From the NCBI GenBank assembly GCA_030147925.1, contig JASBUK010000123.1, positions 1 through 39,920 of the forward strand: DNA of 39,920 nt. The letters are read 5' to 3'. The DNA comes from Trueperaceae bacterium. GTDB lineage: Bacteria; Deinococcota; Deinococci; Deinococcales; Trueperaceae. Positions 1 to 39,920 of the stretch are shown here, piece by piece (position 1 is the first letter of the stretch; every line of letters begins with the position of its first letter). The translations under genes and the position numbers were made by a program. The notes below the pieces were generated by a model that was not told the DNA's origin, did no database searches, and saw nothing but the letters and a program-made list of their open reading frames with translations.

Positions 1-139
1 ACAGTTTGCTCTGAGCCTGCTCAGACAAGATGCCTCCAAAGGCTCGCTCAAAGGTAAGCGCAAAAGGGCGGCCTGGGATGACGACTTTCGTGCGCGTATC
101 CTCAAGGGGCTTATCCCAAGTTAAGATGCGTCAGCCCTG
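1..139 (+). mobile_element. Right end of an ISAs1-type insertion sequence (partial)
   Basis: The window opens inside an insertion sequence. Positions 2-124 encode the C-terminal tail of a transposase, and positions 125-139 read GATGCGTCAGCCCTG, whose reverse complement begins CAGGGCTGACGC, the kind of terminal inverted repeat I associate with the ISAs1 family. The element boundary is therefore placed at 139. The left end lies outside the window, so neither the inverted repeat pair nor the target duplication can be checked. The flanking gene's promoter begins only about 10 bp further on. Confidence 0.65.
2..124 (+). CDS. C-terminus of ISAs1-family transposase (partial)
   Basis: This frame is open from the window edge to a TAA at 122-124 and encodes a 40-residue tail. 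It contains LLRQDASKGSLKGKRKRAAW followed by a DDD-FRARIL segment. The pattern leucine-rich helix, RQD, basic GSxKxKRKRAxWDDD is the usual C-terminal end of ISAs1/H-repeat (IS4-like DDE) transposases. The catalytic DDE residues lie upstream of the window, so activity cannot be judged. Confidence 0.65.
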   Translation, partial: QFALSLLRQDASKGSLKGKRKRAAWDDDFRARILKGLIPS

Positions 140-149
140 GGCTATAAGA

Positions 150-155
150 TAGACT
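150..155 (+). promoter_or_regulatory. Leaderless -10 box of the rRNA methyltransferase gene
   Basis: TAGACT ends 6 nt before the ATG at 162, so transcription should begin at or next to the start codon. No Shine-Dalgarno is present. The -35 position would fall inside the IS end (125-139). Confidence 0.5.
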
Positions 156-161
156 GATTTT

Positions 162-1394
162 ATGAAAGCAAGGCTCGAGCTCGAAAAAATGGTGCATGGG
201 GGCGCGGTCTTGGGGCGTCTTGCTGGCGGGCGTGTAGCGTTGGTTTATGGCGGCATAGCAGGGGAGATAGTCGAGCTTAATCTCAGCGAAATATCCGGGG
301 TCTTACAAGGGAAGGTAGGGCGGGTCATCACAGCCAGCCCTTATCGCATAGAAAAAAGCGAGCATCCTGGTCTTGATTACAGCTTCATCAGCTATGAAGG
401 GCAGTTGGAGCTAAAACGTCAGGTGGTCGAAGACGCCTTGTCTCGCAGCTTAAGGCGTAAGGTGGCGGTACCGCCGCTTATAGCCGCGCCCAAGCAGTGG
501 TATTACCGCCATGCCGTGCAGCCGGCGGTGAGCAAGGCCGGTTTGGGTTACCGCTTGCCCGGCAGCCATGAGCTAATTGCATTGCCCTTTGACCCGGTGG
601 CGCACGAAGCCATTAACCGTGCCTGGAGTATCTGGCTTAAGCACGCTCCGGTTAAAGGAGTGCGCGAACTGGCCTTTCGTTGTAATGATGACGGTGAGGT
701 TTTGCTTTGTCTTATAGCCACCGCCTCGGCCAGAAACTTTGTCTCCTTGGCGCATGATTTGGTTCGGGCGGGTATCAGCGGAGTGAGTTACGCGGCCTAT
801 GACGCTCGCGGGCGTTTTCGCGGCGGTTTTGAGCGTTTGGCCGGCAAACGTTTTATCAAGCAAAACTATGGCGACTTTGACATTAGTGTGACGGCTACCA
901 GCTTTGCCCAGCCAAACCCGGCGGCGGCAACTTTGCTTTATGAAGAGTTAGCTTCCTGGACAAATGGAGGTGCTGTGGCAGTGGATTTGTATGCAGGCAG
1001 CGGCATTATTGGCTTTTATCTGGCTAAAAAGTATGCGCGGGTGTTAGCGCTCGATCTTGACAAGAGCAGTGTGGTGCGCGGCCAGCATGATGCCGAACGT
1101 TTGGCCGTGGACAACCTGGAATTTTTGAGAATTGACGCCCGTAAACTAGCAGCTTTGCCCAAGGCCGAGCTCGTCTGTGTTGACCCGCCCCGGGCCGGGC
1201 TGTCTAAAAACACCCGGCAGCTTATCAGTGACTCTAGCGCGTCATGGCTTTGCTATGTTTCTTGCAACGTGGCGACCCTTGCCAGGGATTTGGCGCAGTT
1301 TGAGGCGGCAGGCTTTAAGCTGGAAAGCTTGCAAGCTTATGACTTTTATCCGCAAACCCATCATATTGAAATGTTGTCTTTGCTGACGCGATAA
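162..1394 (+). CDS. TRAM-domain class I SAM-dependent RNA (uracil-5-)methyltransferase, RlmD/TrmA family
   Basis: Probably makes 5-methyluridine in 23S rRNA (RlmD/RlmCD-like) in the cytoplasm. An N-terminal TRAM RNA-binding domain (about residues 3-58, with MVHGGAVLGRLAGG) precedes a central domain and a Rossmann methyltransferase domain. Visible motifs are SAM-binding VDLYAGSGIIGF (274-285), DPPRAGL (341-347), YVSCNVATLARDL with nucleophile Cys368, and the C-terminal HHIEML whose Glu acts as base in the family. The N-terminal cysteines that bind a 4Fe-4S cluster in E. coli RlmD are absent; the first Cys is residue 174. The ATG at 162 is supported by the leaderless -10 at 150. It directly follows the IS end. 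Whether the target is rRNA or tRNA cannot be told. Confidence 0.85.
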   Translation: MKARLELEKMVHGGAVLGRLAGGRVALVYGGIAGEIVELNLSEISGVLQGKVGRVITASPYRIEKSEHPGLDYSFISYEGQLELKRQVVEDALSRSLRRKVAVPPLIAAPKQWYYRHAVQPAVSKAGLGYRLPGSHELIALPFDPVAHEAINRAWSIWLKHAPVKGVRELAFRCNDDGEVLLCLIATASARNFVSLAHDLVRAGISGVSYAAYDARGRFRGGFERLAGKRFIKQNYGDFDISVTATSFAQPNPAAATLLYEELASWTNGGAVAVDLYAGSGIIGFYLAKKYARVLALDLDKSSVVRGQHDAERLAVDNLEFLRIDARKLAALPKAELVCVDPPRAGLSKNTRQLISDSSASWLCYVSCNVATLARDLAQFEAAGFKLESLQAYDFYPQTHHIEMLSLLTR

Positions 1395-1409
1395 GCGTCT
1401 CCAGGCTTG

Positions 1410-1415
1410 TATGCT
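1410..1415 (+). promoter_or_regulatory. Leaderless -10 box of hisF
   Basis: TATGCT is followed by 7 nt and the GTG start codon at 1423; no Shine-Dalgarno precedes the start. It supports this start and an independent hisF promoter in the 28-nt gap behind the methyltransferase gene. Confidence 0.5.
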
Positions 1416-1422
1416 GTAAGGC

Positions 1423-2202
1423 GTGTTAGCCAAACGTATCATTCCCTGTCTGGATGTTCACAATGGCCGCGTGACCCGTGGGGTGCAGTTCGGCAAGGCC
1501 GAACTGGGCGAACTGCGTGATATGGGCGACCCGGTTAAACTGGCTATGATTTACGACGCGCAAGGCGCGGACGAGCTGGTTTTTTATGACATCACCGCTA
1601 CTTCGGAGGGTCGTTCGCTGATGCTCGAGCTGGCCACAAGAACCGCCGAACAGTGCTTTATGCCGCTTACCATCGGCGGTGGTGTAAAGACTCTGGAGGA
1701 TTTTCGCAAATTGCTCTTGGCCGGGGCGGACAAGGTCTCGATAAACTCAGGAGCGCTAGCTAAGCCCGAGGTCATCGGGCAGGCCGCTGACCATTTCGGC
1801 TCACAGGCGGTGGTGCTTTCGGTTGACGCCAAACGACGCGCTGATAATAGCGGCTGGGATGTTTATGCCGCGGGAGGACGCAAAAACACCGGCCAGGACT
1901 TGATTGCCTGGGTGGTGAAAGGGCAGGAACTTGGTGCTGGTGAGATTGTGCTAAACAGCATTGACGGCGACGGCACCAACGCCGGCTACGATATCGAGGC
2001 CAACCGGGCGGTGGCCAGAGCGGTGGATATTCCGCTGGTGGCTTCTGGTGGAGCCGGTAACCCGGAGCACATGCGCTCCGTACTGGTCGAAGGTGAGGCC
2101 GATGCGGCTTTGGCGGCGGGTATCTTTCACCGTGGTGAATACACCGTGCGGCAGGTTAAAGAAGAGCTGGCCAAGGCGGGAGTTCATCTGCGTTTGCTTT
2201 GA
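1423..2202 (+). CDS. hisF: Imidazole glycerol phosphate synthase, cyclase subunit
   Basis: HisF uses ammonia delivered by the glutaminase HisH to turn PRFAR into imidazole-glycerol phosphate and AICAR in histidine synthesis. The protein is a (beta/alpha)8 barrel of 259 residues, the normal length. Visible are the N-terminal [19 protein letters not shown] with catalytic Asp11, the phosphate-binding LTIGGG (82-87), the second catalytic Asp in LSVDAKR (about residue 135) and the late phosphate loop VASGGAGN. The start is GTG behind a leaderless -10. HisH and HisA are not in the window; hisIE lies 1.2 kb downstream with a PLP enzyme between, so the his genes here are dispersed. Confidence 0.95.
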
Positions 2203-2266
2203 AGTTTTGCGTTCGTCTATAACAGCCTTATGAATTTAAGGCCTTAAAAGAAATGGGAAAAACCTC

Positions 2267-3400
2267 ATGGAAGACAGGAAATTTGAGACTTTGGCCATTC
2301 ATGCCGGGGCCGAGATTGATCCGGCCACCAAAGCGGTGACGTCGCCTATTTATCCTTCGACTACTTTTGAGCGCGAGGCGGATGGCAGCTATCCGCAAGG
2401 TTATAGCTATACCCGCAGCGGCAACCCTAACCGCGCGGCGCTCGAGCACTGTCTGAGCACCTTAGAAGGTGGCGCGGCGGCAGCAGCCTTTTCTTCGGGT
2501 TCGGCGGCGGCGGCAAGCATATTTCGCGCTCTGTCACCAGGTGATCATGTGCTTGCGCCTGATGATATGTATCACGGCATTGTCAAAATGCTAACAGAGG
2601 TTTTTATCCCCTGGGGCTTAAAACCAAGTTTTGTGGACTTTAGCGACCTTGCTAATGTCCGCGCTAATCTGCGTCACAACACCAAGCTCATTTGGTTAGA
2701 AACACCGTCTAACCCGCTACTAAAAATCACCGATATTGAGGCGGTGGCAGAGCTAGCACGGTCAGCGGGGGCGCTGCTGGCCTGTGACAACACCTGGACA
2801 CCGCCCGCTTTGCAGCCGGTCTTTGCCCTGGGGGCCGATTTGATTATGCATGCCAGCACCAAATACCTAGCCGGTCACAGCGATGTTTTGGGTGGTGTGG
2901 TGCTAAGCCGACGTGACGACGAATTTTTCGCGCGGATTCGCAACTTGCAGGTGCTTGAAGGCGCAGTACCCTCACCGTTTGATTGCTGGCTGACTCTGCG
3001 CGGCATTAAGACCCTGCCTTATCGGATGCGTGCTCATTGCGAACATGCCGCTTTGGTCGCCGAATTCTTAAGCGAACATCCCAGAGTGGCAAGAGTTTAT
3101 TATCCTGGTTTGGCCAGCCACCCCGGGCATGAGCTGGCCGCTAAGCAAATGCGCCGGTTTGGCGGGATGTTGTCATTTACAGTAACGGGTGGTCAGGAAG
3201 AGGCCATGGCGTTGGCAGCCAGGGTCAAACTATTTACCCGGGCAACCAGTTTGGGCGGCGTCGAAAGCTTAATAGAACACCGGGCTTCAATAGAAGGGCC
3301 GGACTCAAAAACCCCACAAAATCTGTTGCGTTTGTCAGTTGGGCTCGAGCACCCCGATGACCTCATTGCCGATTTGCGTCAGGCTCTAGATGGTTTGTAA
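2267..3400 (+). CDS. Cys/Met metabolism PLP-dependent enzyme (cystathionine gamma-synthase/lyase-like)
   Basis: Fold-type I PLP enzyme of the trans-sulfuration family; likely cystathionine gamma-synthase, cystathionine gamma-lyase or a homologous sulfhydrylase. Visible are ETLAIHAG at the N-terminus, STTFER, YTRSGNPNRAALE (residues 49-61), FSSGSAAAA, the aspartate that contacts the PLP ring nitrogen in ACDNTW, and the Schiff-base lysine Lys199 in ASTKYLAGHSDVLGG. The C-terminal SLGGVESLIEHRAS is typical. In DDMYHGIVKML the usual Tyr-Gly-Gly is Tyr-His-Gly, close to the substrate site. The length of 377 residues is normal. It sits between two histidine genes with no evident functional link. 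The exact reaction cannot be read from sequence alone. Confidence 0.85.
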   Translation: MEDRKFETLAIHAGAEIDPATKAVTSPIYPSTTFEREADGSYPQGYSYTRSGNPNRAALEHCLSTLEGGAAAAAFSSGSAAAASIFRALSPGDHVLAPDDMYHGIVKMLTEVFIPWGLKPSFVDFSDLANVRANLRHNTKLIWLETPSNPLLKITDIEAVAELARSAGALLACDNTWTPPALQPVFALGADLIMHASTKYLAGHSDVLGGVVLSRRDDEFFARIRNLQVLEGAVPSPFDCWLTLRGIKTLPYRMRAHCEHAALVAEFLSEHPRVARVYYPGLASHPGHELAAKQMRRFGGMLSFTVTGGQEEAMALAARVKLFTRATSLGGVESLIEHRASIEGPDSKTPQNLLRLSVGLEHPDDLIADLRQALDGL

Positions 3401-3438
3401 TGATTTTTAAAGGCAAAGCACGCCAGGCTTTGGCGCGA

Positions 3439-3444
3439 TAGACT
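3439..3444 (+). promoter_or_regulatory. Leaderless -10 box of hisIE
   Basis: TAGACT followed by 7 nt and the ATG at 3452. The same hexamer stands before the genes at 162 and 5611. No Shine-Dalgarno is present. Confidence 0.5.
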
Positions 3445-3451
3445 GGCAAAC

Positions 3452-4084
3452 ATGAAAGATTTGCCCCCCATAAATTTTGACGAACGCGGCCTGGTACCGG
3501 TGATTACCCAGGACGCCCAGAGCGGCGAAGTCCTGATGTTGGCCTATGCTAATCAGGAGGCCTTAGACAAGACACTGGCAACCCGTCAGGCACATTATTG
3601 GAGCCGTTCGCGTGGCGAACTCTGGCGCAAAGGCGCCACTAGCGGTAATACTCAAGAGCTGCTCGAGCTGCGCTATGACTGTGATGAGGACGCCGTTCTT
3701 TATCGCGTTAGACAAACGGGGCCAGCTTGTCATACTGGTGAACGTTCCTGTTTTTATCGCAGTGCTACTGGGGCGTCGGGGGCTTCTTTGGCAGAGGTGA
3801 TGGCCTTGCTCGAGCACGTTATCAATCAGCGCTTGCAGGATTTGCCCGAAGGCTCTTATGTCACAAGAATGCACCGGCGTGGCAAGGGCTATATAGCCCA
3901 AAAAGTCGTCGAGGAGGCCGGTGAGAGTATCGTGGCAGCACTGGAAAACAAACCCCAGGAGCTTATAGCCGAGGCGGCAGATTTAATCTTTCATTTAACC
4001 ATTTTGCTGCGCGAAAGCGGAATCACTTTACAGTCAGTGGCCGCTGAACTGCTGCAACGCCACGCGCAGCCCAAAACCGATTAG
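3452..4084 (+). CDS. hisIE: Bifunctional phosphoribosyl-AMP cyclohydrolase / phosphoribosyl-ATP pyrophosphatase
   Basis: Carries out the second and third steps of histidine synthesis. The N-terminal HisI domain (about residues 1-105) shows [36 protein letters not shown] and the metal-binding cysteine set [27 protein letters not shown]. The C-terminal HisE domain (about 114-205) shows [20 protein letters not shown] and [10 protein letters not shown] with EAADLIFHL, the helical MazG-like magnesium-binding acidic motifs. The length of 210 residues matches the fused form. The start is supported by the leaderless -10 at 3439. The cyclase HisF for a later step is encoded upstream on the same strand. 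Confidence 0.95.
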
Positions 4085-4134
4085 CTGGTACAAAGCCGTA
4101 ACTTGGCGTTGCTTCGTGTCACAATGACGCTAGT

Positions 4135-5166
4135 ATGAGCCAAAAAAGAGCGGCCAGGACTAAACAGGCCAAAAGCGAGGTAAAGGCAATGGATATGGAG
4201 CGGGCTTTGGTGCTGGACACCGTGCGTGTCACGGAGCAAGCGGCAATCGCTGCTAGCCGCGTGGCGGGCAAGGGGGATTCCGACCTGGTGGATCAGGCGG
4301 GGACCGATGCCATGAGGCGCGTACTCAACGAACTGGATATCGACGGCGAAATCGTTATTGGTGAGGGTGAGCGTGACGAAGCCCCCATGCTCTTTATCGG
4401 CGAAAAGGTAGGCCAGGCGGATAAAGATTCCTGGCCGGTGGATATTGCCGTCGATCCGGTAGAAGGTACCAATATCACCGCCCGCATGATCAACAATGCT
4501 GTAGCGGTAATTGCCATTGCCGATAAGGGAGGTTTGTTTCAGGCCCCCGATACTTATATGGAAAAGCTCATTGTCGGGCCGCCCGCCGCCGGCAAAGTTG
4601 ACCTCACCTGGCCGGTGGCGGCTAATTTACGCTCGGTGGCGATGAGTTTAGACCGGGCCGTAGAAGACCTCACCGTGGTGATACTCGACCGCCCTCGTCA
4701 CGCCGAACTTCTGCGCGAAGTACGCGCCGCCGGGGCGCGGGTCAAACTCATTGGCGATGGCGATGTGATTGCCGCTTTAGGTTCAGCCATCCGCGGCTCC
4801 GGGGTACATGCGGTGATGGGTATCGGTGGTGCTCCCGAAGGGGTATTGGCGGCGGCAGCCATCAAGTGCTTGGGTGGCGAGATTCAGGGTCGTTTTAAGC
4901 CGCGTAGCGAAGAGGAGCAAAAACGTCTTGAGTCGATGGGTGCCAGCGTGGATAGAGTCTACAGCACCAACGACTTGGCGCCGGGTCAAAACCTGGTTTT
5001 TAGCGCCACCGGCATTACCGATGGTGACATCTTAAAAGGCGTCAGATTTTTTAAAAACGGCGCTCGCACCCACACTATTTCTATGGGCTATCAGTCGCGG
5101 GTGCTGCGTTTTTCCGATGCCGTGCATCTTTTGGGTGACGGGGCGCGGGTGACGGTGCAGATATAG
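4135..5166 (+). CDS. glpX: Fructose-1,6-bisphosphatase class II
   Basis: Hydrolyses fructose-1,6-bisphosphate to fructose-6-phosphate in gluconeogenesis; a metal-dependent member of the Li-sensitive phosphatase superfamily. Visible are [17 protein letters not shown], the metal-binding [25 protein letters not shown] and THTISM. GlpX proteins usually begin about where [16 protein letters not shown] begins here, so the 18 basic N-terminal residues may not be translated: an ATG at 4189 has a GAGG 8 nt upstream and would give 325 residues, a more typical length. The ATG at 4135 has no Shine-Dalgarno; CACAAT 9 nt upstream is a weak leaderless candidate. I give the longer frame but favour 4189. A 444-nt gap follows. 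Confidence 0.93.
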
Positions 5167-5610
5167 ATAGCATTTCTCTAAAAGGCAACCTAACAAGCAA
5201 GGAGTAAGGTGTGAGGGGTTATATCAACTCTGGGTTTATATCTTTATCAAAAACTCAGGGCTATAAGCATGCTTAAATGTAGCTTTTTGCCGATGCTGCT
5301 CTTGTTAGGCCACAAGATACTCGTAACCGCTTTGTTCATTGTAGACGTATTTGATGAAAATGCCAAGAAATTCAAGCTTTTAAGCCTTTGAGCTTTCGGT
5401 TTAGTGGGCCCCAGTTAATTGATTTGTGCGGCTTAGAGCGTATTGGTAAGGTCTTTTTAAGCCCTGCAAATTTACCATTAGTTTTGGCTAACCCTACAAA
5501 GACAAGTCGCTTTCTTAGAATTTTAAAGATGGGTATCGGTAAACTATCAGTGACCATTTTGCTGTGTTAACTGTGCAGTCAATACGGCCTTAAATGCTCT
5601 AGACTGGTCT
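5167..5610 (+). other. Intergenic region without a recognised gene
   Basis: This 444-nt stretch is visibly more AT-rich than its neighbours. It contains ORFs of about 60 codons on both strands over 5372-5570, largely mirror images of each other, with no Shine-Dalgarno and no recognisable motif, so I do not call them. No terminator with a clear T-run was seen. The last 11 nt hold the -10 box for the next gene. It may be decayed sequence. Confidence 0.4.
5600..5605 (+). promoter_or_regulatory. Leaderless -10 box of the gene at 5611
   Basis: TAGACT with 5 nt to the ATG at 5611. It is identical to the -10 boxes before 162 and 3452 and supports the reality and start of an otherwise anonymous gene. 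Confidence 0.5.
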
Positions 5611-6369
5611 ATGGCGAGACTGCCGCTAAAGCTCGAGCAAATCTCGGAAAAAACCATCGGACAGCTTATTGTGCGTTATCCGCTTGCTTTGGAAGCGCAG
5701 GCCGATAAGGCCGCCGAGGTCATGCTGGCGCTGATTCCGGTAGTCGAGAGCTATCTGGCCGCTGATTTAACAGGCCCAATCCGGCTCGAGCTCTTAGCCG
5801 AGGCCCGGGCCAGTGGCGCCAACCCGGTCACCGGCACGGTGCGCCACGCCATCACCGGCTTTGCCGAGCGTTCGCCGCGTAGCGCCGGTTTGCTCAGTTA
5901 TCAACTGGGACGCATTCTGTGGTATCGCGCTTCTGCCGAAAGAGACTATCTGGGCGAGCAGCCCCGCTACCCCGATTGGCTTTTGGAAGCAGCGCTTTTG
6001 CCCTTGCTGTATATCTGGTTTGACCGCGAAGCCTGGCTTGATTTTCTGGGAGCGCAGATTACCTTGTTTAAGTTCCGCTCGCCCCTGGCGTCGGATAAAC
6101 TAAATGACTTATCCCGACTCAGCGCCAAAGAGCGGAGCTTGGCCAATGCCCAATGCGTCTTGCGGGGTCAATCGCTGGCAAGACGTCAGTCTGAGTGGTG
6201 GCGGGGGCTTTGCTCGCTATTAGCAGCGGCACCACAGCTAGATGCGTTAGTGGGGCTCGAGCAGCTTAGCGGCGCATCCTTAAAAACCTGGGAAGATCGC
6301 TTCGCTCAGGACTTGGCGGCCTGGGTGCGCTCAGCTAGTTCGGTGGATTTTGAGGCCAATTCCTTTTAA
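5611..6369 (+). CDS. Hypothetical protein, alpha-helical, unknown function
   Basis: I do not recognise this 252-residue protein. It looks soluble and helix-rich, without a signal peptide or clear membrane helix; the most hydrophobic part is LLEAALLPLLYIWF (about residues 128-141), flanked by YPDW and by DREAWLDFLGAQITLFKF. A PxW-hydrophobic pattern of this sort occurs in collapsed MA-clan metallopeptidases, but no HExxH is present, so that is only a thought. It stands alone after a long gap and is transcribed toward the convergent rdgB gene 92 bp away. A leaderless -10 and codon use like its neighbours support real coding. It contains three GCTCGAGC palindromes (5631, 5784, 6255). Confidence 0.75.
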   Translation: MARLPLKLEQISEKTIGQLIVRYPLALEAQADKAAEVMLALIPVVESYLAADLTGPIRLELLAEARASGANPVTGTVRHAITGFAERSPRSAGLLSYQLGRILWYRASAERDYLGEQPRYPDWLLEAALLPLLYIWFDREAWLDFLGAQITLFKFRSPLASDKLNDLSRLSAKERSLANAQCVLRGQSLARRQSEWWRGLCSLLAAAPQLDALVGLEQLSGASLKTWEDRFAQDLAAWVRSASSVDFEANSF

Positions 6370-6461
6370 TGCAAGTGGGTCCGAGCATGGCGAGAACGAT
6401 AGGCTGAGAAGAATGGGAAGGGTGGATTTTCATATCGTCAGCGAATTAACCGCGTTCTGCA

Positions 6462-7103
6462 TCAGTAGTCATCCTCAGCGGGCACGAGCGTGTCTTTCAT
6501 GGTGCGTTTGGCAGTCGGGGTCAGCGCCCAATCGAGGAATTGTTTTAGGGCGCGTCCACGGTGGCTGACGCGGCGTTTTTCCTCTTTGCTGGCTTCGGCA
6601 AAGGTCTTATTAAGTTCGGGGCTAAAGAAAATGGGATCGTAGCCAAAACCCCCTTCGCCTCTGGGGCCTTCCAAAATTTCCCCGGCACATTCACCCTCAA
6701 AAGTTTTTATCTGACCGCTGGGAGTAGCCAGCACGATAGCGCAGACAAATCTGGCGCTGCGGGCTCCGCGGGGCACTTCGCGCATTTTGTTTAACAGATA
6801 GGCAATGCGTTCGCCATTACTCAGATCGCCGCCAAAACGCGCCGAATAGATGCCCGGTGAGCCGTCTAGGGCGGCCACCTCTAGACCGGAATCATCGGCG
6901 ATGCTGGGCAAGCCTGTAGCTAGGGCCGCATAACCGGCTTTTAGGAGGGCGTTTTCCGCGTAGCTCGAGCCCTGTTCTTCGGGAAAGCGAGTCACGCCCT
7001 TCTCGGTGGCAGAGACCAGTTCGATATCGAGCGAGGACAAAGCCTCCTGAAATTCTTGCAGCTTACCCTTGTTGCTGGTGGCCAAAAGCAATTGCAGGCT
7101 CAT
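6462..7103 (-). CDS. rdgB: XTP/dITP diphosphatase (RdgB/HAM1 family)
   Basis: House-cleaning nucleotide pyrophosphatase that hydrolyses dITP, XTP and ITP to monophosphates and keeps deaminated purines out of DNA and RNA. Diagnostic segments are LLLATSNKGKLQEF (residues 5-18), SYAENALLKAGYAA, the metal-binding SIADDSGLEV (Asp70/Asp71), PGIYSARFGG, GGFGYDPIF (151-159) and the base-recognition SHRGRALK (180-187). The length of 213 residues is normal, with a slightly long C-terminal tail. Its start overlaps the end of rph by 4 nt, which implies translational coupling in the operon murI-rph-rdgB, an arrangement common in bacteria. Confidence 0.95.
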   Translation of the reverse strand: MSLQLLLATSNKGKLQEFQEALSSLDIELVSATEKGVTRFPEEQGSSYAENALLKAGYAALATGLPSIADDSGLEVAALDGSPGIYSARFGGDLSNGERIAYLLNKMREVPRGARSARFVCAIVLATPSGQIKTFEGECAGEILEGPRGEGGFGYDPIFFSPELNKTFAEASKEEKRRVSHRGRALKQFLDWALTPTAKRTMKDTLVPAEDDY

Positions 7104-7810
7104 TGCAGTGAACCTCTTACGCTGTCTAAGATGTGCTTAACGGCGGTAATGCCATTGGCTACCAGTTGCACATAGGTTTCCGCCGGGATAGGTTTTTCTT
7201 CGCCGCCACCTTGTACTTCGACCACAGAACCGTCTGCCGTCGCAACCACGTTAAGGTCAATATCGGCCTGCATATCTTCGGAATATTCGAGGTCGATGAG
7301 CGTTTCACCGTTGACGATACCTATACTGACCGCGGCCAGTTCGTGATTGAGCGGCCACTCGCTTAGTTCTCCGGAATAAATGAGTCGGTTAGCGGCATGA
7401 TGCAGCGCGGCATAAGCGGCTAGAATACCGGCGCAACGCGTGCCGCCGTCAGCCTGAATCACATCAATATCGACAGTTAAGGTCTGATTGCGAAAGAGCG
7501 ATAAGTCGGTGACGCTTCTAAGCGCCCGTCCAATAAGACGTTGGATTTCCTGGGTGCGGCCACTGGCATAAAGCCGCTCGCGCTGGCTGCGTTCGCCGGT
7601 GCTGCGGGGCAGCAGCGCATACTCGGCGGTAAGCCAGCCGCTTTGCTGGCCCTTGCTGCGCAGATGCGGCGGGAGTTTTTTGTCAATCGTCACGGTGGCC
7701 AGTACCTTGTTGTCTCCCCACTCGACCAAAGCGGAGCCTTCGGCATATTTGTTGTAACCTGGCGTGACGCTTATTTCTCTGATTTGTTGCTGGTGTCGGT
7801 TCTTTCTCAT
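7100..7810 (-). CDS. rph: Ribonuclease PH
   Basis: Phosphorolytic 3'-5' exoribonuclease that trims tRNA 3' ends, working as a ring-shaped hexamer. Visible are the N-terminal basic segment with the EGSALVEWGDNKVLATVTI strand pattern, GWLTAEYALLPRSTGERSQR, IQRLIGRALRSV and the catalytic region DIDVIQADGGTRCAGI. The length of 236 residues is typical; the very N-terminus (MRKNRHQQQIREISVTPGYN) is a normal start for the family. It lies 25 nt behind murI and overlaps rdgB by 4 nt, so the three genes probably form one transcript. Confidence 0.95.
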   Translation of the reverse strand: MRKNRHQQQIREISVTPGYNKYAEGSALVEWGDNKVLATVTIDKKLPPHLRSKGQQSGWLTAEYALLPRSTGERSQRERLYASGRTQEIQRLIGRALRSVTDLSLFRNQTLTVDIDVIQADGGTRCAGILAAYAALHHAANRLIYSGELSEWPLNHELAAVSIGIVNGETLIDLEYSEDMQADIDLNVVATADGSVVEVQGGGEEKPIPAETYVQLVANGITAVKHILDSVRGSLQ

Positions 7811-7835
7811 AAGTTAAGTGCCTTGACGGTAAATC

Positions 7836-8666
7836 TTATCCGGACACCGTATCACGTTGACGGCCTGCTTGACCCAAATAAATTCGTTCCACCGACCCCA
7901 GGGGGCCACCGAGGATTTTGGCGGTGTGCAGATAACTGGTTACATCGCCGCTGACTAAGTGATGAATGCTAGCGGCAGTCTTTGGCTCATTGCTAACGAG
8001 ACCTAAGTTTTTTAGATCGGCTGCGACCACCGCCGCCGTCGCTTCGGCGGAATCTACCAATTGCACTTTGGGGCCTAGCAGCTCTTGCAGCATGCCTTTG
8101 AGAGCCGGGTAGTGGGTGCAGCCCAGGATGACGGTCTGCAGTTCCGGGCGTTCACTAAGATAATGTTCGGCTACCAAACGGGCAATCTGACTGTCGGATA
8201 TACCCTCCTCGACGATGGGCACAAAGAGTGGGCAGGCCTTGGACCAAACTTCTCGTCCGGCGGCTTCTAGGTGTGATTCATAGGCTCGAGCTTTCAGCGT
8301 GCCTTCGGTACCTAAAACACCAATACGTCCCTGCCCTGGCATGCGCAGCGCCACCTCTACACCCGGCTCCACCACACCCCAAACAGGCACGGGTAGTTTG
8401 TCCGCTAGTTCGGGTAAGCTGGCAGCTGAGGCGGTATTACAGGCCACCACAATACCCTTGACACCGCGACTGATGAGTTCTTGGCTTATCTCTAAGGCAA
8501 AGTCGCGCACCATCTCCAACGGTTTGCGACCATAAGGCACTCTGGCGGTGTCTCCAAAATAGATAAAGTCCTCTTGCGGAAGCTGTCGCTTTAGCGCCGC
8601 TAACACGGTAAGACCACCGACACCGGAGTCAAAAACACCTAAGGGGGCTTGGGCTGGGTCGAACAC
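7836..8666 (-). CDS. murI: Glutamate racemase
   Basis: Cofactor-independent racemase supplying D-glutamate for peptidoglycan. Visible are PLGVFDSGVGGLTVL with Asp13, the YFGDTARVPYG substrate loop, catalytic Cys76 in VVACNTAS and catalytic Cys183/His185 in ILGCTHYPAL, so both thiols are present. The length of 276 residues is normal. The start is GTG at 8666; a TAAGCT -10 box lies 6 nt upstream of it on the minus strand, fitting a leaderless transcript, and an overlapping ATG at 8668 is out of frame. It is the first gene of the murI-rph-rdgB operon. Confidence 0.95.
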   Translation of the reverse strand: MFDPAQAPLGVFDSGVGGLTVLAALKRQLPQEDFIYFGDTARVPYGRKPLEMVRDFALEISQELISRGVKGIVVACNTASAASLPELADKLPVPVWGVVEPGVEVALRMPGQGRIGVLGTEGTLKARAYESHLEAAGREVWSKACPLFVPIVEEGISDSQIARLVAEHYLSERPELQTVILGCTHYPALKGMLQELLGPKVQLVDSAEATAAVVAADLKNLGLVSNEPKTAASIHHLVSGDVTSYLHTAKILGGPLGSVERIYLGQAGRQRDTVSG

Positions 8667-8672
8667 ATGGTC

Positions 8673-8678
8673 AGCTTA
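8673..8678 (-). promoter_or_regulatory. Leaderless -10 box of the murI operon
   Basis: TAAGCT on the minus strand with 6 nt to the GTG start of murI. No Shine-Dalgarno is present. Confidence 0.45.
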
Positions 8679-8759
8679 TCATTCTGCCAGGGCTTAGGTG
8701 ATAGGCGACTTGCAGCTTTATCGTCAAGCAAATGTCAGCACTAGTTGGACTAACGGGAT

Positions 8760-8788
8760 TTGACATAGTACAGCCGCTGACTAATACT
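8760..8788 (+). promoter_or_regulatory. Sigma-70-type promoter of the lyase-ABC transporter operon
   Basis: A perfect -35 TTGACA (8760-8765) is followed after 17 nt by AATACT (8783-8788), or after 16 nt by TAATAC. The leader to the ATG at 8883 is about 90 nt. CCGCTG (8774-8779) inside the spacer reappears inverted as CAGCGG about 31 nt downstream, a possible weak operator. Confidence 0.65.
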
Positions 8789-8882
8789 GTTCTGTAAATC
8801 TAGTTACCAGCGGTTTGAGTTACGCCGACTTTCTTTGTAAATATCAAGTAGGGCCAAGTCTTTTGCTCACTTGGGAGTTATG

Positions 8883-10334
8883 ATGTCGCCTTTTCACGAG
8901 GTTTATCGGGAAAATGTTTTAAAGCCAGATTATCGCTTTGCGCGGCAGCATTTAGCCGAGCACTTCCTAAATGCCATGACCGCGCACGTTCTCACGGTAA
9001 AGCGTTTGGATGACGCGGCAGTGCAGGCCCATCAGGCCGATATCGACAAACTTTTAGCCGCTATAGCTGCGCTGCGCGCTGAGCCTTTGCCGGAATACGA
9101 TGCTGAGATTCCGGATCTGTACTTCAGCTTTAATAAGAAACTGGAAGCCCAACTCGGGCAAGACAGCGTGAGCTTTTTGCGGCTGGGGCTTAGCCGTAAC
9201 GACCTGGATATGACCGTTTATAAAATGCGCACCCGGGATTTGCTGTTAATCATCATTGAACATCTTTGCAAACTGCGCCAGGCGCTCTTGCGCCAGGCAG
9301 AAGAGCACCTAGAGACTATTCTCATTGCCTACACTCACCACCAGCCCGGACAACCCACCACGGTAGCGCATTATTTAGCGGCGATTGACAATGTTTTAGC
9401 CAGGCATCTGACGCAGCTTTTCAACGCTTATCGGCACTTGAATACCTGTCCTTTGGGCGCTGCTGCGCTAGCGGGCAGCAGCCACGCGCTGGATCGTCAT
9501 TACACCGCCCGGCAACTTGGTTTTGATGCGCCTGTTAGCAATACCTATGACGCCGTGGCCTCTTCTGACTGGCAGGTGGAGTTTGTTGGTGTCATGCAGA
9601 ATATTGCCTTAACCCTCTCACGCTTTGTCAACGACCTTATCATCTGGTCTTCGCAGGGTTTATATGTTTTGCCCGATGGCCTGGTGCAAGGTTCGTCGAT
9701 AATGCCGCAAAAACGCAATCCTGTTGCGCTCGAGCACGCCCGCACACGCTTTTCCCGTACTTTAGGTAGCTCTCAGATGGTGCTTTACTCCAGCCACAAT
9801 ATTTCTTATGCCGACCTAAACGATTTCGGCCCCGATATTCAGGGAGCGCTAATAAGCCTCTTTATTCAACTGGATGGTGGCTTAGCCCTCTTAACGACTT
9901 CGCTTGAGGATGGCTGGTTTGACCGGGAGAAACTGGCCAAACAGGCTGCTTGCACGGATACGACGGCAACCGAACTTGCCGATGTACTCACCCGACAATA
10001 TGACTTGAGTTTTCAGGAGGCGCACCGACTAGCGGGTGAACTGGTTAAGAGCTTGTGCAAAAAAGGCAAGGCGCTTCAGGAGACTACCGTAGATGACCTT
10101 CTTGCCCTGGGCGGCCCTAAATTCGACGAAGACATCTTGCGTGCGGCCCTTGACCCGGATACTTTCGTGCGCCGCAGAAACGGCTTTGGTGGCCCTGCTC
10201 CCGAGGTGGTCCGTAAACACTTGACGCACGCGGCACAGGCCCTGGACAAAAATCTTGTTAGATTGAAGCAGCTTAAAACGACGCTTACAGAGGCGCAGCA
10301 AAACCTACAAGCGCCCGGAAAGGAGAGAGTATGA
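8883..10334 (+). CDS. Argininosuccinate lyase-like enzyme (fumarase/aspartase superfamily), substrate uncertain
   Basis: Superfamily enzyme that eliminates fumarate from N- or C-substituted aspartate-type substrates. The signature GSSIMPQKRNPVALEHAR is intact, and the other two conserved regions are present in altered form: LSRNDLDMTVYKMRTRD (ArgH usually has SRNDQVATDLR) and AYTHHQPGQPTTVAHY (usually HLQxAQPVTFGH). PLGAAALAGSSHALDR replaces the usual GAGALAGTxFPIDR. It therefore reads as a divergent ArgH paralogue. ATG 8883 (or 8880) is preferred to the TTG at 8871 because GGGAG at 8873-8877 is a good Shine-Dalgarno; the protein is 483 residues. Its stop overlaps the start of an ABC binding-protein gene by 4 nt, so it may process an imported compound. 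True arginine biosynthesis remains possible. Confidence 0.8.
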   Translation: MSPFHEVYRENVLKPDYRFARQHLAEHFLNAMTAHVLTVKRLDDAAVQAHQADIDKLLAAIAALRAEPLPEYDAEIPDLYFSFNKKLEAQLGQDSVSFLRLGLSRNDLDMTVYKMRTRDLLLIIIEHLCKLRQALLRQAEEHLETILIAYTHHQPGQPTTVAHYLAAIDNVLARHLTQLFNAYRHLNTCPLGAAALAGSSHALDRHYTARQLGFDAPVSNTYDAVASSDWQVEFVGVMQNIALTLSRFVNDLIIWSSQGLYVLPDGLVQGSSIMPQKRNPVALEHARTRFSRTLGSSQMVLYSSHNISYADLNDFGPDIQGALISLFIQLDGGLALLTTSLEDGWFDREKLAKQAACTDTTATELADVLTRQYDLSFQEAHRLAGELVKSLCKKGKALQETTVDDLLALGGPKFDEDILRAALDPDTFVRRRNGFGGPAPEVVRKHLTHAAQALDKNLVRLKQLKTTLTEAQQNLQAPGKERV

Positions 10335-11590
10335 GGCAGGTCACGAAACTCTTTATCTTAGGAGGGCTTTTACTAGCCAGCCTTGGTTTGGCACAGGAGG
10401 TGACCATCACCTACTGGCAATACGATTTTGGGGCTCGAGTTGAGGCGATGTCGCAATTGATTGCGCAGTTTGAGGCGGAAAATCCCGACATTAAGGTCTT
10501 GCAGGAAACTTTCCCTTATGACGCCTATCAGCAACAAGTTGCCGCTTCTTTACCTGCGGGTGAAGGCGCAGACGTCGTGCAGCTTTTCTACGGCTGGTTA
10601 CCGACCTGGCAACGCTCGGGTTATGTGGAGCCGCTACCCGAACAATACTTTGACACTGCACAGCTAGACGCCGAATTTGTGCCCATGGCGCAAGCGGCCA
10701 AGTGGCAAGGTAAATATTACGGCTTGCCCACAGCCGTGCGCAGTCTGGCGCTCTTTTATAACAAGGACAAACTAGCGGAAGCCGGCTATGACAACCCGCC
10801 CGCAACCTGGGATGAATTTATTGAGATTGCTCAGGCCCTTACAGTTAAGCGGGGTCCGCGCTTTACACAAATTGGCTACGGCATTGCTCCAAACGGTCAA
10901 GATCATCACTTGATTCGTGAAGTTCTCACTCGACAATTTGGCACTCAGCCCTACAGCGATGACGGCACCGAGGTGCTCTATGGTAATGATGCCGGGATGC
11001 AAGCCTTTAAGTTTTACACCAGTTGGGTCACCGATTACGAAATTGGCATTCCCGAATTTGTACCCGGCAACAGCGGCTATCGCGACGGCTTTAGAATCCA
11101 GGAAAACATCGCCATGATTATTGACGGTTCTTTTGCTATCGGGGCAACCCGCGACGCCGCTCAGTTTAATTGGGGAGTGGCCGAAATCCCCACGCTGGAA
11201 AATGGCGTTAAAGCCAACTTTGGCTCTTTTTGGATGAATGGTCTTAGCCCCAACGCCTTTAAAGACCCGGCCAAGCTTGAGGCCAGCGCCAAATTCCTTG
11301 AGTTCATCACCCGCCCCGCAGCCATGCAACTCTGGCTGGATGTCGTGGGTGAACTGCCTGCGCGTCAGGCCCTTATAGAAGACCCGGAATTGGCCAGTGA
11401 CCCGATTTTTGGTCCGTTTATCAGATCGCTTGCCTACGCTACGGCAACCACTTTCGTGGATGAATCCGCGCAGCGCTCAGTCATTGTAGACGCAGTCAAC
11501 CGCGTCATTTTAGAAGGTGCTGATGTTGAAAGCTCGTGGATGCAAGCAGTAGAGGAGGATCAAGCGCTCTTAAACCAGTTCGCACAGTAG
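10331..11590 (+). CDS. ABC transporter extracellular solute-binding protein, family 1 (sugar type)
   Basis: Periplasmic or surface binding protein of a CUT1-type importer. A signal peptide (basic MRQVTK, hydrophobic core, AxA-like site near GLAQ, residue 22) has no lipobox cysteine. Mature regions typical of the MalE/UgpB cluster include TYWQYDFGARVEAMSQLIAQ, FEAENPDIKV, KYYGLPTAVRSLALFYNKDK and PPATWDEFIEIAQAL. The length of 419 residues is normal. Its ATG lies within the last codons of the lyase gene (ATGA overlap), implying coupled translation. The two permease genes follow after 147 nt. Ligand unknown; a plain sugar would not explain the lyase. No ATP-binding subunit gene is adjacent, so a shared MsmK-type ATPase is likely. 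Confidence 0.9.
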   Translation: MRQVTKLFILGGLLLASLGLAQEVTITYWQYDFGARVEAMSQLIAQFEAENPDIKVLQETFPYDAYQQQVAASLPAGEGADVVQLFYGWLPTWQRSGYVEPLPEQYFDTAQLDAEFVPMAQAAKWQGKYYGLPTAVRSLALFYNKDKLAEAGYDNPPATWDEFIEIAQALTVKRGPRFTQIGYGIAPNGQDHHLIREVLTRQFGTQPYSDDGTEVLYGNDAGMQAFKFYTSWVTDYEIGIPEFVPGNSGYRDGFRIQENIAMIIDGSFAIGATRDAAQFNWGVAEIPTLENGVKANFGSFWMNGLSPNAFKDPAKLEASAKFLEFITRPAAMQLWLDVVGELPARQALIEDPELASDPIFGPFIRSLAYATATTFVDESAQRSVIVDAVNRVILEGADVESSWMQAVEEDQALLNQFAQ

Positions 11591-11659
11591 TTTTGCAGTA
11601 GGCATAACTGCTGACGGCTTGAGTTTGGCATAATGTCGGAAATATAGGGTATGAGATGT

Positions 11660-11688
11660 GGGCTATGACTCGCTTGCGAGTCAAGCCC
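11660..11688 (+). repeat. Stem-loop between binding-protein and permease genes
   Basis: GACTCGC (11667-11673), two nt, GCGAGTC (11676-11682) make a perfect 7-bp stem, extended by GGGCT (11660-11664) with AGCCC (11684-11688) across a small bulge. No T-run follows, so it is more like a mRNA-stabilising or attenuating intercistronic hairpin than a terminator. Such hairpins often raise binding-protein levels relative to permeases. Confidence 0.55.
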
Positions 11689-11737
11689 AACTCTCTTAAA
11701 GAGCGTAAGCGGAGCAAGATAAGAAAGAGGCAGGTTT

Positions 11738-12712
11738 GTGCAGGCTCGAGCCGATCAAGAACCATTAACCAGCAAGAAGCGTAGAACCGGCTTAACCCTC
11801 GCTACGCGCGAGTCGCTCTGGGCCTATACTTTTTTGTTTGTCCCCTTACTTTTTTTCTTAGTTTTACGTATCTGGCCTGCCTTTCAGTCCTTTTATTTAT
11901 CGCTTTTTACCTGGCATGTAGATCCGGCCAAGCGGGAATTTTTAGGGCTTGGCTATTACCAGGAAATGTTAAGCGACCCTAAACTACGCCGCGCTTTGCT
12001 AAACACCCTTCTTTACACGGCTATCATTGTGCCGGCGCAACTCGCTTTAGGTCTTGGTATAGCCCTCTTGCTGCAAGCCATTGGCGCATTCAAGAGCCTT
12101 TTTAGGGCTATTTACTTTGCGCCATATGTCACTCCTGCCGCCGCAGTCGCTTGGGTATGGGGCTGGATGTACTCGGTTAATTTCGGGGTAATCAACAATT
12201 TCTTAATTGAGTGGAGCATCTTTTGGGAAGAACGTGGCTTGCCCTGGCTGGTGATAGACCCGCAACCTTTTCTGAGTTCGCCAAGTCAGGCACTTGTAGC
12301 GGTAGCCGTCATTGTCATCTGGCAAAACCTGGGTTTTCAGGTAGTGATTTTCCTCGCGGGTCTCCAGGGTATTTCTCGCATTTTTTATGATGCCGCCAAG
12401 ATTGACGGGGCAAACAGTTGGAATCTGTTTAGATACGTTACACTTCCTTTGCTAAACCCGGTCATGGTCTTTTCTATCATCATCTCCACCATTGCCTCTT
12501 TGCAGCTTTTTGACCAGGTGGTAAATGTCAATTTTACCGATCAAGGCGGCCCTCTTAACAGCACCCTTACGATTGCTTTGTATATGTACCAGGAAGCCTT
12601 TGCGCGTTTCCGCCTGGGTTACGCCGCGGCAGTAACCGTACTGCTCTTTTTCTTAATTCTCATGGTGACGCTCATCCAGTTGCGCTTCTTTTCCCGGAGG
12701 GTGGAGTACTAG
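11738..12712 (+). CDS. ABC transporter permease, MalF/UgpA type
   Basis: First inner-membrane subunit of the CUT1 importer, with about six membrane helices after a basic cytoplasmic N-terminus (first helix near YTFLFVPLLFFLVL). The EAA loop that docks the ATPase is visible as YDAAKIDGANSWNLFRYVTL followed by PLLNPVM. The length of 324 residues is typical for the MalF-like partner without the large periplasmic insert. The GTG start at 11738 follows AGAGG with 7-nt spacing. The stop overlaps the GTG of the next permease by one base. It forms the transporter with the genes at 10331 and 12712. Confidence 0.9.
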   Translation: MQARADQEPLTSKKRRTGLTLATRESLWAYTFLFVPLLFFLVLRIWPAFQSFYLSLFTWHVDPAKREFLGLGYYQEMLSDPKLRRALLNTLLYTAIIVPAQLALGLGIALLLQAIGAFKSLFRAIYFAPYVTPAAAVAWVWGWMYSVNFGVINNFLIEWSIFWEERGLPWLVIDPQPFLSSPSQALVAVAVIVIWQNLGFQVVIFLAGLQGISRIFYDAAKIDGANSWNLFRYVTLPLLNPVMVFSIIISTIASLQLFDQVVNVNFTDQGGPLNSTLTIALYMYQEAFARFRLGYAAAVTVLLFFLILMVTLIQLRFFSRRVEY

Positions 12713-13596
12713 TGGCCATCCAGACAAGTACCCAGGCTCAAACTCAGGTAGGTACAGCGCAGCGCAATTCTCGCCGCCATTTTCGCCCGCGTTTTAGCAC
12801 CATCTTGGCTTATGTTTTGCTTACCCTCGGCAGCCTGGTTATGGTATTTCCTTTTTTATGGATGCTGGTGAGCTCTTTTAAGGATATTCGCGAAATTCTC
12901 GACCTGAATTTTTTCCCGAAAAATTTTACGCTGGCAAATTACCGGGAAGTGCTTTTTAATACGGATTTTCCCCGCTGGTTTTTAAACAGCCTCATAGTTG
13001 CCGTGGCGACAACCACGTCGGTGTTATTCTTCTGCTCACTGGTAGGCTATACCCTTACACGCTTGCGTTTTCCCGGCAGGCAGGTGGTTTTTATCCTTAT
13101 CCTGTCCACCTTGATGGTTCCAACCGAAATGCTCGTAATTCCCTGGTTTGTCATGTCCTCTCAGCTTGGCTGGGTTAATACGTTTTGGGGCATTGCCTTC
13201 CCAGGGCTCATCCCTGCTTTTGGAGTCTTTTTGATGCGGCAGTTCTTTGAGACGTTGCCCAAAGACGTATTCGACGCGGCACGTGTTGACGGCATGAATG
13301 AATTCGGGCTTTTTTGGCACATCGGCTTACCGTTGGTGCGACCTGCTTTAGCAGCCCTGGGAATCATTGCCTTTATCGGCAACTGGAATGCGTTTTTGTG
13401 GCCCCTGATTATTTCCAAAAGCGCTGATATGCGCACCATTCCCGTTGGCATTGCGCTTTTTTCGGGTGAGGCGGGAACGGCCTGGAACCTTATTATGGCT
13501 ACCAATGCCCTGGCTATCATTCCCATCCTCATTGTGTTTTTTGTTTTTCAGAAGCAAATTATTGAAGGCGTGGTGCTCACCGGCACCAAAGGTTAA
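12712..13596 (+). CDS. ABC transporter permease, MalG/UgpE type
   Basis: Second membrane subunit of the importer. About six helices are seen, starting near ILAYVLLTLGSLVMVFPFLW, and the cytoplasmic EAA loop reads FDAARVDGMNEFGLFWHIGL followed by PLVRPAL. The motif MVPTEMLVIPWF is usual in this subfamily. The length of 294 residues is normal. The GTG start lies within the stop of the preceding permease (1-nt overlap). No ATPase gene follows; a multi-purpose ATPase elsewhere in the genome would be needed. Confidence 0.9.
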   Translation: MAIQTSTQAQTQVGTAQRNSRRHFRPRFSTILAYVLLTLGSLVMVFPFLWMLVSSFKDIREILDLNFFPKNFTLANYREVLFNTDFPRWFLNSLIVAVATTTSVLFFCSLVGYTLTRLRFPGRQVVFILILSTLMVPTEMLVIPWFVMSSQLGWVNTFWGIAFPGLIPAFGVFLMRQFFETLPKDVFDAARVDGMNEFGLFWHIGLPLVRPALAALGIIAFIGNWNAFLWPLIISKSADMRTIPVGIALFSGEAGTAWNLIMATNALAIIPILIVFFVFQKQIIEGVVLTGTKG

Positions 13597-13650
13597 GTTT
13601 CTTGCAGCTCAGACTTTTTGATAAGAATCGGCAGCTTTAATCACCCGGAT

Positions 13651-13678
13651 TTGGAGGCCCTTCCAATCCCAGTATACT
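13651..13678 (+). promoter_or_regulatory. Candidate promoter before two very small ORFs
   Basis: TTGGAG (13651-13656), a 16-nt spacer and TATACT (13673-13678) lie upstream of the ATG at 13691. The -10 is close to consensus and the -35 moderate. Confidence 0.4.
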
Positions 13679-13690
13679 AAAAGACGTAAA

Positions 13691-13777
13691 ATGACTGATC
13701 TTCGCAAAAAACCGTTAAAATCGTTGAAGCTGCTTGAGACTAAGGAGCAAATCAAGCATGACCTTGACACGCTTTAA
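13691..13777 (+). CDS. Possible 28-residue basic small protein
   Basis: An ATG 12 nt behind a TATACT box opens a 28-codon frame whose product begins MTDLRKKPLKSLKLLETKE: basic and amphipathic, with no membrane segment. There is no Shine-Dalgarno. It overlaps the next small ORF by 20 nt in another frame. I cannot name it. The pair could be real small proteins or remnants of a decayed gene in the 466-nt gap between the permease and the tRNA. Confidence 0.25.
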   Translation: MTDLRKKPLKSLKLLETKEQIKHDLDTL

Positions 13778-13877
13778 GAAGCTTCTGACTATTGGAGCGA
13801 GCACTAAATTGCTTGCCGAGCTGCCTGATGCAGCTGAGCTTGATTTCCTGCTACCACCGAAAAAGAAACGTACGTAA
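13758..13877 (+). CDS. Possible 39-residue small protein
   Basis: An ATG with AGGAG 11 nt upstream (13742-13746) opens a 39-codon frame: an N-terminal MTLTRFKKLLTIGASTKLL, an acidic middle (ELPDAAELDF) and a basic tail (PPKKKRT). It overlaps the preceding 28-codon ORF by 20 nt, which would permit coupling. No family is recognised. Confidence 0.3.
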   Translation: MTLTRFKKLLTIGASTKLLAELPDAAELDFLLPPKKKRT

Positions 13878-14062
13878 AAATCACGAAAGTTCTCAAGGTC
13901 AATCTGAGTGATTCGCGTTTTTAACCCTTGAGAGCTATGACGCCAGTTGATAGATGACTGGGCGGTATTTGGGTTCGGGGATTGGTTTGGATTTTGCTGT
14001 ATCTGTGGTTGCTGCAAAAAAACAAGCCCTCAATTATTATGAGAGCCTGCTTTTTACATCGC

Positions 14063-14154
14063 TGGCGGAGAGAGAGGGATTCGAACCCTCGATGCAGCGG
14101 TAGCCACATACACGCTTTCCAGGCGTGCTCCTTAAACCACTCGGACACCTCTCC
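14063..14154 (-). tRNA. tRNA-Ser (anticodon GGA)
   Basis: On the minus strand the RNA starts GGAGAGGTGTCCGAG, which pairs with TCTCTCC before the discriminator G and an encoded CCA (14063-14065). The anticodon arm is CACGC-CTGGAAA-GCGTG, giving anticodon GGA for UCC/UCU codons. The T arm carries GGTTCGAATCC. The long variable arm is typical of a class II serine tRNA, and the length is 92 nt. Confidence 0.95.
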
Positions 14155-14165
14155 AGGCGTTTCGA

Positions 14166-14195
14166 AGTCTAACAGGATTATTAGGGTAGGGTCAA
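14166..14195 (-). promoter_or_regulatory. Promoter of the tRNA-Ser gene
   Basis: On the minus strand TTGACC (14190-14195), an 18-nt spacer and TAGACT (14166-14171) place the transcription start about 5 nt before the tRNA 5' end, so the precursor leader would be very short. Confidence 0.6.
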
Positions 14196-14395
14196 CGGCG
14201 TTTGAGGGCACAACCGGGCAAACAGAGCTACAGCTAACATTGTGAGGAGCAGATACTCTAGTAAAATGCGGCTTATCACGCCCGCGTTATAAAGCTGAGC
14301 AGTTTTGAGTCTTAGCGAGGTCGTTTGATTGAGAAAAAGAGCGCTTGAATCAAGCTGATTAACAGAGCGTGAACTGCCTAAATGGAGGAGTCATA

Positions 14396-15031
14396 ATGTT
14401 AAAAGAAAGAGTAAGTTACATAGAGAGCCCGGAGGCGGTGGAAAGCTTTATGGCTGAAAACCCGAACTCTGTGATTTTCAAAGCAGGGACTTGCCATAAA
14501 ACCATGCAGGGCTTTGGTGTTTTGCAACAAAAGCTTAAGCAGTACAGTAATTTAAAAGTAGGCGTAATCCGTGTGGTGGAGGCTCGAGCCGCAAGTAACT
14601 TAGTCACGGAAAAAACCGGTGTAAAACACGAATCGCCTCAAGTACTTCTGTTCAAAGACGGCAGGGTGGTTTTTGACGTTGACAACTGGAACATTACCCC
14701 GGAGGCATTAAACCAGGGCTTTACGCAGCTTCCGACTGCCGAGTCCGCCGAGCCTAGCCAGGCTAGTAGTGATCTAAAGCCTTACAAACAAATTTTGGAG
14801 CAGTATTTAAGTGGCGTTATTGACGACAGTCAGTTTGAGTTTGCCTATACTCACATGTTCCGCGAGGACGCCACTCTGCGTTCCGGTAAAGAAGTGGAAA
14901 TCCTTAATAGCATCTTTGGCGATGTGGATCAGCACGTCAACATGCATTTGATGATGGCCGGACAAACGTCCGACCACAATGCCGTGCGCCAGCGCGCCCT
15001 GGCCGCTTATGAGCAACTGAAGAACCTGTAA
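14396..15031 (+). CDS. Bacilliredoxin BrxC/YtxJ-like protein with C-terminal helical domain
   Basis: The N-terminal part (about residues 1-110) is a thioredoxin-like domain of the YtxJ/BrxC family: SVIFKAGTCHKTMQGF holds a single cysteine (Cys33) where BrxC has a TCPxS-type site, and GVKHESPQVLLFKDGRVVFD is the family's hallmark. Such proteins remove bacillithiol from proteins. The C-terminal part (about 120-211) is acidic and helical (ILEQYLSGVIDDSQFEFAYT, SIFGDVDQHV) and resembles the fold seen in self-protective colicin-like immunity proteins; that likeness is only an impression. ATG 14396 is chosen over 14369 because GGAGGAG ends 5 nt before it, giving 211 residues. It stands alone between a tRNA gene and a membrane-protein gene. 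Confidence 0.75.
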   Translation: MLKERVSYIESPEAVESFMAENPNSVIFKAGTCHKTMQGFGVLQQKLKQYSNLKVGVIRVVEARAASNLVTEKTGVKHESPQVLLFKDGRVVFDVDNWNITPEALNQGFTQLPTAESAEPSQASSDLKPYKQILEQYLSGVIDDSQFEFAYTHMFREDATLRSGKEVEILNSIFGDVDQHVNMHLMMAGQTSDHNAVRQRALAAYEQLKNL

Positions 15032-15399
15032 TGTTCTAAATCGGCAGCCCGAGGCAGAAGCTATCCCAAATTGTGTGTTAAGGGGAAAGTAAAAAGTAGA
15101 AAGTAGTTAGTAGGAGGTAGAAACTCGGGTTTCTTCTGCCCTGGGCAAAGAGAAAAACTGTCGAGGTCTTATACCAAAGTGACGTTTTAATGTCACCTTG
15201 TTAAAACCGCTTGTGTTCACGGAGTACTGCGTAGCGTGAGCGTATCCTCAAATGATTCGAACTACGACACCGTTAAATCGATTTGTTATTAAAACACTAA
15301 ACTGGCTTTGTGGCCCAGACTCTTTTTGAGCGGGCAATTATCCGCTTTGCTTAAAAGGCGTTTGTATCACATCTACCCCAGGGCAATAAGGGAGCTAGC
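15032..15399 (+). other. Intergenic region with low-complexity AGTA/GTAG patch
   Basis: This 368-nt gap contains a patch of tandem-like AGTA/GTAG words at about 15087-15119, similar in wording to patches near 37230-37275 and, inverted, near 37367-37392. GTGACGTTTTAATGTCAC at about 15179-15196 is a short imperfect palindrome. No ORF with a ribosome site was seen until the GTG at 15400. Confidence 0.4.
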
Positions 15400-16425
15400 G
15401 TGGCAGTCTCAAATTCGATAAAAGCAAGACGTTGGGATCAGTTGGTGCTGTGGTTCGGCATTGCCTTTAGTTTGTTGTTTACCGCGCTAATCTGGTGGAC
15501 GGGGCAATGGCTGGCCGATGTGCCGCATCTACCCGATCAAGGTGCTTCTTGGTACTACTGGAAATTACCGGAGCCAACCCTGTGGGGCAGATTGACCGCC
15601 TGGGGTTTTTATGCTCTGCACCAGTTGGCTTTGTGGGGGCTGATTTTTTACGCTCAGACAAGGGTAAAGCGCTATAGCAGTGGTTTGCACCGAGTCAACA
15701 TTGCAGCTCTGGCGGTTAACGCCCTTTTTATTGTGCTGCACCTTGTCCAGACACAGCTCTGGTACGACGGCTTGGCTCAGGATGTGTCCATTTGGAGTTC
15801 ACAGGCTTCGGTGGTGATCTTGCTCGTTTGGGTGTTGCTGATGGAAAACAGGCGTCGCGGGATGTTCTTTGGAGCCAGACTGCCCATCTCGCAGCAGATT
15901 AGCCGGTTTGCGCGGAAGTATCACGGCTACTTCTTTGCCTGGGCTATTGTCTACACTTTCTGGTATCATCCGACAGAAGCGACCAGTGGTCACCTGATTG
16001 GCTTTTTCTACATGTTCTTGCTCATGTTGCAAGGCAGCCTCTTTTTTACTCCTATCCACCGCAACCGTTACTGGACTCTTGCTCTTGAGGTCACCGTTTT
16101 GGCCCACGGCACTTTGGTGGCAGTCATGCAGGGCAATGCCCTGTGGCCCATGTTCGCCTTTGGTTTTGGGGGCGTGTTTGTAATCACCCAAATGCATGGC
16201 TTGGGGCTTTCACGCCTAGTGCGCGGCTTGATTTTAACGGCTTATATCGCTAGTGCACTCTGGGTTTACAGTGAGCGCGGCTGGGATAAACTCAATGAGA
16301 TTATCCGTATTCCGCTAATCGATTATCTGCTGGTGCTGATACTGGCGGCTTTGTTTGGGGGCGGTCTGTGGTTAGGGCGTCTCTTGTGGAGGCGGGGCAG
16401 GCTCGAGCCCAAGACCAGCGTATAA
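15400..16425 (+). CDS. Multipass membrane protein of unknown function
   Basis: I do not recognise this 341-residue protein. It has about nine hydrophobic segments spread along its length, the first near VLWFGIAFSLLFTALIWW and the last near LLVLILAALFGGGLWLG, with basic loops and a basic C-terminus (LLWRRGRLEPKTSV), and no soluble domain. Conserved-looking polar residues inside helices include His in FYALHQLALW, VLHLVQTQLW and FFTPIHRNRYW, which could bind metal or haem, but no known motif fits. The GTG start at 15400 has AAGGGAG with 5-nt spacing. It is followed by the P-loop and kinase pair after 64 nt and may share their transcript. Confidence 0.8.
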   Translation: MAVSNSIKARRWDQLVLWFGIAFSLLFTALIWWTGQWLADVPHLPDQGASWYYWKLPEPTLWGRLTAWGFYALHQLALWGLIFYAQTRVKRYSSGLHRVNIAALAVNALFIVLHLVQTQLWYDGLAQDVSIWSSQASVVILLVWVLLMENRRRGMFFGARLPISQQISRFARKYHGYFFAWAIVYTFWYHPTEATSGHLIGFFYMFLLMLQGSLFFTPIHRNRYWTLALEVTVLAHGTLVAVMQGNALWPMFAFGFGGVFVITQMHGLGLSRLVRGLILTAYIASALWVYSERGWDKLNEIIRIPLIDYLLVLILAALFGGGLWLGRLLWRRGRLEPKTSV

Positions 16426-16489
16426 AGGGACTGCTGACCTTGTTTTGACTCTGGCCAATTGCGTAAGCTCCTGATGAAGGGAGCCACCA

Positions 16490-17119
16490 ATGGTTAATAA
16501 GCTCTGCCCCAAGATTATTTTAGAAGGCACGCGCCTGACCTTTAAAACCGAACTGGCTTTTGCACTCAATGAACATCCGCGTATTGTGGGGCCGCGCAAG
16601 TACCGTTATCACTCGCCGCTTGTTTCCGCCGAGTGGTGTGCCTTTAGCAATTTTCCTTGGGGTCGCGGACCGATCAACTTTGCTTCCGAAGAAGAAGCTC
16701 TGGCCTTGGAGACCTATCATACCTGGGCGCGGCTTTTTGAATTGCAGCGTTATTACTCCTGGATTATCGACCGCTTTCATATTTCTACTCGCGCTTACCA
16801 ATTAGAAACACACGCTAAGGATTATGACTTTGTCTGGCTCGAGCAGCGCTTAAAGCCTTTGGGTTTTCGACTAGTGTTTTTAACGCGCGGCCCGGATTAC
16901 TTTACCTTAGCACGCGCAGAACGCCTGAAAGTTTCAGGCAACCCCTCGCAATATGATGACCTTGAGCGCTTTATCAATGAACAGGAAAGAATGCGTGAGT
17001 TGGTGGCACAATCTTCGCTGCCAAGCCTAGAGCTTGATATTTCCGATAGTGATGTGGCTAAGGCAGCAGATAGAGTTGCCGACTGGCTCGAGCAGACGGG
17101 TGGACTATGGCTGGATTAG
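16490..17119 (+). CDS. P-loop kinase-like protein with degenerate Walker A
   Basis: The 209-residue protein has the architecture of a nucleoside-monophosphate-kinase-like P-loop protein: an initial strand ending in a Gly loop, KIILEGTRLTFKTELAFAL (residues 8-26), and a C-terminal helix typical of small kinases. The Walker A reads GxxxxFKT instead of GxxxxGKT; the invariant glycine before lysine is Phe19. FLTRGPDYFTLARAERLKVS may be the LID-like region. No function is assigned. The ATG at 16490 follows AAGGGAG with 6-nt spacing. Its last 13 nt overlap the start of the butyrate-kinase-like gene, so the two are translationally coupled and probably work together. Confidence 0.75.
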   Translation: MVNKLCPKIILEGTRLTFKTELAFALNEHPRIVGPRKYRYHSPLVSAEWCAFSNFPWGRGPINFASEEEALALETYHTWARLFELQRYYSWIIDRFHISTRAYQLETHAKDYDFVWLEQRLKPLGFRLVFLTRGPDYFTLARAERLKVSGNPSQYDDLERFINEQERMRELVAQSSLPSLELDISDSDVAKAADRVADWLEQTGGLWLD

Positions 17120-18159
17120 CGGCCTGGCGTATCTTTGCCGTTAATCCTGGTTCGACCAGCACCAAGCTGGCCTTGCTGAATGTGGCCGAGGGGCAGGTGC
17201 AGGTGCTTAAGCACAGTGAATTCAGCCACCAAGCCAGCGGCACGCTGGATTTAGCCTTAACTGAGCGGAGCGAACTGGTTAAAGAGCAGGCGAAAAGCTG
17301 GCAACCTTTTGCTGCTATTGCCGCTCGCGGTGGGCTTATCGGGCCGGTACCTGCCGGTAGTTATGTTGTTGACGAGGCCCTGATAAAGGCCAGCTTAGCA
17401 GCCCCCGCGGCCGGGCACCCGGCAAACTTGGGCGCACCGCTGGCGCTCGAGCTAAGTCGAATCTACGGCGTGCCTGCTTATGTGGTGGATCCGCCCTCGG
17501 TAGATGAGATGTTGCCGCTGAGCCGGGTTAGCGGCGTGCCGGGGGTTGAGCGACGAAGTTTGGTACACGCTCTAAACTTACGCTATGTGGCCCGCAAACT
17601 GGCTGCCGAGCTAGGGCAGGACTTTTTGCAAAGCACGCTCATAGGTGCTCACCTGGGCGGAGGCTCGAGCACGGCAATTTTTCATCATGGCAGGATGATA
17701 GATAGCAGCGATGCACTTTTAGGTGAGGGACCTTTTAGCCCTAACCGCGCTGGTAGTGTGCCAGTTCATGGTGTTTTGGAATTGTTAGAAAACTACGGTT
17801 TAGCTAAAACGCAAGAACTATTAGCACGGCACTCGGGTTTTTTAGGACTTTTGGGCACACAGGACTTACGCGAGTTAAGCGGAAGGCTTGACGAGCCGGA
17901 GGTAAAGCTGGTTGTCAAGGCCTATGCGCTGTCGGTTACCAAGGCGCTGCTGGCCTTAGCGGCACACGCTCGTCCACAGGCTTTATTTTTAACCGGCGGT
18001 GCCGTGAATTTTAAACCGGCGGTCGAGTTGATTCACGAACATTTGTCCTGGCTGGTGCCGCTATATCTGTTCCCGGGCGAATTCGAGATGGAGGCTTTGG
18101 CGCTGGGGGTCTGGCGCGTTTTGAGTGGGCTCGAGCCAGCACGCTCTTACGCTGCTTAA
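17107..18159 (+). CDS. Butyrate kinase-like acetokinase-family enzyme
   Basis: Reversibly phosphorylates a short-chain carboxylate with ATP. ASKHA-fold landmarks are FAVNPGSTSTKLALLN (residues 10-25), AARGGLIGPVPAGSYVV, HPANLGAPLA, GAHLGGGSSTAIFHHGRMID and GEGPFSPNRAG, the last two being butyrate-kinase (Buk) rather than acetate-kinase features. The C-terminal ALFLTGGAVNF closes the nucleotide site. The 350 residues match Buk. The usual partner phosphotransbutyrylase (Ptb) is not adjacent; instead the gene overlaps a degenerate P-loop protein gene by 13 nt. A branched-chain 2-oxoacid dehydrogenase (E1-beta, E2) is encoded 20 kb away and makes acyl-CoAs of the same size class. It could act on branched short-chain acids. 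Confidence 0.85.
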   Translation: MAGLAAWRIFAVNPGSTSTKLALLNVAEGQVQVLKHSEFSHQASGTLDLALTERSELVKEQAKSWQPFAAIAARGGLIGPVPAGSYVVDEALIKASLAAPAAGHPANLGAPLALELSRIYGVPAYVVDPPSVDEMLPLSRVSGVPGVERRSLVHALNLRYVARKLAAELGQDFLQSTLIGAHLGGGSSTAIFHHGRMIDSSDALLGEGPFSPNRAGSVPVHGVLELLENYGLAKTQELLARHSGFLGLLGTQDLRELSGRLDEPEVKLVVKAYALSVTKALLALAAHARPQALFLTGGAVNFKPAVELIHEHLSWLVPLYLFPGEFEMEALALGVWRVLSGLEPARSYAA

Positions 18160-18182
18160 AACCTCACGTCTCACCTTATTGC

Positions 18183-18461
18183 CTACAGCTCAAGATCGTC
18201 ATTTTTTGAATTGATAAACCGCTCGAACGGATCGCCGCTGTCTTCGCGGGTACGCTTGCGGACTTGTGCCTTAGCACCACGTTCTTGATCGTTGCTGCTC
18301 TGGGCTTTTGGCTTGGGCGCAGGTGACGATTTTGTTTTCTTAAGACTTTGTCTGGGCGCGTCTTTAAACTTCATGGTGAGCGCAAACCACAGGGTGAGCG
18401 CCGCTAAGACAAGGATGAAATATAACAGCAGGAGGATAAGGACGGGGAAGTTAAGGTTCAT
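18183..18461 (-). CDS. Small single-span membrane protein, unknown function
   Basis: A 92-residue protein with one N-terminal membrane helix (about residues 4-30, VLILLLLYFILVLAALTLWF) followed by a charged, Lys/Arg/Ser-rich and probably disordered tail ending in DPFERFINSKNDDLEL. The layout suggests a membrane-anchored accessory factor. It converges with the butyrate-kinase-like gene (23-nt gap). No clear Shine-Dalgarno was located. No family recognised. Confidence 0.6.
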   Translation of the reverse strand: MNLNFPVLILLLLYFILVLAALTLWFALTMKFKDAPRQSLKKTKSSPAPKPKAQSSNDQERGAKAQVRKRTREDSGDPFERFINSKNDDLEL

Positions 18462-18619
18462 TATCCCTATTATGCCGGGTTTTACAGGTTTTTGTCCTGT
18501 TTGGAGCTGAATTCTTGGCTATCTCTGGGGGCTTTGAGGAGTTTGACGAGAATTTATAAGACATTAAAGGCGATTTTCGCTATAAATTGTGCAAGTTTGC
18601 CAGGGCTCGAGCCTCTTTG

Positions 18620-18659
18620 ACTGCATAATCTTGACGAAAACTGCATATCATTGTATAAT
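18620..18659 (+). promoter_or_regulatory. Orphan consensus promoter with a direct repeat
   Basis: TTGACG (18631-18636), exactly 17 nt, TATAAT (18654-18659): the best sigma-70 match in the window. ACTGCATA occurs at 18620-18627 and again at 18640-18647, in phase at 20 nt (two helical turns), the second copy lying inside the spacer, which suggests a bound regulator. No plus-strand gene follows for over 1 kb. Confidence 0.6.
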
Positions 18660-18665
18660 TACGAC

Positions 18666-18704
18666 CAGTTAATGAGCACGCGGCCTTTTATCGGGCGCTT
18701 TTTT
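18666..18704 (+). ncRNA. Candidate very short transcript (promoter to terminator)
   Basis: From the predicted start near 18666 a transcript would meet GCGGCC (about 18680-18685), TTTTAT and GGGCGC (18693-18698), a stem with one mismatch, followed by TTTTTT (18699-18704). This looks like an intrinsic terminator and would give an RNA of about 40 nt abutting the 3' end of the convergent fructokinase gene. The hairpin may instead only insulate the convergent transcripts. Confidence 0.3.
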
Positions 18705-19665
18705 ATTGCCAACTTTCCATAAAATCTAATAGTTCCGTCTCGCTGGGTAGCGCCGGAATAGCGCCACGTTTGGTGGTGGTCAATGCGCCGCAGGCATTAG
18801 CGTAGCGTAGCGCTTGCTTAAGCAGCATTTCATCATCCAGTACTTCGGGCGTGGCCACGATTTTGCGCAGCAAAGCGGCAGTAAAGGCGTCTCCGGCCCC
18901 GGTGGTGTCTATGCTTTTGACCTTATAGCTAGCAACCCGACCGCTGAGTTGGGGCGTGAGATAGCTGACCCCTTTAGCGCCGCGCGTTACCAAAAGGAGT
19001 TTTAGTTTGTTATGAACAAGCTCCAACATGGCCTCGTCGTTATCTTGACCGCTTAAGAAGGCCAACTCGACATCGCTGATTTTAATGATTTCTGCCCTAT
19101 CCCAGATGCTCAGCATACCCGCCTTGGCGGCCTCGCTGTCGGGCCAAAGGGGCAAACGCAAATTGGGGTCATAGGAGATTAAAAGCCCGGCTTGTTTAGC
19201 AATGTCTAGCGCTTTTAGCATGGCGCTACGCGCAGGTTCGGCAATGAGGCTGATGCTGCCAAGATGCAGGGCTTTGGCCCTGCTTAGATAATCAGCGCTG
19301 ATTTCATCGGGGTGATGGAGCATATCGGCGCTGGGGTGGCGATAGAACATAAAATCTCTGTCGCCATCGGCCTTTAGCGACACAAAGGCCAGAGCGGTCC
19401 GGGCGCTGTCGGTAAATTTTAATTCTTTGGTGTCTACGCCGTTGCCCTGCAAAATATCGGCCAGAAAGTGGCCAAAGGCGTCATTGCCCACTTTGCCCAT
19501 AAAGCCGCTTTTTAGCCCCAAGCGGGATAAGGCCACCGCAACATTGGCCGGTGCGCCGCCCGGCGCCTTGACAAATGTGGAGGCTTCGGCCAGGCTGACG
19601 CCGTTTTCTGTAGGGACAAAGTCAATGAGCATTTCGCCTAGACTAATCACATCAAGCTGCTTCAT
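18703..19665 (-). CDS. PfkB-family carbohydrate kinase, probable fructokinase
   Basis: Ribokinase-fold sugar kinase; likely phosphorylates fructose. The N-terminal PfkB signature [16 protein letters not shown] (residues 35-50) and the C-terminal signature with anion hole and catalytic base, DTTGAGDAF (253-261, base Asp259), are complete. [11 protein letters not shown] at the start and [15 protein letters not shown] are common in ScrK-type fructokinases. The length of 320 residues is normal. On the minus strand TAGGCT lies 6 nt before the ATG, a leaderless layout. No sucrose or fructose transport genes are adjacent, so the sugar is inferred from family resemblance. Confidence 0.88.
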
Positions 19666-19671
19666 GACCTT

Positions 19672-19677
19672 AGCCTA
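19672..19677 (-). promoter_or_regulatory. Leaderless -10 box of the fructokinase gene
   Basis: TAGGCT on the minus strand, 6 nt before the ATG whose first base is 19665; no Shine-Dalgarno. Confidence 0.45.
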
Positions 19678-19747
19678 CCGCGCCTGGCGCAAAAAGCCCA
19701 AGCTTTAAGAATTTTGTAAGAGAAGCCCATATAAAGTAATTTGGGCT

Positions 19748-19765
19748 GGTAGTAATGCTACTACC
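19748..19765 (+). repeat. Stem-loop upstream of the small membrane protein gene
   Basis: GGTAGTA (19748-19754), ATGC, TACTACC (19759-19765) form a perfect 7-bp stem; TTGG/CCAA outside can extend it across a bulge. It lies in the leader of the gene at 19804 and has no T-run. Confidence 0.45.
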
Positions 19766-19803
19766 CCAAGGCAGAGCGGAGATTGGCAGGTAAGTGGGAA
19801 ATC

Positions 19804-20076
19804 ATGTACGACTTAAGAGCTGATTTCAGCCAAGCGTCTGAAGATAGCGTGGTAAAGCTGGATAAATTCAAACGTAGGCTTTATCTGGCTGTGGTGCTTA
19901 TGGGCGCTCTGGTTGTCCTGGCGCTTTTTTTGCTGCGCCCATCAGCAACCATGGGGGCGCCTTTTGATCTCATCAACATAACAGCTTGGCCTAAAAACTT
20001 TTCTTTAGGCAACGAGAGGTCATTTGTCTCTTTTGTAAAGGACCTGACTCATATTAGGCTCAACACAAGGATATAA
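19804..20076 (+). CDS. Small single-span membrane protein, unknown function
   Basis: From ATG 19804 the protein has 90 residues: a charged cytoplasmic N-terminus (MYDLRADFSQASEDSVVKLD), one membrane helix (LYLAVVLMGALVVLALFLL) and a short outer tail. A TTG at 19783 would add seven residues; I prefer the ATG but neither start has a strong Shine-Dalgarno. Its stop lies next to the AAGGAGG of the CBS gene 13 nt downstream, so the two are probably cotranscribed. No family recognised. Confidence 0.55.
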   Translation: MYDLRADFSQASEDSVVKLDKFKRRLYLAVVLMGALVVLALFLLRPSATMGAPFDLINITAWPKNFSLGNERSFVSFVKDLTHIRLNTRI

Positions 20077-20089
20077 GGAGGCGAGGCCG

Positions 20090-20518
20090 GTGAGTTTACT
20101 TAATTTTGCGCATACGGATGTGGTTACGGCGACGCCCAATATAACCGTAGCTCAGGTGGCGAAACTCATGAGCAAAAAGCATGTCGGTAGCGTGGTGATT
20201 GTTCGTGGGACCAAGCCCGTTGGCATCATTACCGACCGTGATATTACCGTTCGGGTGGTGAGCCAGGGCAAAGACCCGCAGATGATGGCGGCGCGTCAGG
20301 TCATGACCCGGGACTTAGTGACCTTAAGTGAAGACCTGGGGCTTTTTGAAGTGCTCGAAATCATGAAAAACAAAGCCATTCGCCGCTTTCCGGTTGTCGA
20401 TAGCGAAGGCAATCTCTCGGGGCTTTTTACCCTCGACGACATTTTGTATTTGCTGGGCGTCGAGATGTCTGCCGTGGCGCGGATCATCGAGCAGGAAAGC
20501 CCGGGCATTCAGAGCTGA
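20090..20518 (+). CDS. CBS-domain pair protein
   Basis: A 142-residue stand-alone Bateman module: CBS1 about residues 8-62 (TVAQVAKLMSKKHVGSVVIV, GIITDRDITVRVV) and CBS2 about 70-130 (MTRDLVTLSEDLGLFEVLEI, IRRFPVVDSEGNLSGLFTLD). The T-DRD and TLDD ends of each repeat are typical ligand-contact sites for adenine nucleotides. Such proteins sense energy charge or regulate partners; none is identified here. The GTG start at 20090 follows a perfect AAGGAGG with 8-nt spacing. Its 3' end overlaps the convergent P-loop gene by 10 nt. Confidence 0.9.
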   Translation: MSLLNFAHTDVVTATPNITVAQVAKLMSKKHVGSVVIVRGTKPVGIITDRDITVRVVSQGKDPQMMAARQVMTRDLVTLSEDLGLFEVLEIMKNKAIRRFPVVDSEGNLSGLFTLDDILYLLGVEMSAVARIIEQESPGIQS

Positions 20519-21132
20519 AACTGTTCTTTGAGCCAAGCGGCATTCTCAGGGATACTTTGTTTGCCGTCAACCTCAAGCACTCTAAAACCTGTTTTTTCGG
20601 CGTCGACTTTGACTCTTCGCGCAATTGCCGTGTCGCGTGCTAACCAGTTTTCCAGCGCTTTTTTTGGCTGGCTGCACTGCGCCAGAATTTCCTGAACCCA
20701 GCTGCCCCGCTTAGGATAGCTTTGCCTTAGAAATGTTTCTGTAGGTACAAAGAAGCTCGCTTGCCGCCGCATGGGTATTAGGGGGGCTAAGCATTCGGGT
20801 AGCAAGTCTGCCCCCTCAACCAATAGCACTTGATTGCTAGGGAAGTCCTGTAAATCGTGCCAGATCATGGCAAAATGCTCGCGGTAAGCTTCTAATGCAC
20901 GTTCAACTAGGTGCTCGAGCGGTCCCAGCCAGATTTCGTCCCAAGTCAGGGTTTTAAGCGCATAAAGTGTCGGCTGCTTATCCGGCAGGGCTTGCTGCTG
21001 ATGGCGGCTAAACGCTTCGTCGCAGTGATAGCTGTTAAGACCCTGCTCCTGAGCTAGCAATTTGACCGCCGAAGTCTTGCCGGCACAGGGAGAACCACCC
21101 AAGAAATAGATATGGGACAGCTTGGCAACCAC
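20509..21132 (-). CDS. P-loop NTPase / kinase-like protein, substrate unknown
   Basis: The N-terminus has an intact Walker A, FLGGSPCAGKTSAVKLL (residues 10-26), of the GGxPxxGKT/S type found in small-molecule kinases such as chloramphenicol phosphotransferase-like proteins. A Walker B-like strand LLVEGADLLP follows at about residue 103, and a C-terminal basic segment (RDTAIARRVKVDAEKTGFRV) could be the lid region. The length of 207 residues is normal for that group. The substrate cannot be told. It converges with the CBS gene (10-nt overlap) and is divergent from mqnE, 91 nt away. Confidence 0.8.
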   Translation of the reverse strand: MVAKLSHIYFLGGSPCAGKTSAVKLLAQEQGLNSYHCDEAFSRHQQQALPDKQPTLYALKTLTWDEIWLGPLEHLVERALEAYREHFAMIWHDLQDFPSNQVLLVEGADLLPECLAPLIPMRRQASFFVPTETFLRQSYPKRGSWVQEILAQCSQPKKALENWLARDTAIARRVKVDAEKTGFRVLEVDGKQSIPENAAWLKEQFQL

Positions 21133-21205
21133 GATGGCCGATTTTACCCGGAAATTTCAGATCAACCCTTTGGCAAGGTGTACTGCAATAATCCTGTAAG
21201 TGGGT

Positions 21206-21214
21206 TGCTATACT
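21206..21214 (+). promoter_or_regulatory. Extended -10 promoter of mqnE
   Basis: TGC-TATACT is an extended -10 (TGn preceding TATACT at 21209-21214). It ends 9 nt before ATG 21224. Since the alternative GTG at 21200 lies upstream of this box, the ATG is the real start. Confidence 0.6.
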
Positions 21215-21223
21215 TTGCATATT

Positions 21224-22351
21224 ATGGCCGTAAGCAATTTGCTTAAGCTCAATATTCGTGACCCTAAGCTAAAACCTATCGCTGATAAAATTCTTGAAGG
21301 CAAGCGTCTGGATTTTGACGAGGGCATGATTCTTTATTCGACCCGGGATTTTCCGACCTTGGCACGTTTAGCCGATATTGTCAGAGAACGCAAGGTCGGC
21401 CAGAAAGCCTACTTTGTTCACTCTCTGCGGTTGTCACAAACCAATATTTGCTATGTGGGCTGCACCTTTTGCGGGTTTCAACGGCGTTTTGACGAAGAAG
21501 GCGCCTGGGACTATGACCTTGAAGACGTCTGGGCCTTTGTTGACAACCACTATCATCCGGAGCTGACCGAGATTCATATTTCTTCGGGGCATCACCCCAA
21601 GCGCAAATGGGATTACTACCTTGATTTGGTGAGTGGTTTGACCAGCCGTTATCCGGGCGTGCAGGTCAAGGCCTGGACTGCTGCCGAAATTCACCACTTC
21701 AGCAAGATTACCCGCATGAGCTACCGCGAAATTTTGAGCGAACTAAAAGAAGCAGGGCTAGTGGCAATGCCGGGTGGCGGCGCGGAAATTTTTGCCGAAC
21801 ATGTGCGCAAGCGGATTGCCAAAAACAAGGTCACGGCTGACGGTTGGCTGGAGGTTCATCGCACGGCGCATGAACTCGGGATTCCTACCAATGCCACCAT
21901 GCTTTACGGTCATGTCGAAAGCTTAGCGGATCGCCTTGACCACATGCTGCGTTTGCGCCAACTGCAAGACGAGTCGCCGGGTTTTCTTTCCTTTATCCCC
22001 TTGGCGTTTCAGCCCGATAACAACCCGCTGGCCAAAGAGCTCAACAAGAGCGAATTCACCACCGGTTTAGACGACTTGCGCAACTTAGCCGTGGCACGCC
22101 TGATGCTGGATAACTTTCCGCATATCAAGGGCTACTGGATTATGATTACGCCTGAGCTGACCCAGGTGACGCTTTCCAGCGGTGTTAGTGATGTAGACGG
22201 CACTATCAAAGACGAGCGCATTGCCCATGCTTCGGGGGCAGTTACCGAGCGGGGTATGACCGAAAGCGCGCTGCTGCGTCTTATTAAGGACACCGGACGC
22301 GTGCCGGTCAAGCGCGACGCACTTTATAACGAACTGAAAGTATATGCTTAA
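21224..22351 (+). CDS. mqnE: Aminofutalosine synthase (radical SAM)
   Basis: Radical SAM enzyme of the futalosine menaquinone pathway; joins 3-[(1-carboxyvinyl)oxy]benzoate to the adenosyl group of SAM giving aminofutalosine. The cluster motif CYVGCTFC (Cys76, Cys80, Cys83) is intact. MqnE rather than MqnC is indicated by the N-terminal LKPIADKILEGKRLDFDEG, by MPGGGAEIFAEHVRKRI and by GYWIMITPELTQVTLSSGV. The length is 375 residues from ATG 21224, chosen because a -10 box lies between it and the upstream GTG 21200. mqnA for the preceding step follows after 124 nt with its own candidate promoter. Together they supply the quinone precursor route seen in Deinococcus/Thermus. Confidence 0.92.
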   Translation: MAVSNLLKLNIRDPKLKPIADKILEGKRLDFDEGMILYSTRDFPTLARLADIVRERKVGQKAYFVHSLRLSQTNICYVGCTFCGFQRRFDEEGAWDYDLEDVWAFVDNHYHPELTEIHISSGHHPKRKWDYYLDLVSGLTSRYPGVQVKAWTAAEIHHFSKITRMSYREILSELKEAGLVAMPGGGAEIFAEHVRKRIAKNKVTADGWLEVHRTAHELGIPTNATMLYGHVESLADRLDHMLRLRQLQDESPGFLSFIPLAFQPDNNPLAKELNKSEFTTGLDDLRNLAVARLMLDNFPHIKGYWIMITPELTQVTLSSGVSDVDGTIKDERIAHASGAVTERGMTESALLRLIKDTGRVPVKRDALYNELKVYA

Positions 22352-22425
22352 TACCCATTCCAGCTTGCTATACAAGAAGAATGAGACTAGTGGTTTTTCA
22401 TAACTCTTCAGGAATTTATCGGCTT

Positions 22426-22470
22426 TGGTATAAAAGACTCGACAAACTGGGTCTGACAGCAATTTACCGT
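22426..22470 (+). promoter_or_regulatory. Candidate promoters of mqnA
   Basis: Two possibilities: an extended -10 TGG-TATAAA (22426-22434) giving a leader of about 36 nt, and TACCGT (22465-22470) ending 5 nt before ATG 22476, the leaderless layout used by many neighbours. Confidence 0.35.
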
Positions 22471-22475
22471 TTTGA

Positions 22476-23369
22476 ATGTGTCTTATGAATGAATTTGCGG
22501 CCAAGTGGCAACAAGACGCGGCGGATGATGCCAAGGATACGAAAAAGAGGGCGCAGACGGCTATGCAGCAGGAGCGTTTGGGTATTGTTCGTTATACCAA
22601 TGTTGCGCCGCTACATTGGGGTTTGGTGCCTTGGCAAGGAGCTAGCTTTGTTCGCGGTGTGCCCACCGAGCTAAACCGGAAGCTGTTAGAGGGCGAGATT
22701 GATTTAACCCTGATCTCAAGTTATGAGTTTTTAAAGCGTAGGCTCGAGCTAAAAGCTCTACCGGATTTTTCTATTGCTACCCTTGGCCCGGTTTACAGCG
22801 TAATGTTGTTTCACTGGCAACCCTGGCAGGATTTAGCAGGCAAACGCATTGCCGTAACCACCCATTCTGCCACCAGCGTCAAGCTGCTGGAAATCTTGCT
22901 TGCCGAAGCCGCTATAGACGCTGAACTGGTGCCAGTTGAACCCGACTTAGAGAGGATGCTGCGCAATTATGACGCGGCCTTACTCATTGGCGATAGCGCC
23001 CTGACAGAAGCGGTGGCGCAGCGTGATATTGACGGACACCGCCCACTGCTGACCGACCTTGGTGAGGCCTGGTACCGGCTTACGCGCTTGCCGTTTACCT
23101 TTGCCGTGTGGGCCTCGCGCAAAGATAGACCACCCTCGGGGTTGCTGGTAAAAAGGCTACGTGCCGCTCGTGAACAGGGGCTTGGTCAACTGGCGGAGGT
23201 GGCTCGAGCCGAGGCCGGACGTTTAAATTTATCCCCGGTGGTGATTCAACGCTATTTGAGCAACTTTCGCTACTACCTCGAGCCGCCTGACCGTGACGGC
23301 CTCATAAGCTTTGCCGAGCGAATTCTGCCATCGTTTGAGCCAGGCGAACTAGAGTTTTGGGATATTTAA
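22476..23369 (+). CDS. mqnA: Chorismate dehydratase, menaquinone futalosine pathway
   Basis: First enzyme of the futalosine pathway; dehydrates chorismate to 3-[(1-carboxyvinyl)oxy]benzoate. It has the periplasmic-binding-protein fold without a signal peptide. Recognisable parts are RLGIVRYTNVAPLHWGL, GVPTELNRKLLEGEIDLTLI, SSYEFLKRR, GKRIAVTTHSATSVKLLEIL and LLIGDSAL. Family members usually begin at the RLGIVRYxN strand, so the first 29 residues (charged, MNEFAAKWQQDAADDAKDTK) are an extension; an internal ATG at 22563 would remove them. The product is 297 residues if 22476 is used. It converges with hslU (14-nt gap). Confidence 0.9.
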   Translation: MCLMNEFAAKWQQDAADDAKDTKKRAQTAMQQERLGIVRYTNVAPLHWGLVPWQGASFVRGVPTELNRKLLEGEIDLTLISSYEFLKRRLELKALPDFSIATLGPVYSVMLFHWQPWQDLAGKRIAVTTHSATSVKLLEILLAEAAIDAELVPVEPDLERMLRNYDAALLIGDSALTEAVAQRDIDGHRPLLTDLGEAWYRLTRLPFTFAVWASRKDRPPSGLLVKRLRAAREQGLGQLAEVARAEAGRLNLSPVVIQRYLSNFRYYLEPPDRDGLISFAERILPSFEPGELEFWDI

Positions 23370-23383
23370 TACACTCCTGGTCA

Positions 23384-24703
23384 TCACAGCACGTAACGGC
23401 TCAAATCCTCGTCCTCGACGATATCCTCAAGCTTTTTTCTGACATATTCGCCGTCAATGACTACCTGGCCTAGATTGGTGCCAAAGGAAATATCTTCTAA
23501 GACCGTTTCAAGTACGGTATGTAAACGACGCGCCCCAATGTCCTCTACTTCCTGATTGACCCGTTCGCTGTACTCGGCAATGGCGACAATGCCTGATTCG
23601 TCAAAGGTGACATGGTTACCGTCTACCTTGAGCAATTCGATGTATTGCTTGGTCAGCGAGTGCTGTGGCTGGGTTAAGATGCGCTGGAAGTCACTGGCTG
23701 AAAGCTCCTCAAGTTCGACACGTATAGGAAAGCGCCCCTGCAACTCGGGTATCAGGTCGCTGGGTTTCGAGACATTAAACGCTCCGGCGCCAATAAAGAG
23801 CACGTGATCGGTTCTCACCTGACCGTAGCGGGTGGTGACCTGAGTGCCTTCTACCACCGGGAGCAGGTCACGCTGCACGCCTTCTCCCGATACATCGGGG
23901 CCACTCACGCCTTCGCTGCCAGCAATCTTGTCAATTTCATCCAAAAAAACTATGCCTGCATTTTCGGCGCGATAAATAGCCTCGCGGGCAACCTCATCAT
24001 AATCGATGAGCTTTTCTGCTTCTTCACCTTTTAGCGCTTCGCGCGCTTCTTTCACGCTGGCTTTGCGACGCACCTGGCGTTTGGGCATGATGTTTGAGAG
24101 CATGTCCTGCAAATTTACGCCCATTTCTTCCATGCCGGGCATCATCAGCGGGCTTGGACGTTCGTCTTTAACCTCAATCTCGATGCTGCGCTCTTCGAGC
24201 TTGCCAGCTTTTAGCAGTTCACGCATTTTCTCGCGACCTTCGGTAGTACCGCCAGGCAGCAGGTAGTCAAGCAGTTTTTCCTCGGCGTTTTGGCTGGCAC
24301 GCTCTTGCACGAGCTCGAGCTTTTCCTCTTCTACCATCACATAAGCCGCTTGTATTAAGTCGCGCACAATCGACTCGACATCTCTACCCACATAGCCCAC
24401 CTCGGTGAATTTGGTGGCCTCCACCTTGATAAAGGGAGCTTTGGCGAGCTTGGCCAGCCGCCGGGCAATCTCGGTTTTGCCAACCCCGGTCGGGCCAATC
24501 ATCAGGATGTTTTTGGGCGTGACTTCTGCTTGCAAATCCTCACTTAGCCGCCGCCGACGGTAGTGGTTACGCAGCGCCACGGCCACCGAGCGTTTGGCCT
24601 TGTGTTGCCCGATGATGTGTTTGTCAAGCGCCGCCACGATTTCTAGTGGGGTTAAGTTCAAGATTAGCTCTGTAGGGGTTGTTACGCTGGCTAGCTGATT
24701 CAT
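23384..24703 (-). CDS. hslU: ATP-dependent protease ATPase subunit HslU (ClpY)
   Basis: AAA+ unfoldase that forms a hexamer on HslV and feeds it proteins. Visible are Walker A GPTGVGKT (residues 70-77), the pore loop [12 protein letters not shown], the long intermediate I-domain (about 120-235), Walker B IVFLDEID (251-258), sensor region [20 protein letters not shown], and the C-terminal tail DLSRYVL that docks into HslV. The length of 439 residues is normal. It overlaps hslV by 4 nt (ATGA), giving the usual hslVU order and coupled translation. Confidence 0.97.
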
Positions 24704-25263
24704 GATTCACTTTCTGGCTGACTTGTGCCGTTGGTGCTTAAGATCGTGGCGTTGCCGCTGGTATAAATATCGATTTCGCCGGCAATTTGCAGGGCTTCGC
24801 GGGCGATTTCCTCGGCGGCCATATTGCCATGACGCAAGAGTGCCAGCGCCGCCGCTTGCGCGTAGGCTCCACCCGAACCCACCGCCGCTACGGGCTCATC
24901 GGGGGAGATGACGTCACCCACTCCAGACAGGGTGAGAATTTGCTTGTCATCGGCGATGATGAGCATAGCTTCTAAGTTACGCAGTGCTCGGTCAGTACGC
25001 CACTCTTTGACGGTTTCTACCGCGGCTTTTAAGAGATTGCCCTTGCTGGCAGACAAATAGCCTTCAAATTTTTCGAGCAGGGTAAAAGCGTCGGAAACGG
25101 CCCCGGCAAAGCCGGTGATAATCTTGCCGTCGTTTAAGGGCCGCACCTTGACTGCGCCCTTTTTGACAATTGTATCGCCTAAGGTAACCTGACCGTCTCC
25201 GGCGATGGCAGTCACGCCGTCTTTGTGGACGGCGACAATGGTTGTTCCATGCATTCGTTCCAT
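24700..25263 (-). CDS. hslV: ATP-dependent protease peptidase subunit HslV
   Basis: Proteasome-like N-terminal-nucleophile threonine protease, dodecameric, partner of HslU. The mature N-terminus would be [20 protein letters not shown], whose first Thr is the nucleophile; here it is preceded by Met-His-Gly (from ATG 25254) or by six residues (from ATG 25263), so a short propeptide must be removed, unlike E. coli where Thr follows Met directly. [14 protein letters not shown] near the C-terminus is typical. The length of 184-187 residues is slightly above average. A candidate palindromic operator lies about 80-95 nt upstream (25339-25359). Confidence 0.95.
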
Positions 25264-25338
25264 ATAGCCTGAATCGTATCAGTCCTGACTGAGAATGATG
25301 TAAGGCAGATTCCTTGATAACAGGCTTGTTAAGTTGTC

Positions 25339-25359
25339 ACAGTCATAAATTATTACTGT
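25339..25359. promoter_or_regulatory. 21-bp near-perfect palindrome upstream of hslVU
   Basis: ACAGTCATAA and TTATTACTGT are 10-bp arms around a single A, with one mismatch. It lies 76 nt upstream of hslV and 48 nt beyond the end of tetR. The minus strand also has TTGACA at 25357-25362 but no good -10 at the right distance, so it is listed as a possible operator rather than a promoter. Confidence 0.45.
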
Positions 25360-25406
25360 CAATGATCAGAAAGGGCGTTTTGACTGCAAAAGCCTTTAGA
25401 AAGCGC

Positions 25407-25967
25407 CTAAGACAAGACAACGCCCTGGACAGCAATATCAATCACGGCTTTTTTCGCACGTTCTTTACTCCAACTATGACCACTGCGTAGATGGATAAAA
25501 GTCCAGCCGACAAGATTAAAGAGCACCGTGGCAGTTTCTGTCGGGTCAAGCGGACGCAGTGAGCCATCGGCGATACCATCGCGAAGCAAGCGCTCGAGCG
25601 GTTCAGTAAAGACAGTTCTGGTGGTGGCTTCTTCACCTTCTTCGTGAAAAATTGGTGCTAGGTTTTGCTCGAGCCCCAAGAGCAGAGCCATGTTAACTTC
25701 GGCTTGTTCGCAGAGGATATCAAGAGCCGTTAGGAGCCTGTCACGAGCCGAGCCTGCTGCAGTTAGGGCGGGCCACATAGCGGCGCGATAATTTTCGGTA
25801 GCACGATTTGTCAGGGCGATGATAATGCTTTCTTTGTTGATCTTATGACGGTGCAAAGTGCTGCGGGAGATACCGGCTGCTTGGGCAATATTCTCCAAGG
25901 TGGCGCTTTCAAGCCCGGCACTGGCAATAACACGCTGGGCGGCGTCGAGGATTTTGTTGTCAATCAT
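25407..25967 (-). CDS. TetR/AcrR-family transcriptional regulator
   Basis: The N-terminal helix-turn-helix (about residues 1-48) shows the TetR pattern: ILDAAQRVIASAGLESATLE, then NIAQAAGISRSTLHRHKINK, then ESIIIAL. The C-terminal ligand domain is helical and of normal length (186 residues in all); the ligand is unknown. The gene is divergent from a membrane-protein gene with 38 nt between start codons. A TAATAT box 6 nt before its ATG (minus strand) gives a leaderless transcript, and an inverted repeat (25989-26012) between the genes is the likely operator. It therefore probably represses the membrane protein and perhaps itself. Confidence 0.92.
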   Translation of the reverse strand: MIDNKILDAAQRVIASAGLESATLENIAQAAGISRSTLHRHKINKESIIIALTNRATENYRAAMWPALTAAGSARDRLLTALDILCEQAEVNMALLLGLEQNLAPIFHEEGEEATTRTVFTEPLERLLRDGIADGSLRPLDPTETATVLFNLVGWTFIHLRSGHSWSKERAKKAVIDIAVQGVVLS

Positions 25968-25968
25968 G

Positions 25969-25998
25969 TTGACATATTACAAGCTCAGCGTTCATACT
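25969..25998 (+). promoter_or_regulatory. Promoter of the membrane protein gene at 26006, overlapping the tetR promoter
   Basis: TTGACA (25969-25974), an 18-nt spacer and CATACT (25993-25998), then 7 nt to ATG 26006. The -35 shares its last base with the minus-strand -10 of tetR (TAATAT, 25974-25979), so the two promoters interlock. Confidence 0.6.
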
Positions 25999-26012
25999 AT
26001 GCAACATGAACG
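25989..26012. promoter_or_regulatory. Probable TetR operator
   Basis: CGTTCAT (25989-25995), 10 nt, ATGAACG (26006-26012) is a perfect 7-bp inverted repeat. It covers the -10 box and start codon of the plus-strand gene and upstream promoter DNA of tetR, ideal for repression of the membrane-protein gene. Confidence 0.55.
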
Positions 26013-27478
26013 TTGCAAAAATGAAACTAAGCAGTAGCAACACTTATCATCCGCCGGTGATAGTGGCTTTTATAATCCTCTTAGCCGGAATAGCTGCCAT
26101 GCTAGGCACCTACTGGGATGATGCCTGGCATACCGATATTGGTCGAGATGTCTTTAGTTCGCCGCCACACCTTTTGCTCTATGCCGGTGTCGGGGTGATG
26201 CTGCTGGCTATTGCCTGGTGGATTTTGCAGGTCTGGCGTGCCGAGGCTAGTATCTGGGCAGTGTTGCGCCAGCCGGTACTTGTTTTGCCGCTTGTTGGTA
26301 CCTTGCTTACTATCGCCTCAGCGCCTATTGACGACTTTTGGCATCAGGCCTTTGGCCGAGATGCGGTTCTCTGGAGTCCGCCTCACACTGCCGGCATTGT
26401 CGGGCTTTTTGCTGTAGCTGCGGGTCTGCTTTTGGCGGTAAGGCGCTTGCCCGGAAGGGCCGGGGCACTGCTGACAACGGGTTTTGGGGCGCTGCTGTTA
26501 GTCACCCTCATGATTCCGGTGATGGAGTATGAGACCGACGTGCCCCAATTTGCCGTGCTCTGGTATTTGCCCGTTATGACTGTTCTTATGCTGTTTAGCT
26601 TTACTTTACTAGCACTAGTAAGCAAACGCCGCTGGATAGCCACCGAAGTTGCGCTTTTGTATACGCTTCTACGCTTGATTTCGGTGGCAATGCTTATAGT
26701 TTTAGGTCACTCGCTGGCTGTTGTGCCCCCCCTGCTTATTCCAGCAATCGTTTTTGATTTTGCCCGCCAACGCAGGTGGCCGGCCCTGGTTATTGCACTT
26801 AGTGTTGGCTTAGCAGTTTATCTTAGCTATCTGCCTTATCACGCACTGGTGCCTGGAGGTTTGGCCTTTAGCAGCGGAGACATCCTCATTGGACTGCCGT
26901 TGGCTTTTGGGGCAAGCTGGTTGGTGTTCGCTTTGCTAGGGCGTAATGTTTATATCCCCCGTGCCGCACTGCTTATAATTTTTGCGTTGACCCTTGCGTT
27001 CATGCCTAAACTGGTGCTGGCGCATGACCCGGGCCAAGGAGAGAACGTTCGGCCTGTGGAACTTGTTGCCAGCCAGGACGGCGCAGCCGTTACGGTCTTG
27101 GCACGTTTGCTCAATGAGGCAAATTGTGAAGGGCTCGAGCCTTGGCAAATCACCGCCAGGCGTGCTGGCCAGGAACTTAAAGCTGAGTTGCTGCGCAGCG
27201 ACGCCTGCAATTTTGTTGGCAAGATAACCCTTGAGGGCAAAGGCCGCTGGTTCCTTTACACAGAGTTTCTGGTCACTGATGAGGTGGCTGAGGCCTGGTT
27301 ACCCTTCGAGGTAGGTAGCCAGGAACGTGCTGAGAGGGTCACGGATATTTATATTCCAGCAGCAAGCAGTAACAGAGCCGGAATAAAGACTGTTAGTGGT
27401 GTGCTCCTTTATGGCTTGAATATAGTGGTTTTGGCTTTTACTGCCCTCATCTACCGTAGAGAAGGTCGATCAGCTTAA
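26006..27478 (+). CDS. TetR-controlled multipass membrane protein with duplicated DDxWH-GRD-PPH motif
   Basis: A 490-residue protein with about ten membrane helices (residues 17-345) and a C-terminal outer domain (about 350-460) before a final helix. Two copies of a motif follow helices 1 and 3: DDAWHTDIGRDVFSSPPH (38-55) and DDFWHQAFGRDAVLWSPPH (109-127). The invariant Asp-Asp, His, Asp and His residues look like a metal- or proton-binding site at the membrane surface. The outer domain holds two Cys (NCEGLE and DACNF), possibly a disulfide. I have a vague memory of similar motifs in uncharacterised membrane proteins but no function. ATG 26006 is fixed by the leaderless promoter. Regulation by the divergent TetR is likely. 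Confidence 0.8.
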   Translation: MNVAKMKLSSSNTYHPPVIVAFIILLAGIAAMLGTYWDDAWHTDIGRDVFSSPPHLLLYAGVGVMLLAIAWWILQVWRAEASIWAVLRQPVLVLPLVGTLLTIASAPIDDFWHQAFGRDAVLWSPPHTAGIVGLFAVAAGLLLAVRRLPGRAGALLTTGFGALLLVTLMIPVMEYETDVPQFAVLWYLPVMTVLMLFSFTLLALVSKRRWIATEVALLYTLLRLISVAMLIVLGHSLAVVPPLLIPAIVFDFARQRRWPALVIALSVGLAVYLSYLPYHALVPGGLAFSSGDILIGLPLAFGASWLVFALLGRNVYIPRAALLIIFALTLAFMPKLVLAHDPGQGENVRPVELVASQDGAAVTVLARLLNEANCEGLEPWQITARRAGQELKAELLRSDACNFVGKITLEGKGRWFLYTEFLVTDEVAEAWLPFEVGSQERAERVTDIYIPAASSNRAGIKTVSGVLLYGLNIVVLAFTALIYRREGRSA

Positions 27479-27598
27479 ATCAGTTTTGCATCCGCCTGCT
27501 TGCGTTCTAACCTTTGTGACGACTTTGGAGCCAACTGTCAATAAATATCAGAGTTGATTTTTGGCTTTATTCCACTTTAATAATGACCCTGTTTGCGG

Positions 27599-27604
27599 TA
27601 GCAT
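27599..27604 (+). promoter_or_regulatory. Leaderless -10 box of tdk
   Basis: TAGCAT followed by 5 nt and ATG 27610; no Shine-Dalgarno. Confidence 0.45.
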
Positions 27605-27609
27605 AACTC

Positions 27610-28224
27610 ATGCCGTTTTATCGCTTTGGAGGGGGCTGGCTAGAAGTCGTTGTCGGCCCGATGTTTTCGGGAAAATCCGAAGAACTAATTCGCCGCGTGA
27701 CTCGCGCCCTGATTGCCAAGCAGCGGGTGCAGGTTTTTAAGCCAGCCATTGATAATCGCTACGATGCTGTGGCGGTTGCCTCGCACAATGGGCGTACCAT
27801 AGAGGCTTTGGCTATTGCAGATGTGGCGGACATTCGTCAAAAACTACGCCCCGAGACACAGGTGGTAGCCATTGATGAAGGACAGTTTTTAACGACTGAA
27901 CTAATTGATTTTGCTATGGATCTGGCTGATGAGGGTAAGCGTGTGGTGGTCGCGGGGCTTGATCTGGATTTTCGTGGTGAGCCCTTTGGACCCATTCCAC
28001 AACTTTTGGCCAGAGCTGAGTCGGTGAGCAAGCTGACAGCCATTTGCCATTGTGGCCGCGCTGCTACCCGCACACAACGACTGGTTAACGGTCAGCCCGC
28101 ACATTACGATGACCCGATAATTTTAGTGGGCGCTGCCGAAGCCTATGAAGCCCGTTGCCGTTCTTGCCATAGTGTGCCTCGGTTTGAACGGGCCACGCCC
28201 TTGTTTGCTCAGAGTGCAGGTTAG
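27610..28224 (+). CDS. tdk: Thymidine kinase (type II, TK1-like)
   Basis: Phosphorylates thymidine to dTMP in pyrimidine salvage. Walker A is GPMFSGKS (residues 16-23), the catalytic Glu is in AIDEGQF (Glu90), and the structural zinc is held by Cys146/Cys148 ([14 protein letters not shown]) and Cys183/Cys186 (CRSC). The substrate loop near [20 protein letters not shown] is present. The length of 204 residues is typical. The start is fixed by the leaderless -10. It is a single gene converging on the VWA-protein gene, with a large hairpin between. Confidence 0.96.
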
Positions 28225-28252
28225 ACCAAATTTAAACAATACCCTGTGCCGA

Positions 28253-28292
28253 TAAGGTATGCGGAGCCTTGCTTGAGACTCCGCATACCTTA
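28253..28292. terminator. 14-bp perfect hairpin between convergent tdk and VWA genes
   Basis: TAAGGTATGCGGAG (28253-28266) and CTCCGCATACCTTA (28279-28292) are perfect complements around a 12-nt loop. It lies between two convergent stops. No T-run follows on either strand, so it may be a processing or stability element or an atypical bidirectional terminator. Confidence 0.5.
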
Positions 28293-28302
28293 AGGTTTGA
28301 GC

Positions 28303-30276
28303 TTATCTCACGGTGATGGGAATGCTGACAAGCGTCTTGTAACCTTGTCCGGTCAGATAGCGAATTTCATAATTCCCTGTTTCGATGGGTGCGGTGAGTT
28401 CGCCGGGGTTGCCACGCGAGGTATAGAAATAGCCTTTATAACTACCTTCGCTGGCACCCAGCGGCACGATGGTAATTATATCCCCGCGATTATCAGGCCC
28501 GGTCCAGGAAACCATAAAATCAGCGCCGGCGGCAACTTCTGCGGCTGCTTCTAAGCTGGCTGAAACTTCGGTGACGGTTATAGGAATGTTGGCAAGCGTC
28601 TTGTAACCTTGTCCGGTCAGATAGCGAATTTCATAATTCCCTGTTTCGATGGGTGCGGTCATCTCACCGGGATTGCCTCTTGAAGTATAGAAGTAATTGC
28701 CATAGTTACCTTCGTCAGCGCCCAGCGGCACGATGGTGACGAAATCACTTTGGTTATCAGGCCCGGTCCAAGACACCATGAAACTGCTTCCGGCGGCTAC
28801 TTCTGCGGCTGCTTCTAAGCTGGCTGAAACTTCGGTGACGGTTATAGGAATGTTGGCAAGCGTCTTGTAACCTTGTCCGGTCAGATAACGAAGCTCATAA
28901 TCTCCCGCTTCGATGGGTGCGGTCATCTCACCGGGATTGCCTCTTGACGTATAGAAGTAATTGCCGTAGTTACCTTCGTCAGCGCCCAGCGGCACGATGG
29001 TGACGAAGTCACTTTGGTTATTAGGCCCGGCCCAGGAAACGTTAAACTGAGCACCAGTAGCAACTTCCGCGGGAGCCTCTAAGCTGGCGGTGGCCTTGCT
29101 GGTGCTAAAGGGTTCACTTCTGCCGATAACACGTGTGCCGCCTTCGGGCAATGCCAGATGATAACGAGCCTCAAGTGTAGTCACTTCTTCGGGGAGGCGC
29201 AACTCGACCTGACCGCTTAAGTCCTCAACATACTCCCAGTCTAAGTACAGTTCATCAGGATCGCTTACTGGCACGACCGTGATCCAGTTGCCGTTACCTG
29301 TGGCTGCACCCTCATAGCTCACGGTTACGGTACTGCCCGCCACCGGATCAGTGGGTGTAACCGTAAGGGACACCTCGATTTCGGCGGCAAGTTCAAAACT
29401 ATAGATATTTTCACTTTCCGGGGTGATATTGAGACCGGCAAAGCTCTGTACACCATCAGAAAAAGCATCCTCCACTTCGGCGCTAAAGCTGCCGGCAGGT
29501 AGTTCCGCTGTAAATGTGCCGGGGTCGGTCATGACAAAACCATAGGACTCGCCGCTTACGGCCTCCACAAATGATACGGCGGCCCCGTCGGTGGCTGCTG
29601 CTCCTTGCCGCGTGACAGCTACAGTAACGAGATAGCTAGCCTCGACTTCCTCAACGACTTCTTTAACTGCGCGACCAAGCGCGGCAGCTAGTTCGGCAGC
29701 GCTGGTGGCATTCTCAAAAGTGCCTACCCCCTCGAAGCTTTTTTTGGCACGCTCGTCAAGGTCAAAGCCAATGATGCGCAGGTCAATTTCGAAACCTTGC
29801 TGCTTGAGTTGCTCGGCTACCGCTCTCACGTCGCCGCCACAAGACTCTTCGCCATCGGTGACCAACACAATCAGGCGTTTGTCGGCTGTTTGCGGGAAGT
29901 CCTGAGCCGCCAGGGTAAGCGAGTAGGCGATAGGCGTAGCTCCCCGCGCCTCAGTATCGCGGATGGTGCCTAACAGTTTCTGTCGAGCCAAGCCGTCTAG
30001 GCCTACAAAGAGCTGACTGTCCTCACAAGCGCCTTCGTCAAGGGCATCCTTTTGCGAACCATAGACCCGTAAGCCGACATTGAGCGCCGGATCGCCGGGG
30101 AGGTTGCTGACAAAGCTTGTCAGTACATCTTTAGCGGCCACAATGCGGTAACGGTCATCGGCTAGCTTGTTCCACATCGAACCCGAGGCGTCAAGTATGA
30201 GTTCAACATAGGTCTGGGCCAGGCCACTGCCAGCAAAAAGCAAGGCCAGGCCAAAAATAATTGCCTTTAGTCGCAT
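28303..30276 (-). CDS. Secreted VWA-domain protein with tandem C-terminal repeats
   Basis: A signal peptide (MRLKAIIFGLALLFAGSGLA) precedes a von Willebrand A domain with MIDAS residues in ILDASGSMWNKL (Asp29, Ser31, Ser33), DTEARGATPIAYSL and VTDGEESCGGDVR. After a linker domain (about residues 210-320) come one divergent and three nearly identical 88-residue beta-rich repeats (each with VSWxGPxNxxD, IVPLGAxEG, YFYTSRGNPGE, YLTGQGYKTL). It probably mediates adhesion or protein binding outside the cytoplasm. ATG 30276 is chosen (657 residues) over an upstream start because AAGGGAG precedes it and because the region beyond overlaps the aspS2 terminator. Confidence 0.85.
   Translation of the reverse strand: MRLKAIIFGLALLFAGSGLAQTYVELILDASGSMWNKLADDRYRIVAAKDVLTSFVSNLPGDPALNVGLRVYGSQKDALDEGACEDSQLFVGLDGLARQKLLGTIRDTEARGATPIAYSLTLAAQDFPQTADKRLIVLVTDGEESCGGDVRAVAEQLKQQGFEIDLRIIGFDLDERAKKSFEGVGTFENATSAAELAAALGRAVKEVVEEVEASYLVTVAVTRQGAAATDGAAVSFVEAVSGESYGFVMTDPGTFTAELPAGSFSAEVEDAFSDGVQSFAGLNITPESENIYSFELAAEIEVSLTVTPTDPVAGSTVTVSYEGAATGNGNWITVVPVSDPDELYLDWEYVEDLSGQVELRLPEEVTTLEARYHLALPEGGTRVIGRSEPFSTSKATASLEAPAEVATGAQFNVSWAGPNNQSDFVTIVPLGADEGNYGNYFYTSRGNPGEMTAPIEAGDYELRYLTGQGYKTLANIPITVTEVSASLEAAAEVAAGSSFMVSWTGPDNQSDFVTIVPLGADEGNYGNYFYTSRGNPGEMTAPIETGNYEIRYLTGQGYKTLANIPITVTEVSASLEAAAEVAAGADFMVSWTGPDNRGDIITIVPLGASEGSYKGYFYTSRGNPGELTAPIETGNYEIRYLTGQGYKTLVSIPITVR
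28307..29098 (-). repeat. Three near-identical 264-bp in-frame repeats in the VWA gene
   Basis: Units begin near 28307, 28571 and 28835, exactly 264 bp (88 codons) apart. Long stretches such as CTTGTAACCTTGTCCGGTCA are identical in all three. Only scattered bases differ, so the duplications are recent or kept alike by gene conversion. Confidence 0.85.
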
Positions 30277-30349
30277 ATTCTTCTCCCTTCTCCTTTGGAT
30301 GTCTCGATTATTGTCCTTTGGAAAGGTGCTTGCAGTGTTCAACGAGCAT

Positions 30350-30381
30350 AAAAAAGTCACCCCAAACAAGCTTGGGGTGAT
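30350..30381 (-). terminator. Intrinsic terminator of aspS2
   Basis: TCACCCCAA (30357-30365) and TTGGGGTGA (30372-30380) form a perfect 9-bp stem with a 6-nt loop; read on the minus strand it is followed by six T (30355-30350). It lies 23 nt beyond the aspS2 stop and upstream of the VWA gene. Confidence 0.85.
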
Positions 30382-30402
30382 GAGATTTGGGCTGCTGGTT
30401 AT

Positions 30403-31692
30403 TTAAGGTTGCAGGCGGCTGCCGTCACGGGGGAAGGCTCGAGCAAAACGTACATTGGCAATGCCTAAGAGCAGGGCGGTGATGCGCTCGGCGCCAATGG
30501 CGAAACCACCATGCGGAGGCATGCCGTATTTAAAGACCTCTAGATAGCCGCGAAAGGCCTCGGGGTCCATGCGGCGTTTTTCCAGCTCAGCCGTAAGCAT
30601 GTTGTAATCGTGGATACGCTGCCCACCGGAGGTGATTTCTACGCCTCTAAAGATCAGGTCTAAGCCCCGGGTAAGTCCGTCTTCTGTCGGGTAGGTGTAA
30701 AAAGGACGTGCCGCCTGGGGATAGCGGGTGACAAACACAAAGTCACTGTCGTGTTCTTCTTTGGCCCAGCGGCCAACTAAGCGCTCGGCTTCGGGGTCTA
30801 AATCCTTACCTCCCGTCTTGTGGCCGTAGCGTTCCTCGACAAGATTTCTGGCCTCTAATAAGGGAATGCGTGGGATGGCGGCACTGGTGTTGGGAATTTC
30901 TGCGCCGAAAAGCTTAAGCTCTTTTTGACAATATTCGCCAACATGGGTAACTATGGCTTTAACTACGTCTTCTTCTAAGTCCATAACATCACTGTCGGAT
31001 TCGATAAAGCCCAGCTCGACATCCAGACTCAGGTATTCAGATAGATGCCGACTGGTGTGGCTGAGTTCGGCCCGGTAGACCGGCGCCACTTCGTAAACGC
31101 GTTCGTAAACTCCGACCATGATTTGCTTGTAAAGCTGTGGCGACTGCGCCAGATAGGCGCGTTTGCCGTAGTAGTCGATCTCGAAGAGGTTGGCGCCACC
31201 CTCGGCTCCGGCAGCGACGATTTTGGGGGTGAAGATTTCGGTGAAATCCTGGTTATTTAAATAGTTGCGGAAGGCCTTGACGATTTCCGCCTGTACTTTT
31301 AGGGCGGCTCGAGCATTAACTCCGCGCAGCGACACATGCCGGTACTGCAAAAGTGTTTCGGGGTTGGCGTGCCATTCTTCTTTGGGTATTTCAATGGGGG
31401 CGGGCTTAAGCGCCTCGGTGATTATTTCTAAGTCGTTGGCCTGTATTTCTAAGCCTCCGGGAGCCTTTTTATTGCTGACGACCTTGCCGTTTACCTGCAC
31501 GCAGCTTTCGGCTACAGGTATCTGGCTGTGCTCAAAGACGCACTGCACCACGCCGCTGCGGTCGCGCAGCAAGAGAAATTGAATGCCGCCTAAATCCCGG
31601 CGGTTGTGCACCCAGCCTCTAAGCGTAACTTCTGCACCAACGAGCGTATCGAGTTTGGCAATGAGCGTTCGGGCTTTTGTGGTTACGGGCAT
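30403..31692 (-). CDS. aspS2: Archaeal-type aspartyl-tRNA synthetase, probably non-discriminating (Asp/Asn)
   Basis: Class IIb synthetase of the short archaeal/Deinococcus AspS2 type (429 residues, no GAD insert). An N-terminal OB-fold anticodon domain (about 15-100) contains LRGWVHNRRDLGGIQFLLLR; the catalytic domain shows AEGGANLFEIDYYGKRAYLA, QSPQLYKQ, motif 2 region YRAELSHTSRHLSEYLSLD and motif 3 GFAIGAERITALLLGI, ending in FPRDGSRLQP. His29 (in GWVH) and Pro78 (in KKAPGG) are the residues linked to acceptance of both tRNA-Asp and tRNA-Asn, so it probably also makes Asp-tRNA-Asn for GatCAB. A promoter, a leader with an attenuator-like hairpin and GGGAG precede it. Confidence 0.88.
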   Translation of the reverse strand: MPVTTKARTLIAKLDTLVGAEVTLRGWVHNRRDLGGIQFLLLRDRSGVVQCVFEHSQIPVAESCVQVNGKVVSNKKAPGGLEIQANDLEIITEALKPAPIEIPKEEWHANPETLLQYRHVSLRGVNARAALKVQAEIVKAFRNYLNNQDFTEIFTPKIVAAGAEGGANLFEIDYYGKRAYLAQSPQLYKQIMVGVYERVYEVAPVYRAELSHTSRHLSEYLSLDVELGFIESDSDVMDLEEDVVKAIVTHVGEYCQKELKLFGAEIPNTSAAIPRIPLLEARNLVEERYGHKTGGKDLDPEAERLVGRWAKEEHDSDFVFVTRYPQAARPFYTYPTEDGLTRGLDLIFRGVEITSGGQRIHDYNMLTAELEKRRMDPEAFRGYLEVFKYGMPPHGGFAIGAERITALLLGIANVRFARAFPRDGSRLQP

Positions 31693-31825
31693 GTCAGACT
31701 CCCAAAAAGCAAAATCCCCGAGGTTGCAACCTCGGGGTATAAACGGCAGCTAGTCGACGCTTAGGCCCCGAAACTCAATTCCAAAGAATTATCTTCCGGA
31801 TTAGTTAGGGGAAAGCGCGTCATTG
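31693..31825 (-). promoter_or_regulatory. aspS2 leader with mutually exclusive hairpins (attenuator candidate)
   Basis: Read on the minus strand, CCCCGAGGTTG and CAACCTCGGGG (31737-31716) make a perfect 11+11 palindrome followed by ATTTTGCTTTTT, a terminator-like structure 23 nt before the ATG. Upstream, TTTCGGGG (31773-31766) can instead pair with CCCCGAGG (31737-31730), which would break the terminator. The Shine-Dalgarno GGGAG lies right behind the T-rich tail. No canonical T-box sequence was found. Confidence 0.5.
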
Positions 31826-31831
31826 CCGGGT

Positions 31832-31860
31832 ATCCTAACAGGGTGGCTAAGGGATGTCAA
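31832..31860 (-). promoter_or_regulatory. Promoter of aspS2
   Basis: On the minus strand TTGACA (31860-31855), 17 nt, TAGGAT (31837-31832). Start expected near 31825, giving a leader of about 133 nt, unusually long for this window. Confidence 0.7.
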
Positions 31861-31887
31861 CGACGTTTGAAGGTTTTTAATAAGCAA

Positions 31888-31912
31888 GCCCCGCGCTTTA
31901 GCGCAGGGCTAT
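31888..31912 (-). terminator. Hairpin behind the CHRD gene
   Basis: AGCCCCGCGC, TTTA, GCGCAGGGCT form a 10-bp stem with one mismatch just beyond the CHRD stop codon. On the minus strand it is followed by a T-containing but broken tail, so terminator function is plausible, not certain. Confidence 0.45.
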
Positions 31913-31935
31913 GGATAAGTGCCTATCAGTTGATA

Positions 31936-32391
31936 TTACATGGCTGCTAGTTGCGCCCGCAATTCACCGGGGTTGTTGTTTTCGGTGTGAATTTGCACGT
32001 AATAGTTACCGGCTAGAAAGTCCTCTTGGCCGTGTTCGTCGAGCAGGAAGGCTCCGCTAAAAGTACCGCTGGTGCCACCGTCATTGCCAAGTTCAAAGAC
32101 GATGCCGCCGTTTTCACCCTTGGCCGCCTCATGGACGTGTACGCCGCCCCTTATCTGTGTGGCGACATTCGATGACAGGCCCTCGTAGTTACCGCCGATG
32201 ACCAGCAGATCACCATCAAGTACAGCAACAACCATGCCGCTGGCTTCGGTGTTGACTGCAGGCACTACGTCATCGCCGGAGAGTGCAGCGGTAAAGACTT
32301 GAGGCTCCCCAGGCATTTGCGCGCTAGCCACCATCAACAGGGAGAAAAATAGAATCGAGGCTAATAGTGAGATTTTCTTGATGTTCTTCAT
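31936..32391 (-). CDS. Secreted CHRD-domain protein
   Basis: A 151-residue protein: signal peptide (MKNIKKISLLASILFFSLLM, cleavage near VASAQ) and one CHRD domain. Landmarks are FTAALSGDDVVPAVNTEASG at the start, GGVHVHEAAKGENGGIVFEL in the middle and AGNYYVQIHTENNNPGELRA at the end, the usual CHRD frame with its VHIH-like and YVNVHT-like parts. CHRD domains occur in many exported bacterial proteins of unknown role; chordin is the namesake. The ATG has a good AGGAGG Shine-Dalgarno 9 nt upstream. Probably a single transcription unit between uvrC and aspS2. Confidence 0.88.
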   Translation of the reverse strand: MKNIKKISLLASILFFSLLMVASAQMPGEPQVFTAALSGDDVVPAVNTEASGMVVAVLDGDLLVIGGNYEGLSSNVATQIRGGVHVHEAAKGENGGIVFELGNDGGTSGTFSGAFLLDEHGQEDFLAGNYYVQIHTENNNPGELRAQLAAM

Positions 32392-32471
32392 AAATGCTAC
32401 CTCCTCTTTCTCTTTTTATTTTGGAGCTTTAGGAAATGTGAATAATGTGTCTGGCTTACAGTTGTATGAGT

Positions 32472-34262
32472 CTAAAGGCTCGAGCCAAAAAATTCCTTGA
32501 TGGCTTCAGCGGCGACCCGGCCCACTCCCGGAATATCGGCAAGCTCGTCAAGGTCGGCCTCTTTGAGCTGATCTACGCTGGAAAAATGCGCCAACAGCGC
32601 GTCCCGCCGTTTAGGGCCGATGCCCGGCACGTCATCGAGAATACTTTTGGTCATGGCCTGCCCCCGGCGCCTACGGTTGTAACCCACGGCGGTGCGGTGG
32701 GCTTCGTCACGAATGTTTATCAGCAGTCGCAAGGCAGGGTGCGTCTCAGGGGCCAGAATGTCGTTTTGACCTTCACGGATAATGGTTTCCTGTTTCTTGG
32801 CTAGACCGAGCATGGGGATATCGAGACCGGCTTCTGTAAGCGCCCGCCGGGCGGCGCTAAGCTGGCCTTTGCCGCCGTCGATAAGCAGCAAATCAGGCAG
32901 CGTCATCTTGTCTGCCAGGCTGCCGCTGAAACGGCGGTAGACGGCCTGGTGCATGGAGTAAAAGTCATCCGGCTTGTCCAAACCACGGATATTGATGCGT
33001 TTATACTCGGATTTTTGTGCCCGGCCACCCTCAAAGACCACAATGCTGGCCACGGTATGCGTGCCCATCAGATTGCTAATGTCAAAGCCTTCGATGCGAT
33101 GAGGGGGATGCTCGAGCTTAGCCAGTTGCTGCAATTCCTTAACCCCGGGAGTCTCGCCACGACGTTCTAAGAGCGCCAGTTCCGCTTCCAGCCCGGTGCG
33201 GGCATTTCGTTCGGCCATGGCCATTAAGTCCAGTTTGTCGCCACGCTGAGGGATGCGCAATTCAATCTTGCGCCCAGCACGTTGTCGCAAGAACTCCTGC
33301 CAAACGGTTACACTGAGCTCGCTTGGCGGCAGCAGCAGCAGCGGGGGAATATGCGTGGCCTGAGAGTAATAATCCGCCATGAAACGCTCGAGCACCTCGC
33401 TGAGTTCAGCATCACGAGCGTTAGTTAAAAAACGTTTGTCCCGGCCAATGACCCGCCCACGCCGCATTTGAAAAAGCTGAGTCATGGCGTAGTTGCCAGC
33501 CTGGGCGACACCGATAAAATCCAAATCTTCATTTTTTGCCCGCACCACGTCGCTGTCATAGCCGGTCAAGCGCTCTACGGCCTGAATGCGGTCACGGTAG
33601 GTTCTGGCCAGTTCAAAATCCTGCCGACTCGCCGCCGCACGCATTTCTGTGCTGAGCAATCTGATGCTGTCCTCGACGCGGCCTTCTAAAAAGGCTTTGA
33701 CCTGCGCCACAACCTTGCCGTACTCTTCGGGGGTGGTTTCGCCAATGCAGGGCGCCAGACAACGGCCCATGTGAAAGCGCAGACAGGGCTTTTTGCGCTT
33801 AATTAAAGGGCTGCCGCTATTTTGCCTGAGGGGAAAAATCGAGCCAATTAAGTCTTGTACCCGCCGCACGGCGCCGGCGTTGGGGTAAGGCCCAAAGTAG
33901 CTGGCACCGTCTTTGACTACGCGACGGGTAAATTGCAGCATAGGATAGCTTTCGTTGGTAAGTTTTAAGAAAGGGTAGTGCTTGTCGTCTTTTAACAGCA
34001 CATTGTAGTGAGGCTTATAGCGTTTTATCAGATTGGCTTCTAAGACGAGGGCTTCTACCTCGCTCTTGGTCACGATGAATTCGAGCCGGACGGCTTCCTG
34101 GCGGATAAGCCGAGCTTTTTGCTCTGCGGCCCGGTTAAAGTAGCTGCGTACGCGATGGCGCAGATTTACCGCCTTGCCCACGTAAATTACGGCATTCTCC
34201 GCATTGTAGTAAAGATAACAACCAGGCTTCAGGGGCAGCACCGGCAAATCCTTAAGCGTCAT
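32472..34262 (-). CDS. uvrC: Excinuclease ABC subunit C
   Basis: Makes both incisions in UvrABC nucleotide excision repair. The N-terminal GIY-YIG nuclease (about residues 8-90) has GCYLYYNAENAVIYVGKAVN and RVRSYF; Cys-rich PCLRFHMGRCLAPC follows; the UVR motif (about 195-235) is SIRLLSTEMRAAASRQDFEL; the RNase H-like second nuclease contains GFDISNLMGTHTVASIVVFE and LLIDGGKGQL; the C-terminal double helix-hairpin-helix has DVPGIGPKRRDALL and DIPGVGRVAAEAI. The start is set at ATG 34262, since on the minus strand TAAAAT ends 7 nt before it; an upstream TTG codon would add one residue. The length is 596. Confidence 0.96.
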   Translation of the reverse strand: MTLKDLPVLPLKPGCYLYYNAENAVIYVGKAVNLRHRVRSYFNRAAEQKARLIRQEAVRLEFIVTKSEVEALVLEANLIKRYKPHYNVLLKDDKHYPFLKLTNESYPMLQFTRRVVKDGASYFGPYPNAGAVRRVQDLIGSIFPLRQNSGSPLIKRKKPCLRFHMGRCLAPCIGETTPEEYGKVVAQVKAFLEGRVEDSIRLLSTEMRAAASRQDFELARTYRDRIQAVERLTGYDSDVVRAKNEDLDFIGVAQAGNYAMTQLFQMRRGRVIGRDKRFLTNARDAELSEVLERFMADYYSQATHIPPLLLLPPSELSVTVWQEFLRQRAGRKIELRIPQRGDKLDLMAMAERNARTGLEAELALLERRGETPGVKELQQLAKLEHPPHRIEGFDISNLMGTHTVASIVVFEGGRAQKSEYKRINIRGLDKPDDFYSMHQAVYRRFSGSLADKMTLPDLLLIDGGKGQLSAARRALTEAGLDIPMLGLAKKQETIIREGQNDILAPETHPALRLLINIRDEAHRTAVGYNRRRRGQAMTKSILDDVPGIGPKRRDALLAHFSSVDQLKEADLDELADIPGVGRVAAEAIKEFFGSSL

Positions 34263-34269
34263 CAAAGGT

Positions 34270-34275
34270 ATTTTA
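34270..34275 (-). promoter_or_regulatory. Leaderless -10 box of uvrC
   Basis: TAAAAT on the minus strand, 7 nt before the ATG at 34262; no Shine-Dalgarno. Confidence 0.45.
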
Positions 34276-34366
34276 ACGCGCTAAGTGATTGGGCAAATGT
34301 CGCTTTAGCGTGAGAGCGGCTTATGTCGGCCTAACAGCAATTTTACCGACGGCCCTGTTTAGGCTT

Positions 34367-35209
34367 CTACGAATAGCGATAGCGTAGCAGTTTACGCTTA
34401 GCACCCTCTAAAATAAGCTGGTCGATGATGGCGGCAAGGATGGCAATGACCAAGATGCCCATTAGCACGCCGGGCATGTCGGCAATTTCACCCGAGTAGG
34501 CCAGCGAGCGACCAATACCGGCACCAAAACCGACGATCATCTCCGCAGAGATAAGCGCCCGCCAGGCGTTGCCAAAGGCTACCTGTGCCCCGGTGATAAG
34601 TTCGGGCGTAACTGCGGGTGCATAGACAAAGCGCATCAGTTGCCAGCGGTTTGCCCCCATAACCCTACCGGCTTGCAAATGAGTTTTTTGTACGCTTTCG
34701 GTAGCGTTCATGACGCTTAAAGCGGTAGGGAAGAAAGCGGCAATGGCTACTACCACCATAATGGGAGCGTTACCAAAACCCATCAGGATTAGAAAAAGTG
34801 GCACCCAGGCAATCGAAGGGATGGATTGCAAGATAACCACCAGCGCTTTTAAAGTGCTGCGCAAAAGCCCGGAAGTGCCCGAGGCGAGCCCTAAAAGAGT
34901 ACCCAGCAAGATGGCTGCGCCATAGCCTACCGCTAAGCGCGAGAGACTGCCCACAATCTGCTCGACAAAGACGGGATTGCTAAGCTCACGCCCCAAGCGC
35001 TTAAAGACCAGGGGGATATCGGGCATTAGAAAGGCTGGCAGGGCAAAAGCGGCTAGCTGCCAGATGAGGAAAATTGCCAGGCTGGCCAGCAGATAAGGGC
35101 CCCAGGTGCGCAGCCGCAAGCGTGAGGCAAGCTGCTGGACATGTCTTTTGCCTGCTGAGGAGGCTCCTTTGACGCCGAAATTTGTTTGCACGGGTGGTTT
35201 GTGGATCAT
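34367..35209 (-). CDS. ABC transporter permease, SsuC/TauC/NrtB type
   Basis: Membrane subunit of a sulfonate/taurine/nitrate-class importer. A basic cytoplasmic N-terminus precedes six or so helices, the first being YLLASLAIFLIWQLAAFALP. The cytoplasmic EAA-type loop reads LQAGRVMGANRWQLMRFVYA followed by PAVTPELITG, and SIPSIAWVPLFLILMGFG is typical for SsuC-like permeases. The length of 280 residues is normal. It is the last gene of the ATPase-binding protein-permease operon, 47 nt behind the binding-protein gene. The substrate is inferred from the Cys-rich leader peptide to be a sulfur compound. Confidence 0.9.
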   Translation of the reverse strand: MIHKPPVQTNFGVKGASSAGKRHVQQLASRLRLRTWGPYLLASLAIFLIWQLAAFALPAFLMPDIPLVFKRLGRELSNPVFVEQIVGSLSRLAVGYGAAILLGTLLGLASGTSGLLRSTLKALVVILQSIPSIAWVPLFLILMGFGNAPIMVVVAIAAFFPTALSVMNATESVQKTHLQAGRVMGANRWQLMRFVYAPAVTPELITGAQVAFGNAWRALISAEMIVGFGAGIGRSLAYSGEIADMPGVLMGILVIAILAAIIDQLILEGAKRKLLRYRYS

Positions 35210-35256
35210 AGCAGTCCTTATTGAGGTGGTGAATTCACCACCTCAAGCAAATTCAC

Positions 35257-36231
35257 TTAGTTTTGGGCTCGAGCCTCCTGCCAGGAGAGGTCTAAAATGG
35301 CGTCGACATCAAGCTCTGTTTCTAAAATGCCCTGCGCTTTCATGATGCCGGCCAGTTCTTTCATGCGGGCAATTTCTGCTTCGCCTAGCAAGGGGCTGAA
35401 GGTTTGGGTTTCAATGGCTTCTAAGATGACTTGCTCACGGCTCAGTTCGCCGCGCTCGAGCGTTGACAAAGTCGGTTCGGCAATAAAGTAGGGGGCAATT
35501 AAACTGGCGGCTTGCGCCGGATCGTTTTGCAGCAGTTCAATGGCTGCGGCCTGTGCGTCCAGGGCAGCCCAGATAGCATCCTGGCGATCAGCTAAGGTAT
35601 CGCTGGAGGTAATAACTACCATGCAAGGGAAGGGCCAGACCTGCCCGACTTCATAGATTTGCGTGACCGGGGCTACCAGCCGCGCAATGCGGTCATAAGG
35701 CTCGAACAAGAAAGCAGCGTCAACCCGGCCACCGACTAATGACTGTACTGCCACCGCCGGGGCCACACCCATGATGTTTAAGTCATTGGCGTTAAGCCCG
35801 GCCTCGGCTAAGGTCACACCTTTTAGGACGATGTCAGCGGTGCTACCCTGTTTTTGCGAGGCCAGCGAGCGGCCTGCTAGGTCGGCCACGCTGCTAATAC
35901 CCGAGTCGTTGCGGGCCACTATCGAGTGATAGCCCATCTGCGCCCCGCCAACGATCTTTAGATCAGCACCGCGTGAGACCCAGGTAAAGGCATTGGAAAA
36001 ACCCAGCACGCCGATATCGAGTTGTCCACCGACGATGCCTTTGATCAAGTCGGTGCCGGAACTGAATTCGACCAGTTCAGCTTCTAGGCCGTATTGTTCG
36101 TAAAGACCGGCTTCATAGGCGGTCATAACCTGGGCGTCGTCCATGACGCGTACATAGCCGATGGTGAAAGGCTCGGCGGAGGCAAAGCCCGCTAAGAATG
36201 CGAGCAATAACAAGGCAATCAATTTACGCAT
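35257..36231 (-). CDS. ABC transporter substrate-binding protein, SsuA/TauA (NMT1-like) type
   Basis: Exported binding protein with a 19-residue signal peptide (MRKLIALLLLAFLAGFASA). Mature features of the NMT1/SsuA cluster include FTIGYVRVMDDAQVMTAYEA, AGLYEQYGLEAELVEFSSGT, GGQLDIGVLGFSNAF, LAGRSLASQKQGSTADIVLK and VGGRVDAAFLFEPYDRIA. ATG 36231 (324 residues) is preferred to an upstream in-frame start because AAGGAG precedes it and the signal peptide begins there; it overlaps the end of the ATPase gene by 8 nt. No lipobox Cys. Ligand not determinable by eye; sulfonate or taurine is favoured over nitrate because of the poly-Cys leader ORF. Confidence 0.9.
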   Translation of the reverse strand: MRKLIALLLLAFLAGFASAEPFTIGYVRVMDDAQVMTAYEAGLYEQYGLEAELVEFSSGTDLIKGIVGGQLDIGVLGFSNAFTWVSRGADLKIVGGAQMGYHSIVARNDSGISSVADLAGRSLASQKQGSTADIVLKGVTLAEAGLNANDLNIMGVAPAVAVQSLVGGRVDAAFLFEPYDRIARLVAPVTQIYEVGQVWPFPCMVVITSSDTLADRQDAIWAALDAQAAAIELLQNDPAQAASLIAPYFIAEPTLSTLERGELSREQVILEAIETQTFSPLLGEAEIARMKELAGIMKAQGILETELDVDAILDLSWQEARAQN

Positions 36232-36997
36232 AACTAAACTCCTTGCTGTTTTGTTGAAGGGGATTTGTCTGGCGGATGCCGAGCAGCGATAGAATTTCCT
36301 GCCGTTCTTCGGCGTAGACAGCCGGATCGCGCTCGGCATGGTTCTTGCCGATCTCAATATCGGCCAGGCATTGCGCTGGGCGCTGGCTAAAGACCAGGAT
36401 GCGACTGGTCAAATAAAGTGCTTCGTCGACATCGTGAGTTACCAGCATTACCGTGAGCTTTTGGGCCTCAATAAGCTGCAAAAGCACATCTTGTAAGGCC
36501 ATTCTGGTAAGTGCATCAAGAGCGCCGAAGGGTTCGTCTAAGAGCAGCAGCTTGGGCCGGGCGATAAAGGCTCGAGCCAAAGCTGCCCGTTGACGCATCC
36601 CGCCGGATACCTGGTGCGGATAGTAATGCTCAAAGCCGTCAAGCTGAACCTGGCTTAGCCAATGCTGCGCTTCTTTGAGGGCTTCTTTGCGTTTTAGACC
36701 CTGAAATTCGCGAGCTAAAGCGACGTTGCGTTCGAGCGTGAGCCAGGGGTAAAGGGCGTGTTCCTGAAAAACCAGGGTGCGCTCGGGGCTGGCTCCTGTT
36801 ATCTTGCTACCACCCGCTTCGATAAGACCGCTGGAGCTTGGCTCGAGCCCCGCCGCTAGATGCAATATCGTGGACTTGCCCGAGCCACTGGGGCCGACTA
36901 AGGCCACAAACTCACCGGCGGCAACCTCAAGCGAGAGGTTTTCCAGTACTGAAAGTTGACCAAAACTTTTACTTATATGTCGAAACGACAGATTCAT
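36224..36997 (-). CDS. ABC transporter ATP-binding protein, SsuB/TauB type
   Basis: Energising subunit of the importer. Walker A GPSGSGKST (residues 35-43), Q-loop FQEH (77-80), signature SGGMRQR (131-137), Walker B LLLDEP (151-156) and the switch His in VTHDVDEAL are all present. The sequence ALYPWLTLERNVAL is typical of the SsuB/TauB/NrtD branch. The length of 257 residues is normal. It is the first gene of the operon; its start lies about 170 nt from a consensus promoter, behind the Cys-rich leader ORF, and its weak AAGG ribosome site can be paired into an upstream segment. Confidence 0.93.
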   Translation of the reverse strand: MNLSFRHISKSFGQLSVLENLSLEVAAGEFVALVGPSGSGKSTILHLAAGLEPSSSGLIEAGGSKITGASPERTLVFQEHALYPWLTLERNVALAREFQGLKRKEALKEAQHWLSQVQLDGFEHYYPHQVSGGMRQRAALARAFIARPKLLLLDEPFGALDALTRMALQDVLLQLIEAQKLTVMLVTHDVDEALYLTSRILVFSQRPAQCLADIEIGKNHAERDPAVYAEERQEILSLLGIRQTNPLQQNSKEFSYA

Positions 36998-37058
36998 TTT
37001 CTAACCTTGTAAAGAAACTAAATTTCCTGGGGGATAAGCGGTTAAAAGCAAAGCTTTA
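36997..37058 (-). promoter_or_regulatory. Competing hairpins between the Cys leader ORF and the ABC ATPase start
   Basis: On the minus strand, TAAAGC (37058-37053, includes the leader ORF stop) pairs with GCTTTTA (37049-37043) with one bulged base. Overlapping TTTTAACC (37047-37040) can instead pair with GGTTAGAAAA (37006-36997), which contains part of the ribosome site and the A of the ATG. The two helices exclude each other, and ribosomes stalled on the Cys codons would affect them. Confidence 0.4.
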
Positions 37059-37127
37059 ACAACAACAGAAGCCATTATGAAGAATGCGTATTTGGGTGCA
37101 CACCTGGGGATAAATCATAAAACTCAT
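37056..37127 (-). CDS. Putative 23-residue Cys-rich leader peptide (attenuator ORF)
   Basis: On the minus strand an ATG at 37127, preceded by GGAGG with about 4-nt spacing, opens a 23-codon ORF that starts MSFMIYPQVC and ends NGFCCC, with three consecutive TGT codons directly before TAA. It lies wholly inside the leader of the SsuBAC-type operon, downstream of its promoter. Four of 23 residues are Cys while most proteins here contain few. Poly-Cys upstream ORFs control sulfur operons by cysteine-dependent attenuation in mycobacteria; the same logic is inferred here. A longer version from ATG 37172 (38 codons) would start in the promoter and is unlikely. Confidence 0.55.
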   Translation of the reverse strand: MSFMIYPQVCTQIRILHNGFCCC

Positions 37128-37141
37128 GAGGCCTCCGTAAA

Positions 37142-37166
37142 TTAGTTGACAAAACTCATCAACTAA
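37142..37166 (-). repeat. Stem-loop at the 5' end of the ABC operon transcript
   Basis: TTAGTTGA (37142-37149) and TCAACTAA (37159-37166) form a perfect 8-bp stem with a 9-nt loop, right at the predicted transcription start. It could protect the 5' end. Confidence 0.45.
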
Positions 37167-37172
37167 GTGCAT

Positions 37173-37210
37173 AGTATTCTCCTTTACCCCTGGCTTGTCA
37201 AGGGACAAGC
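37173..37210 (-). promoter_or_regulatory. Promoter of the sulfonate-type ABC operon with operator-like inverted repeat
   Basis: On the minus strand TTGACA (37201-37196), exactly 17 nt, AATACT (37178-37173). GCTTGTC (37193-37199) and GACAAGC (37204-37210) form a 7-bp inverted repeat over the -35, a likely repressor or activator site. Start expected near 37164-37168. Confidence 0.65.
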
Positions 37211-37395
37211 TGACAAAAAGATCACTATATCGGGTGGTTGGTGGTAGGTAGTTTGTGGTTAGTAGTAAGTGGTGGGTGGGAAAGGCGCTTCTAGAAAGCA
37301 TCCCTAAAACACCCAGGAACGAGGAGCCAGCTTACCCTCTCCCGGCCCCTCAATTCCCTTGCCAGCCCCCACTTTTTACTCACTACTTTCTGAGT
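37211..37395 (-). other. Intergenic low-complexity sequence between E2 and ABC operon promoter
   Basis: The plus strand from about 37230 to 37279 is almost only G and T with TAG words (GGTTGGTGGTAGGTAG and similar), and CACTTTTTACTCACTACTTTC at about 37369-37389 is the inverted wording of the patch near 15087. No ORF with a ribosome site and no terminator hairpin with T-run were seen behind the E2 gene. Confidence 0.4.
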
Positions 37396-38721
37396 CTAGA
37401 CTTCAAGTAGTAGTGACTCCGGCGTTTGCAAAAGCTCGATCAGATAGCTGGTGAACATGGCTGCCTCGGCGCCATCAATCACACGATGATCAAAAGAGAG
37501 CGACAGATAAAGCATCTCCCGTGCCACAATGCTGTCGTCCGCTAAGACCACCGGACGTTTTTTGATGCTGTGGACGCCCAAAATCGCGGCCTCGGGCACA
37601 TTGATAATCGGGAAGCTGAAAAGCCCTCCCAAACTGCCGATATTGGTGATGCTAAAGCTGCCGCCCTTTACGTCATCGGGGGCCAGTTTGCCCTCTTTGG
37701 CCTTGGCAGACAGCGTGTTTACGTCGGCGGCTATTTGCAAGATACTCTTTTTATCTACATCCTTAATTACCGGCACAATCAAACCGGCTTGGGTGGCTAC
37801 GGCCATACCCAGGTTGTAGTAGTGCTTATAAACGACTTCGTTGGCGCTTTCGTCTAAGCTGGCATTTAACATGGGGAACTGCTTAAGGGCCGCTACCGTT
37901 GCCTTCATGATAAAGGGCAGATAAGAGAGCTTCACGCCGCGTTTTTCGGCCAGGGGCTTTAAGCGCCGTCGCATATCTACCAAAGCGCTCACATCGGCCT
38001 CGTCAACATGCAGGGTACGCACCGTTTGTAAGTGCGAGGCCAGCATTTGTTTAGAAATCATGCGGCGCAGACCGCGCAAAGGTTGGCGCTCTTCTAGGCT
38101 CTCATAGCCTTGTGGCGTTACATAAGCCACCTGTGGCACGGTTGCTTTAGCGGGCATAGAGGGCTGTTGCAAAAACTGCTTCACATCTTCAACGCGGATG
38201 CGACCATTGGGGCCACTGCCCGGCACTTGATTAATGTCGATGCCCTGGGCTCGAGCCAGCTTGCGGGCCGCCGGTACGGCCAGCACACGCCCATAAGGGC
38301 CGGTTACCTTAGGAACTTGTGCAGTTTCACCTGTCGAACGCCGCAGCTTTAAAATTGGGCCTTCCTCGACCTCTTTTGCGGCCTTAAAGAGACTGAGGCT
38401 GTCGCCTTCGTCTTCTTCGGGTTTTACCGCTGGCGGCGTTTTGGTCTCTACCTTTGCTGGAGCTTTTTCCTTAAGCGCTTCGGTTCCGTCGGCAAAAATT
38501 GCAATGGCTTGCTGTACGGGAACGACATCACCCTCTTTAACCAGTTGCTTTTCCAAGACACCCTCATAGGGGCTGGGCAACTCCACAGTCACCTTGTCGG
38601 TCATGACTTCGACCAGGGGTTGATCTGCTGTGACCGTCTCGCCTTCGGCAACCAGCCATTTGACGATCTCGCCCTCGACGACAGATTCGGCAAGTTCGGG
38701 CATTAGAAATTCTTTAGACAT
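37396..38721 (-). CDS. Dihydrolipoamide acyltransferase (E2) of a 2-oxoacid dehydrogenase complex
   Basis: Core subunit that passes the acyl group from the E1-lipoyl arm to CoA. The N-terminal lipoyl domain (about residues 3-77) has Lys43 in VMTDKVTVE as the lipoylation site; a charged/Pro linker follows; the E3-binding domain (about 145-190) reads AVPAARKLARAQGIDINQ, then PGSGPNGRIRVEDV; the catalytic domain ends with LSFDHRVIDG (His412, Asp416). One lipoyl domain and 441 residues fit the branched-chain (BkdB) or a Gram-positive-like complex. It lies 42 nt behind the E1-beta gene and is cotranscribed with it. Confidence 0.92.
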   Translation of the reverse strand: MSKEFLMPELAESVVEGEIVKWLVAEGETVTADQPLVEVMTDKVTVELPSPYEGVLEKQLVKEGDVVPVQQAIAIFADGTEALKEKAPAKVETKTPPAVKPEEDEGDSLSLFKAAKEVEEGPILKLRRSTGETAQVPKVTGPYGRVLAVPAARKLARAQGIDINQVPGSGPNGRIRVEDVKQFLQQPSMPAKATVPQVAYVTPQGYESLEERQPLRGLRRMISKQMLASHLQTVRTLHVDEADVSALVDMRRRLKPLAEKRGVKLSYLPFIMKATVAALKQFPMLNASLDESANEVVYKHYYNLGMAVATQAGLIVPVIKDVDKKSILQIAADVNTLSAKAKEGKLAPDDVKGGSFSITNIGSLGGLFSFPIINVPEAAILGVHSIKKRPVVLADDSIVAREMLYLSLSFDHRVIDGAEAAMFTSYLIELLQTPESLLLEV

Positions 38722-38763
38722 GTAAGCTCCAATAGTTAGAAGAAGATAATCCTTCTGTCATTA

Positions 38764-39738
38764 TCAGTAATCAATTACCTGCTGAACGGCTTTAAGAATA
38801 CGATTGACACCCGGTAGATATTCACGGTCCTGGGCATAAGGATAAGGCGTGTCAAAGCCGGTAACACGCATAGGAGGCGCTTCGAGCGTGTCTAAAATTT
38901 CCTCGCTGATGGTCGCGGCCACCTCACTGATAAAGTTGGCGGTGCGGGGCGCTTCGCTGATGAGCACCACCCGGCCCTTGCGAGCGACAGACTCCAAGAC
39001 CCGTTGTTCGTCCCAGGGTAAGAGCGAGCGCAGATCAATGACTTCCGCCGAAATACCTTGCTCTTTGAGCGCGTCGGCTGCTTTGAGTGTTTCGGTCATG
39101 GTTCCGCCATAGGAAATCATGACTAGATCGCTGCCTTCACGCCGAATGACGGCCTCTCCTAAGGGGATAGTGTAATCCTCCTCGGGCACCTCTTCTTTAA
39201 AAGCGCGATAGAGGCGCTTGGGCTCCATAAACACCACTGGGTCTTCATCACGAATGGCAGTCTTTAGTAAACCCTTGCTGTCATAAGGGGTTGAGGGATA
39301 AACGACTTTGAGCCCGGGCGTATGCACAAAATGCGTTTCCGGGTTTTGTGAGTGATGGTGTCCGCCTTTAACACCACCACCGGTGGGCATTCTTACCACC
39401 ATAGGCGCACTGAATTGCGCCCCGGAGCGGTAGCGTAGTTTGGCAGCCTGCGACACGAGCTGATCAAAACCAGGATAGACATAGTCGGCAAACTGGATTT
39501 CAGCCACAGGGCGCAGACCGTGCACCGCCATGCCTACCGCCGCACCGATAATGGCCGCTTCGGAAAGTGGTGAGTCAATGACCCGATCGGGGCCGTACTT
39601 ATCAAAAAGATTTTCCGTGGCCAAAAAGACCCCGCCACGTTTGCCAACGTCTTCACCCATGATGACCACACGTTCATCCCGGGTCATCTCTTCATCCAGG
39701 GTGCGCGCAATGGTTTGCACCATATTTAAGCTTGCCAT
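38764..39738 (-). CDS. 2-oxoacid dehydrogenase E1 component, beta subunit (probably branched-chain)
   Basis: Pairs with E1-alpha to decarboxylate a 2-oxoacid with thiamine diphosphate. Visible are [38 protein letters not shown] with the conserved Glu that activates Th[37 protein letters not shown] and the C-terminal [14 protein letters not shown]. The GVFxATE and [10 protein letters not shown] wording is more like BkdAB than PdhB. The length of 324 residues is normal. AAGGAG precedes the ATG. E1-alpha, usually directly upstream, is not seen in the 98 nt before the next gene, a transposase on the other strand. Confidence 0.92.
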
Positions 39739-39752
39739 GCCACTCCTTTATA

Positions 39753-39781
39753 GTTATACCGTAATTGCTAGTTGCCATCAA
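39753..39781 (-). promoter_or_regulatory. Promoter of the E1-beta/E2 operon, next to the transposon
   Basis: On the minus strand TTGATG (39781-39776), 17 nt, TATAAC (39758-39753), then an AAGGAG site and ATG 39738. The -35 abuts the inverted repeat of the neighbouring IS-like sequence and may be partly supplied by it. Confidence 0.5.
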
Positions 39782-39837
39782 TAGGGATGACCGTTCAAAC
39801 TGGTGTTGATTGACATCAAGTTTGGAGGAATCCCTAT
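39781..39837. repeat. Nested inverted repeats covering the transposase start
   Basis: ATAGGGAT (39781-39788) pairs with ATCCCTAT (39830-39837), and CAAACT (39796-39801) with AGTTTG (39819-39824). The right arms flank the GGAGGA ribosome site and include the first two bases of the transposase ATG, so a read-through RNA would fold the start away. Confidence 0.55.
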
Positions 39838-39920
39838 GGACGACAGCTTTATTGTAACGGCTTACTGCATTATCAGTGATACGCTCTCACAACTCGGACA
39901 TCAGACGCACAGCTTAGCTA
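39836..39920 (+). CDS. N-terminus of a DDE transposase, IS982-like (partial)
   Basis: An ATG at 39836, with GGAGGA six nt upstream (39824-39829), opens a frame to the window edge starting MDDSFIVTAYCIISDTLSQL and continuing GHQTHSLA. The pattern MDDxFIVTxYCxxDDxLxxLGH is one I associate with IS982-type transposases; the catalytic residues lie outside. It is divergent from the E1-beta gene and may have inserted between E1-alpha and E1-beta genes. Family assignment is tentative. Confidence 0.55.
   Translation, partial: MDDSFIVTAYCIISDTLSQLGHQTHSLA

Follow-up and report, generated by a model that had tools for sequence, protein, structure and literature searches.

A cysteine-codon leader ORF and a probable sulfur operator upstream of an SsuA-type importer operon in a Trueperaceae bacterium

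Introduction

The window analyzed here is the whole stretch of 39,920 nucleotides of contig JASBUK010000123.1 (positions 1 to 39,920 of the forward strand) from the Trueperaceae bacterium assembly GCA_030147925.1. On its minus strand, a short reading frame that closes with three consecutive cysteine codons precedes an ABC importer operon. This raises the question of whether the importer is controlled by the supply of cysteine, and whether such control would be exerted at the promoter, in the transcribed leader, or in both. An earlier note, made from the sequence alone, had proposed a cysteine attenuator with two competing RNA helices.

The importer operon and its link to sulfur

The operon has the order and the class assigned to it in the earlier note, namely an ABC ATPase of the Ssu/Tau/Nrt class (36224..36997), an NMT1_2/SsuA-like substrate-binding protein (35257..36234) and a BPD_transp_1 ABC permease (34367..35209), all on the minus strand. 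In the 110 other genomes of the order, no orthologue of the binding protein exceeds 32% identity, whereas Marinobacter and Halomonas proteins match it at about 72% and those of Bacillus and Paenibacillus at about 55%. Judging from these identities, the operon was most likely acquired horizontally. Proteobacteria keep the same importer gene order, and no importer orthologue was found in plasmid records.

Regarding the cargo, the surroundings of the orthologous operons are informative. Cysteine synthase A genes, scoring above the NCBIfam cut-off, are located directly 3′ of the operon in four Paenibacillaceae-type loci (L065:5558-6499, L072:5463-6407, L074:5635-6570 and L075:5474-6406). In Tepidibacillus, the orthologous operon is directly preceded by a SAM riboswitch (98 bits; L073:2674-2777) and followed by a Sulf_transp (YeeE/YedE-like) gene. 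Based on these neighbors, a sulfur source is the likely cargo. The cysteine synthase A genes and the SAM riboswitch, together with an operator common to sir-cysH (see below), support the suggestion in the earlier note that the importer carries a sulfur source, as well as its assignment to sulfur/cysteine metabolism. The SAO organometal transport system (SaoA/SaoX/SaoP) was considered as an alternative identity and rejected, as SaoA reaches 212.7 bits against a cut-off of 360 and both SaoX and SaoP also remain below their cut-offs.

Promoter and probable operator

The promoter TTGACA-17-AATACT (37201-37173, minus strand) consists of a −35 element, TTGACA, at 37201-37196 and a −10 element, AATACT, at 37178-37173, separated by a spacer of 17 nt, with 10 of 12 matches. 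Four promoter-like sites occur in the region, compared with 0.5 in shuffles. As described previously, an inverted repeat on the same strand, GCTTGTC-CCTT-GACAAGC (37210-37193), overlaps the −35 element; its sequence does not fit the operator consensus given below. Directly 5′ of the promoter, at 37233-37300 of the window, lies a dispersed CCACC/ACTAC-rich repeat with about 40 similar copies in the genome.

The next element downstream had been taken for a 5′ stem-loop of the transcript, an assignment that we replace. It is a 23-bp palindrome, TAGTTGATGAGTTTTGTCAACTA (37165-37143, minus strand, about +1 to +24), with the consensus TASTTGAY-N7-RTCAASTA, and the same motif recurs at other sulfur promoters, both in this genome and in another genus. 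From this distribution, a DNA operator appears to be the best reading of the palindrome, accounting for it better than an RNA stem-loop would. The core TTGAY-N7-RTCAA is found at 28 places in the genome versus 8 for the control, and the core matches with fitting flanks or an AT-rich center include those at sir-cysH (two), at DUF4395/Rrf2 and at a RimK-like ATP-grasp gene. The sir-cysH pair accompanies the promoter of an operon with nitrite/sulfite reductase, cysH and siroheme genes, and the DUF4395/Rrf2 site separates a DUF4395 gene from that of an Rrf2 regulator. Apart from the leader itself, the sites of the studied genome (G000) are located at C130:1376-1435 (L218), C103:6772-6794 (L247) and C131:2436-2458 (L245).

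In an exact search, the extended 23-bp form was present in 4 of 111 genomes: three sites in the studied genome, two each in G012 and G021, and one single match elsewhere. G012 and G021 represent another genus of the Trueperaceae, and all four of their sites (L268 near 5884 and 6256 in G012; L269 near 3330 and L270 near 532 in G021) are found at sir-cysH and cysG-like siroheme genes. When nine sites are aligned, the outer and inner arms are nearly invariant, and the outer TA...TA bases recur even though they lie outside the search seed. Six of the eight aligned sites other than that of the leader itself belong to sir/cysG loci. Because the consensus was drawn up after the sites had been seen, the argument draws more strength from the recurrence of the motif at sulfur genes of different genera. 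The position is shared as well: at the leader and at sir site 2 alike, 37-39 nt separate the start of the −35 element from that of the palindrome, which places the latter at about +1. Collectively, these data suggest that the palindrome probably marks a sulfur-assimilation regulon in Trueperaceae.

By its position, the Rrf2-family protein encoded beside one of the palindromes is a candidate for the regulator. As in the CymR-type (Rrf2) cysteine regulons of Firmicutes, sulfur-assimilation and importer genes would be placed under one operator, and an Rrf2 gene adjoins one of the sites, although its link to the palindrome is positional. With 57.9 bits, far short of the CymR cut-off of 195, the local protein resembles CymR only distantly. 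It is widespread in the family and occurs even in genomes for which the exact motif search returned nothing. A further Rrf2 paralogue (C32), which adjoins a cysteine desulfurase-like gene, is not preferred because no operator lies nearby.

The leader ORF

The leader ORF encodes MSFMIYPQVCTQIRILHNGFCCC in 23 codons (37127-37056, minus strand; ATG at 37127, TAA at 37058-37056) and is preceded by the Shine-Dalgarno (SD) sequence GGAGG at 37136-37132 on the same strand. Cysteine occupies codons 10, 21, 22 and 23, and the last three are TGT codons (37067-37059, minus strand) directly before the TAA. The GGAGG and the 23-codon frame ending in Cys-Cys-Cys-stop are therefore as first described, with the correction that the coordinates 37065-37056, originally assigned to this ending, are off by two. 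The gap between the leader ORF and the ATG of the ATPase gene (36997) amounts to 58 nt. Read from an ATG at 37172, which has AGGAG before it, the same frame comprises 38 codons, but this start would be available only to transcripts initiated upstream of the −10 element named above.

In the 18 genes of the window, cysteine accounts for 32 of 7379 codons (0.43%), against which four in 23 codons is unusual. A genome search returned 29 TGYTGYTGYTRA sites, and the leader ORF is the only one among them with an in-frame ATG and an SD of at least 5 bases. About 0.05 Cys-Cys-Cys-stop ORFs with an ATG and a strong SD are expected genome-wide, a rough value obtained by multiplying the 29 sites by the 0.18% of sampled genome stop codons that have such a start 10-60 codons upstream, the sample being small and including the leader ORF itself. 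On this estimate, the leader ORF, a single case without relatives, is unlikely to be pure chance, and its placement before a sulfur operon adds weight to its significance. The in-frame matches of a looser SD-ATG-Cys-Cys pattern were all located inside longer reading frames.

An SD-led ORF with a Cys run was found upstream of none of the 23 proteobacterial operons in which the ATPase gene comes first, and at none of the 17 further loci, orthologous or distant, for which upstream sequence was available. Neither is there a Cys ORF at the operator-bearing sir genes of the studied genome, G012 and G021. Consequently, the leader ORF appears to be specific to the studied lineage. Regarding the question raised in the earlier note, whether relatives that keep the operon have lost the ORF, it is indeed missing from the orthologues in Proteobacteria and Firmicutes; however, these orthologues come from other phyla, where the operons are controlled in their own way, and the operon is missing from close relatives, which leaves the comparison indecisive. 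For the same reason, namely the absence of the operon from close relatives, the leader ORF could be accidental.

The search for other Cys leaders at cysK, cysQDN and sir-cysH of the studied genome gave no convincing case. Cys-containing ORFs do occur before cysD-type genes; their offset is constant across several genomes, and we interpret them as conserved coding sequence read out of frame. In most genomes, a family-wide SD-ATG-Cys-run scan remained at the level of the reversed-pattern control and was dominated by Leu-rich reading frames.

Proposed regulation

The reading that we favor, with a confidence slightly above even, is that of a sulfur-regulon importer with its operator at +1 and, in addition, a cysteine-specific leader whose Cys codons adjust the expression of the ATPase gene. 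A sulfur-assimilation regulator, with the Rrf2-family protein as candidate, is predicted to bind the palindrome at +1 and would probably keep the operon repressed in the presence of ample cysteine or sulfur. Every transcript would then carry a short translated ORF ending in three Cys codons, at which ribosomes should pause when Cys-tRNA is scarce. Such pausing would most likely add a further adjustment of ATPase-gene expression, specific to cysteine and most plausibly upward under limitation, and a tnaC-like, Rho-dependent route is one possible way for a paused ribosome to raise expression. The cysteine leader is, as such, a plausible second layer of control.

Alternatively, the sulfur regulator may control the promoter and nothing more, the Cys ORF being a sequence accident without a regulatory role. 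This explanation, which we consider rather unlikely, draws on the fact that the operator fully accounts for sulfur control, that sir-cysH has the same operator without a Cys ORF, that the orthologous operons also lack one, and that the leader shows no RNA structure signal (see below). What it leaves aside is the presence of a strong SD and a Cys-Cys-Cys-stop ending, a combination as rare as estimated above, exactly before a sulfur operon.

Folding of the leader RNA

In the attenuator originally drawn, two mutually exclusive helices follow the ORF, one of them covering the ATPase start. Both pairings exist in the sequence, within 36997..37060 of the minus strand: GTTAAAGC (37060-37053) can pair with GCTTTTAAC (37049-37041), and GCTTTTAACC (37049-37040) with GGTTAGAAAA (37006-36997). 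An evolved attenuator, however, is not supported, as the stretch is no more stable than its shuffles and no terminator accompanies it. The local fold reaches −9.7 kcal/mol versus a shuffle mean of −11.7 (z = +0.76), i.e., it is weaker than this mean, and the fold of the whole leader gives z = −0.64. The hairpin alone amounts to −2.5 kcal/mol and the start-covering structure to −7.7 kcal/mol. No intrinsic terminator (hairpin plus U-run) was found between the leader ORF and the ATPase gene on the minus strand, and an Rfam search of the leader (riboswitch, T-box) returned no family near the gathering score. Taken together, these predictions suggest that the leader mechanism is probably not the helix switch in its original form.

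For transcripts that end at 36980-36970, the helix probabilities are predicted to switch, and the hairpin vanishes from the ensemble once more of the ATPase gene is included. When the ribosomal footprint is blocked at codons 21-23 of a transcript ending at 36980, the predicted accessibility of the ATPase start decreases from 0.50 to 0.34, with 2 of 100 shuffles as low; in longer transcripts, the same block lowers it from 0.53 to 0.49 or 0.44, with 11 and 5 of 100 shuffles as low. A stalled ribosome would thus slightly hide the ATPase start, a direction opposite to induction by starvation. This behavior and the switch in helix probabilities would be expected of a reverse translational attenuator, in which a ribosome stalled at the Cys codons opens the local hairpin, the start-covering helix forms and cysteine shortage lowers importer synthesis. 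We regard such a device as improbable, taking into account that the effect lies within the shuffles for longer transcripts, that the helix energies are ordinary, and that it makes little sense for an importer to shut down in shortage.

Two other features of the leader were observed. The SD region of the ORF, ACGGAGGCC, can form 9 bp with codons 19-21 of the same ORF, GGCTTCTGT (window 37065-37138), so that a ribosome at Cys21 is predicted to expose the SD. A direct near-repeat, TTTATCCCCAGG / CTTATCCCCCAGG, is present at 37103-37114, within the leader ORF, and at 37026-37038 in the intergenic region.

Comparison with known cysteine leaders

Polycysteine short ORFs reportedly act in mycobacteria. 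PMC13236596 and PMC9094748 cite the work on them (Canestrari et al. 2020), and predictions of Cys-codon leader peptides without clear terminators exist for actinobacterial cys operons and for one cbs gene (PMC1262725). Like these leaders, the present one is a short ORF with a Cys run near its stop, placed before a sulfur operon and without an intrinsic terminator. It differs from them in being SD-led instead of leaderless, in belonging to a different phylum, and in preceding an SsuA-type importer with a putative operator palindrome at +1, an arrangement seen once. In Rhodobacterales, the tandem Cys codons of the uORFC-8-2 motif before cysS are thought to sense charged Cys-tRNA; the upstream ORF described here shares the tandem Cys codons, whereas the intrinsic terminator of uORFC-8-2 and its conservation, in 145 examples (PMC8632094), have no counterpart at this leader. 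Poly-Cys upstream ORFs, which the earlier note names for mycobacteria, are a known kind, with examples also in Actinobacteria and Rhodobacterales; the helix mechanism of the note is not supported. For Deinococcota, the literature search yielded no Cys-codon leader ORF.

Least probable of all is that the leader encodes a Cys-rich arrest or sensor peptide answering a metal or a thiol-reactive agent instead of Cys-tRNA, since, although copper-responsive Cys-containing upstream ORFs exist (CruR, a DUF2946 protein with CXXC and C-terminal RAPP motifs; PMC9426467) and the leader peptide likewise has Cys residues, clustered at its C terminus, its 23 residues contain neither CXXC nor the RAPP arrest motif, and the operon and operator are linked to sulfur, not to metal.

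Returning to the favored combination of operator and cysteine-specific leader, we tentatively propose, with somewhat less than even confidence, that a foreign sulfur importer has been wired twice into the sulfur network of its host, through a lineage-specific operator at +1 and through a newly evolved Cys-codon leader ORF. Such a leader would be without precedent, as a cysteine sensor, both in Deinococcota and for SsuA-type importers, and would operate without an intrinsic terminator. If true, Cys-codon leader ORFs extend to Deinococcota, and the locus offers a testable example of a horizontally acquired transporter put under local cysteine control. The likely sulfur-assimilation operator of Trueperaceae can, in turn, be used to find the regulator and further members of the regulon.

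Among the palindrome-bearing genes of the studied genome, the RimK-like ATP-grasp gene (L245:1940-2949, G000:C131) has the motif about 25 nt before its start and possibly encodes a new sulfur or thiol enzyme.
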